NCBI RefSeq assembly: GCF_001514115.1 | Contig: NZ_KQ948452.1 | Location: forward strand, 412,460-476,459 | From: Streptomyces olivochromogenes | Lineage (GTDB): Bacteria > Actinomycetota > Actinomycetes > Streptomycetales > Streptomycetaceae | Length of the DNA: 64,000 nucleotides | Direction: 5' to 3' | Shown: one piece after another, positions 1 to 64,000 of the stretch | Numbering within the stretch: the first letter of the stretch is position 1 | Layout: every line of letters starts with the position of its first letter | Notes under the pieces: model-generated | What the model was told of the DNA's origin: nothing | Databases searched by the model: none | Seen by the model: the letters and a program-made list of their open reading frames with translations, nothing else | Position numbers and translations under genes: made by a program

Positions 1-162
1 GAGCGGCTGATGGATTTGTCGACTGCTATGCGCCGCACGCATCCGGCTGCGAACATGGTGTCTGCAGGGATGAGTGCGGACCTCGAGCAGGCCGTGGCGG
101 CCGGAGCGACACATGTACGCGTCGGTACGGCGGTACTCGGAGTCCGACCCGGGCTCGGGTAA
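1..162 (+). CDS. YggS-family PLP-binding protein, C-terminal fragment
   Basis: Only the last 53 codons lie in the window; the gene starts upstream of base 1 and ends at TAA 160-162. The visible end contains MSADLEQAV followed by a GATHVRVGTAVLG-type stretch. This is the usual C-terminal signature of the YggS/PROSC pyridoxal-phosphate homeostasis family: the SMGMSxDxxxAI and RxGxxxFG region of a TIM-barrel fold that holds PLP without a known enzymatic reaction. In Gram-positive bacteria and Streptomyces this gene sits directly before sepF in the division cluster, which fits the gene that follows. Here the usual terminal FG is LG. Identification is good but rests on a short fragment. Confidence 0.8.
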   Translation, partial: ERLMDLSTAMRRTHPAANMVSAGMSADLEQAVAAGATHVRVGTAVLGVRPGLG

Positions 163-291
163 CGTCGCCAAGAAGTCGGACCACAGCAGAAAATATGGTC
201 ATTACCGCCACTGGCGGGCATAACGACCTCGTGGATCGCGGGCACTTGGCAATTCGTCAGCCGATCCACCACAGAGCGGAGGACTCAGAGC

Positions 292-942
292 ATGGCCGGC
301 GCGATGCGCAAGATGGCGGTCTACCTCGGCCTCGTGGAGGACGATGGGTACGACGGCAGGGGTTTCGACCCCGATGACGAGTTCGAGCCCGAGCTCGACC
401 CGGAGCCCGAGCGTGACCGGCGGCGGCACGAGCCGCCCCACCAGTCGCATCAGGCACACCAGGCACATCAGTCCCAACGGGATGAATCGGTACGAATGGT
501 GCAGCCTCCGGCACCTCGCGATCCGGTGCCGCATTCCGCTTCGCTCACTGCGGAATCCAGCCGTCCGGCGCGGATCGCGCCCGTGGCATCCATCACACAA
601 GAACGCGCAAGCCTGGAGAAGAACGCACCGGTGATCATGCCCAAGGTCGTGTCGGAACGAGAGCCGTACCGGATCACCACACTTCACCCGCGGACCTACA
701 ACGAGGCCCGTACCATCGGGGAACACTTCCGTGAGGGCACCCCGGTGATCATGAATCTGACTGAGATGGATGACACAGATGCGAAGCGACTTGTCGACTT
801 TGCGGCCGGTTTGGTGTTTGGTCTCCACGGCAGCATCGAGCGGGTGACGCAGAAGGTGTTCCTGTTGTCGCCTGCTAACGTCGATGTCACGGCGGAGGAC
901 AAGGCCCGCATCGCAGAGGGCGGGTTCTTCAACCAGAGCTGA
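292..942 (+). CDS. sepF: Cell division protein SepF
   Basis: A 216-aa cytoplasmic protein of the SepF (DUF552/YlmF) family, which binds FtsZ and tethers it to the membrane during septation. The N-terminus ([14 protein letters not shown], after a short MAG lead) matches the amphipathic membrane-targeting helix of SepF. An acidic, His/Gln-rich linker follows (about residues 20-115). The SepF globular domain fills the C-terminal 90 residues, including [23 protein letters not shown] and [20 protein letters not shown] segments. The start is chosen at ATG 292 because GGAGG lies about 10 nt upstream; the next ATG (304) would be poorly spaced. It lies between a YggS-like gene and sepG/divIVA, the standard order of the Gram-positive division cluster. 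Confidence 0.93.
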
Positions 943-993
943 GACGCAGGACCGGATCAAGGTACGGAAACAGGGGAGAGGTAAGCACGGATC

Positions 994-1278
994 ATGAGCG
1001 TGGTCGGGCAGGTTCTCTACATCGCGCTGACGTGTTTCCTCGTCGTGTTGATTTTCCGGTTGGTCATGGACTACGTCTTCCAGTTCGCCCGCTCATGGCA
1101 ACCCGGCAAGGCGATGGTGGTCGTTCTCGAGGCCACCTACACTGTCACCGATCCACCGCTCAAGCTTCTGCGGCGGTTCATTCCGCCGCTGCGTCTCGGG
1201 GGCGTGGCGCTCGACCTGTCCTTCTTCGTACTGATGATCATCGTCTACATCCTGATCTCCGTCGTGAGCCGGCTGTGA
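994..1278 (+). CDS. sepG: YggT-family membrane protein (SepG/YlmG)
   Basis: A 94-aa integral membrane protein of the YggT/YlmG family. Two hydrophobic helices are visible, at about residues 5-25 (LYIALTCFLVVLIFRLVMDYV) and 68-92 (LSFFVLMIIVYILISVV). They flank an amphipathic loop containing the family motif TDPPLKLLRRFIPP. In Streptomyces the equivalent protein, SepG, is reported to help SsgB localise at sporulation septa and to influence nucleoid organisation. It starts 52 nt after sepF and ends 46 nt before divIVA, on the same strand, so cotranscription is likely. GGGGAGAGG upstream of ATG 994 acts as the ribosome binding site. Confidence 0.88.
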   Translation: MSVVGQVLYIALTCFLVVLIFRLVMDYVFQFARSWQPGKAMVVVLEATYTVTDPPLKLLRRFIPPLRLGGVALDLSFFVLMIIVYILISVVSRL

Positions 1279-1324
1279 ACGATACGGTCTTGCCGAATGC
1301 CGACGACTACGTTGAGGTGAAGAG

Positions 1325-2545
1325 ATGCCGTTGACCCCCGAGGACGTGCGGAACAAGCAGTTCACGACCGTCCGCCTCCGAGAAGGCTATGACGAGGACG
1401 AGGTCGATGCCTTCCTCGACGAGGTCGAAGCCGAACTGACGCGACTGCTCCGCGAGAACGAGGACCTGCGCGCCAAACTGGCGGCGGCCACGCGCGCGGC
1501 TGCGCAGAACCAGCAGCAGGGCATGCGCAAGCCGCCTGAGCAGCAGGACCAGCAGGGCCCGCCGCAGGGCATGCGAGGTCCCGGCGCCCCCGTGCCCGCC
1601 GGCATATCGGGCCCGCCGCAGCAGCAGATGGGTGGCCCCATGGGTGGGCCGCCCCAGCTGCCGAGCGGTGCGCCGCAGCTGCCCGCGGGCCCCAGCGCCC
1701 AGGGTGGCCAGCAGGGCCAGGGCCCCATGGGTCAGGGTCCGATGGGCCAGGGCCCCATGGGTCAGGGTCCGATGGGCCAGGGCCAGATGGGCCAGGGCCA
1801 GATGGGCCAGGGTCCCGGTCAGCAGATGCAGCAGCAGATGCCGGGCCAGATGCAGCCCCAGATGCAGCAGCAGATGGGTGGCCCGATGGGCGGACCCATG
1901 GGTGGCCCCATGGGCGGTCACGGCCCGCAGATGCCGCAGCAGGGCCCCGGTGGCGACAGCGCCGCGCGTGTCCTCTCGCTGGCTCAGCAGACCGCCGACC
2001 AGGCGATCGCCGAGGCCCGCTCCGAGGCCAACAAGATCGTCGGCGAGGCTCGCAGCCGCGCCGAGGGTCTCGAGCGTGACGCCCGTGCCAAGGCCGACGC
2101 GCTGGAGCGGGACGCGCAGGAGAAGCACCGCGTCGCGATGGGCTCCCTGGAGTCCGCCCGCGCCACGCTGGAGCGCAAGGTCGAGGACCTGCGTGGCTTC
2201 GAGCGCGAGTACCGTACGCGTCTGAAGTCCTACCTGGAGTCGCAGCTGCGCCAGCTGGAGACGCAGGCGGACGACTCGCTCGCCCCGCCGCGCACTCCGG
2301 CCACGGCGTCCCTGCCGTCGCCCTCCGCGCCCTCGATGGCTCCGGCCGGCGCGAGTGCGCCGTCGTACGGCGGTCAGGGCATGGGCGGTGCCCCGGCACC
2401 GGCGGCGCCCTCCTACGGCGGGCAGCAGCAGATGTCGCCGGCCATGACCCAGCCGATGGCTCCGGTACGGCCCCAGGGGCCGTCGCCGATGCAGCAGGCT
2501 CCCTCGCCGATGCGTGGGTTCCTCATCGACGAGGACGACAACTGA
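1325..2545 (+). CDS. divIVA: DivIVA, polar growth / cell wall organiser
   Basis: A 406-aa DivIVA (Wag31-type) protein that marks hyphal tips and recruits the polar growth machinery. The N-terminal membrane-binding domain (residues 1-60) carries the typical [13 protein letters not shown] start and the [17 protein letters not shown] coiled coil. Residues about 65-205 are a Gln/Pro/Gly/Met-rich low-complexity insert with repeated GQGPM units, typical of Streptomyces and absent from short DivIVA proteins. A second long coiled coil (about 215-325) is followed by a Pro/Ala-rich tail ending in [20 protein letters not shown] precedes ATG 1325. The gene closes the sepF-sepG-divIVA cluster and ends in a strong terminator. 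Confidence 0.95.
1715..1814 (+). repeat. GC-rich tandem repeat inside divIVA coding GQGPM units
   Basis: Near-identical 15- and 30-nt units built on CAGGGCCCCATGGGT and CAGGGTCCGATGGGC encode a run of GQGPM and GQGQM motifs in the DivIVA linker. Unit length is a multiple of three, so gain or loss of copies would keep the frame. The repeat lies in the disordered insert between the two coiled coils. Confidence 0.8.
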
Positions 2546-2580
2546 CGGCCTGGAGTACGCCTTAGGCGTCGGCAGCGTTC

Positions 2581-2616
2581 AGGGCGGAGCCCCGGATTAT
2601 TCCGGGGCTCCGCCCT
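2581..2616 (+). terminator. Terminator of divIVA
   Basis: A perfect 15-bp stem (2581-2595 with 2602-2616) closes a six-base ATTATT loop and is followed by TTTTG. It starts 36 nt after the divIVA stop, a textbook intrinsic terminator. Confidence 0.88.
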
Positions 2617-2696
2617 TTTGCCGTGCTGTTTCGGGCGGGGGAGATTCGGTCGGGCGTGCGGTTCCTTGGGGCATCTGTACGGGGTACGCAACGCCG

Positions 2697-2737
2697 AAGG
2701 CCGGGGCCCACCAAGATCTTTGGTGGGCCCCGGCCTT
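2697..2737. terminator. Second, 18-bp stem terminator-like hairpin
   Basis: Bases 2697-2714 and 2720-2737 form a perfect 18-bp inverted repeat around a five-base GATCT loop. It lies between convergent divIVA and ileS and could stop transcription in either direction. There is no strong T-tract on the plus side beyond TTCGTTCTTC. Confidence 0.7.
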
Positions 2738-2743
2738 CGTTCT

Positions 2744-2790
2744 TCGGCTGCGGGTGGGTGGGGGTTGCTCGCGCCGTTCCCCGCGCCCCT
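2744..2790 (-). repeat. 47-bp intergenic repeat, copy 1
   Basis: This copy is identical to copy 2 (2835-2881) at 45 of 47 positions. On the minus strand the core reads AGGGGCGCGGGGAAC followed by GCGCGAGCAACCCCCACC. The same core appears inverted at 2974-3020 and, more diverged, near 27816. Elements of this type are scattered through Streptomyces intergenic DNA. Confidence 0.7.
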
Positions 2791-2834
2791 GAGGCCGGGG
2801 CTTCGCCCCGGATCCCCCGCCCGCCCGGATGTGC

Positions 2835-2881
2835 TCGGCTGCGGGCCGGTGGGGGTTGCTCGCGCCGTTCCCCGCGCCCCT
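2835..2881 (-). repeat. 47-bp intergenic repeat, copy 2
   Basis: It differs from copy 1 at two bases (GGGCCGG for GGGTGGG) and is in the same orientation. The 44 bp between the copies (2791-2834) hold a small GGCCGGGGCTTCGCCCCGG hairpin. Confidence 0.7.
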
Positions 2882-2973
2882 TGAGGGCGCTGGCGCGCGT
2901 CTTTCGGCCTGTCCGGCGTTTGAGGACGAGGCCGTCAGGCCGATGGGGGGCCGGGGCGCAGCCCCGGCCCCCC

Positions 2974-3020
2974 ATCGGCGCGGGGAACTGCGCGATCGGC
3001 CCCCACCGGGCCGCAGCCGA
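2974..3020 (+). repeat. 47-bp intergenic repeat, copy 3 (inverted)
   Basis: Read on the plus strand, it matches the reverse complement of copies 1 and 2 at about 40 of 47 positions, with CGCGGGGAACTGCGCGA as the core and CCGCAGCCGA at the end. Just before it, GGGGGGCCGGGGCGCAGCCCCGGCCCCCC (2945-2973) folds into a strong hairpin. The repeat abuts the end of ileS and could help terminate it. Confidence 0.65.
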
Positions 3021-3035
3021 CGAACCCGCCCGGGG

Positions 3036-6000
3036 CTACGCCTTGCGGAGGCGGAAGGTGAGGGACAGGCCCTCGTCGGTGAACGGGTCGCCGTAGGTGT
3101 CGTCGGCCTCGTCCTGGGCGAAGTCGGTGGCGAGGACCTCGTCGGCGATCAGCGCGGCGTGCTCGTTCAGGGCGGCGATGACGGCCGGGTCGGTGGACGT
3201 CCAGCGCAGAGCGATCCGGTCGGCCACGTCGAGGCCGCTGTTCTTGCGGGCCTCCTGGATCAGCCGGATCGCGTCACGGGCGAGGCCCGCCTGCCGCAGC
3301 TCCTCGGTGATCTCCAGGTCGAGGGCGACCGTGGCACCCGAGTCGGACGCCACCGACCACCCCTCGCGCGGGGTCTCCGTGATGATGACCTCGTCCGCGG
3401 CCAGCGTCACCGTCTCCCCGTCGACCTCCACCGAGGCGGTGCCCTCGCGCAGGGCGAGGGAGAGGGCCGCCGCGTCCGTCTCGGCGATCACCTTGGCGAC
3501 CGCCTGGACGCCCTTGCCGAAGCGCTTGCCCAGCGCGCGGAAGTTCGCCTTGGCCGTGGTGTCGACCAGCGAGCCGCCCACCTCGGAGAGGGAGGCGAGG
3601 GAAGTGACATTCAGCTCTTCGGTGATCTGCGCGTGCAGCTCCCCGTCGAGGGACTCGAAGCCGATCGCCCCGACCAGCGCGCGGGACAGCGGCTGGCGCG
3701 TCTTGACGCCCGACTCCGCGCGCGTGGCGCGGCCCAGCTCCACGAGACGCCTCACGAGGACCATCTGTCGCGACAGCTCGGGGTCGATGGCGGACAGGTC
3801 CGCCTCCGGCCACGAGGACAGGTGTACGGACTCGGGGGCGCCCGGCGTCACGGGGACGATCAGGTCCTGCCAGACCCGCTCGGTGATGAACGGGGTCAGC
3901 GGGGCCATCAGCCGCGTGATGGTCTCCACGACCTCGTGCAGGGTGCGCAGCGCGGCCTTGTCGCCCTGCCAGAAGCGGCGGCGGGAGCGGCGCACGTACC
4001 AGTTCGAGAGGTCGTCGACGAACGCGGAGAGGAGCTTTCCGGCACGCTGGGTGTCATACGCCTCCAGTGCCTGGGTGACCTGGTCGGTGAGCGCGTGCAG
4101 CTCGGAGAGCAGCCAGCGGTCGAGGACCGGACGGTCGGCCGGAGCCGGATCGGCCTCGGAGGGGGCCCAGTCGGAGGTGCGGGCGTACAGGGCCTGGAAG
4201 GCGACGGTGTTCCAGTAGGTGAGGAGCGTCTTGCGCACCACCTCCTGGATGGTGCCGTGCCCGACGCGGCGGGCCGCCCAGGGGGAGCCGCCGGCAGCCA
4301 TGAACCAGCGCACCGCGTCCGCGCCGTGCTGATCCATCAGCGGGATCGGCTGCAGGATGTTGCCCAGGTGCTTGGACATCTTGCGGCCGTCCTCGGCGAG
4401 GATGTGGCCCAGGCACACGACGTTCTCGTACGACGACTTGTCGAAGACGAGGGTGCCGACCGCCATGAGGGTGTAGAACCAGCCGCGGGTCTGGTCGATG
4501 GCCTCCGAGATGAACTGCGCCGGGTAGCGGCTCTCGAAGAGCTCCTTGTTCTTGTACGGGTAGCCCCACTGCGCGAACGGCATCGAACCCGAGTCGTACC
4601 AGGCGTCGATGACCTCCGGCACGCGGGTCGCCGTCCGTCCGCAGCCGTCCTGCGGGCACGCGAAGGTGACCTCGTCGATGAACGGGCGGTGCGGGTCCAG
4701 GTTCGACTGGTCGGTGCCCGTCAGCTCGGAGAGCTCGGCGCGGGAGCCGACACAGGTGAGATGGCCCTCCTCGCAGCGCCACAGCGGGAGCGGGGTGCCC
4801 CAGTAGCGGCTGCGGGACAGCGCCCAGTCGACGTTGTTGTTCAGCCAGTCGCCGAAGCGGCCGTGCTTGACGGAGTCCGGGAACCAGTTGGTCTTCTCGT
4901 TCTCCTGGAGGAGACGGTCCTTGATGGCGGTGGTGCGGATGTACCAGGACGGCTGCGCGTAGTAGAGGAGCGCGGTGTGGCAGCGCCAGCAGTGCGGGTA
5001 GCTGTGCTCGTACGGGATGTGCTTGAAGAGCAGACCGCGCTGCTGGAGGTCCTCGGTGAGCTTTTCGTCCGCCTTCTTGAAGAAGACACCGCCGACGAGC
5101 GGGACGCTCTCCTCGAAAGTGCCGTTCGGGCGGACGGGGTTCACCACCGGCAGTCCGTACGCCCGGCACACCTTGAGGTCGTCCTCGCCGAAGGCGGGGG
5201 ACTGGTGGACCAGACCCGTACCGTCCTCGGTCGTCACGTACTCGGCGTTGACCACGTAGTGGGTTTCCACGTCCGTGGGGAACTCGACGAGCTCGAACGG
5301 ACGTTGATACGTCCAGCGCTCCATCTCGGCGCCGGTGAAGGTCTCACCGGTGGTCTCCCAGCCCTCGCCGAGCGCCTTCTCGACGAGCGGCGCGGCGACG
5401 ACGAACTTCTCCTCGCCGTTCGTCGCCACAACGTAGGTGACCTCGGGGTGCGCGGCGACCGCGGTGTTGGAGACCAGCGTCCACGGGGTCGTCGTCCACA
5501 CCAGGAGCGAGGCCTGGCCGGCCAGCGGACCGGAGGTGAGCGGGAAACGGACGTACACGGACGGGTCGACGACCGTCTCGTAGCCCTGCGCCAGCTCGTG
5601 GTCCGACAGACCCGTCTCGTCGCGCGGGCACCACGGGGCCACGCGGTAGTCCTGGACCAGCAGACCCTTGTTGAAGATCTCCTTGAGCGACCACCACACG
5701 GACTCCACGTACTCGGGGTCCATCGTGCGGTACGCGTCGTCCAGGTCGACCCAGTAGCCCATGCGGTTCGTGAGTTCGGTGAACGCGTCGGTGTGACGGG
5801 TCACGGACTCGCGGCACTTGGCGTTGAACTCGGCGATGCCGTACGCCTCGATGTCCTGCTTGCCCGTGAAGCCGAGCTCCTTCTCCACCGCGAGCTCGAC
5901 CGGGAGGCCGTGGCAGTCCCAGCCGGCCTTGCGGGCCACGTGATAGCCGCGCATGGTGCGAAAGCGCGGGAAGACGTCCTTGAAGACGCGCGCCTCGATG

Positions 6001-6185
6001 TGGTGGGCGCCCGGCATGCCGTTCGCGGTGGGCGGGCCCTCGTAGAACACCCACTCAGGGTGCCCCTCGGACTGCTCAAGGCTCTTGGCGAAGATCTTCT
6101 GCTCGCGCCAGAAGTCGAGCACGGCGTGCTCGAGGGCGGGCAGGTCGACCTGGGCGGGCACCTGGCGGTACGTCGGCGTTGTCAT
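3036..6185 (-). CDS. ileS: Isoleucyl-tRNA synthetase
   Basis: A 1049-aa class I aminoacyl-tRNA synthetase that charges tRNA-Ile with isoleucine in the cytoplasm. The HIGH-type signature is PPTANGMPGAHH (residues 51-62) and the KMSKS loop is GRKMSKHLGN (around residue 602). An editing (CP1) domain lies between them, with a helical anticodon-binding domain and a C-terminal extension after. The length and the KMSKH variant fit the eukaryote-like IleS type found in actinobacteria. The start is ATG 6185, preceded by CCGGAGGAAG. Upstream in-frame codons belong to the T-box leader and are rejected. The gene is convergent with divIVA and is probably controlled by the leader described separately. Confidence 0.95.
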   Translation of the reverse strand: MTTPTYRQVPAQVDLPALEHAVLDFWREQKIFAKSLEQSEGHPEWVFYEGPPTANGMPGAHHIEARVFKDVFPRFRTMRGYHVARKAGWDCHGLPVELAVEKELGFTGKQDIEAYGIAEFNAKCRESVTRHTDAFTELTNRMGYWVDLDDAYRTMDPEYVESVWWSLKEIFNKGLLVQDYRVAPWCPRDETGLSDHELAQGYETVVDPSVYVRFPLTSGPLAGQASLLVWTTTPWTLVSNTAVAAHPEVTYVVATNGEEKFVVAAPLVEKALGEGWETTGETFTGAEMERWTYQRPFELVEFPTDVETHYVVNAEYVTTEDGTGLVHQSPAFGEDDLKVCRAYGLPVVNPVRPNGTFEESVPLVGGVFFKKADEKLTEDLQQRGLLFKHIPYEHSYPHCWRCHTALLYYAQPSWYIRTTAIKDRLLQENEKTNWFPDSVKHGRFGDWLNNNVDWALSRSRYWGTPLPLWRCEEGHLTCVGSRAELSELTGTDQSNLDPHRPFIDEVTFACPQDGCGRTATRVPEVIDAWYDSGSMPFAQWGYPYKNKELFESRYPAQFISEAIDQTRGWFYTLMAVGTLVFDKSSYENVVCLGHILAEDGRKMSKHLGNILQPIPLMDQHGADAVRWFMAAGGSPWAARRVGHGTIQEVVRKTLLTYWNTVAFQALYARTSDWAPSEADPAPADRPVLDRWLLSELHALTDQVTQALEAYDTQRAGKLLSAFVDDLSNWYVRRSRRRFWQGDKAALRTLHEVVETITRLMAPLTPFITERVWQDLIVPVTPGAPESVHLSSWPEADLSAIDPELSRQMVLVRRLVELGRATRAESGVKTRQPLSRALVGAIGFESLDGELHAQITEELNVTSLASLSEVGGSLVDTTAKANFRALGKRFGKGVQAVAKVIAETDAAALSLALREGTASVEVDGETVTLAADEVIITETPREGWSVASDSGATVALDLEITEELRQAGLARDAIRLIQEARKNSGLDVADRIALRWTSTDPAVIAALNEHAALIADEVLATDFAQDEADDTYGDPFTDEGLSLTFRLRKA

Positions 6186-6507
6186 CAGCGAGCTTCCTCC
6201 GGCGGACTTTCTGCCTTCCGTCCGGAGGGACGAGAGCCTGAGCAGCCATCTCCTGGATGCTGCGGACGCCGTGCGCGGCGCGCTCCCGCGGTACCACCCT
6301 CCTTGGCTCCCCGGTGCGTGCTGTGCACCAGTGAGCCCCCTCATTGGGGTCGCGATGCCGGTTCTACCGGCCGCTGCTCGCTCGCTGCGGCTTTCTTCCG
6401 GCGGCTCCGGGGTGATCTTCGCGTCGCGCTCGCCCCCGGGCTTCCACCGTCCCCGGGTCGCTCCTGGCTGCGTACGCCGCTACTCGTCCCCATCCATGCT
6501 TCTCGCT
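6186..6507 (-). promoter_or_regulatory. T-box riboswitch leader of ileS
   Basis: On the minus strand bases 6300-6280 read AGGGTGGTACCGCGGGAGC, the hallmark T-box sequence that pairs with the NCCA end of uncharged tRNA. A candidate Ile specifier ATC sits at 6416-6414 within GAAGATCACC. Just before ileS, CCTCCGG (6228-6222) can pair with CCGGAGG (6202-6196), which contains the ribosome binding site, so the off state would sequester translation initiation. Actinobacterial ileS T-boxes are known to act on translation rather than transcription, and no poly-U terminator is seen here. A TACACT -10-like box at 6519-6514 suggests a transcript start near 6507; that boundary is a guess. Confidence 0.85.
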
Positions 6508-6774
6508 GCGCCCAGTGTACGGCGCCGCGCGGACAGCGGCCGACCGGTTTTCAGGGGTACGCCGCCGGGGCCGCCCGGGGTGGTGCCGCGGCCGGCGCGG
6601 CGACTCGAACGGCGAGGCACGGGCGTCCGGATTCTGGGACGCCGGACCTGGCGGATTACCCGGCGGGGAGCTGGGCACAACGCATGCAGGTTCCTCGCGA
6701 GGGACCCGCGGGGCGGACGAAACGTTGGTGCGCCCGGTTGCCGCGGACCAGAAGTCGATTTATCGTCCCAGCAC

Positions 6775-6798
6775 GATTTGCGCGCAAAATCACAATAT
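6775..6798 (+). promoter_or_regulatory. Palindrome and candidate -10 box upstream of the DksA-like gene
   Basis: TTTGCGCGCAAA at 6777-6788 is a perfect 12-bp palindrome within a near-symmetric 17-bp element (6775-6791). It is followed directly by CACAAT, which resembles a -10 box. The A/T content is high for this genome. It could be a repressor operator over the promoter of the gene at 6816. Confidence 0.4.
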
Positions 6799-6815
6799 GT
6801 GAAGGGGCCGCGGCC

Positions 6816-7733
6816 ATGGTGGCGAAGAAGACCGCCGTACAGCAGTCGGCGTCCGACAGATCCACGGGTCCGGCGGCCAAGGATGTGGGCGGGAAGAAGA
6901 GCGCGTCGGTGGCGCACGCGGCCAACCCGGTGAACACCGCCACGAAGACCGCCGCGAAGCCGCCTACCAAGACGGCCACGAAAGCCGCTGTCGGCAAGAA
7001 GGCGGCCACCGGGAAAGCGGTCGCTACGAAGGGAGCCACCAAGAAAGCAGTCACCAAGAAAGCGGTCGCCAAGAAGACGGTCGCCAAGGAAGCGGTCGCC
7101 CGGAAGGCGGTGGCCAAGAAGGCCGACGGGAAGAGCGTGGCCAGGAAGAGCAGCGGTACGGCAAGGAAAAGCACCAGCACGGCGAAGAAGTCGGTCGCTT
7201 CCGCGGCCGAAGGTGCGGCCAAGGCCGCGAAGACGACGGGAGCCACGACGGTGGTTGCGAAGAAGACTCCTGGCACGGCCACGGCGGCGCAGAACCCCTC
7301 TGCGGTCCCCAAGGCGCGGATCGCCGCGGTGGAGCCCGGCGAGCTCGCGGTACGCCCCGGTGAGGACCCCTGGACCCCGGAGGAGGTCAAGGAGGCGCGC
7401 GCCGAACTCCAGTCCGAGGCGCTGCGGCTGAGCACCGAGATCTCGTCGTCCGAAGAGTCGATCGCGGGCCTGATGCGCGACTCCGGCGACGGCGCGGGCG
7501 ACGATCAGGCGGACACCGGCACGAAGAACATCACACGCGAGCACGAGATGGCCCTGGCGGCCAACGCGCGCGAGATGCTGGAGCAGACCGAGCGAGCGCT
7601 GGAGCGGCTCGACGCGGGTACCTACGGGCTCTGCGAGAACTGCGGCGATCCCATCGGCAAGGCGCGGATGCAGGCCTTCCCGCGAGCCACCCTGTGCGTC
7701 GAGTGCAAGCAGAAACAGGAACGCCGCTACTGA
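6816..7733 (+). CDS. DksA/TraR-type zinc-finger protein with Lys/Ala-rich N-terminus
   Basis: A 305-aa protein with two unlike halves. Residues 1 to about 165 are made of KKAV, KKTV and KSVA-type Lys/Ala repeats resembling histone H1 or the HupS/HU-tail type of DNA-binding region. The last 120 residues contain an acidic helical hairpin (EEVKEARAELQSEALRL through LEQTERALERLDAG) and a C4 zinc finger with Cys273, Cys276, Cys294 and Cys297 (CENC, CVEC), as in TraR/DksA proteins. DksA relatives act on RNA polymerase; the basic region suggests DNA or nucleic-acid binding. ATG 6816 is chosen because AAGGGG lies upstream and the preceding in-frame reading is ileS antisense. The true target is unknown. 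Confidence 0.85.
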   Translation: MVAKKTAVQQSASDRSTGPAAKDVGGKKSASVAHAANPVNTATKTAAKPPTKTATKAAVGKKAATGKAVATKGATKKAVTKKAVAKKTVAKEAVARKAVAKKADGKSVARKSSGTARKSTSTAKKSVASAAEGAAKAAKTTGATTVVAKKTPGTATAAQNPSAVPKARIAAVEPGELAVRPGEDPWTPEEVKEARAELQSEALRLSTEISSSEESIAGLMRDSGDGAGDDQADTGTKNITREHEMALAANAREMLEQTERALERLDAGTYGLCENCGDPIGKARMQAFPRATLCVECKQKQERRY

Positions 7734-7825
7734 TTCGCGCGGGAGGCCTCCTGAGCACGTGGGCGCCGGGGGGTGTGCCGTACCCTCGTCCTCAGTCAGG
7801 CACCTAGGTCGAGGGACTCACTCAC

Positions 7826-8422
7826 GTGGCAGAGGCGGAGCGCATCATCGGTACGCCGGATACCCCAGGAGCGGGGGGCGCCGAGCCGGAGCAGTCCGGC
7901 GTGGAAGGGACCGGGGCCCCGGCCGAGGAGCCCAGGGGCAGGCGCAGGATCGCCGTCCTGTTCACGGTGGCCGCCCTGGCGTACGTCCTCGACCTGGTCA
8001 GCAAGCTGATCGTGGTCGCGAAGCTGGAGCACCACGCGCCGATCGAGATCATCGGGGACTGGCTGAAGCTGGAGGCGATCCGCAACGCGGGAGCGGCCTT
8101 CGGCGTCGGCGAGGCGTTCACGATCATCTTCACGGTGATCGCCGCGGCCGTGATCGTGGTGATCGCACGGCTCGCGCGCAAGCTCTACAGCCTGCCCTGG
8201 GCGATCGCGCTCGGTCTGCTGCTGGGCGGTGCGCTCGGCAACCTGACCGACCGGATCTTCCGCTCGCCCGGGATCTTCGAGGGCGCGGTCGTGGACTTCA
8301 TCGCGCCCAAGCACTTCGCGGTCTTCAACCTGGCCGACTCGGCGATCGTCTGCGGCGGCATCCTGATCGTGCTGCTGTCCTTCCGCGGGCTCGACCCGGA
8401 CGGCACGGTCCACAAGGACTGA
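7826..8422 (+). CDS. lspA: Lipoprotein signal peptidase (signal peptidase II)
   Basis: A 198-aa integral membrane aspartyl protease that cleaves lipoprotein signal peptides after lipid modification by Lgt (also in this window, at 49172). Four transmembrane helices are visible. The family motifs are present: [25 protein letters not shown] and FNLADSAI, with the catalytic aspartates in the last two. The first 45 residues are a charged, Gly/Pro-rich cytoplasmic extension common in actinobacteria. The start is GTG 7826, with GAGGGA about 10 nt upstream. A 28-base palindromic terminator follows the stop. Confidence 0.94.
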
Positions 8423-8426
8423 TCGG

Positions 8427-8454
8427 TCCGTGCGGGCCGATCGGCCCGCACGGA
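8427..8454 (+). terminator. Terminator of lspA
   Basis: A fully self-complementary 28-base palindrome (14-bp arms, TCCGTGCGGGCCGA and its complement) begins 5 nt after the lspA stop. As RNA it would form a hairpin with a short central loop. No T-tract follows. Confidence 0.6.
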
Positions 8455-8581
8455 GTGGCGTACGGGACGTCTGGACGGACCTTTGGAAGGACGTCCGGAA
8501 GGACGTCCGGAGGCAGGTCCACGGGCACTGCTGTTCGGGTGATGGTCCGGCGGTGTCCGACCCGTCCGGCATACTCGACGG

Positions 8582-9526
8582 GTGAGCACCATTCCCGAGA
8601 TCCGCAACCTGCCCGTGCCCGACGGCCTGGAGGGCGAGCGCGTCGACGCCGCCATCTCCCGCATGTTCGGCTTCTCCCGCACGAAGGCCGCCGAGCTCGC
8701 CGCGGCGGGGAAGGTCACGGTCGACGGCTCGGTGGTCGGAAAGTCCGAGCGGGTGCACGGCGGCGCCTGGCTCGAGGTGGAGATGCCGCAGGCTCCCGCC
8801 CCCGTGCAGATCGTCGCCGAGCCCGTCGAGGGCATGGAGATCGTGCACGACGACGACGACATCGTCGTGATCATCAAGCCGGTCGGTGTGGCCGCGCACC
8901 CGAGCCCCGGCTGGAGCGGTACGACGGTGATCGGCGGCCTCGCGGCGGCCGGGTACCGGATCTCGACCTCGGGTGCCGCCGAGCGGCAGGGCATCGTGCA
9001 CCGGCTGGACGTCGGCACCTCCGGGCTGATGGTCGTGGCCAAGTCGGAGCGCGCGTACACCTCACTGAAGCGGCAGTTCAAGGAACGCACGGTCGACAAG
9101 CGGTACAACGCGCTGGTCCAGGGGCACCCCGACCCGATGAGCGGCACCATCGACGCGCCCATCGGCCGGCACCCGAACCACGACTACAAGTGGGCGGTGA
9201 CGGCCGAGGGCAAGCCGTCCGTCACGCACTACGACCTGATCGAGGCCTTCCGGGCGGCCAGCCTGCTCGACATCAAGCTGGAGACCGGCCGCACCCATCA
9301 GATCCGTGTCCACATGGCGGCCCACCGCCACCCCTGCGTGGGGGACCTGACCTACGGCGCGGACCCGACGATCGCCAAGCGGCTCGGTCTGACCCGGCAG
9401 TGGCTGCACGCGGTGCGGCTCGGCTTCGAGCACCCCGGGGACGGGCAGTGGGCGGAGTTCGAGAGCGACTACCCCGAAGACCTGCAGAAGGCGCTCGACA
9501 AGGTGCGTGAGGAGAGCTACGCGTGA
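8582..9526 (+). CDS. RluD-family 23S rRNA pseudouridine synthase
   Basis: A 314-aa enzyme that isomerises uridine to pseudouridine in RNA. An N-terminal S4-like RNA-binding domain (residues about 15-75, [29 protein letters not shown]) precedes the catalytic domain. The latter has the family signature [16 protein letters not shown] with the catalytic aspartate and the later motifs [12 protein letters not shown] and [10 protein letters not shown]. Start GTG 8582 has no Shine-Dalgarno; CATACT at 8570-8575 ends seven bases upstream, so the mRNA may be leaderless. Its stop overlaps the GTG of the next gene (GTGA), which implies translational coupling. Whether it is strictly RluD or a close paralogue cannot be told. 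Confidence 0.9.
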
Positions 9527-10032
9527 GCGGCTCGGACGGGGCGCGCAGCGGGTCCGACGTGGCGCGGGGCGGCTCCTACGCGGTGCGGGTGGCCGAGGAC
9601 GCCGCGGACCGTGAGGCGTGCTTCGCGGTGCGCAAGGAGGTCTTCGTCGGCGAACAGGGCGTCCCCGAGGACATCGAGTACGACGCGTACGACGCCGGTG
9701 CCCTCCATGTGCTCGCGATCCGCGAGGACGGGGTGCCGCTGGGCACCGGGCGGCTCCTGTACGGCCCGGAGGCCGCCGCGAAGACCGACGGCGACCTGAC
9801 GGTCGGCTCGCTCGGCCGGCTCGCCGTGACGAAGGCGGCGCGTGGGCTCGGCGTCGGCGTGGCCCTCGTACGGGCCATCGAGGACGCGGCACGCGCGCGT
9901 GGGCTCGCCGCGGTGGACCTGCACGCACAGACACAGGCGATGGGGTTCTACGAGCGGCTCGGGTACGTGGCGTACGGCGAGGAGTTCCTCGACGCCGGGA
10001 TCGACCACCGGGCGATGCGCAAGGCTCTGTGA
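9523..10032 (+). CDS. GNAT family N-acetyltransferase
   Basis: A 169-aa single-domain acetyltransferase. The GNAT core is seen in [19 protein letters not shown] motif [32 protein letters not shown] (motif A, the acetyl-CoA pyrophosphate loop) and [28 protein letters not shown] (motif B). This pattern is close to the ElaA/YjcF-type proteins, whose acceptor is unknown. Residues 1-20 are a low-complexity Ser/Gly lead. The GTG start at 9523 overlaps the stop of the pseudouridine synthase gene, and GAGGAG lies 8-14 nt upstream inside it. The pair forms an operon. Confidence 0.87.
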
Positions 10033-10140
10033 GACGGGGTTCGTCGCACACGGGTTGCCGGGAGGGCATTGTCCTAGGCGCGTGGCACGCTTGGGGTCTG
10101 GCTCTTCCTTGATCGCCTAGACCTTGCCGGAGCGCTGACC

Positions 10141-11727
10141 GTGGATCAGTTGGCCCTGTTGTTCGTGCTGCTACTCGGGGCCGTGGTGAGCGTCCCGGTG
10201 GGGAACCGGTTCGGGCTGCCGGCGCCCGTCCTGATGACGCTCCTCGGGATCGTGCTGGCCGTGCTGGACTTCGTGCCCAACGTGGACGTGCCGCCGGATC
10301 TGATCCTGCCCCTGCTGCTGCCTCCGCTGCTGTACGCCTCGGTGCGACGCACCTCGTGGAGACAGTTCACCGCCAACAAACGGCCGATCTTCCTGCTCGC
10401 CGTGGCGCTGGTGTTCGTCACCACGGCGGCCGTGGCCTTCGTCGCCAGTGCCATCGTGCCGGGGCTGCCGATCGCCGCCGCCGTCGCCCTGGGTGCGCTG
10501 GTGGCGCCGCCCGACCCGGTCGCCGCGACGGCCGTCGCGGGGCAACTCGGGCTGCCCCGCCGACTGGTGTCGATCCTGGAGGGCGAGGGGCTCTTCAACG
10601 ACGTGACGGCCATCGTGCTCTACCACGTCGCGATCGCCGCCGCCGTGAGCGGCACCTTCTCGCCGTGGCGGGCCGGGCTCGATCTCGTGCTGTCCGCCGT
10701 GGGCGCGGTCGTCATCGGGCTGGCGCTGGGGTGGGCGGCGAACAAGCTGATGTCGCTGCTCGGTGACGCCACGCTGCAGATCGGGATGACGCTGCTGGTG
10801 CCCTTCGCGTCGTACGTCCTGGCGGAGGAGCTGCACGGGTCGGGGGTGCTCGCCGTGCTCACCACCGCGCTGTTCCTCGCGGAGTACGCCACCGATGCCG
10901 ACGACGTCATGACGCGGCTCGCCGGGTACACGTTCTGGGACGTGGTGGACACGCTGGTCACCGGGGTCGCGTTCGGGCTGATCGGGCTCGAGCTGCACAA
11001 CGCGATCAGGACGGCGTCGGGGCGGTGGGGCGAGATGCTGGGCTGGGCCGCCGCGGTCGTCGCCGTGGTGGTGTTCGTACGGCTGGCGTATCTGATGCCG
11101 GCGACGTGGCTGACGAAACGGCTGCATGCGAAACGGGACTACGACGAGGAGATTCCGACCTCGTGGCGGGAGACCGTGATCATGTGGTGGTCGGGGATGC
11201 GGGGGGTCGCGTCCGTGGCGCTTGCGCTGGCCATTCCGCTGAAGATGGACGACGGGTCGCCGTTTCCCGACCGGGACGAGATCATCTTCATCGCGTTCGG
11301 GGTGATCATGGCCACGTTGGTGCTCCAGGGGCTCACGCTGCCGTGGCTGGTGCGCAGGCTCGGGGTGCGGGCCGACGAGGATGTCGAGAAGGCGTTCGAG
11401 AAGGAGCTGGCGGTTCGGGCGGCGAAGGCGGCGAAGCGGAGGCTCAAGGAGATCGAGGAGGTGGAGGAGCTGCCGGAGGAGTTGTCCGAGCAGCTGATTC
11501 GGCGGGCCTTCGACATCGGGACGCGGATCAGTCCGGATCTGGGGGACGAGGAGCGGCGGGAGGCGTATGAGCAGCGGGCTCGACGGGTGAAGCGGTTGCG
11601 GCGGATTCAGGGGGAGATGTTGAGTGCTGCGCGGCATGAGGTGTTGTCGGCGCGGAGTGAGCCGGGGGCGGATCCGGAGATCGTGGACCGGGTGCTGCGG
11701 CACCTGGACGTGCGCAGCTTGCGTTGA
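10141..11727 (+). CDS. Na+/H+ antiporter, CPA1 family
   Basis: A 528-aa membrane protein with about 12 hydrophobic helices (residues 1-415) and a charged cytoplasmic tail rich in Lys, Glu and Arg. The CPA1 ion-binding region is recognisable as LGALVAPPDPVAATAVAGQLG followed by LEGEGLFNDVTAIVLY, holding the paired aspartates used for cation/proton exchange. WWSGMRGVASVALALAIPL near residue 350 is another family motif. It would export Na+ or other cations in exchange for protons at the cytoplasmic membrane. Start GTG 10141 has a weak CCGGAGCG upstream, and TAGACC at 10118-10123 is a candidate -10. CTAGGCG (10074) and CGCCTAG (10114) form a wide inverted repeat over this promoter. Confidence 0.9.
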   Translation: MDQLALLFVLLLGAVVSVPVGNRFGLPAPVLMTLLGIVLAVLDFVPNVDVPPDLILPLLLPPLLYASVRRTSWRQFTANKRPIFLLAVALVFVTTAAVAFVASAIVPGLPIAAAVALGALVAPPDPVAATAVAGQLGLPRRLVSILEGEGLFNDVTAIVLYHVAIAAAVSGTFSPWRAGLDLVLSAVGAVVIGLALGWAANKLMSLLGDATLQIGMTLLVPFASYVLAEELHGSGVLAVLTTALFLAEYATDADDVMTRLAGYTFWDVVDTLVTGVAFGLIGLELHNAIRTASGRWGEMLGWAAAVVAVVVFVRLAYLMPATWLTKRLHAKRDYDEEIPTSWRETVIMWWSGMRGVASVALALAIPLKMDDGSPFPDRDEIIFIAFGVIMATLVLQGLTLPWLVRRLGVRADEDVEKAFEKELAVRAAKAAKRRLKEIEEVEELPEELSEQLIRRAFDIGTRISPDLGDEERREAYEQRARRVKRLRRIQGEMLSAARHEVLSARSEPGADPEIVDRVLRHLDVRSLR

Positions 11728-11841
11728 GGGTGTTCTCCCGCCCGCGCACCGCCCGTTTCCAGCCCGCTGACAAGTGACGGTCGCCTGTGGGGGTGATTCG
11801 CCGTCGGCGGCTGCGGGGGAGAGACACCACGGATACTCTGC

Positions 11842-11924
11842 GCGGCCTGCGGCCTGCGGCCTGCGGCCTGCGGCCTGCGGCCTGCGGCCTGCGGCCTGCG
11901 GGCGGTGCGGGCGGTGCGGGCGGT
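11842..11924. repeat. Tandem heptamer and nonamer repeats between convergent genes
   Basis: Eight perfect copies of GCGGCCT (11842-11897) are followed directly by three perfect copies of GCGGGCGGT (11898-11924), then a G-run. They lie in the gap between the antiporter and the minus-strand MscS gene, outside both coding regions. The rest of 11728-11963 has no gene or clear terminator that I can see. Confidence 0.85.
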
Positions 11925-11963
11925 GCGGGGGGGCGAAGGGTGCGGGGGTGGGGTCCTGGGTGG

Positions 11964-13115
11964 TCAGCCTCGGCCTGGGCCCGTTCGTGGGGGGTCGGGG
12001 GTGAGGGGGGTCGTGGGGGCGGTTATCGCGCCGTCGGTGTCGTCGTGGTCCGGGCGGTGGGGGCGGCCGTTGGGCCAGTGCAGGGGCAGGATCGCCTCGG
12101 CCGTGTTGACGCGGGGGAGGGCGTAGGGGTGTACGTCGGTGAGCCAGCGGATCATGCGCTCGCGCACCGTGACACGTACCGTCCAGATGTCGTCCGCGTC
12201 CTTCGCGGTCACCAGGGCGCGCACCTGCATGGTGTTGGGGGTGGAGTCGGTGACGGCGAGGCCGTAGTCGCGGCCGTCCCAGGCCGGGCACTCGCGCAGG
12301 ATGTCGCGGAGCTGCTCGCGCATCGCCTCGACGGGTGCCGAGTGATCGACGTGGAAGAAGACGATGCCGGTCATCTGGGGCGTGCCGCGGGACCAGTTCT
12401 CGAAGGGCTTGGAAGTGAAGTACGAGACCGGCATCGTGATCCGGCGCTCGTCCCACGTGCGTACCGTCAGGAACGTCAGTGTGATCTCCTCGACGCTGCC
12501 CCACTCGCCGTCCACGACGACCGTGTCACCGAGGCGCACCATGTCGCCGAAGGCGATCTGCAGCCCGGCGAAGAGATTCGCCAACGTGGACTGGGCGGCG
12601 ACACCGGCGACGATGCCGAGGATGCCGGCCGAGGCCAGCAGCGAGGCACCGGCCGCGCGCATCGCGGGGAAGGTCAGCAGCATCGAGGCGACGGCCACCA
12701 CGGCGACGATCGCGGACACCACCCGTTGGATCAGCGTCACTTGCGTGCGCACCCGGCGGACCCGCGCCGGGTCGCGGTGGGCGTTCGCGTAGCGGGTGTA
12801 GGAGGTCTCGACGATCGCCGTCGCGATGCGGATCACGAGCCACGCGGCGGACCCGATGAGGATCAGGGTCAGGGTGCGGCCGACGCCGACCCGGTGTTCC
12901 ACGAGCAGCTTCGCCTGGTCGTACGAGCCGCGTAGCAGGGCGGCGAACAGCACGAGCTGGAAGGGGACCCGTGCGCGGCGCAGCAGGCCCCACAGGGAGG
13001 TCTCTTCGTGTCGGGCGTCGGCCTTGCGCAGTACGCGGTCCACGGCCCATCCGATGAGCAGCGTGAGCACGACCGAGCCACCGACGACGATCAGGGGACG
13101 CAGTACGTTCTCCAT
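11964..13115 (-). CDS. Mechanosensitive ion channel, MscS family
   Basis: A 383-aa membrane channel of the small-conductance mechanosensitive type, which opens under membrane tension to release solutes. Four hydrophobic helices lie in the first 190 residues. The pore-lining TM3-like segment is ILGIVAGVAAQSTLANLFAGLQIAFG, followed by the beta domain GDTVVVDGEWGSVEEITLTFLTVRTWD. A cytoplasmic domain completes the fold, and the Pro/Asp-rich tail is probably disordered. ATG 13115 has no good Shine-Dalgarno. The gene is convergent with the antiporter, so both neighbours handle ion or osmotic stress, although they do not share a transcript. Confidence 0.9.
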   Translation of the reverse strand: MENVLRPLIVVGGSVVLTLLIGWAVDRVLRKADARHEETSLWGLLRRARVPFQLVLFAALLRGSYDQAKLLVEHRVGVGRTLTLILIGSAAWLVIRIATAIVETSYTRYANAHRDPARVRRVRTQVTLIQRVVSAIVAVVAVASMLLTFPAMRAAGASLLASAGILGIVAGVAAQSTLANLFAGLQIAFGDMVRLGDTVVVDGEWGSVEEITLTFLTVRTWDERRITMPVSYFTSKPFENWSRGTPQMTGIVFFHVDHSAPVEAMREQLRDILRECPAWDGRDYGLAVTDSTPNTMQVRALVTAKDADDIWTVRVTVRERMIRWLTDVHPYALPRVNTAEAILPLHWPNGRPHRPDHDDTDGAITAPTTPLTPDPPRTGPGRG

Positions 13116-13214
13116 GCCTGAGACCGTAACCGGCTTGGGGCCGCCCTGAACATGTCGCCCCGGTCCCCGGGCCTCGATCCGGCGCTGTCAGTCCTGGCTG
13201 GCACCATGGGGCGC

Positions 13215-13784
13215 ATGAACATCATGCTCTTTCACTCGACCTACGGGCCCCGGCCCGCGGTGCGCGCGGCGGCCGACCGGCTGCGTGCCGCGGGGCACGA
13301 GGTGTGGACGCCGGACCTCTTCGAGGGCCGCACCTTCGAGACCGTGGAGGAGGGCATGGCCTTCAACGACGGGATCGGCAAGGAGGAGCTGCTCAGACGC
13401 GCCGTCCTGGCCGCCGCTCCCTACTCCGACCGCGGCCTGGTGTACGCGGGGTTCTCGCTCGGCGCCTCCATCGCGCAGACCCTGGCGCTCGGCGACGAGA
13501 AGGCCCGTGGGCTGCTGCTCCTGCACGGCACGTCGGACATCGCCGAGAGCGCGTCGGTGGACGAGCTGCCGGTCCAGTTGCACGTCGCGGAGCCGGACCC
13601 GTTCGAGACGGACGACTGGCTGAGCGCCTGGTACCTGCAGATGGGCAAAGCGGGCGCCGACGTGGAGATCTACCGGTACGCGGGTGCCGGGCACCTTTAC
13701 ACCGACCCCGACCTGCCCGACTACGACGAGGAGGCCGCCGAGGCCACCTGGCGGGTGGCGCTCGGCTTCCTCGACTCGCTGTAG
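13215..13784 (+). CDS. Dienelactone hydrolase family protein
   Basis: A 189-aa alpha/beta-hydrolase. The N-terminus MNIMLFHSTYGPRPAV is the first strand and oxyanion region. The nucleophile elbow is GFSLGAS (Ser in place of the Cys of true dienelactone hydrolase), with Asp in LHVAEPDPFE and His in YAGAGHLYTD completing a triad. This Ser variant is common in actinobacterial proteins of unknown substrate. ATG 13215 is preferred; an in-frame ATG at 13206 and upstream codons lack family similarity, and no Shine-Dalgarno is seen. The divergent neighbour is the MscS gene. Substrate unknown. Confidence 0.82.
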   Translation: MNIMLFHSTYGPRPAVRAAADRLRAAGHEVWTPDLFEGRTFETVEEGMAFNDGIGKEELLRRAVLAAAPYSDRGLVYAGFSLGASIAQTLALGDEKARGLLLLHGTSDIAESASVDELPVQLHVAEPDPFETDDWLSAWYLQMGKAGADVEIYRYAGAGHLYTDPDLPDYDEEAAEATWRVALGFLDSL

Positions 13785-13811
13785 CGCTCCGGCGCACCGG
13801 GGCGACAGGCT

Positions 13812-13854
13812 GTCCAACAGACGGGCCCGGGTCATCTGTTGGACGACCCGGGCC
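13812..13854. terminator. Interleaved inverted repeats after the hydrolase gene
   Basis: Two perfect 10-bp inverted repeats interleave: 13812-13821 pairs with 13835-13844, and 13824-13833 pairs with 13845-13854. They can form either of two exclusive hairpins or an H-type pseudoknot. The position, between convergent genes and 28 nt after a stop, suggests transcription termination. Confidence 0.6.
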
Positions 13855-13909
13855 TGCCTGTTCAACCTCGGTCAACCGCGCCTACCGGCGTGGTGGAGCG
13901 TCGGAGACC

Positions 13910-14263
13910 CTAGCCCGGGAAGCACTCCTTGGGCGGGTGCACCTGCGAGGGGAAGTGACCGGACCACACCCAGGACGTCGGCTTGGAGTCGTAGATCCTG
14001 AACCACCGTTCCCCCGAGGGGGTCTTGGTGGTCGAGCACTGGATCCGCAGGGTCGTGCCCCGCGGCTCCGTGCGGTACCTCGTCGACGAGGAAGTGGGCT
14101 GGGCGTATATGGGAGAGCTTTCCGCCGTGGTCAGGTTGACGAACGCCGGTGCCGCTGCCGCCGTGGCTTCCTGCGCCTCGGCGGATGTGGCGGTGAGTCC
14201 GGCGAGGGCCAGGGCGGCGCCGAGCACTGCGGTCTTCGTCAGGACACTTTGGGGGGTGGCCAT
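13910..14263 (-). CDS. Small secreted protein with SH3-like fold
   Basis: A 117-aa exported protein. A Sec signal peptide is clear: positive MATPQSVLTK, then a hydrophobic AVLGAALALAGLTA core and a cleavage-like SAEA-QE site near residue 31. The mature part of about 86 residues has the SIYAQPT...YRTEPRGTTLRIQC...GERWFRIYD pattern of bacterial SH3 domains, and two cysteines (in LRIQC and KECFPG) that may form a disulphide. Similar small SH3-like proteins are frequent in Streptomyces secretomes, with unknown ligands (cell-wall binding is a guess). GAGTCACATGG leaves only a weak ribosome binding site. PhoD is the next gene upstream on this strand. Confidence 0.8.
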   Translation of the reverse strand: MATPQSVLTKTAVLGAALALAGLTATSAEAQEATAAAAPAFVNLTTAESSPIYAQPTSSSTRYRTEPRGTTLRIQCSTTKTPSGERWFRIYDSKPTSWVWSGHFPSQVHPPKECFPG

Positions 14264-14360
14264 GTGACTCCAATCGTGAGGGAACTGACGGACCGTCGGT
14301 ATGACGATCAGATAACGCGCCTGACGCTATCAAGATCTTCCGCACGCCCCGAATCGTTTT

Positions 14361-16031
14361 CTACACCGGGTCGTAGGTGCGCTCGACCTTCTGGGTGCCG
14401 GTGCGCGTGCGGTATGAACGAGCCCAGGACGAGGTCGCGTTGGCGTTCGTGCGGTCGGACAGGACGTAGTAGTCCATCTGCGCGCGGTCGGCGGTGATGT
14501 CCAGGACGCCGTATCCGTGGCGGTCGGTGTCGACCCAGTGGACGTGCCGGTTGGCGATCTGGATGAGCGGGGCGGCGATCGCGGAGACCGTGCCCTCGGG
14601 GACCTTCACGATGTCGTCGAGGTTGTCGGAGGTCACCGAGGTGATCACGAACTCGGTGGCGGCCGACGCGGACAGCGGGTACGTCCCGGCGTCCACCGGC
14701 ACGTCGTTGGCCCAGGACATGTGGATGTCGCCGGTGAGGAACACCGTGTTGCCGATCGCGTTCGAGCGCAGATGGGCGAGGAGTTCACGGCGGTCGTCGG
14801 TGTAGCCGTCCCACTGGTCGGTGTTGACGCCGATGCCGTCCTGCGGCAGGTCCAGCAGCTTGGCGAGCGGCTTGAGCAGGTCGGCGGTGAGCGAGCCGAT
14901 GACGAACGGCGCGATCATCACGGAGTTGCCGACCAGTCGCCAGGTGGTGTCGGACGCCTTCAGTCCGGCCTTCAGCCAGTCGAGTTGGGCCCGTCCCGTG
15001 ATCGTACGGTCGGGGTCGTCGACCGTGCCGCTGGCCGTGGACGCCTGCTGGGAACGGAAGGACCGCAGGTCGAGCAGGGAGAGGTCGGCGAGCTTGCCGA
15101 AGCGCAGCCGGCGGTAGGTGGTGCCCTCGATCGCCGGGCGTACCGGCATCCACTCGAAGTAGGCCTGCTTCGCGGCGGCCTGACGGGCCGTCCAGGTGCC
15201 CTCGGCGCCCTCGGTGTGGTTGACCGCGCCACCGGACCAGGCGTTGTCGGCGAACTCGTGGTCGTCCCAGATCGCCACGACCGGCGCCTTGTGGTGCAGG
15301 GCCTGGAGGTCCGGGTCGGTCTTGTACTTGCCGTGCCGGGTGCGGTAGTCGGCGAGGGTGATGATCTCGTTCGCGGGGGAGTGCGGCCGGACGACCGTGC
15401 CGCGCGCCGCGTACTCGCCGGACTTGTACTCGTAGATGTAGTCACCGAGATGCAGCCAGGCGTCCAGGTCGTTCCGGGCCGCGAGATGGCGGTACGACGA
15501 GAAGTAGCCCGCCTCCCAGTTGGCACAGGTGACGACGCCGAAGCGCAGGCCCGCCACGGCGGCGTTGGCGGCCGGGGCGGTGCGGGTACGGGCGACGGGC
15601 GAGTCGGTGCCGCCCGCGGAGAAGCGGAACCAGTAGTCCGTGGCCGGTTCCAGGCCGCGGATGTCCGCCTTCACGGTGTGGTCGGAGGCGGCCGTCGCGG
15701 TGAGAGAGCCCTTGGAGACGATCGTGGTGAACGCCTTGTCCTTGGCGACGGTCCAGCTGACTTCGGTGTCGGGGCCGACGCCGGAGCCGGGTATCGCCGC
15801 GGAGGTGGGCGTCACCCGGGTCCACAGCAGGACGCCGTCCGGGAGCGGGTCGCCGGAGGCGACGCCGTGCAGGAAGGCGGGGGCGTCCGTGGCGGCGCGG
15901 GCCGGCAGGGCGGCGGCGAGCGGGCCGGCCAGGACAGCGGTCGCCGCCGCGGCCTTGACGACCGTACGGCGGCGCGGCGAGGGAGAGTTGAGGCCCTGGA
16001 ACGCCTCGGATGATCTGTATCGACTGGTCAC
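14361..16031 (-). CDS. phoD: Alkaline phosphatase D (PhoD), Tat-exported
   Basis: A 556-aa secreted phosphodiesterase/phosphomonoesterase of the PhoD family, using Ca2+ and Fe3+. The N-terminal Tat signal is [19 protein letters not shown] (twin Arg at about residues 20-22), cleaved near LPARA-AT. An Ig-like N-domain precedes the metallophosphatase domain, whose motifs are [38 protein letters not shown] and [10 protein letters not shown]. It releases phosphate from organic phosphates outside the cell. GTG 16031 lies just downstream of a -10-like TAACCT. Similar phoD genes in Streptomyces are activated by PhoP under phosphate limitation, and a PHO-box-like sequence is present here. Confidence 0.95.
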
Positions 16032-16039
16032 GACCGAAC

Positions 16040-16075
16040 AGGTTACTGATCGGTACGCGCGAGAGCGGGCGAACC
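16040..16075 (-). promoter_or_regulatory. Candidate phoD promoter with PHO-box-like repeats
   Basis: Read on the minus strand, GTTCGCCCGCT (from 16074) is followed by CTCGCGCGTAC. These are two 11-nt units resembling the PhoP direct repeat (GTTCACC core); the first unit is a good match and the second is weak. TAACCT at 16045-16040 would be the -10 box, with the repeats in place of a -35. The first repeat overlaps the terminator of the upstream gene. Confidence 0.4.
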
Positions 16076-16093
16076 TCGAAAGTTCGCCCGCTC
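16063..16093 (-). terminator. Terminator of the DsbA-like gene
   Basis: GAGCGGGCGAAC (16063-16074) and GTTCGCCCGCTC (16082-16093) form a perfect 12-bp stem with a 7-nt loop. It lies 31 nt after the stop of the minus-strand gene at 16124. Confidence 0.7.
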
Positions 16094-16123
16094 TTCACGC
16101 GGAGGCCGAATTCTCCGTCGGCG

Positions 16124-16933
16124 TCAGCCCTTGAGAGCCGCGTCCACCACCTTGTCGAAGTCGGCCACCGTCAGGAGCGGGGTGCCGTTGTTGAGCTGCT
16201 TGCCGTCCATGACGAAGCCCGGGGTGCCGGTCACGCCCTCCTTGTTGTCGTCGAAGGTCTTCGACATGGCCATCGCCCAGGCGTCGTAGGTGCCCTTCTT
16301 CACCGCGTTCTGGAACGCGGTGTTGCCCTTCAGCGCGGGAACGGTGTCGGCGACCTTGAGGAGGTAGGCGTCGTCCTTGAACTTGTCGGTCGTCTCGTCC
16401 GGGTGCCACTTCGTCGAGTACAGCGCGGTCTTGTACTCGAGGAACGCCTCGGAGCTGACGTTCAGCGCGGCGCCCAGGGCGCTCAGCGCGTTCTTGGAGC
16501 CCTGGCCGTTGTCCTTGTCGTCGATGAACGTGGCGCCGACGTACTGGAACTTGAACTTGCCGTCGTCGGTGTCCTTCTTCACGGTCGAGCCGACGGTCTG
16601 CTCGAACTGGGCGCAGACCGGGCAGCGCGGGTCCTCGTAGACCTTGAGGGTCTTCTTGGCGGTGCTCTTGCCGATGACGACAGTGGTGCCCTTGGTGCCG
16701 GTGGTGTTGGCCGGGGCGACGACCTTGGCGTCCTTCAGGCCCGCCCAGTAGCTCGGCTTGTTGTTCTGCACGACCGCGTAGCCGACGCCGCCGGCTATCG
16801 CGAGGACGGCGACGATGGAGCCGGCCACGATGGCCTGGCGCTTGACCTTGTCGCGCTTGGCCTGGCGCTCGCGCTCGAGGCGCAGCTTCTCCCGGGCCGC
16901 CGTCTTCGCCGCCTGGCTGTTTCGCTTGCTCAT
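16124..16933 (-). CDS. Membrane-anchored DsbA-like thioredoxin-fold protein
   Basis: A 269-aa protein with a very basic N-terminal segment (RNSQAAKTAAREKLRLERERQAKR), one transmembrane helix (about residues 34-54), and an extracellular thioredoxin-fold domain. The redox motif is Cys104-Pro-Val-Cys107 in YEDPRCPVCAQFEQ, and the cis-Pro region is GVTGTPGFVMDGK. It is expected to form or exchange disulphides in exported proteins. ATG 16933 is chosen, with GGAG 7-12 nt upstream; ten further in-frame codons upstream have no such site. A paralogue with CPAC lies at 48192. The previous gene on this strand (17714) codes for an unknown membrane protein. Confidence 0.88.
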   Translation of the reverse strand: MSKRNSQAAKTAAREKLRLERERQAKRDKVKRQAIVAGSIVAVLAIAGGVGYAVVQNNKPSYWAGLKDAKVVAPANTTGTKGTTVVIGKSTAKKTLKVYEDPRCPVCAQFEQTVGSTVKKDTDDGKFKFQYVGATFIDDKDNGQGSKNALSALGAALNVSSEAFLEYKTALYSTKWHPDETTDKFKDDAYLLKVADTVPALKGNTAFQNAVKKGTYDAWAMAMSKTFDDNKEGVTGTPGFVMDGKQLNNGTPLLTVADFDKVVDAALKG

Positions 16934-17027
16934 GTTGGTGATCTCCATGGGGGACGCGCACACGTCGTACGCGGAATACGTATGGGGGACTGCTGGTGCT
17001 CAAGGGCTGTCGCGCAGAAGCGAGGGC

Positions 17028-17714
17028 TCAGGCGAAAGCGGCCGAGAGCGGCGGTCCACGCCGTCCCAGGGAGTGCACGAACAGGCGGGTGCGGGCGCCC
17101 GCGCTCCGGCGCGCGGGGCGCGGCAGCCGGCGTACCGGGGCGAGCCGTACGGTCACCGCGGCGACCGCGATCAACAGGGGCCGGAAGGTGGCCGCGGCCA
17201 CCGCGCGCAGCAGCTGGTCCAGGGCGCGGTCGCCGCGGCGCAGCCAGGCGGCCGCGAGCAGCCCGACGCTGACATGGGCGGCGAGCAGCAGCCAGGCGGC
17301 GGCCGGGTCGGTCTGTGCGAGCAGGGTGGCGGCATGGTCGCCGCTGCCGCCGGTCACGTGGGCCAGCGGGCTGCCCACACTGCCGCCGCCGCACAGCACG
17401 TCGAAGCCGACCGAGCGCAGCGGGCCCGCGACGGGGCCGCCCGCCCTGCCGTAACAGACGTGCTGGCCCGTGGTGAACACAGTGTCGGCGGTCAGCTCCA
17501 GCGGGATGAGCAGGGCGGCGATCCGGCCGAAGCCGCGCTCGCGGCCCGCCAGCGCGTACGCGATGACGAAGACGGCCGCGGCGATCGCCGCCATGGTGCC
17601 CAGCGGCAGCGGGACCCGGGACAGCAGTACGTGCGACGCGGTGGAGAGCGTCACGACGACAGCCGTGAACAGTGCCGCGCGCACGGCTCTGAGCTGGGTC
17701 CCGGATATGTCCAT
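17028..17714 (-). CDS. Hypothetical integral membrane protein
   Basis: A 228-aa protein that I cannot assign to a named family. At least five hydrophobic segments are visible (about residues 11-30, 38-56, 64-80, 138-155 and 170-190). A non-hydrophobic loop (about residues 85-125) contains two cysteines in GQHVCYGRAG and FDVLCGGGS that could face outside. The C-terminus is Arg/Pro-rich and short. ATG 17714 overlaps the codon GAC of MDISGTQLRAVR. It lies between the DsbA-like gene and a DUF2252 gene on the same strand. The neighbour suggests a link to redox or metal handling outside the cell, but nothing in the sequence proves it. Confidence 0.7.
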   Translation of the reverse strand: MDISGTQLRAVRAALFTAVVVTLSTASHVLLSRVPLPLGTMAAIAAAVFVIAYALAGRERGFGRIAALLIPLELTADTVFTTGQHVCYGRAGGPVAGPLRSVGFDVLCGGGSVGSPLAHVTGGSGDHAATLLAQTDPAAAWLLLAAHVSVGLLAAAWLRRGDRALDQLLRAVAAATFRPLLIAVAAVTVRLAPVRRLPRPARRSAGARTRLFVHSLGRRGPPLSAAFA

Positions 17715-17736
17715 AGCGGAGCCGAGTGTCCCACGT

Positions 17737-17781
17737 GCTCCCGTAAGGGCCCCCTAAAGGGTTCCTATGTGTTACGGGAGC
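17737..17781. terminator. Inverted repeat between DUF2252 and membrane protein genes
   Basis: GCTCCCGTAA (17737-17746) and TTACGGGAGC (17772-17781) are perfect 10-bp arms around a 25-nt spacer that itself contains AGGGCCCCCT. It lies 26 nt after the DUF2252 stop on the minus strand, so a terminator is likely; an operator for the 17714 gene is the alternative. Confidence 0.5.
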
Positions 17782-17806
17782 GTTGTGGGTCCGTCGTCCG
17801 GGGTGC

Positions 17807-19150
17807 CTACAGGCCCGGGATCCGGCCGTTGCGGAACAGGTCGACGAAGATCTGGTGGTCGGCACGCGCGCGTGCGCCGTAGCTGTGCGCGAAGTCCACC
17901 AGGAGGCCCGCGAAGCCCTCCTCGTCGGCGGCGATCGCCGCGTCGATGGCCCGCTCGGTGGAGAACGGGACCAGCTCCGAGTGGCCGCTCTCGTCGTCGG
18001 CCGCGGCGTGCATGGTGGCCGTGGCCCGGCCGAGGTCGGCGACGACCGAGGCGATCTCCTCCGGGTCGTCGATGTCGCCCCAGTCCAGGTCCACCGCGTA
18101 CGGCGAGACCTCGGCGACGAGCTGGCCGGCGCCGTCCAGCTCGGTCCAGCCCAGCCACGGGTCGGCGTGCGCCTGCAGGGCGCGCTGGGAGATCACCGTG
18201 CGGTGGCCCTCGTGCTGGAAGTACTCGCGGATCGAGGAGTCCGTGATGTGCCGGGAGACGGCCGGGGTCTGGGCCTGCTTGATGTAGATCACGACATCGT
18301 TCTCCAGGGCGTCGCTGTTGCCCTCCAGAAGGATGTTGTACGAAGGCAGTCCGGCGGAGCCGATGCCGATGCCGCGGCGGCCGACGACGTCCTTCACCCG
18401 GTAGGAGTCCGGGCGGGCCAGGGAGGACTCGGGGAGCGTCTCCAGGTACCCGTCGAAGGCCGCGAGCACCTTGTAGCGGGTGGCAGCGTCGAGCTCGATG
18501 GAGCCGCCGCCGGGCGCGAAGCGGCGCTCGAAGTCGCGGATCTCGGTCATCGAGTCGAGCAGCCCGAAGCGGGTCAGCGAGCGGGCGTCACGCAGCGCGT
18601 CCAGGAGCGGGCCCTCGGCCGTGTCCAGGGTGAAGGGCGGCACCTCGTCGCTCTTGGCGCCGGTGGCCAGGGCGTGGATGCGCTCGCGGTAGGCGGCCGC
18701 GTACACCTTGACCAGCTCGGTGATCTGGTCGTCACTGAGCGCCTTCGCGTACCCGATGAGGGCCACGGAGGCGGCGAATCGCTTGAGGTCCCAGGTGAAG
18801 GGGCCGACGTACGCCTCGTCGAAGTCGTTCACGTTGAAGATCAGGCGGCCGTTGGCGTCCATGTAGGTGCCGAAATTCTCGGCGTGCAGGTCGCCGTGGA
18901 TCCACACGCGGGAGGTGCGCTCGTCCAGGTACGGTCCGCCGCGCCTCGGCCCGAAACCGATCTCCGCGGTGAGGTCGTGGTAGAAGAGGCCCGCCGTGCC
19001 CCGGTAGAACGCGAAGGCGGAGGCCGCCATCTTGCGGAACTTGACGCGGAACGCGGCCGGGTCGGCGGCCAGGAGCTCGCCGAAGGCGGTGTCGAAGACG
19101 GCGAGGATCTGCTCGCCGCGTTGCTCGGCGCTGAGCTGCGGGACCGACAT
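17807..19150 (-). CDS. DUF2252 domain-containing protein
   Basis: A 447-aa protein of the DUF2252 family, which is remotely kinase-like (aminoglycoside phosphotransferase/HipA-type fold) but has no established substrate. Typical family segments are FYRGTAGLFYHDL, RVWIHGDLHAENFGTYMD (with the HGDxHxxN catalytic-loop pattern) and NVNDFDEAYVGPFTWDLKR (with the DFD-like metal-binding triplet). So the ATP-binding residues look intact. ATG 19150 is selected because CAGGAGGCACC precedes it; 39 more in-frame codons upstream lack family similarity. It is divergent from dnaE. Confidence 0.88.
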   Translation of the reverse strand: MSVPQLSAEQRGEQILAVFDTAFGELLAADPAAFRVKFRKMAASAFAFYRGTAGLFYHDLTAEIGFGPRRGGPYLDERTSRVWIHGDLHAENFGTYMDANGRLIFNVNDFDEAYVGPFTWDLKRFAASVALIGYAKALSDDQITELVKVYAAAYRERIHALATGAKSDEVPPFTLDTAEGPLLDALRDARSLTRFGLLDSMTEIRDFERRFAPGGGSIELDAATRYKVLAAFDGYLETLPESSLARPDSYRVKDVVGRRGIGIGSAGLPSYNILLEGNSDALENDVVIYIKQAQTPAVSRHITDSSIREYFQHEGHRTVISQRALQAHADPWLGWTELDGAGQLVAEVSPYAVDLDWGDIDDPEEIASVVADLGRATATMHAAADDESGHSELVPFSTERAIDAAIAADEEGFAGLLVDFAHSYGARARADHQIFVDLFRNGRIPGL

Positions 19151-19403
19151 CGCTGGGTGCCTCCTGGTGCAGGTGGTGCTTGACATGGGGAAGGACGTGT
19201 CCGTCCGCCGGGACGGATGCTTCCGTCCTCTCCCAACGGACGAAGGTACGCGGGAGTGCCCGCGCACCGGGGACGAACGGTACGCGCGCGTGCCCCGCGC
19301 CCCGGATGAAGGTACGGGTGATCGGCCCGCCCGTCACCCGACCACCGCCCCTCATTGAGGCGCTTCGCGCCCAGTGTTCGTCTCCAGTGTCAGTGGCGCG
19401 TCA

Positions 19404-19409
19404 TAGACT
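19404..19409 (+). promoter_or_regulatory. Candidate -10 box of the dnaE promoter
   Basis: TAGACT, 64 nt before the dnaE GTG, is a good -10 match. No convincing -35 is seen at 17-18 nt. The rest of the 323-bp gap 19151-19473 holds short repeats of GGTACGxG but no further gene. Confidence 0.35.
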
Positions 19410-19473
19410 TCGACGCTGTCCCCCCAGACTGTCCGCAGCCTGTCGACGATTGTTCTTCTTGGAGGCCGAAGCC

Positions 19474-22400
19474 GTGTCAAAGCCGCCGTTCACGCACCTG
19501 CACGTCCACACCCAGTACTCGCTGCTGGACGGTGCCGCGCGGCTCAAGGACATGTTCAACGCCTGCAATGAGATGGGCATGACGCACATCGCCATGAGTG
19601 ACCATGGCAACCTTCACGGGGCCTACGACTTCTTCCACACGGCGAAGAAGGCGGGCGTCACACCGATCATCGGCATCGAGGCGTACGTCGCCCCGGAGTC
19701 CCGGCGCAACAAGCGCAAGATCCAGTGGGGCCAGCCGCACCAGAAGCGCGACGACGTGTCCGGTTCGGGTGGTTACACGCACAAGACGATCTGGGCGGCG
19801 AACCGGACCGGCCTGCACAACCTCTTCAAGCTCTCCTCGGACGCGTACGCCGAGGGCTGGCTCCAGAAGTGGCCCCGGATGGACAAGGAGACCATCTCCC
19901 AGTGGTCCGAGGGGCTCATCGCCTCCACCGGCTGCCCCTCGGGCGAGCTGCAGACCCGGCTGCGCCTCGGCCAGGAGGAAGAGGCCTTGAAGGCGGCCGC
20001 CGAGTACCAGGACATCTTCGGCAAGGACCGCTACTTCCTGGAGCTGATGGATCACGGCATCGAGATCGAGCGCCGGGTCCGTGACGGACTCCTGGAGATC
20101 GGCAAGAAGCTCGGCATCCCGCCCCTGGTGACGAACGACTCGCACTACACGTACGCGCACGAGGCGACCGCCCACGACGCCCTGCTGTGCATCCAGACCG
20201 GCAAGAACCTTTCCGACCCGGACCGCTTCCGGTTCGACGGCACCGGCTACTACCTGAAGTCGACGGACGAGATGTACGCCGTGGACTCCTCGGACGCCTG
20301 GCAGGAGGGCTGCCGCAACACCCTCCTGGTCGCCGAGCAGATCGACACGACCGGCATGTTCGAGGCGAAGAACCTCATGCCGAAATTCGACATCCCCGAG
20401 GGGTTCACCGAGGTCACCTGGTTCAAGGAGGAGGTGCGCCTCGGCATGGAGCGCCGCTTCCCGGGCGGCGTCCCCGAGGACCGCCAGAAGCAGGTCGAGT
20501 ACGAGATGGACGTCATCATCCAGATGGGGTTCCCGGGGTACTTCCTCGTCGTCGCGGACTTCATCATGTGGGCCAAGAAGCAGGGCATCGCCGTGGGCCC
20601 GGGCCGTGGCTCGGCGGCCGGTTCGATCGTCGCGTACGCCATGGGCATCACCGACCTCGACCCGATCCCGCACGGTCTGATCTTCGAGCGGTTCCTGAAC
20701 CCCGAGCGCGTCTCCATGCCCGACGTCGACATCGACTTCGACGAGCGCAGGCGCGTCGAAGTGATCAGGTACGTGACCGAGAAGTACGGCGCCGACAAGG
20801 TCGCCATGATCGGCACCTACGGAAAGATCAAGGCGAAGAACGCCATCAAGGACTCCGCGCGTGTCCTGGGCTACCCGTACGCCATGGGCGACCGTCTCAC
20901 CAAGGCGATGCCCGCCGACGTCCTCGGCAAGGGCATCGACCTCAGCGGCATCACCGACTCCTCGCACCCGCGCTACAGCGAGGCCGGCGAGATCCGCGCG
21001 ATGTACGAGAACGAGCCGGATGTGAAGAAGGTCATCGACACCGCCAAGGGCGTCGAGGGCCTGGTCCGGCAGATGGGCGTGCACGCCGCCGGCGTCATCA
21101 TGTCCAGCGAGCCCATCGTCGACCACGCCCCGGTCTGGGTACGGCACACCGACGGCGTGACCATCACGCAGTGGGACTACCCGCAGTGCGAGTCGCTCGG
21201 CCTGCTGAAGATGGACTTCCTCGGCCTGCGCAACCTGACGATCATGGACGACGCCGTCAAGATGGTGAAGTCCAACAAGGGCGTCGACCTCGACCTGCTG
21301 GCCCTCCCGCTCGACGACCCGACGACCTTCGAACTGCTCCAGCGCGGCGAGACTCTCGGTGTCTTCCAGTTCGACGGCGGCCCCATGCGCTCGCTGCTGC
21401 GCCTGATGAAGCCCGACAACTTCGAAGACATCTCCGCCGTCTCGGCGCTCTACCGTCCCGGCCCGATGGGCATGGACTCGCACACGAACTACGCGCTCCG
21501 CAAGAACAAGCTCCAGGAGATCACGCCGATCCACAAGGAGCTGGAGGAGCCCCTCCAGGAGGTCCTGGCGGTCACCTACGGCCTGATCGTGTACCAGGAG
21601 CAGGTGCAGAAGGCCGCCCAGATCATCGCCGGGTACTCGCTCGGCGAGGCCGACATCCTGCGCCGCGTGATGGGCAAGAAGAAGCCCGACGAGCTGGCGA
21701 AGAACTTCGTCCTCTTCCAGAAGGGCGCCCGGGACAAGGGCTACAGCGACGAGGCGATCCAGGCCTTGTGGGACGTGCTGGTGCCCTTCGCCGGCTACGC
21801 CTTCAATAAGGCGCACTCGGCCGCGTACGGCCTGGTCTCCTACTGGACCGCCTACCTGAAGGCGAACTACCCCGCCGAGTACATGGCGGGTCTGCTCACC
21901 TCGGTCAAGGACGACAAGGACAAGTCCGCGATCTATCTGAACGAGTGCCGGCGCATGGGCATCAAGGTGCTGCCGCCCAACGTCAACGAGTCCGAGCAGA
22001 ACTTCGCCGCCCAGGGCGACGACGTGATCCTCTTCGGCCTCTCCGCCGTCCGCAACGTCGGCACGAACGTCGTCGAGTCGATCATCAAGAGCCGCAAGGC
22101 CAAGGGGAAGTACGCCTCCTTCCCGGACTACCTCGACAAGGTCGAGGCCGTCGCCTGCAACAAGCGCACCACGGAATCGCTGATCAAGGCGGGCGCGTTC
22201 GACACCATGGGGCACACCCGCAAGGGCCTCACCGCGCAGTTCGAGCCGATGATCGACAACGTGGTGCAGGTCAAGCGCAAGGAGGCCGAGGGCCAGTTCG
22301 ACCTCTTCGGCGGCATGGGCGACGAGGACACCAGCGAGCCCGGCTTCGGACTCGACGTGGAGTTCACCACCGACGAGTGGGACAAGGCCTATCTGCTCGC

Positions 22401-23013
22401 CCAGGAGCGGGAGATGCTCGGTCTGTACGTCTCCGACCACCCGCTCTTCGGCCTGGAGCACGTGCTGTCCGACAAGGCCGACGCGGGCATCTCCCAGCTC
22501 ACCGGAGGTGAGCACGCGGACGGCGCGGTCGTCACCATCGGCGGCATCATCTCGGGCCTCCAGCGCAAGATGACCAAGCAGGGCAACGCCTGGGCGATCG
22601 CCACGGTGGAGGACCTGGCCGGTTCCATCGAGTGCATGTTCTTCCCGGCGACCTACCAGCTGGTGTCGACCCAACTCGTCGAGGACGCGGTCGTCTTCGT
22701 CAAGGGCCGCCTCGACAAGCGCGAGGACGTGCCGCGGCTGGTCGCGATGGAGCTTCAGGTCCCCGACCTGTCGAACGCGGGCACCAACGCACCCGTGATC
22801 CTCACGATCCCGGCACTGAAGGTCACCCCGCCGATGGTGAGCCGCCTCGGCGAGATCCTCAGCCACCACAAGGGCGAGAGCGAGGTGCGCATCAGGCTCC
22901 AGGGCCCGCGCAAGACCACCGTGCTGCGGCTCGACCGGCACCGGGTGAAGCCGGACCCGGCGCTGTTCGGTGACTTGAAGGTGCTGCTGGGCCCGTCCTG
23001 CCTCGCGGGCTGA
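19474..23013 (+). CDS. dnaE: DNA polymerase III alpha subunit
   Basis: A 1179-aa replicative DNA polymerase catalytic subunit of the DnaE1 class. The N-terminal PHP domain starts at once with FTHLHVHTQYSLLDG (metal-binding HxH). The polymerase core carries GPGRGSAAGS and PDVDIDFDERRR (around residues 415-427, catalytic aspartates). FPGYFLVVADFIMWAKKQ, the tandem helix-hairpin-helix region, an OB-fold with GGIISGLQRKMTKQGNAWA and a C-terminal tau-binding region follow. GTG 19474 is the start: GGAGG lies 8 nt upstream and the protein begins at the conserved VSKPPFTHLH. The long upstream extension is not used. It ends before a strong terminator. Confidence 0.96.
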   Translation: MSKPPFTHLHVHTQYSLLDGAARLKDMFNACNEMGMTHIAMSDHGNLHGAYDFFHTAKKAGVTPIIGIEAYVAPESRRNKRKIQWGQPHQKRDDVSGSGGYTHKTIWAANRTGLHNLFKLSSDAYAEGWLQKWPRMDKETISQWSEGLIASTGCPSGELQTRLRLGQEEEALKAAAEYQDIFGKDRYFLELMDHGIEIERRVRDGLLEIGKKLGIPPLVTNDSHYTYAHEATAHDALLCIQTGKNLSDPDRFRFDGTGYYLKSTDEMYAVDSSDAWQEGCRNTLLVAEQIDTTGMFEAKNLMPKFDIPEGFTEVTWFKEEVRLGMERRFPGGVPEDRQKQVEYEMDVIIQMGFPGYFLVVADFIMWAKKQGIAVGPGRGSAAGSIVAYAMGITDLDPIPHGLIFERFLNPERVSMPDVDIDFDERRRVEVIRYVTEKYGADKVAMIGTYGKIKAKNAIKDSARVLGYPYAMGDRLTKAMPADVLGKGIDLSGITDSSHPRYSEAGEIRAMYENEPDVKKVIDTAKGVEGLVRQMGVHAAGVIMSSEPIVDHAPVWVRHTDGVTITQWDYPQCESLGLLKMDFLGLRNLTIMDDAVKMVKSNKGVDLDLLALPLDDPTTFELLQRGETLGVFQFDGGPMRSLLRLMKPDNFEDISAVSALYRPGPMGMDSHTNYALRKNKLQEITPIHKELEEPLQEVLAVTYGLIVYQEQVQKAAQIIAGYSLGEADILRRVMGKKKPDELAKNFVLFQKGARDKGYSDEAIQALWDVLVPFAGYAFNKAHSAAYGLVSYWTAYLKANYPAEYMAGLLTSVKDDKDKSAIYLNECRRMGIKVLPPNVNESEQNFAAQGDDVILFGLSAVRNVGTNVVESIIKSRKAKGKYASFPDYLDKVEAVACNKRTTESLIKAGAFDTMGHTRKGLTAQFEPMIDNVVQVKRKEAEGQFDLFGGMGDEDTSEPGFGLDVEFTTDEWDKAYLLAQEREMLGLYVSDHPLFGLEHVLSDKADAGISQLTGGEHADGAVVTIGGIISGLQRKMTKQGNAWAIATVEDLAGSIECMFFPATYQLVSTQLVEDAVVFVKGRLDKREDVPRLVAMELQVPDLSNAGTNAPVILTIPALKVTPPMVSRLGEILSHHKGESEVRIRLQGPRKTTVLRLDRHRVKPDPALFGDLKVLLGPSCLAG

Positions 23014-23045
23014 CGGGACCAGCCGACAGGATCAGATGATGTACG

Positions 23046-23079
23046 CGAGGGGCGCATCCGTTTCAGGATGCGCCCCTCG
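23046..23079 (+). terminator. Terminator of dnaE
   Basis: A perfect 14-bp stem (23046-23059 with 23066-23079) with loop GTTTCA starts 33 nt after the dnaE stop and before the convergent small gene. Confidence 0.85.
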
Positions 23080-23116
23080 GTGTGTGCCTGGGCTTCAACA
23101 GCCCCTACGCGTGGCC

Positions 23117-23293
23117 TCAGTTGTGGCCGAAGCGCTTCTGGTGCTTGCGGGCGACGTCCGCGGGGCTGCCCTGGGCCTGCGACATCGGCGTGTGAGCCTC
23201 CGTCGAGGACCGCTGCGCCTGCTCCTGCGCACGCTCGGCCTGCGAGGAGCGGTCCTGCTGGCCGCCCTGCTTGCGGTTCTTGTTCTTGGCCAT
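23117..23293 (-). CDS. Small hydrophilic hypothetical protein
   Basis: A 58-aa, highly charged, Gln/Lys-rich protein: MAKNKNRKQGGQQDRSS, a run of Glu/Gln/Arg residues, ending KHQKRFGHN. No hydrophobic core or cysteine is present, so it is probably disordered. The start is well supported: CAGGAGG lies 8 nt before ATG 23293. Similar short proteins annotated only as hypothetical occur next to dnaE in other Streptomyces, to my memory. Upstream (23294-23400) the DNA is unusually A/T-rich with two TTCACAT repeats, a likely promoter. The function is unknown; general resemblance to stress-induced small basic proteins is only an impression. Confidence 0.72.
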   Translation of the reverse strand: MAKNKNRKQGGQQDRSSQAERAQEQAQRSSTEAHTPMSQAQGSPADVARKHQKRFGHN

Positions 23294-23527
23294 GGTGATT
23301 GCCTCCTGTGGGGCCCTAGGGGTCAGGGCCGGATCCAGATTCACATTCACATAGCCTGACAAGCAGTGCATTTCGGAGAATTACCGTGCGTAATAAGCCC
23401 TGTCGGAGCGTTATCCCCCGATTCGCCACGCCGAAGATCGAGTTCGGGCCGTTAACCTCCGCGCCGTCGGGCAGACTCGAAGGAAGCCCGAAGCAAACCT
23501 CCCGGAACCGGAAAGAGGGTGGACCGC

Positions 23528-24745
23528 GTGGACCGCTGCATCGTCCTGGTGGACGCCGGGTATCTGCTCGGGGCTGCTGCCAGTCTCCTCGCCGGGGAGC
23601 CTTCGCGATCCCGGATCACCGTCGACCACGCCGCCCTCATCCAGGGCCTGCGCGAGCGCGCCGAGTCCGACACGGAGCGGCCCCTGCTGCGCATCTACTG
23701 GTTCGACGGCGCACCCGACCGCGTTCCGCAACCGGAGCACCGCCGGCTGCGCGTGATGCCACGGGTCACGGTGCGCCTCGGCGCGCTGACCCGCAGCGAC
23801 GGGCGGTGGGCGCAGAAGGGCGTCGACGCCGCCATGCACGCCGAGCTGACCGAGCTGGCCCGCAACCGTGCCTGCTCCGACGTGGTCCTCGTGACCGGCG
23901 ACGGGGACCTGCTGCCGGGCATGATGGCCGCCAAGGAGCACGGCGTCGCCGTACACCTGTGGGCCGTGCAGGCCGCGGACGGCGACTACAACCAGTCCGA
24001 GGACCTGGTCGCCGAGGCCGACGAGCGCCGGGTGCTGGACCGGGCGTGGATCACCAAGGCCGTACGGGCCAAGGACCTCGGCGGGATCTGTGCGCCGCAG
24101 CCCGTGCCGCGCCCCGAGATCGCCGCGATCCTCTCCGCGCCGCTGCCCGACTCCTCGCTCGCCGGTGCGGCCGAGCGGCCCTCCGAGACCGCGGAGCACA
24201 GCCCCGCCGCCGAGTCGCAGAACGGGGCCGAGGAGCGGGTTCCCGCACCCAAGGGCGTGCCCACGCCGAAGGACCTCGCCGCACTGCGCGCACCGGGCGT
24301 CCAGGCCCCCCAGCACCCCGCGAGCGCGACGCTGCGGTGGTCGTCCGACAAGGGGTGGATCGAACGCCCCGGGGGCGCCACGGAGTCCACGGAGGCCGCC
24401 GCGCTGCCCACGCTCGCCCAGCTCACCTCCGCCGAGCAGCGCTGGGCCGACCGCGAGGAGGACATCACCACGGTCGGCGGCGACCCGTACGAGGTGGGGC
24501 AGGTCTTCGCACGCCGCTGGATGGAGCGGCTCACCGACCCGAGCCATCTGCAGAAGCTGTCCACGATGTACCCGCGGGTACCGCACCGCGTGGACGGCGA
24601 GCTGCTGCGTTACGCGGCGCGCTTCGGGCTGCTCGCCCACAAGGACGACCAGATCGACGAGCACGACCGGTATGCGATCAGGGCGGGGTTCTGGCGGGAG
24701 ATCGATGTGCGTACGGCGGCGGAGCACGCCCCTGCCGGGGAGTGA
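23528..24745 (+). CDS. NYN domain-containing protein (predicted ribonuclease)
   Basis: A 405-aa protein with an N-terminal NYN/PIN-like nuclease domain: CIVLVDAGYLLG (first acidic residue), KGVDAAMHAELTELA and VVLVTGDGDLLPGMMAAKEHG, the acidic cluster that binds metal in this fold. NYN proteins are predicted RNA-processing or decay enzymes. A Pro/Ala-rich linker (about 210-300) leads to a C-terminal conserved domain with EVGQVFARRWMERL and VDGELLRYAARFGLL, probably helical and of OST-HTH-like flavour, though I cannot confirm that. GTG 23528 fits the AGAGGG site (about 9 nt); GTG 23519 is an alternative adding three residues. It is followed by an ABC exporter operon. Confidence 0.85.
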   Translation: MDRCIVLVDAGYLLGAAASLLAGEPSRSRITVDHAALIQGLRERAESDTERPLLRIYWFDGAPDRVPQPEHRRLRVMPRVTVRLGALTRSDGRWAQKGVDAAMHAELTELARNRACSDVVLVTGDGDLLPGMMAAKEHGVAVHLWAVQAADGDYNQSEDLVAEADERRVLDRAWITKAVRAKDLGGICAPQPVPRPEIAAILSAPLPDSSLAGAAERPSETAEHSPAAESQNGAEERVPAPKGVPTPKDLAALRAPGVQAPQHPASATLRWSSDKGWIERPGGATESTEAAALPTLAQLTSAEQRWADREEDITTVGGDPYEVGQVFARRWMERLTDPSHLQKLSTMYPRVPHRVDGELLRYAARFGLLAHKDDQIDEHDRYAIRAGFWREIDVRTAAEHAPAGE

Positions 24746-24912
24746 ACCGGGGGAGCCCTCGAACCCCGGGTGTGTCTCCTGGGAGCGGGTGGGTGGGGGC
24801 GCTTCTCCGGCGCGCCAGACCCTTGAGACCCGGTCCAGGATGACTCGTGGACCGGCCGAGGCGAGGGCCCCGGGCGCATAACGGGGCATCGGACCCCGTA
24901 GGCTCGTCCTTC

Positions 24913-25935
24913 GTGAGTACGCGCACGGCACAGGCAGTCCGGAACGGGCACAGGGGCGATGTCGTGTGCTCGGTGCGCGCGCTGACCAAGACCTACCCGG
25001 CCGTCCGCGGACGCCGGGGCACTCCCGGTACGCCCGAGGTGCGGGCCACCGACGGGGTACGGCTGGACATCCGGCGCGGCGAGATCTTCGGCCTGCTCGG
25101 GCCGAACGGCGCCGGGAAGTCGACCCTCGTACGCCAGCTGACCGGGCTCATGCGCCCCGACAGCGGCAGTGTCGAGATCCTCGGGCACGACATCGTGCGT
25201 CACCCCGAGCGGGCGGCGCGCATCCTCGCCTACCTCGGACAGGAGTCCACCGCCCTCGACGAGCTGACCGTGTCGCTGGCCGCGGAGACGACCGGGCGGC
25301 TGCGCGGGCTCGAACTGCGCGAGGCGCGGGCCGAGCGGGACGCCGTGCTCGACGAGCTGGGCCTCACCCCGATCGCCTCCCGCCCCCTGAAGAAGCTGTC
25401 CGGCGGACAGCGGCGGCTGGCCTGCTTCGCCGCCGCGCTGGTCGGGCGGCGGCCGCTGCTCGTCCTCGACGAGCCGACCACCGGCATGGACCCCGTGGCC
25501 CGGCGGGCCGTGTGGTCCGCCGTCGACCGGCGCAGGGCCGAGCACGGCGCCACCGTGCTGCTGGTCACCCACAACGTCATCGAGGCCGAGACCGTGCTCG
25601 ACCGGGTCGCCGTTCTCGACCGGGGCCGCGTCATCGCCTGCGACACGCCGGCCGGGCTGAAGGAGCGGGTCGCGGGCGAGGTGCGGGTCGAACTCGTCTG
25701 GCGCGAGAGCGCCCCGCTGGACGTGCCCGAGGTCGCCGCGCTGCGCGCCCGGGCCGTCGAGTCGGGCCGCCGCTGGACCCTGCGGCTCGCCCCGGAGGAG
25801 GCCCGCGCGGCCGTCGCCACGGTCACCGGAGGCGCCGCGTTCGCGGCGCTCGACGACTTCACGCTGGCCACGCCGAGCCTGGAGGACGTGTACCTCGCGC
25901 TCGGCGGCAACGCGCAGGGGTTGGTGAAGGCGTGA
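24913..25935 (+). CDS. ABC transporter ATP-binding protein
   Basis: A 340-aa ATPase subunit of an ABC exporter. Walker A is GPNGAGKST (about residues 63-71), the signature is LSGGQRR, Walker B is LLVLDEPTTGMD and the H-loop is VTHN. Residues after about 230 form a C-terminal extension typical of DrrA-type drug or ABC-2 transporters. It should pair with the permease at 26081, 145 nt downstream. GTG 24913 has no Shine-Dalgarno. TAGGCT (24899-24904) ends eight bases before it, so the transcript may be leaderless. Cargo unknown. Confidence 0.9.
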   Translation: MSTRTAQAVRNGHRGDVVCSVRALTKTYPAVRGRRGTPGTPEVRATDGVRLDIRRGEIFGLLGPNGAGKSTLVRQLTGLMRPDSGSVEILGHDIVRHPERAARILAYLGQESTALDELTVSLAAETTGRLRGLELREARAERDAVLDELGLTPIASRPLKKLSGGQRRLACFAAALVGRRPLLVLDEPTTGMDPVARRAVWSAVDRRRAEHGATVLLVTHNVIEAETVLDRVAVLDRGRVIACDTPAGLKERVAGEVRVELVWRESAPLDVPEVAALRARAVESGRRWTLRLAPEEARAAVATVTGGAAFAALDDFTLATPSLEDVYLALGGNAQGLVKA

Positions 25936-26080
25936 GCGCGCGGGGTCCGGAATCCGTAGGGGAGTCTGTACGGACGCGGAGGGGCGTCGTGGGTGTGGGA
26001 AGCGGCGTGGGAAGCGGCGTGGCAATGTGCGTCGGAAACAGGGACAGGACGGCTGCCGGAGTGAAGAGGAGCAGCTCGAC

Positions 26081-26902
26081 GTGAGTGTCGTACCCGCTGA
26101 GGTGCTGCCGGGCAGTGCGCTGTCCGTGGCCGAGGACGCCGTTGACGCCGCCGAACTCGGGCCGCGGGCGCGGCTGTGGCCCTCCCTCGCCGCCATGTAC
26201 CGGGCCCAGCTCTCCCGCGCTCGCGTGGCGCGGATTCCGCTGCTGTTCGTGGCCACGGTCCAGTCCGTCGGCATCATGGTCATGATGCGTGGCGTGGTGG
26301 ACGGCGGGGGCGAGGCCCGGTCCATCGTGGCCGGGGCGTCGGTCCTGGTCGTCGCCTTCGTCGGGCTCAACCTGCTGGCGCAGTACTTCGGCCAGCTGCG
26401 GGCCGGCGGCGGGCTCGACCACTACGCGACCCTGCCGGTGCCGCCGGCGGCCGTGGTGCTCGGTGCCGCGGGCGCGTACGCGTCCTTCACCGTGCCCGGG
26501 ACCGTGGTCACCGCCGTCGTCGGCTGTGTGCTCTTCGGGCTGCCGATGGCGCATCTGTGGGTGCTCGTCGCGGTGATCCCGCTCGCGGGCGCCGCGCTCG
26601 CCGGGCTCGGGGCGGCGCTCGGACTGCTTGCGCCTCGGCCCGAACTCGCCACGCTGCTCGGGCAGTTGGGGATGTCGGCGGCGCTGTTGCTCGGGGTGCT
26701 GCCGGCGGACCGGCTGCCTACGGTGGTGCAGTACGGCCGTGATCTGCTGCCCTCCACCTACGGCGTCGAGGCCTTCGCGCGGAGCTTCGGGGCGCACCCC
26801 GACTGGGCCTTCGTCGTCGGTGACCTCGCCGTCTGCGCGGGCGTGGGGGTGGCCTCGCTGGCGGTGGCGACCTGGGCGTACCGCCGGGCGGCCGTCCGGT
26901 GA
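26081..26902 (+). CDS. ABC-2 type transporter permease
   Basis: A 273-aa membrane protein with six predicted helices, for example RIPLLFVATVQSVGIMV, SVLVVAFVGLNLLAQYFG, VLGAAGAYASFTVPGTVVTAVVG and a last one near the C-terminus. This layout fits the membrane subunit of an ABC-2 exporter working with the ATPase encoded just upstream. The start is GTG 26081, preceded by GAGGAG at about 9 nt. The 145-nt gap before it contains two direct copies of GTGGGAAGCGGC (25992-26016). Substrate not predictable. Confidence 0.85.
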   Translation: MSVVPAEVLPGSALSVAEDAVDAAELGPRARLWPSLAAMYRAQLSRARVARIPLLFVATVQSVGIMVMMRGVVDGGGEARSIVAGASVLVVAFVGLNLLAQYFGQLRAGGGLDHYATLPVPPAAVVLGAAGAYASFTVPGTVVTAVVGCVLFGLPMAHLWVLVAVIPLAGAALAGLGAALGLLAPRPELATLLGQLGMSAALLLGVLPADRLPTVVQYGRDLLPSTYGVEAFARSFGAHPDWAFVVGDLAVCAGVGVASLAVATWAYRRAAVR

Positions 26903-26936
26903 CGCGGCCGACAGCCGGGCCTGGCACGATGTCAGT

Positions 26937-27602
26937 GTGACCGCACCGCTGACTCCGCCTCCGCCGCCGCATCAACCGCCCTCCGACGACGCCCATCCCT
27001 GGCAGGCTCCGCCCGCCGGCGGCGTCGCGGGGACCGTCGGGTACGAGCAGGACGGGCCCGGGATGAAGACCGAAGTGCTGGAGGCCGTCGTCGTCACGGT
27101 GGCGGTGGCGCTCGCGGGTGTGCTGCTCGGTGTGCTGTGGTGGTGGCTGGCGCCGCATGTGCCGCTGATCGCGGACGACAGCGCGGTGTATCTGAAGGAC
27201 ACCGAGGGTGAGCAGGCCATCGGGGTCGACGGGACGTTCACGCTGCTCGCGTTGGCGTTCGGTGCGGTCAGTGCGGTGGTGGTGTTTCTGGTGCGGCGGC
27301 GTGGGGGTGTGCCGCTCGTTGTCGCGCTGGCGGTGGGGGGTGTGCTCGGGTCGCTGCTCGCCTGGCGGATCGGGATCTGGCTCGGGCCGACGCAGAACGT
27401 GGTCGCCCATGCCAAGGCTGTGGGCAAGGGGGTGACGTTCTCCGCGCCGTTGAAGCTCGGGGCGAAGGGGGCGTTGCTGGCGTGGTCCCTGGCGGGGCTG
27501 GTGGTTCATCTCGGCCTGACCGCGTTGTTCGGTCCCCGGGACCCGGATCCCTACGCGAGCCCGTACGGGGCTCCGACCTCACCGCAGCCTCCGACGGTCT
27601 GA
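26937..27602 (+). CDS. DUF2567 family membrane protein
   Basis: A 221-aa integral membrane protein of the DUF2567 type. The first 45 residues are Pro-rich and cytoplasmic. Four hydrophobic helices follow (about 52-75, 105-122, 130-150 and 185-203), with the family-like stretch VPLIADDSAVYLKDTEGEQAIG between the first two. A short Pro/Tyr tail ends the protein. GTG 26937 is used; CACGAT, ending about six bases before it, may be a leaderless promoter. It follows the ABC exporter genes by 34 nt but may have its own transcript. Function unknown. Confidence 0.8.
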   Translation: MTAPLTPPPPPHQPPSDDAHPWQAPPAGGVAGTVGYEQDGPGMKTEVLEAVVVTVAVALAGVLLGVLWWWLAPHVPLIADDSAVYLKDTEGEQAIGVDGTFTLLALAFGAVSAVVVFLVRRRGGVPLVVALAVGGVLGSLLAWRIGIWLGPTQNVVAHAKAVGKGVTFSAPLKLGAKGALLAWSLAGLVVHLGLTALFGPRDPDPYASPYGAPTSPQPPTV

Positions 27603-27815
27603 ACCGGGGGCACGAGCCCTGAACCGGGGGCGCGAGCCGCTTTTCCTCGCCCCCGCCGCCCCTACCCGTCCCACCCCCAAGGGCTCCGCCCCTTCAACCC
27701 CGCCAGGGGCGCTGCGCCCCCTGGACCCCCGCACGGCCTGAACGGCCTCGTCCTCAGACGCCGGACGGGCTGAAGACGCCGGGCGGGCCGGAGATGCGGG
27801 GCGAAGCCCCGCCCT

Positions 27816-27850
27816 GGGGGCGCGGGGAACTGCGTGCTCAGCCACCGTCG
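27816..27850 (+). repeat. Diverged copy of the 47-bp intergenic repeat
   Basis: GGGGGCGCGGGGAACTGCG followed by TGCTCAGCCACC matches the core of the repeats at 2744-3020. It is the plus-oriented form. The 27603-27889 gap also holds a GCGGGGCGAAGCCCCGC hairpin (27796-27812) and CGCCAGGGGCGCTGCGCCCCCTGG-like palindromes (about 27702-27723), but no gene. Confidence 0.6.
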
Positions 27851-27889
27851 GCCGTCAGCCGAGCGGCTTCAGGGGGACGGGCGCGTGGG

Positions 27890-27964
27890 TCATGGAGGGC
27901 GGTGGCCGTGGTTCGAGCGGCCCTTCTTCGTGCGCCACTTGCGTTTGCGGGTTCGTTTCGACAT
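27890..27964 (-). CDS. 50S ribosomal protein bL37
   Basis: A 24-residue protein, MSKRTRKRKWRTKKGRSN followed by HGHRPP. It matches the tiny, very basic bL37 protein found in mycobacterial and other actinobacterial large ribosomal subunits, including the NHG-x-RP ending and an N-terminal KR-rich stretch. It would bind 23S rRNA near the peptidyl transferase centre. ATG 27964-27962 has AAGAGG just upstream, with tight spacing. It lies alone on the minus strand, between the repeat-rich gap and the ybaK-like gene. The gene is easily missed because of its length; identity rests on similarity to the family I remember, not on a search. Confidence 0.75.
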   Translation of the reverse strand: MSKRTRKRKWRTKKGRSNHGHRPP

Positions 27965-28005
27965 GCCTCTTGTGCTTAACGCACGACGACGCATCCGTCG
28001 AGGGG

Positions 28006-28509
28006 TCACGCACGGGCGACCGGCGCGGACACCGCTTCCGTGAGGTGCGCCAGGTCGTCGGGTGCGAGCTCCACCTCAAGGCCCCGGCGGCCGGCCGAGA
28101 CGCAGATCGTGGCGTGGTGGTGGGCCGAGGCGTCCAGGACCGTACGGAGTCTCTTGCGCTGGCCCAGGGGGGAGATGCCGCCACGGACATAGCCCGTGGT
28201 GCGCTCGGCGGCCGCCGGGTCGGCCATGGCGGCGCGCTTGCCGCCCACCGCCGTGGCCAGGGCCTTCAGGTCCAGGGAGCCCGCGACGGGGACCACGGCG
28301 ACCACGAGGGAGCCGTCCACGTCCGCGACCAGGGTCTTGAAGACACGGTCGGGAGAGACGCCCATCGCCTCGGCGGCCTCCTCACCGTACGAGGGGTGCG
28401 CGGGGTCGTGCTCGTAGGCGTGGACCGTGTACGCGACGCCCGCCGCCGTCAGGGCCACCGTCGCCGGCGTGCCCCCGGACTGCTGCTGCTTCTTCGACTT
28501 CTTCGCCAA
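28006..28509 (-). CDS. ybaK: YbaK/EbsC family Cys-tRNA(Pro) deacylase
   Basis: A 167-aa trans-editing enzyme of the YbaK/ProX superfamily that hydrolyses mischarged Cys-tRNA-Pro. The conserved features are TPATVALTAAGVAYTVHAYEHD, VFKTLVADVDG with the catalytic Lys in FKT, and GYVRGGISPLGQRKR with the GxxSP loop. The length is standard. The start codon appears to be TTG (28509): the reading MAKKSKKQQQSGGTPA requires it, and GAAGG lies upstream. The next gene upstream on this strand (the LON-domain gene) ends only 13 nt away, so they are cotranscribed. Confidence 0.9.
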   Translation of the reverse strand: MAKKSKKQQQSGGTPATVALTAAGVAYTVHAYEHDPAHPSYGEEAAEAMGVSPDRVFKTLVADVDGSLVVAVVPVAGSLDLKALATAVGGKRAAMADPAAAERTTGYVRGGISPLGQRKRLRTVLDASAHHHATICVSAGRRGLEVELAPDDLAHLTEAVSAPVARA

Positions 28510-28522
28510 GGTGCCGAGGCCT

Positions 28523-29263
28523 TCAGTTGAGACTTGTCGGGTTGCGCGTCAGTTCCGCCGCGGGCAACGACGGCAGATTACGGATGATGGCGGTCTCGGC
28601 GCGCAGGAGTTTCAGCTCTTCGTGCAGGCGGGTGGCCGTGTCGGGGGCCTGGAGCAGCTTCTGCTTGGCCGGGATGTCGAGCATCACGGCGGCCGCCACC
28701 AGGTAGGAGACCACCGCCGGGTCGTCCGGCAGGTCCGCGCCGGTGGACAGTGAGCGTTCGCGGGCGCCCGCCAGCCGCTTCTGGTACTGGCGGAAGGCCC
28801 GCAGGACGCCCTCGGCGAGCGCGCCCGCCTCCTCGCCGGGTTCCTCCGGAAGTTCCTCCAGTTCGGCCGTCAGGAACGGGCCGGAGGCGTCCACCGACAG
28901 GAGCCGTACCCGTGTGGTGCCGGTGGCCAGTACCTCGAAACTGCCGTCGGCGCGCTCCCGGATGGTGGCCGCGTCCGCGACGCAGCCCACCTCGTGGAAG
29001 GCCTTGAGCGGGTCGTCGCCGAACCCGGCCGTGGGACCGCGCTGCGGCAGCGCCGTCTGGTCCGGCATGCCGGGTGCGGTGTGCGCGACCTCGTGGCCGT
29101 CGCGGATGGCGACGACGGCGAACCGGCGCGGTTCGTCCTCGGGGGTCTTCAGCAGTTCGCGCATCATGGCGCGATAGCGCTCCTCGAAAATGTTGAGGGG
29201 AAGCACGAGACCCGGGAACAGTACCGAGTTCAGGGGGAAGAGCGGGAGCCGGACGGTGGTCAC
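28523..29263 (-). CDS. LON peptidase substrate-binding domain protein
   Basis: A 246-aa protein consisting of a Lon N-terminal-like domain alone: LPLFPLNSVLFPGLVLPLNIFEERYRAMM is the hallmark first part. No AAA ATPase or Ser-Lys protease domain is present. Stand-alone LON domains are thought to bind protein substrates, but the partner is not known. The C-terminal half is helical (LSTGADLPDDPAVVSYLVAAAVMLDIPAKQKLLQ). GTG 29263 starts the protein. It lies 11 nt after the TPR-like gene and 13 nt before ybaK, forming a three-gene operon. Confidence 0.88.
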   Translation of the reverse strand: MTTVRLPLFPLNSVLFPGLVLPLNIFEERYRAMMRELLKTPEDEPRRFAVVAIRDGHEVAHTAPGMPDQTALPQRGPTAGFGDDPLKAFHEVGCVADAATIRERADGSFEVLATGTTRVRLLSVDASGPFLTAELEELPEEPGEEAGALAEGVLRAFRQYQKRLAGARERSLSTGADLPDDPAVVSYLVAAAVMLDIPAKQKLLQAPDTATRLHEELKLLRAETAIIRNLPSLPAAELTRNPTSLN

Positions 29264-29274
29264 GACGCGAAAGC

Positions 29275-30306
29275 CTAATGGTCGCCGGAGCGAGCGCGTC
29301 CGCCGTGCTCACTCCGTGGATGGAGGGGGATGTCCGAGGCGACCTCCAGGCGGACTCCGTCGCGCAGTTCCAGGAACTGGCCCAGCGGGTCGTCGGAGAC
29401 CCGGTCCCAGGGGAACGAGGTCGCGTACGGGCCGATCAGACGGAGCTGGTCCAGGGCGTCCTGCCAGCGCTCCAGCCTGATCAGGACGTAGGTGAGGAGG
29501 TTGCGCACCTCGGCGGGCCACGGGTCGGCGGGCGCGTATGCCGCCGAGACCGCGATCGCGAGGTCGGCCGCCTCGTCGAGCCGCTCACGCGGGATGACGG
29601 CCCGGCCGCCCTCGGTCAGATAGGCGAAGGCCGCGCGCACCGGAAGCGCCTGTACGAGTGAGCCGGGCAGCGCGTCCTGCGCGGCCCGCTCGGCGAAGTC
29701 GAAGCACTCGCGGTGCGAGCCGTACCAGGCGGCCGACAGGTACTTCAGGGCGGCCACGTGGCAGCCGTAGTGGTGCGGGGAGCGGCGTACGGCCTCGGCC
29801 CACAGCTTCTCGAACTCGGTGTGCCCGGCGTTGGTGCCACGGGCGTGGTCGAGCGCGATCCGCCAGGGCACCGGGTCGCGCGGGTCGCCTTCGGCGGCGG
29901 CGGCGATCAGCGGGCCGACCTCGCGCAGCAGCTCGGCGCGGGCGGGCGACTCCCACCAGCGGCGCACCGCGAGCTCGGCCTTGACCAGGAGCGCGTCCGG
30001 GTCGTGCGGGGACTCGCTCTGCCAGGTCTGGAGCCACTCGTCGCGGGTGCGCGCGAAAGCGGCGAGACGCCTGGCGTACCGGTCGCGGTTCTCCCACTCG
30101 GCGGCCTCGCGGGTGGCGGCGAGCAGTTTGGCCGCGATGTCGTACTCGCCGCGGGCCGCCGCGACGAGGGCCGGGGCGAGCCGTTCGTCCGGGGCGTCCA
30201 GCAGTACCTCGTCGTCGGCGGGCAGTCCGGCGGCGAGGCGCGAAGTGTTCTTGACCATCCGGGCCGTACGGATGAACGCGCGCAGCAGTGCCATGGTGTC
30301 GACCAT
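29275..30306 (-). CDS. Hypothetical TPR-like helical protein
   Basis: A 343-aa soluble protein that I do not recognise as a named family. The sequence is almost all helical and Ala/Trp/Arg-rich, with repeats of the AAKLLAATREAAEWENRDRYARR and DALLVKAELAVRRWW type that suggest TPR or SEL-like stacking. It ends with a disordered HGGRARSGDH tail. The start is uncertain: ATG 30306 (MVDTMALLRAF) is preferred, while a GTG at 30351 would add 15 residues. Neither has a clear Shine-Dalgarno. It is the first gene of the operon with the LON-domain and YbaK genes. Its upstream region is unusually A/T-rich. Confidence 0.72.
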   Translation of the reverse strand: MVDTMALLRAFIRTARMVKNTSRLAAGLPADDEVLLDAPDERLAPALVAAARGEYDIAAKLLAATREAAEWENRDRYARRLAAFARTRDEWLQTWQSESPHDPDALLVKAELAVRRWWESPARAELLREVGPLIAAAAEGDPRDPVPWRIALDHARGTNAGHTEFEKLWAEAVRRSPHHYGCHVAALKYLSAAWYGSHRECFDFAERAAQDALPGSLVQALPVRAAFAYLTEGGRAVIPRERLDEAADLAIAVSAAYAPADPWPAEVRNLLTYVLIRLERWQDALDQLRLIGPYATSFPWDRVSDDPLGQFLELRDGVRLEVASDIPLHPRSEHGGRARSGDH

Positions 30307-30351
30307 TGAAAGCCGCAGGTCGGAGCTGTACCAGAGGGTGCGCGGTGACAC

Positions 30352-30487
30352 TTTCGTAACCCTCGTTTGGTTGTATGTCAGATGGTCAAGGGTGAGTAAA
30401 AAGTGACTGTTGTTCTACTATTGAACACCTGTCAACAGTATGGCCGGATGCCGCCCCACCAGGCCCCGCCAGGCCCCATCAGGCCTC
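30352..30487. other. A/T-rich intergenic region with inverted repeat
   Basis: The region 30352-30440 has a much higher A/T content than its surroundings. ACTGTTG (30406-30412) and CAACAGT (30433-30439) form a 7-bp inverted repeat with a 20-nt spacer. On the minus strand the right arm contains TTGACA, a perfect -35 hexamer for the operon at 30306, but I see no well-spaced -10. It probably holds the promoter and an operator. Confidence 0.45.
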
Positions 30488-32065
30488 TCAGCTGCGGCGC
30501 AGCAGCCGGGTCGCCCCCGCCGCCACCGTCGTCGCCAGGATCCAGCCCAGGAGGATCACCACCGCGGCCAGCCACTGCCAGGCGCCGCGCAGCTGCCAGA
30601 CGTCCACCTGGCCGAGGTCGATCACCGGCAGCAGCAGGTCGAGGGCGAACAGCGCGGCGTTCCACGGCGGATGCCCGCCGTTCACCGGGGTGTGGGTCGC
30701 GTGCGAGAAGGCGATCGAGGACATCGCCCACAGCACCGCCATCCACAGGGCCGCCCGGCCGGGCCGGTACCCGTAGGCGACCGTCCAGTCCTGCGCGTAT
30801 CCCCACAGCTTGGCCGCGAGCGGCAGGGTCTCGCGGCGGCGGCGCTGCTTGGCGAGCAGCACCTCGCGCGCGTCCTCGTCCTCGCCGGAGTCGCGCAGCA
30901 CGGTGGCCAGCCGCTCGTACGGCTCCGGGCTGTACTCCGCGGTCGCCGCCGCCACCCACTCCAGGCGCCGGGTCAGCGGGAAGCCCCCCTGCGGTACGAG
31001 GTTCTCGTAGCTGAAGCCGCCCATGTGGAGGTTGCCCGGGCCCGGCCAGCTGTCGGCCCGGTCGACGAGATTGACGATCCGCGCACCCGACAGGACCACC
31101 TTGCCCCGCTCGGGACGCTCCCCGAGGAAGCGCAGCTCGGGCGTCTGCACCCGCAGCAGGGACAGCCCCTGGTCGTCGTCGAAGGTGAAACGGGCCCGCT
31201 CGAAGTCGAGGGCGTCCCCGAACCGTCCGTCGTCGAGGCGGATCCCGCCCTGGCACTCGAAGGGCTGCACCAGCGTTCCGCGCGCCGGGGTGGTGCCGCT
31301 GGTCAGCAGGGGATTGCCGAGGCCCGCGGGGGTCATGTAGAGCGTGCGGTTGACGGTCAGCTGGGGAGCGTTCAGGGCGAGCCGCGAGTACGGGTTGGTC
31401 AGCTTGCTGCCGCGCAGGCTGAGCGAGACACCGACGGTGGCGCCACGCAGGCTCAGCTCACCGTGCGACTCCAGCATCTCGGCCTGCAGGTCCTGCCCCA
31501 CGGTCATGCCGTCGCCGGTGAGTGAGCGGCCGCGCCGGTCCCGGTAGACCACGGCCTGGTTGAGCAGCAGATCCGTACCGATCTGCGCGTCGGTCAGCCG
31601 CACCCCGTTGTGGAAACGGCAGCGGGGCAGATGCAGATCGCCCTCGGTGTGCACCCGGGCCGCCTCCAGGCGCGGCACCGAGCAGTTGACCAGACGTACG
31701 GTCGTGAAGTGCGCCTCCGGCAGCAGGACCTCCTTCTCGAACCGGCAGCCCTTCAGCTCGACGTACGGCACCACCGTGCCGCCCGCGAGGTCGAGGACGT
31801 CCGTGATCCGCACACCGGTCAGCTTCAGGGAGGCGACCCGGCCCTGGAGGGCGGGCGGCCCGTCGAGCAGCAGCCATGCCACGATCCGGGCCCGGACACT
31901 GCGCTCGGGCCCCCAGGGATGGCCGCCGTGCGGATCGTCCACGGTCATGTCCCCGCTGCGCAGGTCGTACACGCTGCCGTTGCGGAAGGCCTGCCACATC
32001 CCGGCCTCGGCGGCGGTCAACTCGTCCGGCAGGTCCCCACCGCGGACGCCGGCACCCTCGGTCAC
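30488..32065 (-). CDS. Pentapeptide-repeat-like membrane protein
   Basis: A 525-aa protein with two parts. Residues about 45-320 show a regular alternation of short strands with small loops (LKLTGVRITDVLDLAGG, VRLVNCSVPRLEAARVH, GATVGVSLSLRGSKL), as in right-handed beta-helix or pentapeptide-like repeats. The C-terminal 130 residues carry a KQRRRRETLP linker and three hydrophobic helices (about 425-445, 460-480 and 500-520). Databases often call relatives 'membrane-associated oxidoreductase', for which I see no cofactor motif. GTG 32065 has a good GGAGGGAC site. It is divergent from hisD. Function unknown; a membrane-attached scaffold is possible. Confidence 0.75.
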   Translation of the reverse strand: MTEGAGVRGGDLPDELTAAEAGMWQAFRNGSVYDLRSGDMTVDDPHGGHPWGPERSVRARIVAWLLLDGPPALQGRVASLKLTGVRITDVLDLAGGTVVPYVELKGCRFEKEVLLPEAHFTTVRLVNCSVPRLEAARVHTEGDLHLPRCRFHNGVRLTDAQIGTDLLLNQAVVYRDRRGRSLTGDGMTVGQDLQAEMLESHGELSLRGATVGVSLSLRGSKLTNPYSRLALNAPQLTVNRTLYMTPAGLGNPLLTSGTTPARGTLVQPFECQGGIRLDDGRFGDALDFERARFTFDDDQGLSLLRVQTPELRFLGERPERGKVVLSGARIVNLVDRADSWPGPGNLHMGGFSYENLVPQGGFPLTRRLEWVAAATAEYSPEPYERLATVLRDSGEDEDAREVLLAKQRRRRETLPLAAKLWGYAQDWTVAYGYRPGRAALWMAVLWAMSSIAFSHATHTPVNGGHPPWNAALFALDLLLPVIDLGQVDVWQLRGAWQWLAAVVILLGWILATTVAAGATRLLRRS

Positions 32066-32180
32066 GTCACGTCCCTCCCTCCCCAGCTACTGGCGGGTTT
32101 CGTACAGCCGTTCATGCCCGCTGTGTGACGGGCCGAACGCTATTGGTGACGGAGATCTCCAGGGGGAGCCTGGGACGGCT

Positions 32181-32199
32181 TGTATCAGCCATTGATACA
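32181..32199. promoter_or_regulatory. Palindromic operator candidate upstream of hisD
   Basis: TGTATCA-GCCAT-TGATACA is a perfect 7-bp inverted repeat with 5-nt spacer. It overlaps a possible -35 (TTGATA, 32192-32197) that pairs at 16 nt with TATCGC (32214-32219). It sits 41-59 nt before the hisD GTG and 116 nt before the divergent gene. This is a plausible repressor site for the his operon. Confidence 0.5.
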
Positions 32200-32239
32200 G
32201 GCGTCCGGCGCCTTATCGCCGTCTGAGAGAATTGGGACC

Positions 32240-33580
32240 GTGCTGCAATCTCTTCGTATGGCCCGAATCGATCTGCGCGGCGACGCCCTCCCCGAGGGCT
32301 CCGCCCTGCGCGACCTGCTGCCCCGAGCCGACTTCGACGTATTGGCCGCCCTGGAGAAGGTGCGTCCGATCTGCGAGGCCGTGCATCATCGTGGCGACGC
32401 GGCGCTGATCGACTACGCGGAGAAATTCGACGGGGTGCGGCTGGCCTCCGTACGGGTCCCGGCCCAGGCCCTCGCCGAGGCCCTGGAGCAGCTCGACCCG
32501 GCCGTGCGCGCGGCCCTGGAGGAGTCCATCCGCCGCGCCCGCCTCGTCCACCGCGAGCAGCGCCGCGCCGCGCACACCACCCAGGTCGTGCCGGGCGGCT
32601 CGGTCACCGAGAAGTGGGTGCCGGTCGAGCGCGTCGGTCTGTACGCGCCCGGTGGGCGTTCGGTCTACCCCTCGTCCGTGATCATGAACGCGGTTCCGGC
32701 GCAGGAGGCCGGAGTCGCCTCCATGGCGCTCGCCTCCCCGCCGCAAAAAGAGTTCGGGGGGCTCCCGCACCCCACGATCCTCGCCGCCTGCGCCCTCCTC
32801 GGCATCGACGAGGTGTACGCGGTCGGCGGCGCCCAGGCCGTCGCGATGTTCGCGCACGGCACCGAGTCCTGCCCGCCCGCCAACATGGTCACCGGTCCCG
32901 GAAACATCTGGGTCGCCGCCGCCAAGCGCTACTTCACGGGCAAGATCGGCATCGACACCGAGGCCGGTCCCACCGAGATCGCGATCCTCGCGGACGAGAC
33001 CGCCGACCCGGTGCACGTGGCCTCCGACCTGATCAGCCAGGCCGAGCACGACCCGCTCGCCGCCGCCGTCCTCGTCACGGACTCCGTCGAGCTGGCGGAG
33101 GCGGTCGAGAAGGAGCTGGAGCCGCAGGTCGCGGCCACCAAGCACATCGAGGACCGGATCGTCCCCGCGCTCAGCGGCAGGCAGTCCGCGATCGTCCTCG
33201 TCGACGGCGTGGACGAGGGCCTGCGGGTCGTCGACGCGTACGGCGCCGAGCACCTGGAGATCCAGACGGCGGACGCGGCCGCCGTCGCCGGCCGGGTGAA
33301 GAACGCGGGCGCGATCTTCGTCGGCGCCTGGGCGCCGGTGTCGCTGGGCGACTACTGCGCGGGCTCCAACCACGTGCTGCCCACCGGCGGCTGCGCCTGC
33401 CACTCCTCGGGGCTGAGCGTCCAGTCCTTCCTGCGCGGGATCCACATCGTGGACTACACGCGCGACGCCCTCGCCGAGGTGGCGCACCACGTGGTGACGC
33501 TCGCGGAGGCGGAGGACCTGCCGGCCCACGGGGCGGCGATCAAGGCTCGTTTCGGGTGGAAGGTTCCAGAGAGCAAGTGA
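32240..33580 (+). CDS. hisD: Histidinol dehydrogenase
   Basis: A 446-aa NAD-dependent enzyme for the last two steps of histidine synthesis (L-histidinol to L-histidine). Recognisable features are [34 protein letters not shown] NAD-binding residues, [11 protein letters not shown], the zinc-site region [11 protein letters not shown] with Gln and His in [10 protein letters not shown], and [10 protein letters not shown]. The start is uncertain between GTG 32240, with GAGAAT (32227-32232) ending seven nt upstream as a leaderless signal, and ATG 32258, whose product would start MARIDLRGD. It heads the operon hisDCB-orf-hisH-priA-ridA-hisF and ends overlapping hisC. Confidence 0.95.
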
Positions 33581-34692
33581 CCGGTATCGACGATCTTCCC
33601 GTACGGGACGAGCTGCGCGGCAAGTCCCCCTACGGCGCGCCCCAACTCGACGTGCCCGTAAGGCTGAACACCAACGAGAACCCGTACCCGCTGCCCGAAC
33701 CGCTCGTCGAGCGGATCGCCGAGCGGGTCCGCGAGGCCGCCCGCAACCTCAACCGCTACCCCGACCGCGACGCGGTGGAGCTCCGCACCGAGCTGGCCAA
33801 GTACCTGACGAGGACCGGCGGGCACCGGGTCGACGTCGAGAACGTCTGGGCGGCCAACGGCTCGAACGAGGTCATCCAGCAGCTGCTGCAGACCTTCGGC
33901 GGCCCCGGCCGTACGGCGATCGGCTTCGAGCCCTCGTACTCGATGCACGCGCTCATCGCGCGCGGCACCGGCACGGCCTGGATCTCGGGTCCCCGCAGCG
34001 AGGACTTCACGATCGACCGGGCCGCCGCCGAGCGGGCCATCGCCGAGAGCCGCCCGGACGTCGTCTTCATCACCACCCCCAACAACCCCACGGGCAACGC
34101 GGTGCCGCGCGAGACGGTCCTCGCGCTGTACGAGGCGGCGCAGGCCGCCCGGCCCTCCATGGTCGTGGTCGACGAGGCGTACATCGAGTTCAGCCACGGC
34201 GACTCGCTGCTGCCGCTGATCGAGGGCCGGCCGAATCTCGTCGTGTCGCGGACGATGTCGAAGGCGTTCGGCGCGGCCGGACTGCGCCTCGGCTATCTCG
34301 CCGCGCACCCCGCGGTCGTCGACGCGGTCCAGCTCGTACGGCTGCCCTACCACCTGTCGGCCGTCGCGCAGGCCACCGCCCTGGCCGCCCTGGAGCACAC
34401 CGACACGCTGCTCGGGTACGTCGAGCAGCTGAAGGCCGAGCGTGACCGCCTGGTCGCCGAACTGCGTGCGATCGGGTACGAGGTGACCGAGTCCGACGCG
34501 AACTTCGTCCAGTTCGGGCGATTCGACGGCGAGGGTGGCTCCCACGAGGCCTGGCAGAAGATCCTCGACCGGGGCGTCCTGGTCCGGGACAACGGCGTAC
34601 CGGGATGGCTGCGGGTCTCCGCCGGCACCCCGGCCGAAAACGACGCGTTCCTGGACGCGGTCCGTGAGTTGAAGAAGGAGCAGAGCGCATGA
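33577..34692 (+). CDS. hisC: Histidinol-phosphate aminotransferase
   Basis: A 371-aa PLP enzyme converting imidazole-acetol phosphate and glutamate to L-histidinol phosphate. Visible are the N-terminal [12 protein letters not shown], the PLP-site segment [13 protein letters not shown], the aspartate region [10 protein letters not shown] and the Schiff-base lysine in [17 protein letters not shown]. It is a class I/II aminotransferase of normal HisC length. GTG 33577 overlaps the hisD stop by four bases (GTGA), a typical translational coupling. Confidence 0.95.
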
Positions 34693-35282
34693 GCCGCGTC
34701 GGAAGAGTGGAGCGGACGACCAAGGAGACGTCGGTCCTCGTCGAGATCGATCTCGACGGGTCCGGCAAGGTCGAGGTGTCGACGGGCGTCGGTTTCTACG
34801 ACCACATGCTCGACCAGCTCGGCCGGCACGGTCTGTTCGACCTGACCGTGAAGACCGAGGGCGACCTGCACATCGACTCGCACCACACCATCGAGGACAC
34901 CGCCCTCGCGCTCGGCGCCGCCTTCAAGCAGGCACTCGGCGACAAGGTGGGCATCTACCGCTTCGGCAACTGCACGGTCCCGCTGGACGAGTCCCTCGCC
35001 CAGGTGACCGTCGACCTGTCGGGCCGCCCGTACCTCGTGCACACCGAGCCCGAGAACATGGCGCCGATGATCGGCGAGTACGACACGACGATGACCCGGC
35101 ACATCCTGGAGTCCTTCGTCGCCCAGGCCCAGATCGCACTGCACGTGCACGTGCCCTACGGACGCAACGCGCACCACATCGTGGAGTGCCAGTTCAAGGC
35201 GCTCGCCCGGGCGCTGCGGTACGCCTCCGAGCGCGACCCGCGCGCCGCCGGCATCCTCCCCTCCACGAAGGGCGCGCTGTAA
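34689..35282 (+). CDS. hisB: Imidazoleglycerol-phosphate dehydratase
   Basis: A 197-aa manganese enzyme for the sixth step of histidine synthesis. The His-rich metal motifs are present: [28 protein letters not shown] and [17 protein letters not shown]. Like most bacteria outside the enterics, this is the monofunctional form, without a HisB-N phosphatase domain. ATG 34689 overlaps the hisC stop (ATGA). The next cistron starts 4 nt after the stop. Confidence 0.96.
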
Positions 35283-35286
35283 AGCC

Positions 35287-35451
35287 ATGACAGGTCTCAA
35301 CACCATCCTCATCGTCGTCGGGCTCTTCCTCCTGGGCGGTGTCTACTCCTTCGTCAAGCAGAAGATGCCCGCGAGTCTCATCGTGCTGCTCTCCTTCGGC
35401 GCCGCGATGTGTCTGATCGCGGGCGTCATGAGGCTGGAGGTGTGGAATTGA
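35287..35451 (+). CDS. Small membrane protein inside the his operon
   Basis: A 54-aa protein with two hydrophobic segments, [19 protein letters not shown] (residues 4-22) and [19 protein letters not shown] (30-48), joined by VKQKMPA. ATG 35287 begins four bases after the hisB stop and its TGA overlaps the TTG start of hisH, so it is translated as part of the operon. Its coding bias is strong (third positions almost all G/C). I recognise it only as a hypothetical small integral membrane protein; its job in a cytoplasmic pathway is unknown. Confidence 0.82.
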
Positions 35452-36089
35452 CCGCTCCTAAGAAGGTCGTCGTCTTCGATTACGGCTTCGGGAACGTGCG
35501 TTCCGCCGAGCGTGCCCTCGCGCGCGCGGGCGCCGAGGTCGAGATAACGCGTGACTTCGACAAGGCCATGAACGCGGACGGACTGCTGGTGCCCGGCGTC
35601 GGCGCCTTCGCCGCCTGCATGAAGGGCCTCAAGGACGCCCGCGGCGACTGGATCATCGGCCGCAGGCTGTCCGGTGGCCGCCCGGTGATGGGCATCTGCG
35701 TCGGTATGCAGATCCTCTTCGCGCGCGGCATCGAGCACGGCGTGGAGGCCGAGGGCCTCGACGAGTGGCCCGGCACGGTCGAGCCGCTCCAGGCCGACAT
35801 CGTGCCCCACATGGGCTGGAACACGGTCGAGGCCCCGGCCGACTCCCGGCTCTTCTCGGGGCTCGACGCCGAGGCGCGCTTCTACTTCGTGCACTCCTAC
35901 GCCGTCCACGACTGGTCCCTGGAAGTCGGCAACCCGGCGCTGCGCGCCCCCCTGGTGACCTGGTCGACGCATGGCAAGCCCTTCGTGGCGGCCGTCGAGA
36001 ACGGCCCCCTGTGGGCCACGCAGTTCCACCCCGAGAAGTCCGGCGACGCCGGAGCCCAGCTCCTCACCAACTGGATCGGAACACTGTGA
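35448..36089 (+). CDS. hisH: Imidazole glycerol phosphate synthase, glutaminase subunit
   Basis: A 213-aa class I glutamine amidotransferase that feeds ammonia to HisF. The triad is present: Cys in [10 protein letters not shown], His and Glu in TQFHPEKSG. The N-terminus [15 protein letters not shown] is typical. The start is most likely TTG 35448, because GGAGG sits 7 nt upstream and the codon overlaps the previous stop (TTGA). GTG 35442 is possible but too close to that site. hisF lies three cistrons further, not adjacent. Confidence 0.94.
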
Positions 36090-36811
36090 GCAAGCTCGAA
36101 CTCCTCCCCGCCGTCGACGTCCGCGACGGCCAGGCCGTCCGGCTCGTGCACGGCGAGTCCGGGACGGAAACTTCTTACGGCTCCCCCCTCGAGGCCGCCC
36201 TCGCCTGGCAGAGCTCGGGCGCCGAGTGGCTGCACCTCGTCGACCTGGACGCCGCGTTCGGCACCGGCGACAACCGCAAGCTCATCGCCGAGGTCGCCGG
36301 CGCCATGGACATCAAGGTCGAGCTGTCCGGCGGCATCCGCGACGACGACACGCTCGCCGCGGCCCTCGCCACCGGCTGCACCCGGGTCAACCTCGGCACC
36401 GCCGCCCTGGAGACCCCGGAGTGGGTCGCCAAGGTCATCGCCGAGCACGGTGACAAGATCGCGGTCGGTCTCGACGTACGCGGCACGACGCTGCGCGGCC
36501 GCGGCTGGACCCGCGACGGCGGCGACCTCTACGAGACGCTGGAGCGCCTCAACGCCGAGGGCTGCGCGCGCTATGTCGTCACGGACATCGCCAAGGACGG
36601 CACGCTGCAGGGCCCGAACCTGGAACTGCTGCGCAATGTGTGCGCCGCGACGGACCGCCCGGTGGTCGCGTCGGGCGGGGTCTCCTCCCTGGACGACCTG
36701 CGCGCCATCGCCGAGCTCGTGCCGCTGGGCGTCGAGGGCTCCATCGTCGGCAAGGCCCTCTACGCGAAGGCGTTCACCCTGGAAGAGGCGTTGGAGGCGG
36801 TAGCCAAGTGA
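36086..36811 (+). CDS. priA: Bifunctional phosphoribosyl isomerase A (HisA/TrpF)
   Basis: A 241-aa (beta/alpha)8 isomerase. The start ([21 protein letters not shown]) and the [14 protein letters not shown] phosphate site match HisA. In Streptomyces and mycobacteria the same protein, PriA, also performs the TrpF reaction (phosphoribosylanthranilate isomerase). The window contains trpE, trpC, trpB and trpA but no trpF, consistent with that role. GTG 36086 overlaps the hisH stop, and its own stop overlaps the next start. Bifunctionality here is inferred from the family. Confidence 0.93.
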
Positions 36812-37221
36812 GCGACGTACGACGTGTCACGACCGGCGCGCCCTGGGAGGACGCCTTCGGCTACTCCCGCGCGGTGGAGCTGCCGAACGGCCTGGTGCTG
36901 GTCGCCGGCTGCACCTCCGTGATCGACGGAGCGATCGTCGACGGCGACCCGTACGAACAGGCGGTCAACTCCTTCAACGCCGCGTTCGCCGCGTTGCAGC
37001 AGCTCGGCCTCGGCCGTGACGACGTCGTCCGTACGCGCATGTACATCACCCACGCCCGGGACGTGGAGGAGGTCGGACGCGCCCACAAGGAGCTGTTCGA
37101 CACCGTCCGTCCCGCCGCGTCCATGATCATCGTCTCCGGCTTCGTGGACTCGCGACTGGTCGTCGAGGTCGAGGTGGAGGCGTTCCGCTCCGGCGGGGAA
37201 GACGGAGTGTCCGCAGCATGA
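36808..37221 (+). CDS. RidA family protein
   Basis: A 137-aa YjgF/YER057c/UK114 protein. RidA proteins hydrolyse reactive enamine/imine intermediates such as 2-aminoacrylate from PLP enzymes. The motif [23 protein letters not shown] includes the substrate-binding Arg, and [26 protein letters not shown] is the conserved C-terminus. GTG 36808 overlaps the priA stop, and the stop overlaps hisF (ATGA). Its place between priA and hisF is characteristic of the Streptomyces his cluster. A specific role in the pathway is not proven. Confidence 0.9.
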
Positions 37222-37973
37222 CCCTTGCCGTACGAGTCATCCCATGCCTGGACGTGGACAACGGCCGGGTCGTCAAGGGCGTCAACTTCCAGAACCTGCG
37301 TGACGCGGGCGACCCCGTCGAGATGGCCAAGGTGTACGACGCCGAGGGCGCCGACGAGCTGACGTTCCTGGACATCACCGCGTCCTCGGGCAACCGCGAG
37401 ACCACCTACGACGTGGTGCGCCGCACGGCCGAGCAGGTCTTCATCCCGCTCACCGTGGGCGGCGGCGTACGCACCGCCGAGGACGTCGACAAGCTGCTGC
37501 GGGCGGGCGCCGACAAGGTCGGGGTCAACACGGCCGCGATCGCCCGGCCCGAGCTCATCCGGGAGATCGCGGAGCGGTTCGGACGGCAGGTGCTGGTGCT
37601 GTCGGTGGACGCCAGGCGCACTCCCGCGGGGACCTTCGAGGTCACCACCCACGGCGGGCGCAAGGGCACCGGCATCGACGCGGTCGAGTGGGCCCACCAG
37701 GCCGCCGAGCTGGGCGCGGGCGAGATCCTGCTCAACTCGATGGACGCGGACGGCACGAAGGACGGCTACGACATCGAGATGATCGAGGCCGTCCGTAAGC
37801 ACGTCACCGTGCCTCTCATCGCCAGCGGGGGCGCGGGCCGGCTCGCCGACTTCCCGCCCGCCATCGCCGCGGGCGCCGACGCGGTGCTCGCCGCGTCCGT
37901 CTTCCACTTCGGGGATCTGCGGATCGGCCAGGTGAAGGAGGCGCTGCGGGGGGCGGGGCGACCCGTTCGCTGA
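37218..37973 (+). CDS. hisF: Imidazole glycerol phosphate synthase, cyclase subunit
   Basis: A 251-aa (beta/alpha)8 lyase that, with HisH, converts PRFAR and ammonia to imidazole glycerol phosphate and AICAR. It starts [24 protein letters not shown] (catalytic Asp). [15 protein letters not shown] and [16 protein letters not shown] bind the two phosphates. It is the last gene of the operon and is followed by a terminator at 37998. Confidence 0.96.
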
Positions 37974-37997
37974 CGTCGGCGGTGCACCCAGTGCGCT

Positions 37998-38026
37998 GAG
38001 CCCCGGTCACCGGGTGGCCGGGGCTC
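37998..38026 (+). terminator. Terminator of the his operon
   Basis: GAGCCCCGG (37998-38006) pairs with CCGGGGCTC (38018-38026), and an inner TCACC/GGTGG-like pairing extends it. The stem begins 25 nt after hisF and is followed by GCTTGTGG. Confidence 0.7.
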
Positions 38027-38036
38027 GCTTGTGGGC

Positions 38037-38095
38037 AGATGCGAAAGATAAGTTGCGCAAAATCTGTTGTGCAATTTTTCTTTCGTATCTACGGT
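38037..38095 (+). promoter_or_regulatory. Large inverted repeat and promoter of the ArsR/MFS operon
   Basis: Arms 38037-38060 and 38067-38090 form a 24-bp inverted repeat with only four mismatches and a six-base centre. They contain two TTGCGCAA/TTGTGCAA half-sites. Within it, TTGTGC (38067-38072) and TACGGT (38090-38095) are spaced 17 nt as -35 and -10, and transcription would start about at the ATG 38103. The region is strikingly A/T-rich. It is a natural autoregulatory operator for the ArsR-type protein. Confidence 0.65.
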
Positions 38096-38102
38096 TGGGG
38101 AC

Positions 38103-38690
38103 ATGGCAAGCAAGGAGAACCGCCGGATCACGGACATGGGCACGCTCAAGGCGCTGGCCCATCCGTTGCGGATGAAGCTCTACCGGGGGCTCATCGTGGC
38201 CAGGGTCGCCACCGCCTCCCAGCTGGCGGAGCAGGTGGACGAGGCCGTCTCACTGGTCAGCTACCACCTGCGCAAGCTGGCCGAGCACGGCGTGATCGAG
38301 GAGGCGCCGGCACAGAGCGCCGACGGTCGGGAGCGCTGGTGGCAGCCCGCCTCCGACGGGGTCAGCATCCGCGACGAGGACTTCCGCGGCGCGCCGGAGA
38401 AGGCCGCTGTGTACACCGCGGCCAGTCGGCTCTTCTCCGAGCAGCGCGCCGACCTGTACCGCCGTTACCTCGACGAACGCGCTCACTGGACGCCCGAGTG
38501 GAACCGCGCCGCCGAGTCCTCCGAGTCCGCGATGCGGCTGACGGCCGGTGAGCTGTCCGAGCTGGTCGCGGACATGCAGGCCCTGTTCAAGGCCTACACG
38601 GAGCGGGGCCGGGCCGCCGAGGAGGCCGGTGACACCGAAGGCCGCGAGAACGTCGCGGTGCACACGTACGCCTTCCCGTTCCGCGTCTGA
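38103..38690 (+). CDS. ArsR-family winged-helix transcriptional regulator
   Basis: A 195-aa regulator. Residues about 10-85 form the winged HTH: MGTLKALAHPLRMKLYRGL, ATASQLAEQVDEAVSLVSYHLRKLAEHGVIEEA. The C-terminal 100 residues are an extension with a WW/RDEDFR and FPFRV pattern found in Streptomyces regulators paired with MFS exporters; no metal-binding ELCVCDL motif is seen. ATG 38103 follows a -10 box by seven bases, so the mRNA is probably leaderless. It precedes the MFS gene by 69 nt, a classical regulator-transporter pair. Confidence 0.88.
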   Translation: MASKENRRITDMGTLKALAHPLRMKLYRGLIVARVATASQLAEQVDEAVSLVSYHLRKLAEHGVIEEAPAQSADGRERWWQPASDGVSIRDEDFRGAPEKAAVYTAASRLFSEQRADLYRRYLDERAHWTPEWNRAAESSESAMRLTAGELSELVADMQALFKAYTERGRAAEEAGDTEGRENVAVHTYAFPFRV

Positions 38691-38759
38691 GCCGCGTCCG
38701 AGCCGGGTCCGGTCCAGGTCCCGGTCCGGGTCCGAGCCGGGTCTGAGAGGACACACCCC

Positions 38760-40004
38760 ATGAGCGTCACCGCAGTGCGGTCGGGCGCGGCCGACGAACG
38801 GCCCGCCCACCGTGACCCCAACGTGCTGCGCTGGCTCGGCGCGTACACCTCGTCGGCGATCGGCGACAACGTCTACTACATCGCCCTGTCCTGGGCCGCC
38901 GTCCAGGCCGGGACACCCGCGCAGGCCGGGCTAGTGACGGCCGCCAGTGCCGTGCCCCGCGCCCTGCTGATGCTCGGCGGGGGAGTGGTCGCCGACCGGT
39001 TCGGGCCGCGTCGCGTGGTCGTCGGCAGCGGCGCGGTGCGCTGTGCCCTCGTCCTGACCGCCGCCGGGCTGCTCCTCGCGACCAGCCCCGGACTCTGGGC
39101 GCTGGGCGCGGTGGCCGTGCTCTTCGGGGTCGTGGACGCCGTCTTCCTGCCCGCCGCGGGCGCTCTCCCCGCCCTGCTGGCCCCCCGGAGCCAGCTCGCC
39201 CGGGTCCAGGGCATGCGGGGCCTCGCGACCCGGCTCGCCACCGTCCTCGGCGGCCCGCTCGGCGGCCTGGGCGTGGCCCTCGGCGGTACCGCCGGAGCGT
39301 TCGGACTGGCCGCGCTGCTGATCGGGGTGTCCCTGCCGATGCTGCTGACCATACGGGTCGGGCGGTTGCCCGCGGACGACGACAAGGCGCGCGGAGCGGT
39401 CATGGCCGAACTCCGGGACGGGCTCCGGCGCATCCGCCGACACCCGGTGCTCCGCCCGTTGGTGCTCGCCATCGCCGTCTCCGACCTGGGGTTCGTCGGA
39501 CCGATGAACCTCGGCCTGACCCTGCTCTCGCAGCAGCGCGGCTGGGGGTCCTCCGGGATGGGCTGGGTGCTCGCCGGGTTCGGGACCGGCGCGGGTGCGG
39601 CGTCCCTGCTGCTCGCCCTGCGGGGGTGGGTGCCGCGCGCCGGACTCGTGATGGCGGTGACGGCCGTCGCGAGCTCGGTGGCCATCGGGGGGCTCGCGCA
39701 GGTGGAGTCCGTCGCCGCCGGGGCCTGCGTGGCCCTGTGCGTCGGACTGCTGGCCGGGCTGGGCGGGGCCCTGAGCGGCGCGCTGGTGCAGGCGCAGACC
39801 GAACCCGCCTACGCCGGTCGTGTCATCTCGGTCTCGACCCTGGTCGGCTTCGGCGTCGCGCCGCTCACCTTCCCGGTGGTCGGCTGGGCCGTCGACCGGT
39901 GGGGCACCGGCCCGGTCTTCACGGCCTGCGCCGCGATCTGCGCCCTGAGCGGGATCATCGCCCTCTGCTCCCGGCCTCTGCGCCGCGCCGAGCTGCCACG
40001 CTGA
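38760..40004 (+). CDS. MFS transporter, probable drug exporter
   Basis: A 414-aa protein with about 12 transmembrane helices and the MFS loop GGGVVADRFGPRRVVVGSG between helices 2 and 3 (motif A). It is of the enterobactin-exporter/MdfA-like (MFS_3) type seen in many antibiotic producers. GAGAGGA precedes ATG 38760. The 69 nt before it repeat GTCCGAGCCGGGTC twice (38696 and 38731). The ArsR-type regulator upstream probably controls it. Substrate unknown. Confidence 0.88.
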   Translation: MSVTAVRSGAADERPAHRDPNVLRWLGAYTSSAIGDNVYYIALSWAAVQAGTPAQAGLVTAASAVPRALLMLGGGVVADRFGPRRVVVGSGAVRCALVLTAAGLLLATSPGLWALGAVAVLFGVVDAVFLPAAGALPALLAPRSQLARVQGMRGLATRLATVLGGPLGGLGVALGGTAGAFGLAALLIGVSLPMLLTIRVGRLPADDDKARGAVMAELRDGLRRIRRHPVLRPLVLAIAVSDLGFVGPMNLGLTLLSQQRGWGSSGMGWVLAGFGTGAGAASLLLALRGWVPRAGLVMAVTAVASSVAIGGLAQVESVAAGACVALCVGLLAGLGGALSGALVQAQTEPAYAGRVISVSTLVGFGVAPLTFPVVGWAVDRWGTGPVFTACAAICALSGIIALCSRPLRRAELPR

Positions 40005-40068
40005 GCAGGCCGCTCGGGGCCCTGGCAGGTGCGGCGGTCCGGAGCCGCACCCGGTTCGGTGAGCTCGC

Positions 40069-40704
40069 TCAGAGACCCAGCTGCTTCGTCTCGCTCAGTT
40101 TCGCGATCGCGTCCTTGTCGCCCTCCAGCTCCACGTCGGCCGTCTTCTGCCGGCCGAGGGCGAACATCAGCAGCTCCGAGGGCTCGCCGGTCACCGTCAC
40201 CACCGGTGTGCCCCGGTGGGCGACCGCCGTCTGGCCGTCCGGGCGGCGCAGCACCAGGCCGGTCGGGGCGCCACGGCCGGCGAGGCGGGCGGTGCGCTCC
40301 AGACGGGACCACAGGGCGTCCTGGAAGACCGGGTCCAGCGGGCGCGGCGTCCAGTCCGGCTGGGCCCGCCGCACGTCCTCGGTGTGGACGTAGAACTCGA
40401 CCGTGTTCGACGCCTCGTCGATCTGCTTCAGCGCGAAGGGCGAGAAGCGGGGCGGGCCCGTACGGATCAGCTGGATCAGCTCCTCGTACGGCTTCTCGGC
40501 GAACTCCGCCTGCACCCGCTCCAGACGCGGCGCGAGCTGTTTGAGCAGCAGCCCGCCCGCGGCGTCCGCGCGGCGCTCGCGCACCACCACGTGCGCGGCG
40601 AGATCACGGGTGTTCCAGCCCTCGCACAGGGTCGGGGCGTCCGGGCCCTCGGCCTCCAACAGGTCGGCGAGGAGAAGTCGTTCACGCTTGGCATGGGTCG
40701 ACAT
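40069..40704 (-). CDS. TIGR03085 family metal-binding protein
   Basis: A 211-aa member of the DinB/maleylpyruvate-isomerase N-terminal superfamily, TIGR03085 group. The N-terminus [45 protein letters not shown] has the helical bundle with the LCxGWxxxDLAAH metal site, and [15 protein letters not shown] supplies another His. Relatives use mycothiol as a cofactor or bind Zn. ATG 40704 is chosen over 37 extra upstream codons that overlap the hisI promoter. It lies on the opposite strand to both neighbours. Substrate unknown. Confidence 0.85.
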
Positions 40705-40823
40705 GCCAGCAAGCCTACGACCGCCCCAGGAGCCCGCCCAGTGGACATCGGCGTTCAGGGGCGCACGGTCCGGCCTGTGGACAACCGGCGGGTGCGTCCC
40801 ACGGGCGCGGCACAATGGTCGGC

Positions 40824-41249
40824 ATGACCAGCACGCCCCAGCCCAGCAGCCCCAACGGCCTGGATCCCGAGATCGCCGCGCGCCTCAAGCGCAGCGCCGA
40901 CGGACTCGTCCCCGCCATCGCCCAGCAGTACGACACCGGTGAGGTGCTGATGCTCGGCTGGATGGACGACGAGGCACTGCACCGCACGCTCACCACGGGC
41001 CGCTGCACGTACTGGTCGCGCAGCCGCCAGGAGTACTGGGTGAAGGGCGACACCTCCGGCCACTTCCAGTGGGTGAAGTCCGTGGCCCTGGACTGCGACG
41101 CCGACACGATCCTGGTCCAGGTCGACCAGGTGGGCGCCGCCTGCCACACGGGCGCCCGTACCTGCTTCGACGAGGACGTGCTCCTCAAGGAGGCGGCCTC
41201 CGTGGACACCCAGGACGCCGATTCCGGCGTACCGTCACTGGATCAGTAA
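40824..41249 (+). CDS. hisI: Phosphoribosyl-AMP cyclohydrolase
   Basis: A 141-aa enzyme for the third step of histidine synthesis, using Mg and Zn. Motifs: [37 protein letters not shown], with [13 protein letters not shown] (Asp and Cys metal ligands) and [12 protein letters not shown]. It is the monofunctional form without a HisE domain. ATG 40824 is preferred: CACAAT at 40812-40817 is a -10-like box and there is no Shine-Dalgarno, so a leaderless mRNA is likely. Its place 11 nt before trpE links histidine and tryptophan genes. Confidence 0.94.
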
Positions 41250-41260
41250 GGTCAGCCGCC

Positions 41261-42739
41261 ATGGACCTCGAGACGTTCCGCAAGCTGGCCACCGACCGCC
41301 GTGTCATCCCCGTCAGCCGCAAGCTCCTCGCCGACGGCGACACGCCGGTCGCGCTGTACCGCAAGCTGGCCGCCGAGCGCCCCGGCACCTTCCTCCTGGA
41401 ATCCGCCGAGAACGGCCGCTCCTGGTCCAGGTACTCCTTCATCGGCGTCCGCAGCCAAGCCACCCTGACCGCGCGCGACGGGCAGGCCCACTGGCTCGGC
41501 ACCCCGCCCGTCGGCGTCCCCGTCGACGGGGACCCGCTGGCCGCCCTGCGCGCCACCATCGAGGCCCTGCACACCCCGCACGGAGAGGGCCTGCCCCCGT
41601 TCACCGGCGGCATGGTCGGCTACCTCGGCTACGACATCGTGCGCCGCCTGGAGAAGATCGGCCCCGGCGAGCGGGACGACCTGCAGCTCCCCGAGCTGAC
41701 CATGCTGCTCACCAGTGACCTCGCCGTCATGGACCACTGGGACGGCTCGGTCCAGCTGATCGCCAACGCGATCAACCACAACGACCTCGACACGGGCGTC
41801 GACGAGGCCTACGCGGACGCGGTCGCCCGCCTCGACGCCATGGAGGCCGACCTCTCCCGCGCGGTCTCCCAGCCGCCCGCCGCGCTCCCGCCCTCCGAGC
41901 TGCCCGAGTACACCGCCCTGTGGGGCGGCCCGGACTTCCAGGACGCCGTCGAGGACATCAAGGAGCGCATCCGGGCGGGCGAGGCCTTCCAGGTCGTCCC
42001 CTCCCAGCGCTTCGAAACGCCGTGCACGGCAAGCGCGTTGGACGTCTATCGCGTACTGAGGGCGACCAATCCCTCCCCGTACATGTACCTCTTCCGCTTC
42101 GACGGCTTCGATGTCGTCGGCTCGTCTCCCGAGGCCCTGGTCAAGGTCGAGGACGGGCAGGCGATGGTGCACCCCATCGCGGGCACCCGGCCGCGCGGCG
42201 CCACCGTCCAGGAGGACCAGGCCCTCGCCGACGAGCTGATCGCCGACCCCAAGGAGCGCGCCGAGCACCTGATGCTCGTCGACCTGGGGCGCAACGACCT
42301 GGGGCGGGTCTGCGAGCCCGGCTCCGTCGAGGTCGTCGACTTCATGTCCATCGAGCGCTACTCGCACGTGATGCACATCGTGTCCACCGTGACCGGACGC
42401 GTCGCGGCGGGCCGTACGGCCTTCGACGTGCTCACCGCCTGCTTCCCGGCCGGCACCCTCTCCGGCGCCCCCAAGCCGCGCGCGATGCAGATCATCGACG
42501 AACTCGAACCGTCCCGGCGGGGACTGTACGGCGGCTGCGTCGGCTACCTCGACTTCGCCGGCGACTCCGACACCGCCATCGCCATCCGCACGGCCCTGCT
42601 GCGCGGCGGCACCGCGTACGTCCAGGCGGGCGCCGGAATCGTCGCCGACTCGGACCCCGTCGCCGAGGACGACGAGTGCCGCAACAAGGCCGCCGCGGTC
42701 CTGCGCGCGGTGCACACCGCCAACCGGCTCGGCCGGTAG
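41261..42739 (+). CDS. trpE: Anthranilate synthase component I
   Basis: A 492-aa chorismate-using enzyme that makes anthranilate with the glutaminase TrpG (not in this window). Motifs: [18 protein letters not shown] (tryptophan feedback site, LLES), [43 protein letters not shown] and [15 protein letters not shown]. So both regulation and catalysis seem intact. ATG 41261 starts 11 nt after hisI, with only AAGG as ribosome binding site. I find no leader peptide or attenuator in the space available. A terminator follows at 42797. Confidence 0.96.
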
Positions 42740-42796
42740 CGGGCGGCGGAATCCGGGTTCTGCCGTACGAGTTCGGGCGATAGGACGAGGGTCACG

Positions 42797-42828
42797 TGAA
42801 CCCCGGGTGACGGTTCGCCCGGGGTTCA
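42797..42828 (+). terminator. Terminator of hisI-trpE
   Basis: TGAACCCCGGG (42797-42807) and CCCGGGGTTCA (42818-42828) are perfect 11-bp arms with a 10-nt loop, 57 nt after the trpE stop and just before the next promoter. Confidence 0.75.
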
Positions 42829-42844
42829 GGCGATAGTGGACTAC

Positions 42845-43489
42845 GTGACAGCTGTACCTTCCCCCCGATCCGAAGCCGCGGGACCCGCCCGGTCCGGCCG
42901 CCGCAGCCTTGCCGTCGCCCTGCTCAGCGGCGCCCTCGGCGCGGCCGTGGCGCTGCTCTCCACCCGGCAGAGCTGGTCGGAGGGCACCGCGACGGTGGCC
43001 GGCGGCGCCTTCCCGCTGACCGCCAAGGGCAGCGACGTCACGGGCGTACCCGCGGCGCTCGCCATAGTGGGCCTCGCCGCACTCGTCGCCGTCTTCGCCG
43101 TCCGCAGCTCCGGGCGCTACCTCGTCTCCGCCCTGCTCGCGCTCTCCGGCGCGGGCACGGTCGTGGCGGCGGTGCTCGGCGCGAGCGACAGGTCCGCCCT
43201 CGACGAGAAGGCCGCGGCCGCCTCCGGCGACACCGCCGCCACCGCGAACGCCCTCAGCCACACCGCCTGGCCCTACGCGGCCGCGGCGGGCGGCGCGCTC
43301 ATCCTCCTCGCGGGGCTGCTCGCGCTGCGCTACGGACGGCTGTGGCCCGCGATGTCCGGCCGCTACGAGCGCGACGGCACGCCCCGGCCGCGCAAGGCCA
43401 AGCCGGTCGACCCCGACCGGCCCGAGGACATCTGGAAGGCGCTCGACCGGGGCGAGGACCCGACGGGACCGGATCCCGCCGGGACCTAG
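42845..43489 (+). CDS. Trp-biosynthesis-associated membrane protein (TIGR02234)
   Basis: A 214-aa integral membrane protein of the TIGR02234/Trp_oprn_chp family, found next to trpE in actinobacteria. Four helices are visible (about 20-40, 60-80, 90-108 and 140-160). A Trp-containing STRQSWSEG segment follows helix 1. The C-terminal tail is charged (DPDRPEDIWKALDRGEDPT). GTG 42845 is used; GATAGT at 42832-42837 ends seven nt before, so it may be leaderless. GTG 42836 would overlap that box. The function is not established. Confidence 0.87.
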   Translation: MTAVPSPRSEAAGPARSGRRSLAVALLSGALGAAVALLSTRQSWSEGTATVAGGAFPLTAKGSDVTGVPAALAIVGLAALVAVFAVRSSGRYLVSALLALSGAGTVVAAVLGASDRSALDEKAAAASGDTAATANALSHTAWPYAAAAGGALILLAGLLALRYGRLWPAMSGRYERDGTPRPRKAKPVDPDRPEDIWKALDRGEDPTGPDPAGT

Positions 43490-43510
43490 GACCGGAATCG
43501 GCAGACCGGG

Positions 43511-43528
43511 CCGGGCCCTTCGGCCCGG
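43511..43528 (+). terminator. Short hairpin after the TIGR02234 gene
   Basis: CCGGGCC-CTTC-GGCCCGG: seven base pairs closed by a stable CTTC-type tetraloop, 21 nt after the stop. It is followed by GGACATTGG. Confidence 0.55.
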
Positions 43529-43657
43529 GACATTGGTCGTGACGTGCAGAATGTGACGTGGCAGTCGCCACCCCGCGCTCCCGCCGCAGGCGTGTGTACG
43601 GGAGAATGGACGATGAGCGTCCGACTCACACACGTAATCAGCAACGAGGAGCAAGTC

Positions 43658-43909
43658 ATGGCGGGCAGCAGCCACGGTCACACCCCGGCCGCCTGGACCG
43701 GTGTCATCATCGCCTTCATCGGTTTCTGCGTCGCGGGTGCCTTCATGGTGATGGCCAACCCGCTGGGCTTCTGGGCCGGCATGATCATCGTCGTTCTCGG
43801 CGGTGTCGTCGGTATGGCCATGCGCGCGGCGGGCCTCGGCCAGCCGAAGAGGACCGCGGCCCCGGCCGTCGCGCACCCGGTCCGCGAGGCCGTCGGCGCC
43901 GAGAGCTGA
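43658..43909 (+). CDS. HGxxPAAW family small membrane protein
   Basis: An 83-aa protein bearing the family-defining HGHTPAAW motif at residues 6-13, followed by two hydrophobic helices (TGVIIAFIGFCVAGAFMVMA and GMIIVVLGGVVGMAMRAAG). It ends with a short basic tail. ATG 43658 has a good AACGAGGAGC site; longer readings from 43544 are rejected. Such proteins lie in the trp region of Streptomyces genomes; the role is unknown. A strong terminator follows. Confidence 0.88.
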   Translation: MAGSSHGHTPAAWTGVIIAFIGFCVAGAFMVMANPLGFWAGMIIVVLGGVVGMAMRAAGLGQPKRTAAPAVAHPVREAVGAES

Positions 43910-43923
43910 CCCCCAGGGCTTCT

Positions 43924-43963
43924 CGAGAGGCGGTCCCGGCACTCCCGCCGGGACCGCCTCTCG
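43924..43963. terminator. 17-bp stem terminator after the HGxxPAAW gene
   Basis: Perfect arms 43924-43940 and 43947-43963 around ACTCCC. The stem starts 15 nt after the stop. No T-tract. Confidence 0.8.
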
Positions 43964-44031
43964 CGCGTCCGCCCCGGGCGCGCCGCGCCCGCGACGAGCG
44001 CGGCACGCCCGGGACGGGCAGAATGCGACGG

Positions 44032-44475
44032 GTGAACGCCGAAACCCGGAGGGTGACGCGGCCCCGACCTGCCCAGTGGGTCGTGCCGCGGCGGCTCGTC
44101 GTCCCCCTGGGGACGCTCGCGGCCGTCGCAGGCGCCTTCGCGTTCGTCGGGGCCGTGGACCCCAACCAGCCCGGGCACTACCCCGTCTGCCCGCTGCTGC
44201 GCTACACGGGCCTGTACTGCCCCGGCTGCGGCGGTCTGCGCGGCGCGCACGCCTTCGTGCACGGGGACTTCGCGGCGGCGCTCACGGACAACGCGCTCGC
44301 CTTCGCGGGCTACTTCGTCTTCGCGGTGGTGTGGACCCTCTGGGCGGTCCGCTCGGCGCGCGGACGGCCGCTGCGCATCGACCTGGGGCCCGTGCACCTG
44401 TGGAGCGCGGGCGTGTTGCTCCTGGTCTTCACCGTTGTCCGGAACCTGCCCTTCGGCGGCTGGCTGCACCCTTGA
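44032..44475 (+). CDS. DUF2752 domain membrane protein
   Basis: A 147-aa membrane protein of the DUF2752 family, recognised by CPLLRYTGLYCPGCGGLRGAHAFVHGDF (CPGCG motif, which could bind metal) followed by hydrophobic helices. Three transmembrane segments are likely (about 23-42, 85-107 and 120-138). GTG 44032 is chosen because CAGAAT (44019-44024) lies seven nt before it as a leaderless promoter. ATG 44023 overlaps that box. Function unknown. It precedes trpC by 160 nt. Confidence 0.85.
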   Translation: MNAETRRVTRPRPAQWVVPRRLVVPLGTLAAVAGAFAFVGAVDPNQPGHYPVCPLLRYTGLYCPGCGGLRGAHAFVHGDFAAALTDNALAFAGYFVFAVVWTLWAVRSARGRPLRIDLGPVHLWSAGVLLLVFTVVRNLPFGGWLHP

Positions 44476-44634
44476 TCAAATGGCAAACGTCCAGGTAGTG
44501 GGACCGGCGTCAACCGGATGTGAAGCCTAGCCCTTCCTCCGGATACCATCGGGAGTGACCCATCACGGCCGTCGGGACGACGACCTGGGGTCGACAGGCT
44601 CAACCGTTCACCGTCAGGGAAGGGGGCCGCTCGC

Positions 44635-45444
44635 GTGAGTGTGCTCGACGAGATCATCGACGGAGTCCGTGCCGACCTCGCGGAGCGGCAGGCGCGCGTC
44701 AGCCTCGACGAGCTCAAGGAGCGCGCGGCGAAGGCTCCCGCGGCCAAGGACGGCCTGGCCGCCCTGCGTGGCGACGGCGTCAAGGTCATCTGTGAGGTCA
44801 AGCGCTCCAGCCCGTCCAAGGGCGCGCTCGCCGCGATCGCCGACCCCGCGGCCCTGGCCGCGGACTACGAGGCGGGCGGCGCGGCCGTCATCTCGGTCCT
44901 GACCGAGCAGCGCCGCTTCGGCGGCTCGCTGGCCGACCTGGAGGCCGTCCGCGCCCGGGTCGACATCCCCGTGCTCCGCAAGGACTTCATCGTCACGTCG
45001 TACCAGCTGTGGGAGGCCCGCGCGTACGGCGCCGACCTCGCGCTGCTGATCGTGGCCGCCCTCGACCAGGCCGCCCTGGAGTCCCTCATCGAGCGCGCCG
45101 AGTCCATCGGGCTCACGCCGCTCGTCGAGGTGCACGACGAGGACGAGGTCGAGCGGGCGGTGGACGCCGGGGCGAAGGTCATCGGCGTCAACGCGCGCAA
45201 CCTCAAGACCCTCAAGGTGGACCGCACCACCTTCGAGCGGGTCGCTCCCGAGATCCCGTCCGGCCTCGTGAAGGTCGCCGAGTCCGGCGTCCGCGGGCCG
45301 CACGACCTCATCGCCTACGCCAACGCCGGCGCCGACGCGGTCCTGGTGGGCGAGTCCCTCGTCACCGGCCGCGACCCGAAGACGGCGGTCGCCGACCTCG
45401 TCGCAGCCGGGGCCCACCCCGCGCTGCGCCATGGACGGAGCTGA
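44635..45444 (+). CDS. trpC: Indole-3-glycerol phosphate synthase
   Basis: A 269-aa (beta/alpha)8 enzyme that closes the indole ring of CdRP. Motifs: [15 protein letters not shown] (catalytic Lys), [42 protein letters not shown] and SGVRGPHDL. It is monofunctional (no TrpF domain). GTG 44635 has AGGGAAGG upstream. GATACC near 44560 is a possible -10, giving a leader of about 70 nt, in which I see no Trp-codon peptide. It heads trpC-trpM-trpB-trpA. Confidence 0.96.
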
Positions 45445-45520
45445 CACCCCGGTGCACAGCGCGCCCCACGCCACCGCCGTCCCCCGTCCGGGCCCACGCC
45501 CCGACGGGGGAGTGGCGTGC

Positions 45521-45736
45521 GTGCGGGCGGCTGCCGCAGGGGCGCGCGATCCCTACGCCCGCCTCGCCCGCGGCTGTCGGCCGCGCGGCTGCCGGGCACC
45601 GGCCCGCCGCGTCCACGGGCGCCGCGTGCGGTATGTCATCGGTGACGAACCGGGCCAGGTCAACGGCATGCGATGGCCCGCCGGCGCGCGCGTATCAGGC
45701 GCCGTTCCGGGCCCGCCGCACCCCGCGGTGAGCTGA
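45521..45736 (+). CDS. trpM: TrpM-like small protein between trpC and trpB
   Basis: A 71-aa basic protein with [18 protein letters not shown] followed by [17 protein letters not shown]. This region and the location between trpC and trpB match the small Streptomyces protein TrpM (trpX), reported in S. coelicolor to modulate tryptophan synthesis and development. Two CxxxxC-type cysteines are visible. Start choice is uncertain: GTG 45521 fits the GGGGGAG site at about 8 nt, while GTG 45512 or an ATG at 45431 would lengthen it. The codons have the usual G/C third-position bias. The gap to trpB is 233 nt. Confidence 0.65.
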
Positions 45737-45969
45737 CGGCCCCGACTCCCTCGTGCCACGTCGTGGCGGCTGCTCGCCGTCGCGGCTCGGCCGCGGGCTT
45801 CCCGGCCGCCGCTTTCCGTATGCCCCGGCTCGTTTCCCGAGGATTTCGTCTCCGGGAAACGGCGGACGGGTGGGAAGCGAACGGTGTAGTCCGGGCGACC
45901 TGTGCGTGCGCGACCGACGTGACCCCTGTCGACCTGCAACCGGGGCTTTCGCCCCTGCGAGGTATCCGC

Positions 45970-47262
45970 ATGCCCAGCGAGTTCTTCATTCCCGACCCCG
46001 AGGGTCAAGTTCCCACCGCCGAGGGGTACTTCGGCGCGTTCGGCGGCAAGTTCATCCCGGAGGCGCTGGTCGCCGCCGTGGACGAGGTCGCCGTCGAGTA
46101 CGACAAGGCGAAGGCGGACCCCGAGTTCGCCCGCGAGCTCGACGACCTGCTCGTCCACTACACCGGGCGCCCGAGCTCACTCACCGAGGTGTCCCGCTTC
46201 GCCGAACACGCCGGTGGCGCGCGTGTCTTCCTCAAGCGCGAGGACCTCAACCACACCGGGTCCCACAAGATCAACAACGTGCTCGGTCAGGCCCTCCTCA
46301 CCAAGCGGATGGGCAAGACCCGCGTCATCGCCGAGACCGGCGCCGGTCAGCACGGCGTGGCCACCGCCACCGCCTGCGCGCTCTTCGGCCTCGAGTGCAC
46401 GATCTACATGGGTGAGATCGACACCCAGCGGCAGGCGCTCAACGTGGCCCGCATGCGCATGCTCGGCGCCGAGGTCATCGCCGTGAAGTCCGGCTCCCGC
46501 ACCCTCAAGGACGCCATCAACGAGGCCTTCCGGGACTGGGTCGCCAACGTCGACCGCACGCACTACCTCTTCGGGACCGTCGCGGGGCCGCACCCCTTCC
46601 CCGCCATGGTCCGCGACTTCCACCGTGTCATCGGCGTCGAGGCCCGGCGGCAGATCCTGGAGCGTGCCGGACGGCTCCCCGACGCCGCCATCGCCTGTGT
46701 CGGCGGCGGCTCCAACGCCATCGGCCTCTTCCACGCCTTCATCCCGGACGCGGACGTACGCCTCATCGGCTGCGAGCCCGCCGGGCACGGCGTGGAGACC
46801 GGGGAACACGCCGCGACCCTGACCGCCGGCGAACCCGGCATCCTGCACGGCTCGCGGTCGTACGTCCTCCAGGACGAGGAAGGGCAGATCACCGAGCCCT
46901 ACTCCATCTCGGCGGGCCTCGACTACCCGGGCATCGGACCCGAGCACTCCTACCTCAAGGACAGCGGCCGCGGCGAGTACCGCGCGGTCACCGACGACGC
47001 GGCCATGCAGGCCCTGCGCCTGCTCTCCCGCACCGAGGGCATCATCCCGGCGATCGAGAGTGCCCACGCGCTCGCCGGGGCCCTGGAGGTCGGCAGGGAG
47101 CTGGGCAAGGACGGGCTGATCATCGTCAACCTGTCCGGGCGCGGCGACAAGGACATGGACACGGCCGCCCGCTACTTCGGCCTGTACGACACCGCCGCCG
47201 ACGCCGTCGTCGAACCGGACGCCGACAGTGACACCGCCGAGATCGAGGGGGACGCCAAGTGA
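45970..47262 (+). CDS. trpB: Tryptophan synthase beta subunit
   Basis: A 430-aa PLP enzyme that condenses indole with serine. Motifs: [35 protein letters not shown] (PLP lysine in the HK pair), [44 protein letters not shown] and [12 protein letters not shown] 45970 is preceded by GCGAGG. Upstream in-frame sequence is not homologous and is excluded. The end overlaps trpA. The C-terminal 20 residues are acidic. Confidence 0.97.
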
Positions 47263-48074
47263 GCGGCAACATCCAGCTGTTGAGCGACACCCTCGCCGCC
47301 GCGAAGGCGGAGGGGCGCTCCGCTCTCATCGCGTACCTGCCGGCCGGGTTCCCGACGGTCGACGGCGGGATCGCGGCCGTCAAGGCCGTCTTCGAGGGCG
47401 GCGCGGACGTCGTCGAGATCGGTCTGCCGCACAGCGACCCCGTTCTCGACGGGCCCGTCATCCAGACCGCCGACGACATCGCCCTCAAGGGCGGCGTCAA
47501 GATCGCCGACGTCATGCGCACGGTCCGCGAGGCGCACGGGGCCACCGGGAAGCCGGTGCTCGTCATGACGTACTGGAACCCCATCGACCGCTACGGTGTC
47601 GAGCGCTTCACCGCCGAACTGGCGGAGGCGGGCGGCGCGGGCTGCATCCTGCCGGATCTGCCCGTCCAGGAGTCGGCGCTGTGGCGTGAGCACGCGGAGA
47701 AGCACGGCCTCGCGACCGTCTTCGTCGTCGCGCCCAGCAGCAAGGACGCCAGGCTCGCCGAGATCACCGCGGCGGGCAGCGGCTTCGTGTACGCGGCCTC
47801 GCTGATGGGCGTCACGGGCACGCGGGAGTCCGTGGGGGCCCAGGCCCAGGACCTGGTGCGGCGCACCAAGGCCACCACCGAGCTGCCGGTCTGCGTCGGT
47901 CTCGGTGTCTCCAACGCCACCCAGGCGGCCGAGGTGGCCGGCTTCGCCGACGGTGTGATCGTCGGCTCGGCCTTCGTCAAGCGGATGCTCGACGCGCCGG
48001 ACGAGGCCGCGGGCCTCGACGCGGTCCGCGCCCTCGCGGGCGATCTGGCGAAGGGCGTGCGCGGCACGGCCTGA
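47259..48074 (+). CDS. trpA: Tryptophan synthase alpha subunit
   Basis: A 271-aa (beta/alpha)8 subunit that cleaves indole-3-glycerol phosphate and channels indole to TrpB. Motifs: [35 protein letters not shown] (catalytic Glu and Asp) and [26 protein letters not shown] residues near the C-terminus bind phosphate. GTG 47259 overlaps the trpB stop (GTGA). It is the last gene before a terminator at 48150. Confidence 0.97.
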
Positions 48075-48149
48075 GACACCTTCCGCCGCGTACGCGTCCT
48101 GTTGCGTACGTAACGGACAATCCGCTCACTCGAACGGGTGGACCTGGGA

Positions 48150-48176
48150 CCGGGGAGGCGCGCTGCGCCTCCCCGG
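48150..48176 (+). terminator. Terminator of the trp operon
   Basis: A perfect 12-bp stem (CCGGGGAGGCGC, 48150-48161, with 48165-48176) and a three-base GCT loop, followed by TTCGTTCTG. It ends 15 nt before the start of the next gene. Confidence 0.75.
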
Positions 48177-48191
48177 TTCGTTCTGCCGGTT

Positions 48192-48968
48192 GTGAGCGAG
48201 AAGAACCGTGACGGAAAGCGCACCGCCCGCGAGCGGATGGCGGTCGAGCGAGAGAAGCAGAGGTCCGCGGACAAGCGCCGCCGGGCGCTGATCGTGGGCG
48301 CGTCGGTGGTGTGCGTCCTGGCCCTTGCCGGGGTGGTGGGCGTCCTGGCCGCGAACTCGGGCAAGGACAAGAAGAGCGCCGCGTCGGGTCCGGCCGTGTC
48401 GCCCTCGGGTGCGACCGGCAAGGACGGCCTCGCGATCCCCGTCGGCAAGGACGGCGCCAAGTCGACCCTCACGGTCTGGGAGGACTTCCGCTGCCCGGCC
48501 TGCCAGGCCTTCGAGACGGTGTACCGCCCGACGATCCACGAGCTGGTGGACGCAGGGAAGCTCAGGGTCGAGTACCACCTGGTCACGCTCATCGACGACG
48601 GCAGGGGAGGCAGCGGCTCCCGGCACGCGGCCAATGCCGCGGCCTGCGCCCAGGACGCCGGAAAGTTCACGGCGTACCACGACGTGCTGTACGAGAACCA
48701 GCCCAGCGAGACCACCGACGACTTCTCCAGCGACAGCAAGCTCATCGAGCTGGCGGGCAAGGTCGACGGCCTGGACACCCCCGCTTTCCAGAAGTGCGTC
48801 AAGGACGGCACGCACAACAGCTGGGTCGTGAAGTCGAACGCGGCCTTCCAGAGCAGCGGATTCCGGGGCACGCCGACCGTTCTGCTGGGCGGCAAGAACA
48901 TCTACGAGGACCAGACGATGACCCCCGCGAAGCTCAAGCAGCTGGTGGAGGCGGAGAACAAGGCCTGA
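48192..48968 (+). CDS. Membrane-anchored DsbA-like thioredoxin-fold protein
   Basis: A 258-aa protein with a basic cytoplasmic start (VSEKNRDGKRTARERMAVEREK), one transmembrane helix (about residues 33-54), and an extracellular DsbA/thioredoxin domain. The active site is Cys101-Pro-Ala-Cys104 in WEDFRCPACQAFE, and the cis-Pro loop is GFRGTPTVLLGGK. It probably oxidises secreted proteins; the gene at 16124 is a paralogue (CPVC). GTG 48192 lacks a Shine-Dalgarno and sits very close to the trp terminator. GACAAT at 48114-48119 is a possible -10. A terminator at 48988 follows. Confidence 0.88.
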   Translation: MSEKNRDGKRTARERMAVEREKQRSADKRRRALIVGASVVCVLALAGVVGVLAANSGKDKKSAASGPAVSPSGATGKDGLAIPVGKDGAKSTLTVWEDFRCPACQAFETVYRPTIHELVDAGKLRVEYHLVTLIDDGRGGSGSRHAANAAACAQDAGKFTAYHDVLYENQPSETTDDFSSDSKLIELAGKVDGLDTPAFQKCVKDGTHNSWVVKSNAAFQSSGFRGTPTVLLGGKNIYEDQTMTPAKLKQLVEAENKA

Positions 48969-48987
48969 GTCCCGCGTCGGCCCTGCT

Positions 48988-49013
48988 CCCCCGGCCCGGA
49001 CACGGGCCGGGGG
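48988..49013 (+). terminator. Terminator of the DsbA-like gene
   Basis: CCCCCGGCCCG (48988-48998) pairs with CGGGCCGGGGG (49003-49013) around GACA, 19 nt after the stop. Confidence 0.75.
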
Positions 49014-49057
49014 GCGGCTCATGTCGTTGCTCACGTCCTGACCCGAGTTGTGGCCTC

Positions 49058-49117
49058 TGTCACGATCCTTGTCACGGCCCGTGTCAGGGCCTCTGTCGGG
49101 GTCCCTGTTATGGACCC
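49058..49117. repeat. Degenerate 12-bp tandem repeat upstream of lgt
   Basis: Five 12-base units start with TGT (TGTCACGATCCT, TGTCACGGCCCG, TGTCAGGGCCTC, TGTCGGGGTCCC, TGTTATGGACCC). They lie in the 203-bp gap between the DsbA-like gene and lgt, ending 54 nt before the lgt ATG. TAGCGT at 49156 may be the lgt -10. Confidence 0.6.
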
Positions 49118-49171
49118 GTAGCCGGGCTGCTTGCCGTGGGTCCGGTCCGGCAGGGTAGCGTCGACCCTGCC

Positions 49172-50284
49172 ATGGATATCGCCTACATTCCCAGCCCGTC
49201 GCACGGTGTGGTGCACCTCGGCCCCATCCCGCTGCGCGGCTACGCGTTCTGCATCATCATCGGCGTCTTCGTAGCCGTCTGGCTCGGCAACAAACGCTGG
49301 ATCGCCCGGGGTGGGCGGCCCGGCACGGTGGCCGACATCGCGGTGTGGGCCGTCCCGTTCGGCCTGGTCGGCGGCCGGCTCTACCACGTGATCACGGACT
49401 ACGAGCTGTACTTCAGCGACGGCCGTGACTGGGTGGACGCCTTCAAGGTGTGGCAGGGCGGCCTCGGCATCTGGGGCGCGATCGCGCTCGGTGCGGTGGG
49501 CGCGTGGATCGGCTGCCGCCGACGCGGCATCCCGCTCCCCGCCTGGGCCGACGCCCTCGCACCCGGCATCGTCTTCGCCCAGGCCATCGGGCGCTGGGGC
49601 AACTGGTTCAACCAGGAGCTGTACGGCAAGGCGACGGACGTGCCGTGGGCGCTGCACATCACGTCCTCCACGGACGGACGCGTGCCGGGGTACTACCACC
49701 CGACGTTCCTGTACGAGTCCCTGTGGTGCATCGGCGTCGGCTTCCTCGTCATCTGGGCGGACCGCCGCTTCACGCTGGGCCACGGGCGGGCGTTCGCGCT
49801 GTACGTCGCCGCGTACTGCGTCGGCCGCGGCTGGATCGAGTACATGCGCGTCGACGACGCCCACCACATCCTGGGCCTGCGTCTCAACGACTGGACCGCG
49901 ATGGTGGTCTTCCTCCTCGCGGTGACCTACATCGTGGTGTCGGCGCGGCTGCGGCCGGGACGCGAGGAGGTCGTCGAGCCGGACGGGGACACCCCCGACG
50001 GGGATGCCGTCGCCCTCGACAAGACGGCCGACAACAAGGCCGAGGACAAGGCCGACAGCAAGGCTGACGACGAGTCCGACGAGACGACCGACAAGAAGTC
50101 CGACGACAAGAAGTCCGACGACAAGAAGTCCGACGGCAAGAAGCTCGACGGCAAGAAGCCCGACGCGAAGACGGACACCGAGTCCGACGAACCCGCGCAG
50201 TCCAAGGAGCCCGCGGAATCCGAGGAGCCCGAGGAGTCCGTGGAGGCGGCGCGGGGCGAGGCCGAGTCGGCCAAGAAGGTCTGA
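49172..50284 (+). CDS. lgt: Prolipoprotein diacylglyceryl transferase
   Basis: A 370-aa membrane enzyme that transfers diacylglycerol from phosphatidylglycerol to the Cys of prolipoproteins, the step before LspA. Seven helices are expected. Conserved motifs are VPFGLVGGRLYHVITDYELY (catalytic His of the HGGL-like region), FAQAIGRWGNWFNQELYG (the Lgt signature with Arg and Asn) and YHPTFLYESLW. Residues 270-370 form an unusual tail of repeated DDKKSD/DGKK and acidic Glu/Ser/Pro segments, likely cytoplasmic and disordered. ATG 49172 begins the conserved MDIAYIPSP. The start lacks a Shine-Dalgarno. Confidence 0.95.
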   Translation: MDIAYIPSPSHGVVHLGPIPLRGYAFCIIIGVFVAVWLGNKRWIARGGRPGTVADIAVWAVPFGLVGGRLYHVITDYELYFSDGRDWVDAFKVWQGGLGIWGAIALGAVGAWIGCRRRGIPLPAWADALAPGIVFAQAIGRWGNWFNQELYGKATDVPWALHITSSTDGRVPGYYHPTFLYESLWCIGVGFLVIWADRRFTLGHGRAFALYVAAYCVGRGWIEYMRVDDAHHILGLRLNDWTAMVVFLLAVTYIVVSARLRPGREEVVEPDGDTPDGDAVALDKTADNKAEDKADSKADDESDETTDKKSDDKKSDDKKSDGKKLDGKKPDAKTDTESDEPAQSKEPAESEEPEESVEAARGEAESAKKV

Positions 50285-50300
50285 CTTCCTCCAGTACGTC

Positions 50301-50340
50301 GAAGGGGGGTGCCGCGTCCTGGGACGCGGCGCCCCCCTTC
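50301..50340. terminator. Bidirectional terminator between lgt and the CitE-like gene
   Basis: GAAGGGGGGTGCCGCGTCC (50301-50319) pairs with the strand 50322-50340 with a single T-G mismatch. It lies 17 nt after lgt and directly at the end of the convergent operon (stop 50343). Confidence 0.8.
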
Positions 50341-50342
50341 GC

Positions 50343-51179
50343 TCATTTCCGGCGGGAGAGCGCCAGCGTGCGGCGGGCGCCCGCCACGACCGCCGCGTCC
50401 ACGAAGCGGCCGTCGGGCAGGGCCTGGGCGCCCGGCTCGGTGGCGGCGGCTTTCACGATGAGCTCGGCGGTCTCGACCTCGGCCGGGGTCGGGAGATAGG
50501 CGTGTTCGATCACCGGGAGCTGGCGGGGGTGGATGGCCGCACGCCCGAGGAAGCCCAGGGTGCGCCCGTGGGCGCAGGAGGCGGCCAGGCCTTCCAGGTC
50601 CCGGATGTCCGGGTAGATCGACTGTGTGGGCGGCGCGAGGCCGGCGGCCCGGGCGGCGACCACGATCCGGGCGCGGGCCCAGTCCAGACCCGCGTCCTCC
50701 CGAACGCCCAGGTCGGCCCGTAGGTCCGCCTCCCCCAGCCCGATGCCGCGCACCGCCGGATGGGCCGCGGCGATGGTGAAGGCGTGTTCGACACCGAGGG
50801 CGGTTTCCAGGAGGGCGTACAGGGGGATCGCGCCTCCCTCGGAGGGGGCCGAGTGCTCCGCGACCCGGACGACATCGGCCGGGGAGGTCACCTTGGGCAG
50901 CCGGAGGCCGGAGAGGCCGGGGAGCGGGGCGAGCGTCCTCAGGTCGGCCTCGGCGAGGGGACCGCTCAGCGCGTTCACGCGGACGTGGACCGGGACCGGG
51001 GGAGGGTCCGAGAGCAACTCGGCGGTGGCGGCGCGGGCGTACTTCTTGCGGTGCGGGGCGACCGCGTCCTCCAGGTCGATCAGGACGACGTCCGCGCCGG
51101 AGACGAGGGCCTTGGCCACCACTTCCGGGTGGTCTCCGGGGGCGTAGAGCCAGGTGAGCGGGAGGGCCGGGATCCTCAT
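50343..51179 (-). CDS. HpcH/HpaI-type CoA ester lyase (CitE-like)
   Basis: A 278-aa TIM-barrel lyase of the CitE/L-malyl-CoA lyase superfamily, which splits or forms 3-hydroxyacyl-CoA esters with Mg2+. Features are LYAPGDHPEVVAKALVSGADVVLIDLEDAVAP (acidic residues of strand 2), HVRVNAL (substrate Arg), LRLPKVTSPADV, ALLETALGVEHAF (metal Glu) and GLGEADLRADLG (metal Asp). ATG 51179 overlaps the stop of the CaiB gene (ATGA). It is the last cistron of the seven-gene operon that begins at 58291. The CoA substrate is unknown. Confidence 0.88.
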   Translation of the reverse strand: MRIPALPLTWLYAPGDHPEVVAKALVSGADVVLIDLEDAVAPHRKKYARAATAELLSDPPPVPVHVRVNALSGPLAEADLRTLAPLPGLSGLRLPKVTSPADVVRVAEHSAPSEGGAIPLYALLETALGVEHAFTIAAAHPAVRGIGLGEADLRADLGVREDAGLDWARARIVVAARAAGLAPPTQSIYPDIRDLEGLAASCAHGRTLGFLGRAAIHPRQLPVIEHAYLPTPAEVETAELIVKAAATEPGAQALPDGRFVDAAVVAGARRTLALSRRK

Positions 51180-52396
51180 AGGGCGCCTTCCGATCTGAGG
51201 GTGGTGATCTCGTCCTCGGACAGGCCGAGTTCGGTGAGGACGGCGTCCGTGTCGGCGCCGTGGGGGCGGCCCGTCCAGCGGATCGCGCCTGGGGTGGTGG
51301 AGAGCCGGAAGAGCACGTTCTGCATGCGCAGGGGGCCGAGTTCGGGGTCGGTGACGGTGGTGATCGTGTCCAGGGCCGCGTACTGCGGGTCCTCCATCAC
51401 ATCCCGTACGTCCTGGACCGGGGCCACCGCCGCCTCCGCCTTCTCGAAGGCGTCCAGGACCTCGGCGCGGCGGTGGCGGGCGATCCAGGAGCCCACCGCC
51501 TCGTCCAGGACGTCCGCGTGGCGAGCCCGGTCGGCGCCCGTCGCGAACCACGGTTCCTCGATCAGCTCCGGGCGTCCGACCAGCCGCATCAGCCGCTCGG
51601 CGATCGACTGGGCGGAGGTCGAGACGGCGACCCAGGAGCCGTCCGCCGTGCGATAGGTGTTGCGGGGCGCGTTGTTCGCGGAGCGGTTGCCGGTGCGGGG
51701 CTGGACGTAACCCAACTGGTCGTACCAGACCGGCTGTGGGCCGAGCACGGTGAGGATCGGCTCGATGATCGCCATGTCGACCACCTGGCCGCGGTCCGAG
51801 GCGTCGCGGGCGCGGAGCGCGGCCATGACGGCGTACGCCGTCGCCAGGCCCGCGATCGAGTCGGCCAGGCCGAAGGGCGGGAGGGTCGGCGGGGAGTCCG
51901 GTTCGCCGGTGATCGCCGCGAAGCCGCTCATCGCCTCGGCGAGGGTGCCGAAGCCGGGGCGGTGCGCGTACGGGCCGAACTGGCCGAAGGCGGTCACGCG
52001 GGCGAGGACGAGGCGGGGGTTGGCGGCCGACAGCTCCGCCCAGCCCAGGTCCCACTTCTCCAGGGTGCCGGGCCGGAAGTTCTCGATGATCACGTCGGCG
52101 GTGGCGGCGAGGCGCAGGAGGGTGGCGCGGCCGCCGGGCCTGGACAGGTCGAGGGTGATGGTGCGTTTGTTGCGGCCGAGGAGTTTCCACCACAGGCCGA
52201 TGCCGTCCTTCGACGGGCCGTGGCCCCGGGACGGGTCGGGCTTGGCCGGGTGCTCGACCTTGACGACCTCCGCGCCGAAGTCGCCGAGCATGGTGGCGGC
52301 GAGCGGTCCGGCGAACAGGGTGGCGAGGTCGAGGACGCGCAGTCCGGTGAGCGGACCGCGACGCGTCCCCGCCTCCGAGTCCGTATGCCCGCTCAT
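51176..52396 (-). CDS. CaiB/BaiF family CoA-transferase
   Basis: A 406-aa class III CoA-transferase that moves CoA between carboxylic acids. The N-terminus has LTGLRVLDLATLFAGPLAATMLGDFGAEVVKVEHP, a family hallmark. KRTITLDLSRPGG and IIENFRPGTLEKWDLG follow, and the catalytic Asp is probably that in GQVVDMAIIEPI. ATG 52396 overlaps the ribokinase stop by four bases. With the CitE-like lyase next door it suggests activation and cleavage of a short organic acid. Longer readings are excluded because they run into ribokinase. Confidence 0.9.
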   Translation of the reverse strand: MSGHTDSEAGTRRGPLTGLRVLDLATLFAGPLAATMLGDFGAEVVKVEHPAKPDPSRGHGPSKDGIGLWWKLLGRNKRTITLDLSRPGGRATLLRLAATADVIIENFRPGTLEKWDLGWAELSAANPRLVLARVTAFGQFGPYAHRPGFGTLAEAMSGFAAITGEPDSPPTLPPFGLADSIAGLATAYAVMAALRARDASDRGQVVDMAIIEPILTVLGPQPVWYDQLGYVQPRTGNRSANNAPRNTYRTADGSWVAVSTSAQSIAERLMRLVGRPELIEEPWFATGADRARHADVLDEAVGSWIARHRRAEVLDAFEKAEAAVAPVQDVRDVMEDPQYAALDTITTVTDPELGPLRMQNVLFRLSTTPGAIRWTGRPHGADTDAVLTELGLSEDEITTLRSEGAL

Positions 52397-53304
52397 GAGG
52401 TGTGCCGGGTGTTCGAGGCGGCCTGGGCGTCGATCTCGGAGCGGTACGGCATCGAGGACGAGGCGCCGACGCGCTGCACCGACAGGGACGCGGCCGTCGA
52501 CGCCCATGCGAGGGCGGCGCGCATCGGCCGGCCCTCGGCGAGCGCGACCGCCAGGGTGCCGACGAAGGTGTCGCCCGCGCCGGTCGAGTCCACGGCGGTG
52601 ACCCGGGGCGCGGGCACGGTGAGGGGTTCGGCGCCACGGGCCGCGTACAGACTGCCCGCCGCGCCGAGGGTGACCACGACTTCCGGTACCTGGTCGAGCA
52701 GGGCGGTGGCCGCTTCGCGGGGGTCGGTGACTCCGGTCAGCGCGGCGGCCTCGTGTTCGTTGGGCACCAACAGGTCGATGGAGGCGAGGAGTTCGGGCGG
52801 CAGGGACTGTACGGGGGAGGGGGTCAGGATGGTCCGGACGCTGTGACGGCGCGCGGCCTCGGCGCCCGCGAGGACGGCGGCCAGCGGGATCTCCAGCTGG
52901 AGCAGCAGCGCGTCGGCGCCGGCGATGAGGACCTCGTCGCCCGGGGCGAGGTGGTCGACGGTGGCGTTGGCGCCGGGGACGACGACGATCGCGTTGCCGC
53001 CCTCGTCGTCCACGACGATGTGCGCGGTGCCGGACGGGCCCTCGGTGGTGCGCAGGTGGTCGGTGTCCACGCCCGAGTGCTCCAGGGTCGTACGGAGCTG
53101 GGAGCCGAAGGCGTCGGCGCCCACCGCGCCGATCATCGAGACGTCGGAGCCCGCGTGGGCGGCGGCCACCGCCTGGTTGGCGCCCTTGCCGCCGGGGATC
53201 GTGCGGAACTCCCGTCCCGTCACGGTCTCTCCGCGCTGCGGGGCCTTCGCGACGTAGGCGACGAGGTCCATGTTCGTGCTGCCGAGCACGGCGATATGGG
53301 TCAT
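52393..53304 (-). CDS. rbsK: Ribokinase (PfkB family sugar kinase)
   Basis: A 303-aa PfkB kinase, most like ribokinase. HIAVLGSTNMDLVAYV, IPGGKGANQAVAAAHAG (sugar-binding signature 1) and VDSTGAGDTFVGTLAVAL (signature 2, catalytic Asp and anion hole) are intact. It would phosphorylate D-ribose to ribose 5-phosphate with ATP. ATG 53304 overlaps the stop of the preceding ADP-ribosylglycohydrolase gene (ATGA), as do the other joints of this operon. Substrate assignment to ribose is by similarity; other pentoses or nucleosides are possible. Confidence 0.9.
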   Translation of the reverse strand: MTHIAVLGSTNMDLVAYVAKAPQRGETVTGREFRTIPGGKGANQAVAAAHAGSDVSMIGAVGADAFGSQLRTTLEHSGVDTDHLRTTEGPSGTAHIVVDDEGGNAIVVVPGANATVDHLAPGDEVLIAGADALLLQLEIPLAAVLAGAEAARRHSVRTILTPSPVQSLPPELLASIDLLVPNEHEAAALTGVTDPREAATALLDQVPEVVVTLGAAGSLYAARGAEPLTVPAPRVTAVDSTGAGDTFVGTLAVALAEGRPMRAALAWASTAASLSVQRVGASSSMPYRSEIDAQAASNTRHTS

Positions 53305-54677
53305 GGGTGACGGGTCTCCCGGTGCGTGAGCTGGTGGGTCAGCTGGGCGAGGGTGTCGAAGCCGATGCCGTCGAAGCCGGCGACGGAGGTGGCGAGGCGG
53401 TTCTTGAGAGGGGTGGTCCAGCGGTCGGGGAGGGCTGCGGGGGCGCCGGTGAGCAGGCCCGCGACGCTGCCCGCCGTGGCGCCGTTGGAGTCGGTGTCCC
53501 AGCCACCGGACACCGCGCGGCAGATGGAGCCGGAGAAGTCGCCGTCCGCGTGGGTGAGGGCGGCGGCGATCAGGGCGGTGTTGGGGAGGGCGTGGACCCA
53601 GTGGTAGGCGCGGTGGGTGGTGTGCAGTGCGTCGACGACCGTGTCGAAGTCCTCGGTGGTGCGGGCGAGGTGGACGGCGTGGCGGATCGCCTCGGCCAGC
53701 CGGGAGGCGGGGGGCACGACGGTGAGGCCGGTGCGCAGGCAGGCGTGGATGTCGCCGTGGCCGGTGGCCGCCTCGGCGATGGTGGCCGCCGTGAACATCG
53801 CGGCGTACACGCCGTTCGCGGTGTGGGTGAGGGTGGCGTCCCGGTGGGCCGCTTCCGCGGCGGCGGCCGGATCGCCCGGGTTGGTCCAGCCGTGGACGTC
53901 GGCGCGGATCAGGGCCCCGATCCATTCGCGGAAGGGGTTGCGGTGGTGGGCCGTGTGCGGGGGTTCGATGCCGGTGAGGAGGTTGCGGTAGGCGACGCGC
54001 TCGGCGGTGAACGTGCGGCCGGCGGGGAGTTCGTCCAGCCAGAGGCGGGCCACGTCGGCGGTCGTGAAGTCCCTGCCGTACCGCTGGAGCAACAGGAGGT
54101 TCAGGAGGGGGTAGTTGAGGTCGTCGTCCTCGGGCATGCCGTCGATGTTCTCGGCGAGGGAGGTGGCGGCGGAGCGTCTGTTCCAGGGGTGGGTCCGGAG
54201 GAGGTCGTCGGGTACGCCCCGGGCGGTGAACCAGGTGCGCAGGGGCCAGTTTCCGGCGGCCCGGGCCAGGTCGCGGATCCCTTCGAGGGGGAGCTTCTCC
54301 ACCGGTTTGCCGAGCAGGCAACCGGCCGCTCTGCCGAGCCAGGCGGCTTCCAGGTGGGCCTGGGTGGGGGCCGGCGCGGGCACGGGCCGGGCGGGCCAGT
54401 CCGGGCAGTGGGCCCTGATCTGCCCCAGGTCTGTCGGCTCTGTGTCCGCCAACCCGCTGGGCAGTTCCGCCAGTTCGTCCAGGAGGTCGCCCGCCAGTGC
54501 GCGCAGGTACCGTGAGGCCGGAGTCGGGGACGTGCCCGCGCGCGGTGGGGCCTTTAGGCCGCCCGCCGCGTGCCAGCGGGCGGCGATCGCCTCCGGTGCG
54601 CGGCCGTCCTGGTAGGCCTGGGTGAGTTCGTGGCCGAGAAGGTCCTCGGGTTGGACCCAGGTCAGTCGGAGCGTCAT
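53301..54677 (-). CDS. ADP-ribosylglycohydrolase family protein (first type)
   Basis: A 458-aa member of the ADP-ribosylglycohydrolase (DraG/ARH) fold. The first 105 residues are an extension (LTWVQPEDLLGHELTQAYQDG) found in one actinobacterial subgroup. The fold starts with LGRAAGCLLGKPVEK. The metal-binding sites are GMPEDDDLNYPL (EDDD at 183-186 in place of TDDT) and VSGGWDTDSNGATAGSVAGLL (GWDTDS). Thus both metal sites are present. ATG 54677 overlaps the preceding stop (ATGA). It probably hydrolyses an N-ribosyl bond; the substrate is unknown. Confidence 0.87.
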   Translation of the reverse strand: MTLRLTWVQPEDLLGHELTQAYQDGRAPEAIAARWHAAGGLKAPPRAGTSPTPASRYLRALAGDLLDELAELPSGLADTEPTDLGQIRAHCPDWPARPVPAPAPTQAHLEAAWLGRAAGCLLGKPVEKLPLEGIRDLARAAGNWPLRTWFTARGVPDDLLRTHPWNRRSAATSLAENIDGMPEDDDLNYPLLNLLLLQRYGRDFTTADVARLWLDELPAGRTFTAERVAYRNLLTGIEPPHTAHHRNPFREWIGALIRADVHGWTNPGDPAAAAEAAHRDATLTHTANGVYAAMFTAATIAEAATGHGDIHACLRTGLTVVPPASRLAEAIRHAVHLARTTEDFDTVVDALHTTHRAYHWVHALPNTALIAAALTHADGDFSGSICRAVSGGWDTDSNGATAGSVAGLLTGAPAALPDRWTTPLKNRLATSVAGFDGIGFDTLAQLTHQLTHRETRHP

Positions 54678-55834
54678 GGGGTCCCCGTCAGCTCGGCGTA
54701 CGCGGACTCGTGGGCGCGGCGACGGCCCACGTCACGGGCGAAGATCTCGCGGGTCACCCCGGTGAGGGTGGTCGCCGGGGCGTGCAGGTCCAGGCGGCTG
54801 GACTCGGCGACCGTCTTGGCCCAGTCGTGGGGGATCTCGGAGCCGAGGGCACCGGCGAGGGCGCCGGACATGGTGGCGATGGAGTCGCAGTCGCGGCCGT
54901 AGTTCACCGAGCCGAGGACCGCGTGCCGGTAGTCGCCCCCGGACACCACCAACATGCCCAGGGCGACGGGGAGTTCCTCGATCGTGTGGAGGCGGGAGGG
55001 GCGGCGGGCGGCGAGGGAGGGGGAGCGGTAGTCGGGGCCGACCGTGTCGTAGGGGGCCACCGCCTCGCGGAGCGGGATCAGCGCCGACTCGAAGTCCGTG
55101 TGGCGGGCGGCGACTTCGCAGACCGCCTCGATCGCCGACCGGGTGCCGTCCTTCGCCAGGGACAGGCAGGCCGCGACGACCGAGTCCGGGCGCGCCCCGG
55201 GCGCGCAGGCCGCCGCGACCCCCGCCGCGAAGACGGCCGCCGCCTCCCGCCCGTACGACGACTGGTGGGCGCCCGCGACGTCGAGCGCCTCGGCGTACGC
55301 GCCCGCCGGGTTGGCCGCGTTGACCAGGCCGACCGGCGCCATGTACATCGCGGCGCCGCAGTTGACGATGTTGCCGGTGCCGGCCTCCCGGGGGTCAGCG
55401 TGGCCGTAGTGGAGGCGGGCCACCAGCCACTTCTCCGCGAGGAAGATCCGCTGGAGGGGGATGGCCTCGGCCTCCAGTTCCGGGATCCAGCGCGGGCCCG
55501 TCATGAGGTCGGGGACCAGGTGCTCGGCGACGGCGTACGCGTCGAGGTGGTCGCGGACGGTGGCGTACACGCGTACCAGCGCGTGGGTCATCAGGGTGTC
55601 GTCGGTGACGTGTCCGTCGCCCTTGTGGTACGGGGCGATGGGGCGGGCGGTGCGCCAGGCGTCGCCGTTCCAGGGGCCGACGATGCCGTGGATCCGGCCG
55701 CCGTGCCGTTCGACGATCTGCTCGGGGGTGTAGCCCTCGACGGGGCCGCCGAGCGCGTCGCCGACGGCGGCTCCGACGAGGGCTCCGGTGATGCGTTCGT
55801 CGAGGGTTCCGGTTCCTTCTCCTTTGGGCGTCAT
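54674..55834 (-). CDS. ADP-ribosylglycohydrolase family protein (second)
   Basis: A 386-aa ARH/DraG-fold protein with complete metal-binding motifs: GAAVGDALGGPVEG near the start, HVTDDTLMTHALV (TDDT at 77-80), and VNYGRDCDSIATMSGALAGAL (GRDCDS, about 312-318). In studied members these residues hold two Mg ions that activate attack on the ribosyl C1. ATG 55834 is 8 nt after the stop of the upstream gene; GGAGAAGGA precedes it. It resembles the fourth copy (57188) in active-site layout more than the others. Confidence 0.88.
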   Translation of the reverse strand: MTPKGEGTGTLDERITGALVGAAVGDALGGPVEGYTPEQIVERHGGRIHGIVGPWNGDAWRTARPIAPYHKGDGHVTDDTLMTHALVRVYATVRDHLDAYAVAEHLVPDLMTGPRWIPELEAEAIPLQRIFLAEKWLVARLHYGHADPREAGTGNIVNCGAAMYMAPVGLVNAANPAGAYAEALDVAGAHQSSYGREAAAVFAAGVAAACAPGARPDSVVAACLSLAKDGTRSAIEAVCEVAARHTDFESALIPLREAVAPYDTVGPDYRSPSLAARRPSRLHTIEELPVALGMLVVSGGDYRHAVLGSVNYGRDCDSIATMSGALAGALGSEIPHDWAKTVAESSRLDLHAPATTLTGVTREIFARDVGRRRAHESAYAELTGTP

Positions 55835-55841
55835 GCCCGAA

Positions 55842-57191
55842 TCATCCCTCTGGGGTGGCCAGTTCCGTCGCTTCCAGGAGGTCGGCGAGTCCGATCAGGT
55901 CCGTGCCCGTGAGCCGGGGCAGCGCGCAGCCGGACAGGATGCGGCAGGCGTCGCGCCAGGAGGCCGGGATCGCGGCGCCGCCGCCCAGCGCGCCGGTGAG
56001 CGCGCCCGCGAGGGCCGGGGCCGAGTCCGCGACCCGGGACAGACAGGCGGCGGCGGGCACCGCCTCCGCGATCCGGCCGCGTGCGGCGGTGGCCAGGGCG
56101 AGGGCGACCGGCACGGTCTCCGCCGCCGCGATGCCGTAGCTGTAGACGTGGTCGACGATCTGGTGTTCCAGGAGGGGGACCAGGGCGAAGGTGTCCTCGC
56201 TGGCGCGGGCGAGCCGCAGTGCGTGCCGCGCGTTGCGGCCGATCTCCGTCGACTCGGGGAGCTCGGCGAGGGCGGCGTCCGCGCAGGCGTCGACGTCGGC
56301 CCCGGCGAGGGCGAGCGCGAGGGCCGCGGCCATCGCGCGGGCGCCGTGCACCCCGTCGCCGTCCTGGGTGTAGCGGGCGTCGAACTCGGCGAGTTCCGCG
56401 GCGAGTCGGGGGTCGCCCGGGTGCGCCACGGCGAGCACACAGGCCCGTACGCAGGCCGCGTCGTCGAAGTAGTGCGGGTTGTCGTGGCCGGTGGCGGGCG
56501 GGCGCAGCCCGGTGGCGAGGTTGCCGAGGCCCGCCCGTACGGAGATCCGGGCGCGGAGGGGGAGCAGCGCGGACTCGACCTCGGGGGCGCGCTCGGCGGC
56601 CGCGGCGACCTCGCTGGCGACGGCGTTCCAGGACAGGTCGATGGACGCCCGCATCCGGCGTTCCCGGCTCAGGTCGCCGAGCGCGCTGCGGTCTCCGGCG
56701 CGCAGCACGGCCTCCGCCGCGAACGCCGCCCATTCCGCGTCGTCCGACGGGCCGAGCCGCAGGGGTTCCGGCGGCTGGTTCAGCGCGATGGGCACGGGCA
56801 GAGTCGTCGTCGCGTTCTGTTCCGCGAAGGTGTCCAGCTCGCGGGTCAGCCGCCGGGTCCACTCGGGCATCCGGGCCGCGCGGTGCCGGCCGGCGGGCCA
56901 GCCGGCGGCGTCGCCCGCGGCCAGTCCGAGCAGGAGGCCCTCGATCCGGCGGGGGCGCGGGGCGGGTGCGGGGGCGGCGCCCGGCTCCGTACGAGGGGTC
57001 GCGCCCGACGCGGGGGAGTCCCCGGTGTCGGACGTCGAGGGTGAGTCCCCGGTGTCGGACGTCGAGGGTGAGTCCCCGGTGTCCGACGTCGAGGGTGAGT
57101 CCTCGATGTCGCAGATCGAGACCGATCCCCCGGCTTCCGGTGCCGAGACCGATCCGGTACCGGGTTCGTCGCCCACCAGGCCGGGTCTCAT
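55842..57191 (-). CDS. ADP-ribosylglycohydrolase-like protein with degenerate metal sites
   Basis: A 449-aa protein with the ARH fold (GLLLGLAAGDAAGWPAG, DGDGVHGARAMAAALALALAGADVDAC) but unusual active-site positions. The usual TDDT segment is replaced by DTFAEQNATTTLPV (about 120-132). The C-terminal GxDxDT is replaced by LSRVADSAPALAGALTGAL. Residues 31-58 are three copies of SPSTSDTGD, coded by a 27-bp tandem repeat, then a Pro/Ala-rich linker. It may be a noncatalytic partner of its three paralogues. ATG 57191 overlaps the preceding stop. Confidence 0.85.
   Translation of the reverse strand: MRPGLVGDEPGTGSVSAPEAGGSVSICDIEDSPSTSDTGDSPSTSDTGDSPSTSDTGDSPASGATPRTEPGAAPAPAPRPRRIEGLLLGLAAGDAAGWPAGRHRAARMPEWTRRLTRELDTFAEQNATTTLPVPIALNQPPEPLRLGPSDDAEWAAFAAEAVLRAGDRSALGDLSRERRMRASIDLSWNAVASEVAAAAERAPEVESALLPLRARISVRAGLGNLATGLRPPATGHDNPHYFDDAACVRACVLAVAHPGDPRLAAELAEFDARYTQDGDGVHGARAMAAALALALAGADVDACADAALAELPESTEIGRNARHALRLARASEDTFALVPLLEHQIVDHVYSYGIAAAETVPVALALATAARGRIAEAVPAAACLSRVADSAPALAGALTGALGGGAAIPASWRDACRILSGCALPRLTGTDLIGLADLLEATELATPEG
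57016..57123 (-). repeat. 27-bp tandem repeat inside the third ADP-ribosylglycohydrolase gene
   Basis: Units 57016-57042, 57043-57069 and 57070-57096 are nearly identical, and 57097-57123 is degenerate. Each encodes nine residues (SPSTSDTGD on the minus strand). Copy number can change without a frameshift. Confidence 0.85.
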
Positions 57192-58291
57192 GGCTGCACC
57201 TCGTCATCGTCGTCGGCAAGGATGTAATCGCTGGTGAGGGCGTACGGGTCGGGGGGTGGTGGAGGTGCCGTGCTCCCGGTTCCCCACTTCCCGTCGTCCC
57301 CCGGTGTGAGCAGTTCCGCCACGTCCAGTACGTGGTGGCCCGCCATGGAGGGCAGGCAGCTGCCGCGTGCCGGGCCGATGGCCGCCGCCCAGTCCGCCGG
57401 GATCGCGGCGGCGCCCCGGGTCGCCCCGGCCAGCGCACCCGCCACCGCGGCCGTGGTGTCGGCGTCGCGGCCCATGTTGACGGCGGTGAGGACGGACTCG
57501 GTGAAGTCGCCGTCGGCGGCGGCGTACGCGCCGAAGGCGAGGGCGACGGCCTCCGGGGCCAGGTCCGTCCAGGGGTAGCCGCCGATGACGACCGCCGAGC
57601 GGACCGCCCGTTCCCCGCGATGGGCGACGGCCACCGCCCGGCGCAGGGAGCGGGCCGTCCAGGAGTCGTCCGGGATCACGGCGAGCGCGGAGGCGACCAC
57701 CGCGATCGTGGCCGCGCCCGCCATCGCCGCCGCGACCCCCGCCGCGACCGCCTGGCCGCCGTAGATGCCCTCGCCTTCGTGGCTCACCGAGCCGTCGATC
57801 GCCACCAGCCGGGCCGCCTCCGCCGGGCGGCCCGCCGCGAAGACGCCGAAGGGGGCGGCGCGCATCGCCAGACCGTCGCTCCAGGCGTGCCGGTGCTGGG
57901 CGGAGATGGGGGCCGCGAGTCCCCGGCGCAGGTTCTCCAGGGTGCCGCGCTCGCTGAAGCCGGCGCCCCGGAACGGCCCCTCGTCGCGGTCGGCGATCCA
58001 CTGGTGCCAGGCCGCCTCGACATGCGTCACGGTGAGTGCCGAACCGTGCCGGGCCAGCAGCAGCCCCGAGAAGATCGCGTACTCCGTGTCGTCCGTCCCG
58101 GCCGGGTGCTCGGCGACGTACCCCGTGATCCGTCCCCACTTCGCGCGGATCTGCGACGGCCTCATGTTCTCGGCGGGCGCGCCCAGCGCGTCCCCGACGG
58201 CGAGGCCGAGCAGCGCGCCGCGGGCCCGCTCGCGCAGAGCGGCCGAGTCCCCGGATGCCGGGACGGAGGGAATGCAGGCGATGGAAGCCAT
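57188..58291 (-). CDS. ADP-ribosylglycohydrolase family protein (fourth; first gene of operon)
   Basis: A 367-aa ARH-fold protein with the most canonical motifs of the four: LLGLAVGDALGAPAE, AGTDDTEYAIFSG (TDDT at 66-69) and VNMGRDADTTAAVAGALAGATRG (GRDADT about 271-277). ATG 58291 follows a good GAGAGGAGAGG site, so it is the operon's first gene. The C-terminus is Pro/Asp-rich. Its stop overlaps the start of the degenerate copy at 57191. The 249-bp region 58292-58540 between it and the divergent transporter gene holds both promoters; I recognise no operator there. Confidence 0.9.
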   Translation of the reverse strand: MASIACIPSVPASGDSAALRERARGALLGLAVGDALGAPAENMRPSQIRAKWGRITGYVAEHPAGTDDTEYAIFSGLLLARHGSALTVTHVEAAWHQWIADRDEGPFRGAGFSERGTLENLRRGLAAPISAQHRHAWSDGLAMRAAPFGVFAAGRPAEAARLVAIDGSVSHEGEGIYGGQAVAAGVAAAMAGAATIAVVASALAVIPDDSWTARSLRRAVAVAHRGERAVRSAVVIGGYPWTDLAPEAVALAFGAYAAADGDFTESVLTAVNMGRDADTTAAVAGALAGATRGAAAIPADWAAAIGPARGSCLPSMAGHHVLDVAELLTPGDDGKWGTGSTAPPPPPDPYALTSDYILADDDDEVQP

Positions 58292-58540
58292 ACGGTGCCT
58301 CTCCTCTCAGGGCGCAGAGCCCTTTGGGGATGTGTCCCACGGGAGGGGGCGGGGAGAGCCGTCCGCGGCTCCTCATTCACCCGGTCGACATCTGTGCATG
58401 ATCCTTCACGGATGAGCACCCGAGGGTAAAACCGCAGGTTAGCCCAGCCTTTCCTTGCTGGCGGAGAAGAAATTCCAGGCGTACTTTCGTGGTTGTCGAA
58501 AAGTAGAAACAGTCCAATCGACGGATCCTGGGGGACCGGT

Positions 58541-59272
58541 ATGTCCATCATCGAGACCGAAGCGGCACTGCACGTGGCGCACCGCGACAACCACACCCAC
58601 CGGGACGTGAACGGCGGATGGCTGCGCCCGGCCGTGTTCGGCGCGATGGACGGGCTCGTGTCCAACCTCGCCCTGATGACCGGCGTCGCCGGCGGGTCCG
58701 TCTCCCATCAGACGATCGTCATCACCGGGCTCGCGGGCCTGGCCGCCGGCGCCTTCTCCATGGCCGCGGGCGAGTACACCTCCGTCGCCTCGCAGCGCGA
58801 ACTCGTCCAGGCCGAACTCGACGTCGAGCGCCGTGAGTTGAGAAAGCATCCGCAGGACGAGGAGCGCGAGCTCGCCGCGCTGTACGAGTCGCGCGGCGTC
58901 GATTCCGCGCTCGCCCGCGAAGTGGCCAAGCAGCTCTCGCGTGACCCCGAACAGGCCCTGGAGATACACGCCCGCGAAGAGCTCGGCATCGACCCCGGCG
59001 ACCTGCCCTCCCCGGCCGTCGCCGCCGTGTCGAGCTTCGGCTCCTTCGCCCTGGGCGCCCTGCTCCCCGTACTGCCGTATCTGCTCGGCGCGACCGTCCT
59101 GTGGCCCGCGCTGCTGCTCGCGCTGATCGGGCTCTTCGCGTGCGGCGCGATCGTGGCCCGGGTGACGGCTCGAACCTGGTGGTACAGCGGAATCCGGCAG
59201 CTCGCGCTCGGGGGTGCCGCGGCGGGTGTGACATACGTCCTGGGCAGCCTGTTCGGTACCGCCGTAGGATGA
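58541..59272 (+). CDS. VIT1/CCC1-family transporter
   Basis: A 243-aa membrane protein of the vacuolar iron/manganese transporter family (CCC1/Nodulin-21). Features are GWLRPAVFGAMDGLVSNLALMTGVAGG (helix 1 with the conserved Asp), GLAAGAFSMAAGEYTSVASQRE (helix 2 with the Met/Glu metal site), a Glu-rich cytoplasmic metal-binding helix (QAELDVERRELRKHPQDEERELAALYESRG) and three more helices. It would move Fe2+ or Mn2+ across the membrane. ATG 58541 has CTGGGGGACC upstream. It is divergent from the ADP-ribosylglycohydrolase operon; no Fur/DmdR box recognised. Confidence 0.88.
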   Translation: MSIIETEAALHVAHRDNHTHRDVNGGWLRPAVFGAMDGLVSNLALMTGVAGGSVSHQTIVITGLAGLAAGAFSMAAGEYTSVASQRELVQAELDVERRELRKHPQDEERELAALYESRGVDSALAREVAKQLSRDPEQALEIHAREELGIDPGDLPSPAVAAVSSFGSFALGALLPVLPYLLGATVLWPALLLALIGLFACGAIVARVTARTWWYSGIRQLALGGAAAGVTYVLGSLFGTAVG

Positions 59273-59282
59273 TGTATCGCGC

Positions 59283-59306
59283 ACTTATGCAAGGGACTGC
59301 ATAAGT
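59283..59306. terminator. A/T-rich inverted repeat after the VIT-family gene
   Basis: ACTTATGCA (59283-59291) and TGCATAAGT (59298-59306) form a perfect 9-bp stem with a six-base AGGGAC loop, starting 10 nt after the stop. It may be a terminator, or an operator in the long gltB upstream region. Confidence 0.5.
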
Positions 59307-59310
59307 AGCC

Positions 59311-59337
59311 GTTACTCGCTGGTTTCGATTGCTTAAC
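59311..59337 (-). promoter_or_regulatory. GlnR-box-like site upstream of gltB
   Basis: On the minus strand the bases read GTTAA-GCAATC-GAAAC-CAGCGA-GTAAC. These match the order and spacing of the GlnR consensus gTnAc-n6-GaAAc-n6-gTnAc, with one deviation. The site lies about 300 nt before gltB, in a 365-bp gap that has no gene. GlnR is the nitrogen regulator of actinobacteria. Confidence 0.4.
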
Positions 59338-59589
59338 CACTGGGAATGAGCCGTAAGCGCTGCGGGCAATGAGGCCTGCGCCGCGCCAGTGCGGTGGGTG
59401 ACGTTGCCCGCCGTGCTCCGGGCCCACGGACATGGATCTGTCCGCTTAGGTCCCCTTAACTTCACTGTCGTGCGAGGTGCCCCCACGCCACCCCTGGGTG
59501 TCCGCATGTTGGAACGCAGTATCCGGTTCCCGAGAACCGCTCCATCATGTAACCTGCACGAAATTTTGCACCCCTAAGCAGAGGGCCAA

Positions 59590-59625
59590 CGTCGTCCCTC
59601 GGCACATGCATATGCCACGACGACG
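59590..59625 (+). promoter_or_regulatory. Leader hairpin in front of gltB
   Basis: CGTCGTC (59590-59596) pairs with GACGACG (59619-59625), and inside it GGCA (59601) pairs with TGCC (59613) around CATGCATA. The stem ends just before GGGAGAGCC, the likely ribosome binding site. It could modulate gltB expression. Confidence 0.35.
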
Positions 59626-59637
59626 ACGGGAGAGCCG

Positions 59638-64000
<4,363 letters not shown>

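Follow-up and report, generated by a model that had tools for sequence, protein, structure and literature searches.

The seven-gene operon described here is, in our reading, somewhat more probably than otherwise the Streptomyces version, without its importer, of an operon that is conserved among actinobacteria and predicted to degrade an imported glycoside of a sugar, probably alpha-linked ribose, and a hydroxy acid. It lies in a 64,000-nucleotide stretch of the Streptomyces olivochromogenes genome, hereafter called the window. Its four proteins of the ARH/DraG (ADP-ribosylhydrolase) fold more likely serve the breakdown of such a sugar-acid conjugate than the de-ADP-ribosylation of proteins or nucleic acids, because the gene order is conserved and usually stands beside a sugar-type importer and a regulator. 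A first-pass annotation of this DNA had placed seven minus-strand genes here, and all were found where it put them:

57188-58291, minus strand: ARH1, 367 aa, ARH/DraG-fold protein (PF03747, 195 bits)
55842-57191, minus strand: ARH2, 449 aa, ARH-fold protein (PF03747, 121 bits)
54674-55834, minus strand: ARH3, 386 aa, ARH-fold protein (PF03747, 158 bits)
53301-54677, minus strand: ARH4, 458 aa, N-terminal extension of about 100 residues plus ARH domain (PF03747, 170 bits)
52393-53304, minus strand: ribokinase, 303 aa (TIGR02152, 310.1 bits)
51176-52396, minus strand: CaiB/BaiF class III CoA-transferase, 406 aa (PF02515, 411.6 bits)
50343-51179, minus strand: CitE/HpcH-type acyl-CoA lyase, 278 aa (PF03328, 128.1 bits)
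58292-58492, no strand: divergent intergenic region between ARH1 and a VIT-family gene; LacI and ABC importer genes lie here in the relative L202

Adjacent genes overlap by 4 nt at five of the six junctions, in agreement with the ATGA overlaps described earlier, but the ARH2/ARH3 junction is a 7-nt gap and not one of 8 nt. The family assignments of the CoA-transferase and the lyase hold at the scores listed, and each ARH protein lies above the 26.2-bit cut-off of PF03747 (121-195 bits), although the metal site of ARH2 is degraded.

The four ARH proteins differ from one another and are not equivalent hydrolases, because ARH2 lacks one metal ligand and because the ARH1-ARH2 pair alternates with a glycosidase-like protein, GHX, described below. 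ARH1 has intact metal motifs (GTDDTEY and GRDADT); the metal motif and a WSDG sequence are invariant in 31 of 31 aligned rows, and in the alignment WSDG(L/A)AMR replaces the GNGAAMR of two characterised DraG proteins. In ARH2 the first Asp of GRDADT is replaced in all seven aligned rows, with the loss of one metal ligand. ARH2 is present wherever ARH1 is (57 of 57 loci within the best 80 of at least 553 relatives), and its sequence predicts an inactive, non-catalytic partner of ARH1. The metal motifs are intact in ARH3, the most constant of the cluster's ARH proteins (TDDT and YGRDxDS without variation in 33 of 33 rows), and in ARH4 (DDD and GxDTDS, metal motifs kept in 31 of 31 rows). The alignments of 31 to 33 rows exclude loci L103-L108 and any orthologue of odd length or with an internal stop, and orthologue starts were set by script. 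Against the curated DraG and Tri1 models the best ARH scores were 76.5 bits (cut-off 337.05) and 44.9 bits (cut-off 490). The fold, and in ARH1, ARH3 and ARH4 the metal motifs, are thus common to these proteins and the DraG/ARH ADP-ribosylhydrolases, from which they differ in the loop equivalent to GNGAAMR, in their sub-cut-off scores, in their sugar-operon context and in the broken metal site of ARH2. None of eight 16-kb regions carrying paralogous ARH genes in the same genome holds a relative of the importer, LacI, the ribokinase or CaiB, and the idea that other ARH genes occupy similar operons was rejected. The ARH4 paralogue of this genome has a weak CitE match (29%) about 5 kb away.

Other Streptomyces and further actinobacterial families share this gene order, more than chance would produce, and the operon is present in 73 of 101 Streptomyces genomes, at about 70-97% identity for most genes. 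The first-pass annotation had made its reading depend on these families occurring together outside this strain, and they do so far beyond it. Relatives were sampled as the best 80 of at least 553 (at least 592 stretches), ordered by how close they are to a MAG sequence; the sample is uneven, the loci include probable duplicate contigs (L097/L176, L102/L159 and L089/L227), and double counting of other species is possible between separately fetched regions and the 80 loci. In a survey of 114 loci, from which an overlap filter dropped the ARH1 of L101, 87 qualified as complete, meaning that they held ARH3, CaiB and any of the binding protein, VIT or ARH1.

In relatives the operon begins with genes for a LacI repressor and a sugar-type ABC importer, which makes import of the substrate likely. 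Among the best 80 of at least 553 relatives, such an importer accompanies the cluster in 52 of the 55 loci outside the Streptomyces trp-lgt/VIT site, with a LacI regulator at nearly all of those that bear it, and both are adjacent to the enzymes in 51 of the 80. At the trp-lgt/VIT site the importer is kept in 1 of 43 relatives; L202, a locus of Streptomyces sp. HNM0575 at the same chromosomal site as the window, retains LacI and the ABC importer. A full operon is also present in L176, from Haloactinopolyspora alba. Since the window has none, its operon is probably a derived, importer-less form. The earlier remark that no transporter accompanies these genes holds for the operon of this genome, which falls outside the LacI/ABC sugar catabolic operons in having no adjacent importer or LacI, but it does not extend to the relatives.

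One palindromic operator was found in 45 of 49 upstream regions examined. No copy occurs in the window (58292-58492 included) or at a related importer on contig 13 of the same genome; the whole genome holds a single one-mismatch site, on contig 10. An importer of the contig-13 type is encoded in 67 of 101 Streptomyces genomes, comprising 53 of 73 with the operon and 14 of 28 without it, a weak co-distribution (p = 0.037, uncorrected for descent). A tree places this type nowhere definite among the operon importers, and it was not accepted as the relocated operon importer. The closest solved relatives of the binding protein are oligosaccharide-binding proteins, with weak scores, and because the best match reaches 75 bits at most we assign it no ligand from solved structures.

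Among the loci of relatives, ARH1-ARH2 largely alternates with GHX. None of the 87 complete loci lacks both, and eight keep both, so that exclusion is incomplete. The N-domain of GHX, in a predicted model, may resemble GH129 and GH13 alpha-glycosidases, the likeness to GH129 being one of 12% identity and low Foldseek TM-scores of 0.34-0.37; GHX is set apart from these enzymes by that low identity and by an FGE-like C-terminal domain, PF03781. We doubt that this domain has FGE activity, as the presumed catalytic cysteine seems to be absent. A search of the window's genome for GHX gave nothing beyond a 46-residue match of 24.8 bits. Because ARH1-ARH2 largely alternates with this GH129/GH13-like enzyme and no complete locus is without both, the ARH proteins are likely catabolic glycosidases.

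Judged by the curated model TIGR02152, the window's kinase is a true ribokinase (310.1 against a cut-off of 299.65 bits), as first annotated; against a second model, NF008353, it scores 262.7 bits, below the cut-off of 341. The kinase is optional to the cluster, not essential to it. It is present in 48 of the best 80 of at least 553 relatives and absent in 32; of the 25 loci at the VIT/lgt site 14 lack it, some of them being truncated at contig ends. In CaiB, D179, which we take to be the catalytic Asp, is invariant in 32 of 32 rows; the best NCBIfam model is a succinate-glutarate CoA-transferase, at 234.6 bits (cut-off 750). In CitE, D35, E37, D38, R67, E125 and D152, presumably the acyl-CoA lyase site, are invariant in 33 of 33 rows. 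The best NCBIfam model of CitE is RipC/Ccl, that of the citramalyl-CoA lyases, at 153.5 bits and thus below the cut-off of 375, and the solved acyl-CoA lyases closest by sequence are 8khl and 9nzb. The two genes are missing from 22 of the best 80 of at least 553 relatives, in some cases at contig ends. The acid arm that they would form is usual and neither universal nor obligatory, because six loci without it (L161, L184, L200, L216, L217 and L233) continue past the cluster with unrelated genes. In L093 an FGGY kinase adjoins CitE, an arrangement found in 0 of the best 80 of at least 553 relatives.

We propose that in relatives the importer, under the LacI repressor, would bring in the glycoside. 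ARH1 with the non-catalytic ARH2, or in other lineages the GH129/GH13-like hydrolase, would cleave the first glycosidic bond, and ARH3 and ARH4 might cleave further N- or O-ribosyl bonds. The ribokinase, or a kinase whose gene lies elsewhere, would convert ribose to ribose 5-phosphate. The CaiB CoA-transferase would activate the freed hydroxy acid, and the CitE-type lyase would split its CoA ester to give acetyl-CoA plus an oxo or aldehyde acid, in the manner of citramalate or malate breakdown. The operon of this strain would have lost the importer, a related one being encoded elsewhere in the genome. No described pathway of this composition was found in the literature searched. LacI-regulated catabolic operons with a CUT1-type sugar ABC importer come close, the relatives having LacI, two permeases, a solute-binding protein, an intracellular glycosidase and a kinase; here, however, the glycosidase slots are mostly ARH-fold, a CoA-transferase and an acyl-CoA lyase are added, and the window form has neither importer nor repressor. 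With itaconate/citramalate degradation the operon has in common a CoA-transferase adjoining a CitE-type lyase whose best curated model is RipC/Ccl, but its transferase is of class III, no hydratase was seen in it, and both proteins score below cut-off.

That the operon salvages modified nucleosides or some other N-riboside, with ribose recycled and a base or side chain left over, is in our view unlikely, though the kinase is a ribokinase by the curated model and a precedent may exist in E. coli yegTUV. That transcript, as excerpted from PMC10819704, unites a putative nucleoside symporter, an ARH-family protein and a PfkB-type sugar kinase under the repressor YegW/GgaR, the functions of the three proteins not being known. 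The likeness is one of the families described there, and yegTUV differs in having a single ARH protein, a nucleoside-type symporter of the MFS and a repressor of the GntR family, without ABC importer, LacI, CoA-transferase or lyase. Bases need neither a CoA-transferase nor a lyase, the relatives' importer is of sugar type with weakly matching oligosaccharide-binding proteins as nearest solved relatives, and a GH129/GH13-like enzyme is the alternative to ARH1-ARH2.

The near-complete loss of the importer at the VIT/lgt site, together with the persistence of the operon in 73 of 101 Streptomyces genomes, would also suit an operon that lost importer and repressor and was redirected to an internal conjugate, such as a damaged or stored metabolite, its work now differing from that of its relatives. 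We consider this quite unlikely, as the enzyme set is the same as in full operons and 67 of 101 genomes encode a related importer elsewhere. That the four are true ADP-ribosylhydrolases reversing protein or nucleic-acid ADP-ribosylation, as the Streptomyces literature lists them, is quite improbable: the relatives' operon has LacI and a sugar importer, no ADP-ribosyltransferase appears in the operon or on the gene-order maps, the DraG GNG loop is altered, the DraG and Tri1 scores fall far below cut-off, and S. coelicolor SCO2028 and SCO2030 are reported, in excerpted text, to have no activity on uracil-ADP-ribose (U-ADPr). The first-pass annotation had suggested salvage or removal of ribosylated compounds; a role in catabolism, as opposed to regulation, is in keeping with the findings, and of the substrates it named ADP-ribosylated molecules have the least support.

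If the glycoside pathway is correct, it bears on how the family is counted. Streptomyces have been credited with a "lively ADP-ribosylation metabolism", partly for their many ARH homologues (excerpt of PMC5087735), and eight such homologues are listed for S. coelicolor in an excerpt of PMC9411070. SCO2028-2031, published (again in excerpted text) as uncharacterised ADP-ribosylhydrolases, are by inference the counterparts of ARH1-ARH4. More tentatively, and at a little under even chances, these proteins may define a class of ARH-fold catabolic glycosidases in a LacI-controlled alpha-riboside pathway common to Actinomycetota and Deinococcota, yielding ribose 5-phosphate, acetyl-CoA and an oxo acid, in which active ARH1 with dead ARH2 would be the equivalent of GHX. 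The substrate would serve soil actinobacteria, Trueperaceae and actinobacterial MAGs of small genome size (one titled Lake Pavin), and the conserved importer, operator and alternative hydrolase offer direct handles on its natural identity. Should four of the eight proteins in the excerpted list serve an imported-glycoside pathway, half of the listed S. coelicolor ADP-ribosylhydrolases would be unconnected with ADP-ribosylation, the count behind that metabolism would shrink, and the ARH fold would gain a catabolic branch.

The seven genes that the first-pass annotation had placed on the minus strand at 50343-58291 were borne out in both position and strand; five of their junctions are 4-nt overlaps, and ARH2 and ARH3 are separated by a 7-nt gap. 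Pfam and NCBIfam identify four PF03747 proteins (ADP-ribosylhydrolase/DraG fold, ARH1-ARH4), a ribokinase above its curated cut-off (RbsK), a class III CoA-transferase (CaiB) and a CitE-type lyase (CitE). Transcription runs towards lgt (stop at 50284) and the trp genes, with a VIT-family gene on the other side (VIT/lgt site):

58493-59272, VIT-family gene, divergent from the operon

The genome contains 12 PF03747 matches including these four; an ARH4 paralogue with 42-45% identity (L247:7753-8772, contig 1) is not within any importer operon. By eye, the N-terminus of ARH2 (window ~57000-57130) carries several imperfect TSDTGDSPS peptide repeats in a low-complexity extension.

The operon is conserved. 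When the seven proteins were mapped onto 40 genomic regions, most Streptomyces showed the arrangement ARH1-ARH2-ARH3-ARH4-RbsK-CaiB-CitE, as did several other families at 45-75% identity. Among 101 Streptomyces genomes, 73 have a strong ARH2 match, 13 only a weak one and 15 none. Across the class, 56 of 296 genomes match ARH4; across the phylum, 68 of 396 match ARH3, and in that draw the 10 Streptomyces among the 68 are the only strong matches. Ribokinase is the sole operon gene missing from four Streptomyces loci (L042, L051, L057 and L058). Near a chromosome end, L045 (G012:C1:8835000-8853000) has ARH2 and ARH3 alone, without the remaining operon genes.

An ARH3-alignment scan of named genomes gave at least 553 relatives, of which the best 80 come from Streptomyces, Nonomuraea, Microbispora, Kribbella, Jiangellaceae, Microbacteriaceae, Cellulosimicrobium, Nanopelagicaceae-type MAGs and Trueperaceae (Deinococcota). 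These 80 loci contain ARH3 (80), ARH4 (77), ARH2 (59), ARH1 (57), CaiB (58), CitE (58), RbsK (48), a solute-binding protein (53), LacI (53) and GHX (21), an alternative enzyme whose predicted N-domain may resemble GH129/GH13 alpha-glycosidases. Two labels look doubtful: the MAG contig L160 is labelled Bifidobacterium breve, and its ARH3 is 88% Nanopelagicaceae-like; L219, a Cellulosimicrobium-like locus, is labelled Sphaerisporangium cinnabarinum.

In relatives, LacI, two permeases and the solute-binding protein lie directly upstream of the operon. Among the best 80 of 553, the binding protein is present in 52 of the 55 loci away from the VIT/lgt site; the exceptions are L183, which lies near the beginning of its contig, L194, whose contig is 3.3 kb long, and L173, where LacI immediately precedes ARH1. 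Of 25 such loci at the VIT/lgt site, 1 (L202) has the importer and L215 has LacI alone; the importer is absent from all 18 further Streptomyces regions examined there. Since L202 and L215 look intermediate, the importer was probably lost at this site. Five Streptomyces (G014, G037, G047, G059 and G073) have the binding protein just upstream of ARH1, as judged by match positions and, for G047, also by mapping.

As an operator, 45 of 49 loci carry the palindrome G(T/G)AAACG(A/T)TT(A/C)C no more than 330 bases ahead of their LacI match; mononucleotide shuffling of these upstream regions gave it in 0 of 200 trials. The loci, 975 kb in total, contain it 71 times. It was found neither in the window nor around a related importer elsewhere in the window's genome:

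L147:8717-11846 (contig 13, ~224716-227845), ABC importer, binding protein and two permeases, related to the relatives' operon importer

Its binding protein is 47% identical to that of the relative L093 (392 bits; next best, 73 bits). It adjoins a glycosyltransferase-like gene, and no LacI was seen among the open frames listed there. Relatives of this importer occur in 67 of 101 Streptomyces and are only weakly associated with the operon (53 of 73 operon-positive versus 14 of 28 negative genomes, p = 0.037, uncorrected for descent); it is no more than a candidate.

Metal motifs are kept in ARH1 (31/31 rows), ARH3 (33/33) and ARH4 (31/31), the last adopting the ARH fold after an N-terminal extension of ~100 residues. 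In ARH2 the first Asp of GRDADT, a metal ligand, is replaced by V, L, N or Q in 7/7 rows; ARH2 is therefore predicted, from sequence, to be a non-catalytic partner. The loop GNGAAMR of two characterised DraG proteins, which we take to contact the ADP part, reads WSDG(L/A)AMR in ARH1; ARH3 and ARH4 differ too, and the uncharacterised MJ1187 likewise lacks GNG. ARH1-ARH2 partly alternate with GHX, and a 1067-residue fusion of an ARH domain with GHX (P0170) supports a pathway common to both.

CaiB and CitE retain their invariant residues and score below every curated functional model. They are missing from 22 of the best 80 of 553 loci; contig ends explain some but not others, so the acid arm is usual, not obligatory. 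A putative esterase follows CitE in both loci tested:

L169:17994-20513 (Okibacterium), putative esterase (PF00756) with beta-propeller repeat, directly downstream of CitE
L235:18090-20639 (Cellulosimicrobium), the same

An open-frame cluster recurs in this place in 11 loci. The esterase, possibly secreted judging by eye from its signal sequence, raises the possibility that the natural substrate contains an ester. Two side observations concern this region: an FGGY-family carbohydrate kinase adjoins CitE in one relative (L093:2608-3954) and was not found among the best 80 of 553 loci, and two small minus-strand frames, by eye similar to a PIN-type toxin and antitoxin, lie between CaiB and CitE at L098:11714-12435.

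With SCO2034 taken to be lgt, the gene order VIT-ARH1-4-CaiB-CitE-lgt-trp suggests that SCO2028-SCO2031 of S. coelicolor correspond to ARH1-ARH4 and that this species would have no ribokinase at its operon. SCO2038 is trpX (PMC5036795), SCO2028-SCO2031 are among eight uncharacterised DraG/ARH homologues (PMC9411070), and a list of seven does not include SCO2031 (PMC5087735). SCO2028 and SCO2030 are described as inactive on U-alpha-ADPr (PMC13036486). Another ARH-like protein, SCO5809, is described as acting on ADP-ribose at RNA phosphate ends but not on ADP-ribose linked to guanosine (PMC11833690), so some Streptomyces ARH proteins do have an ADP-ribose role.

The analysis directly shows the operon and its conservation, its linkage to importer and operator in relatives, the missing metal ligand of ARH2 and the partial alternation with GHX. 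We infer that the ARH proteins of the operon would act as glycosidases of an imported conjugate, that ribose would be released, and that the acid would be cleaved via its CoA ester.
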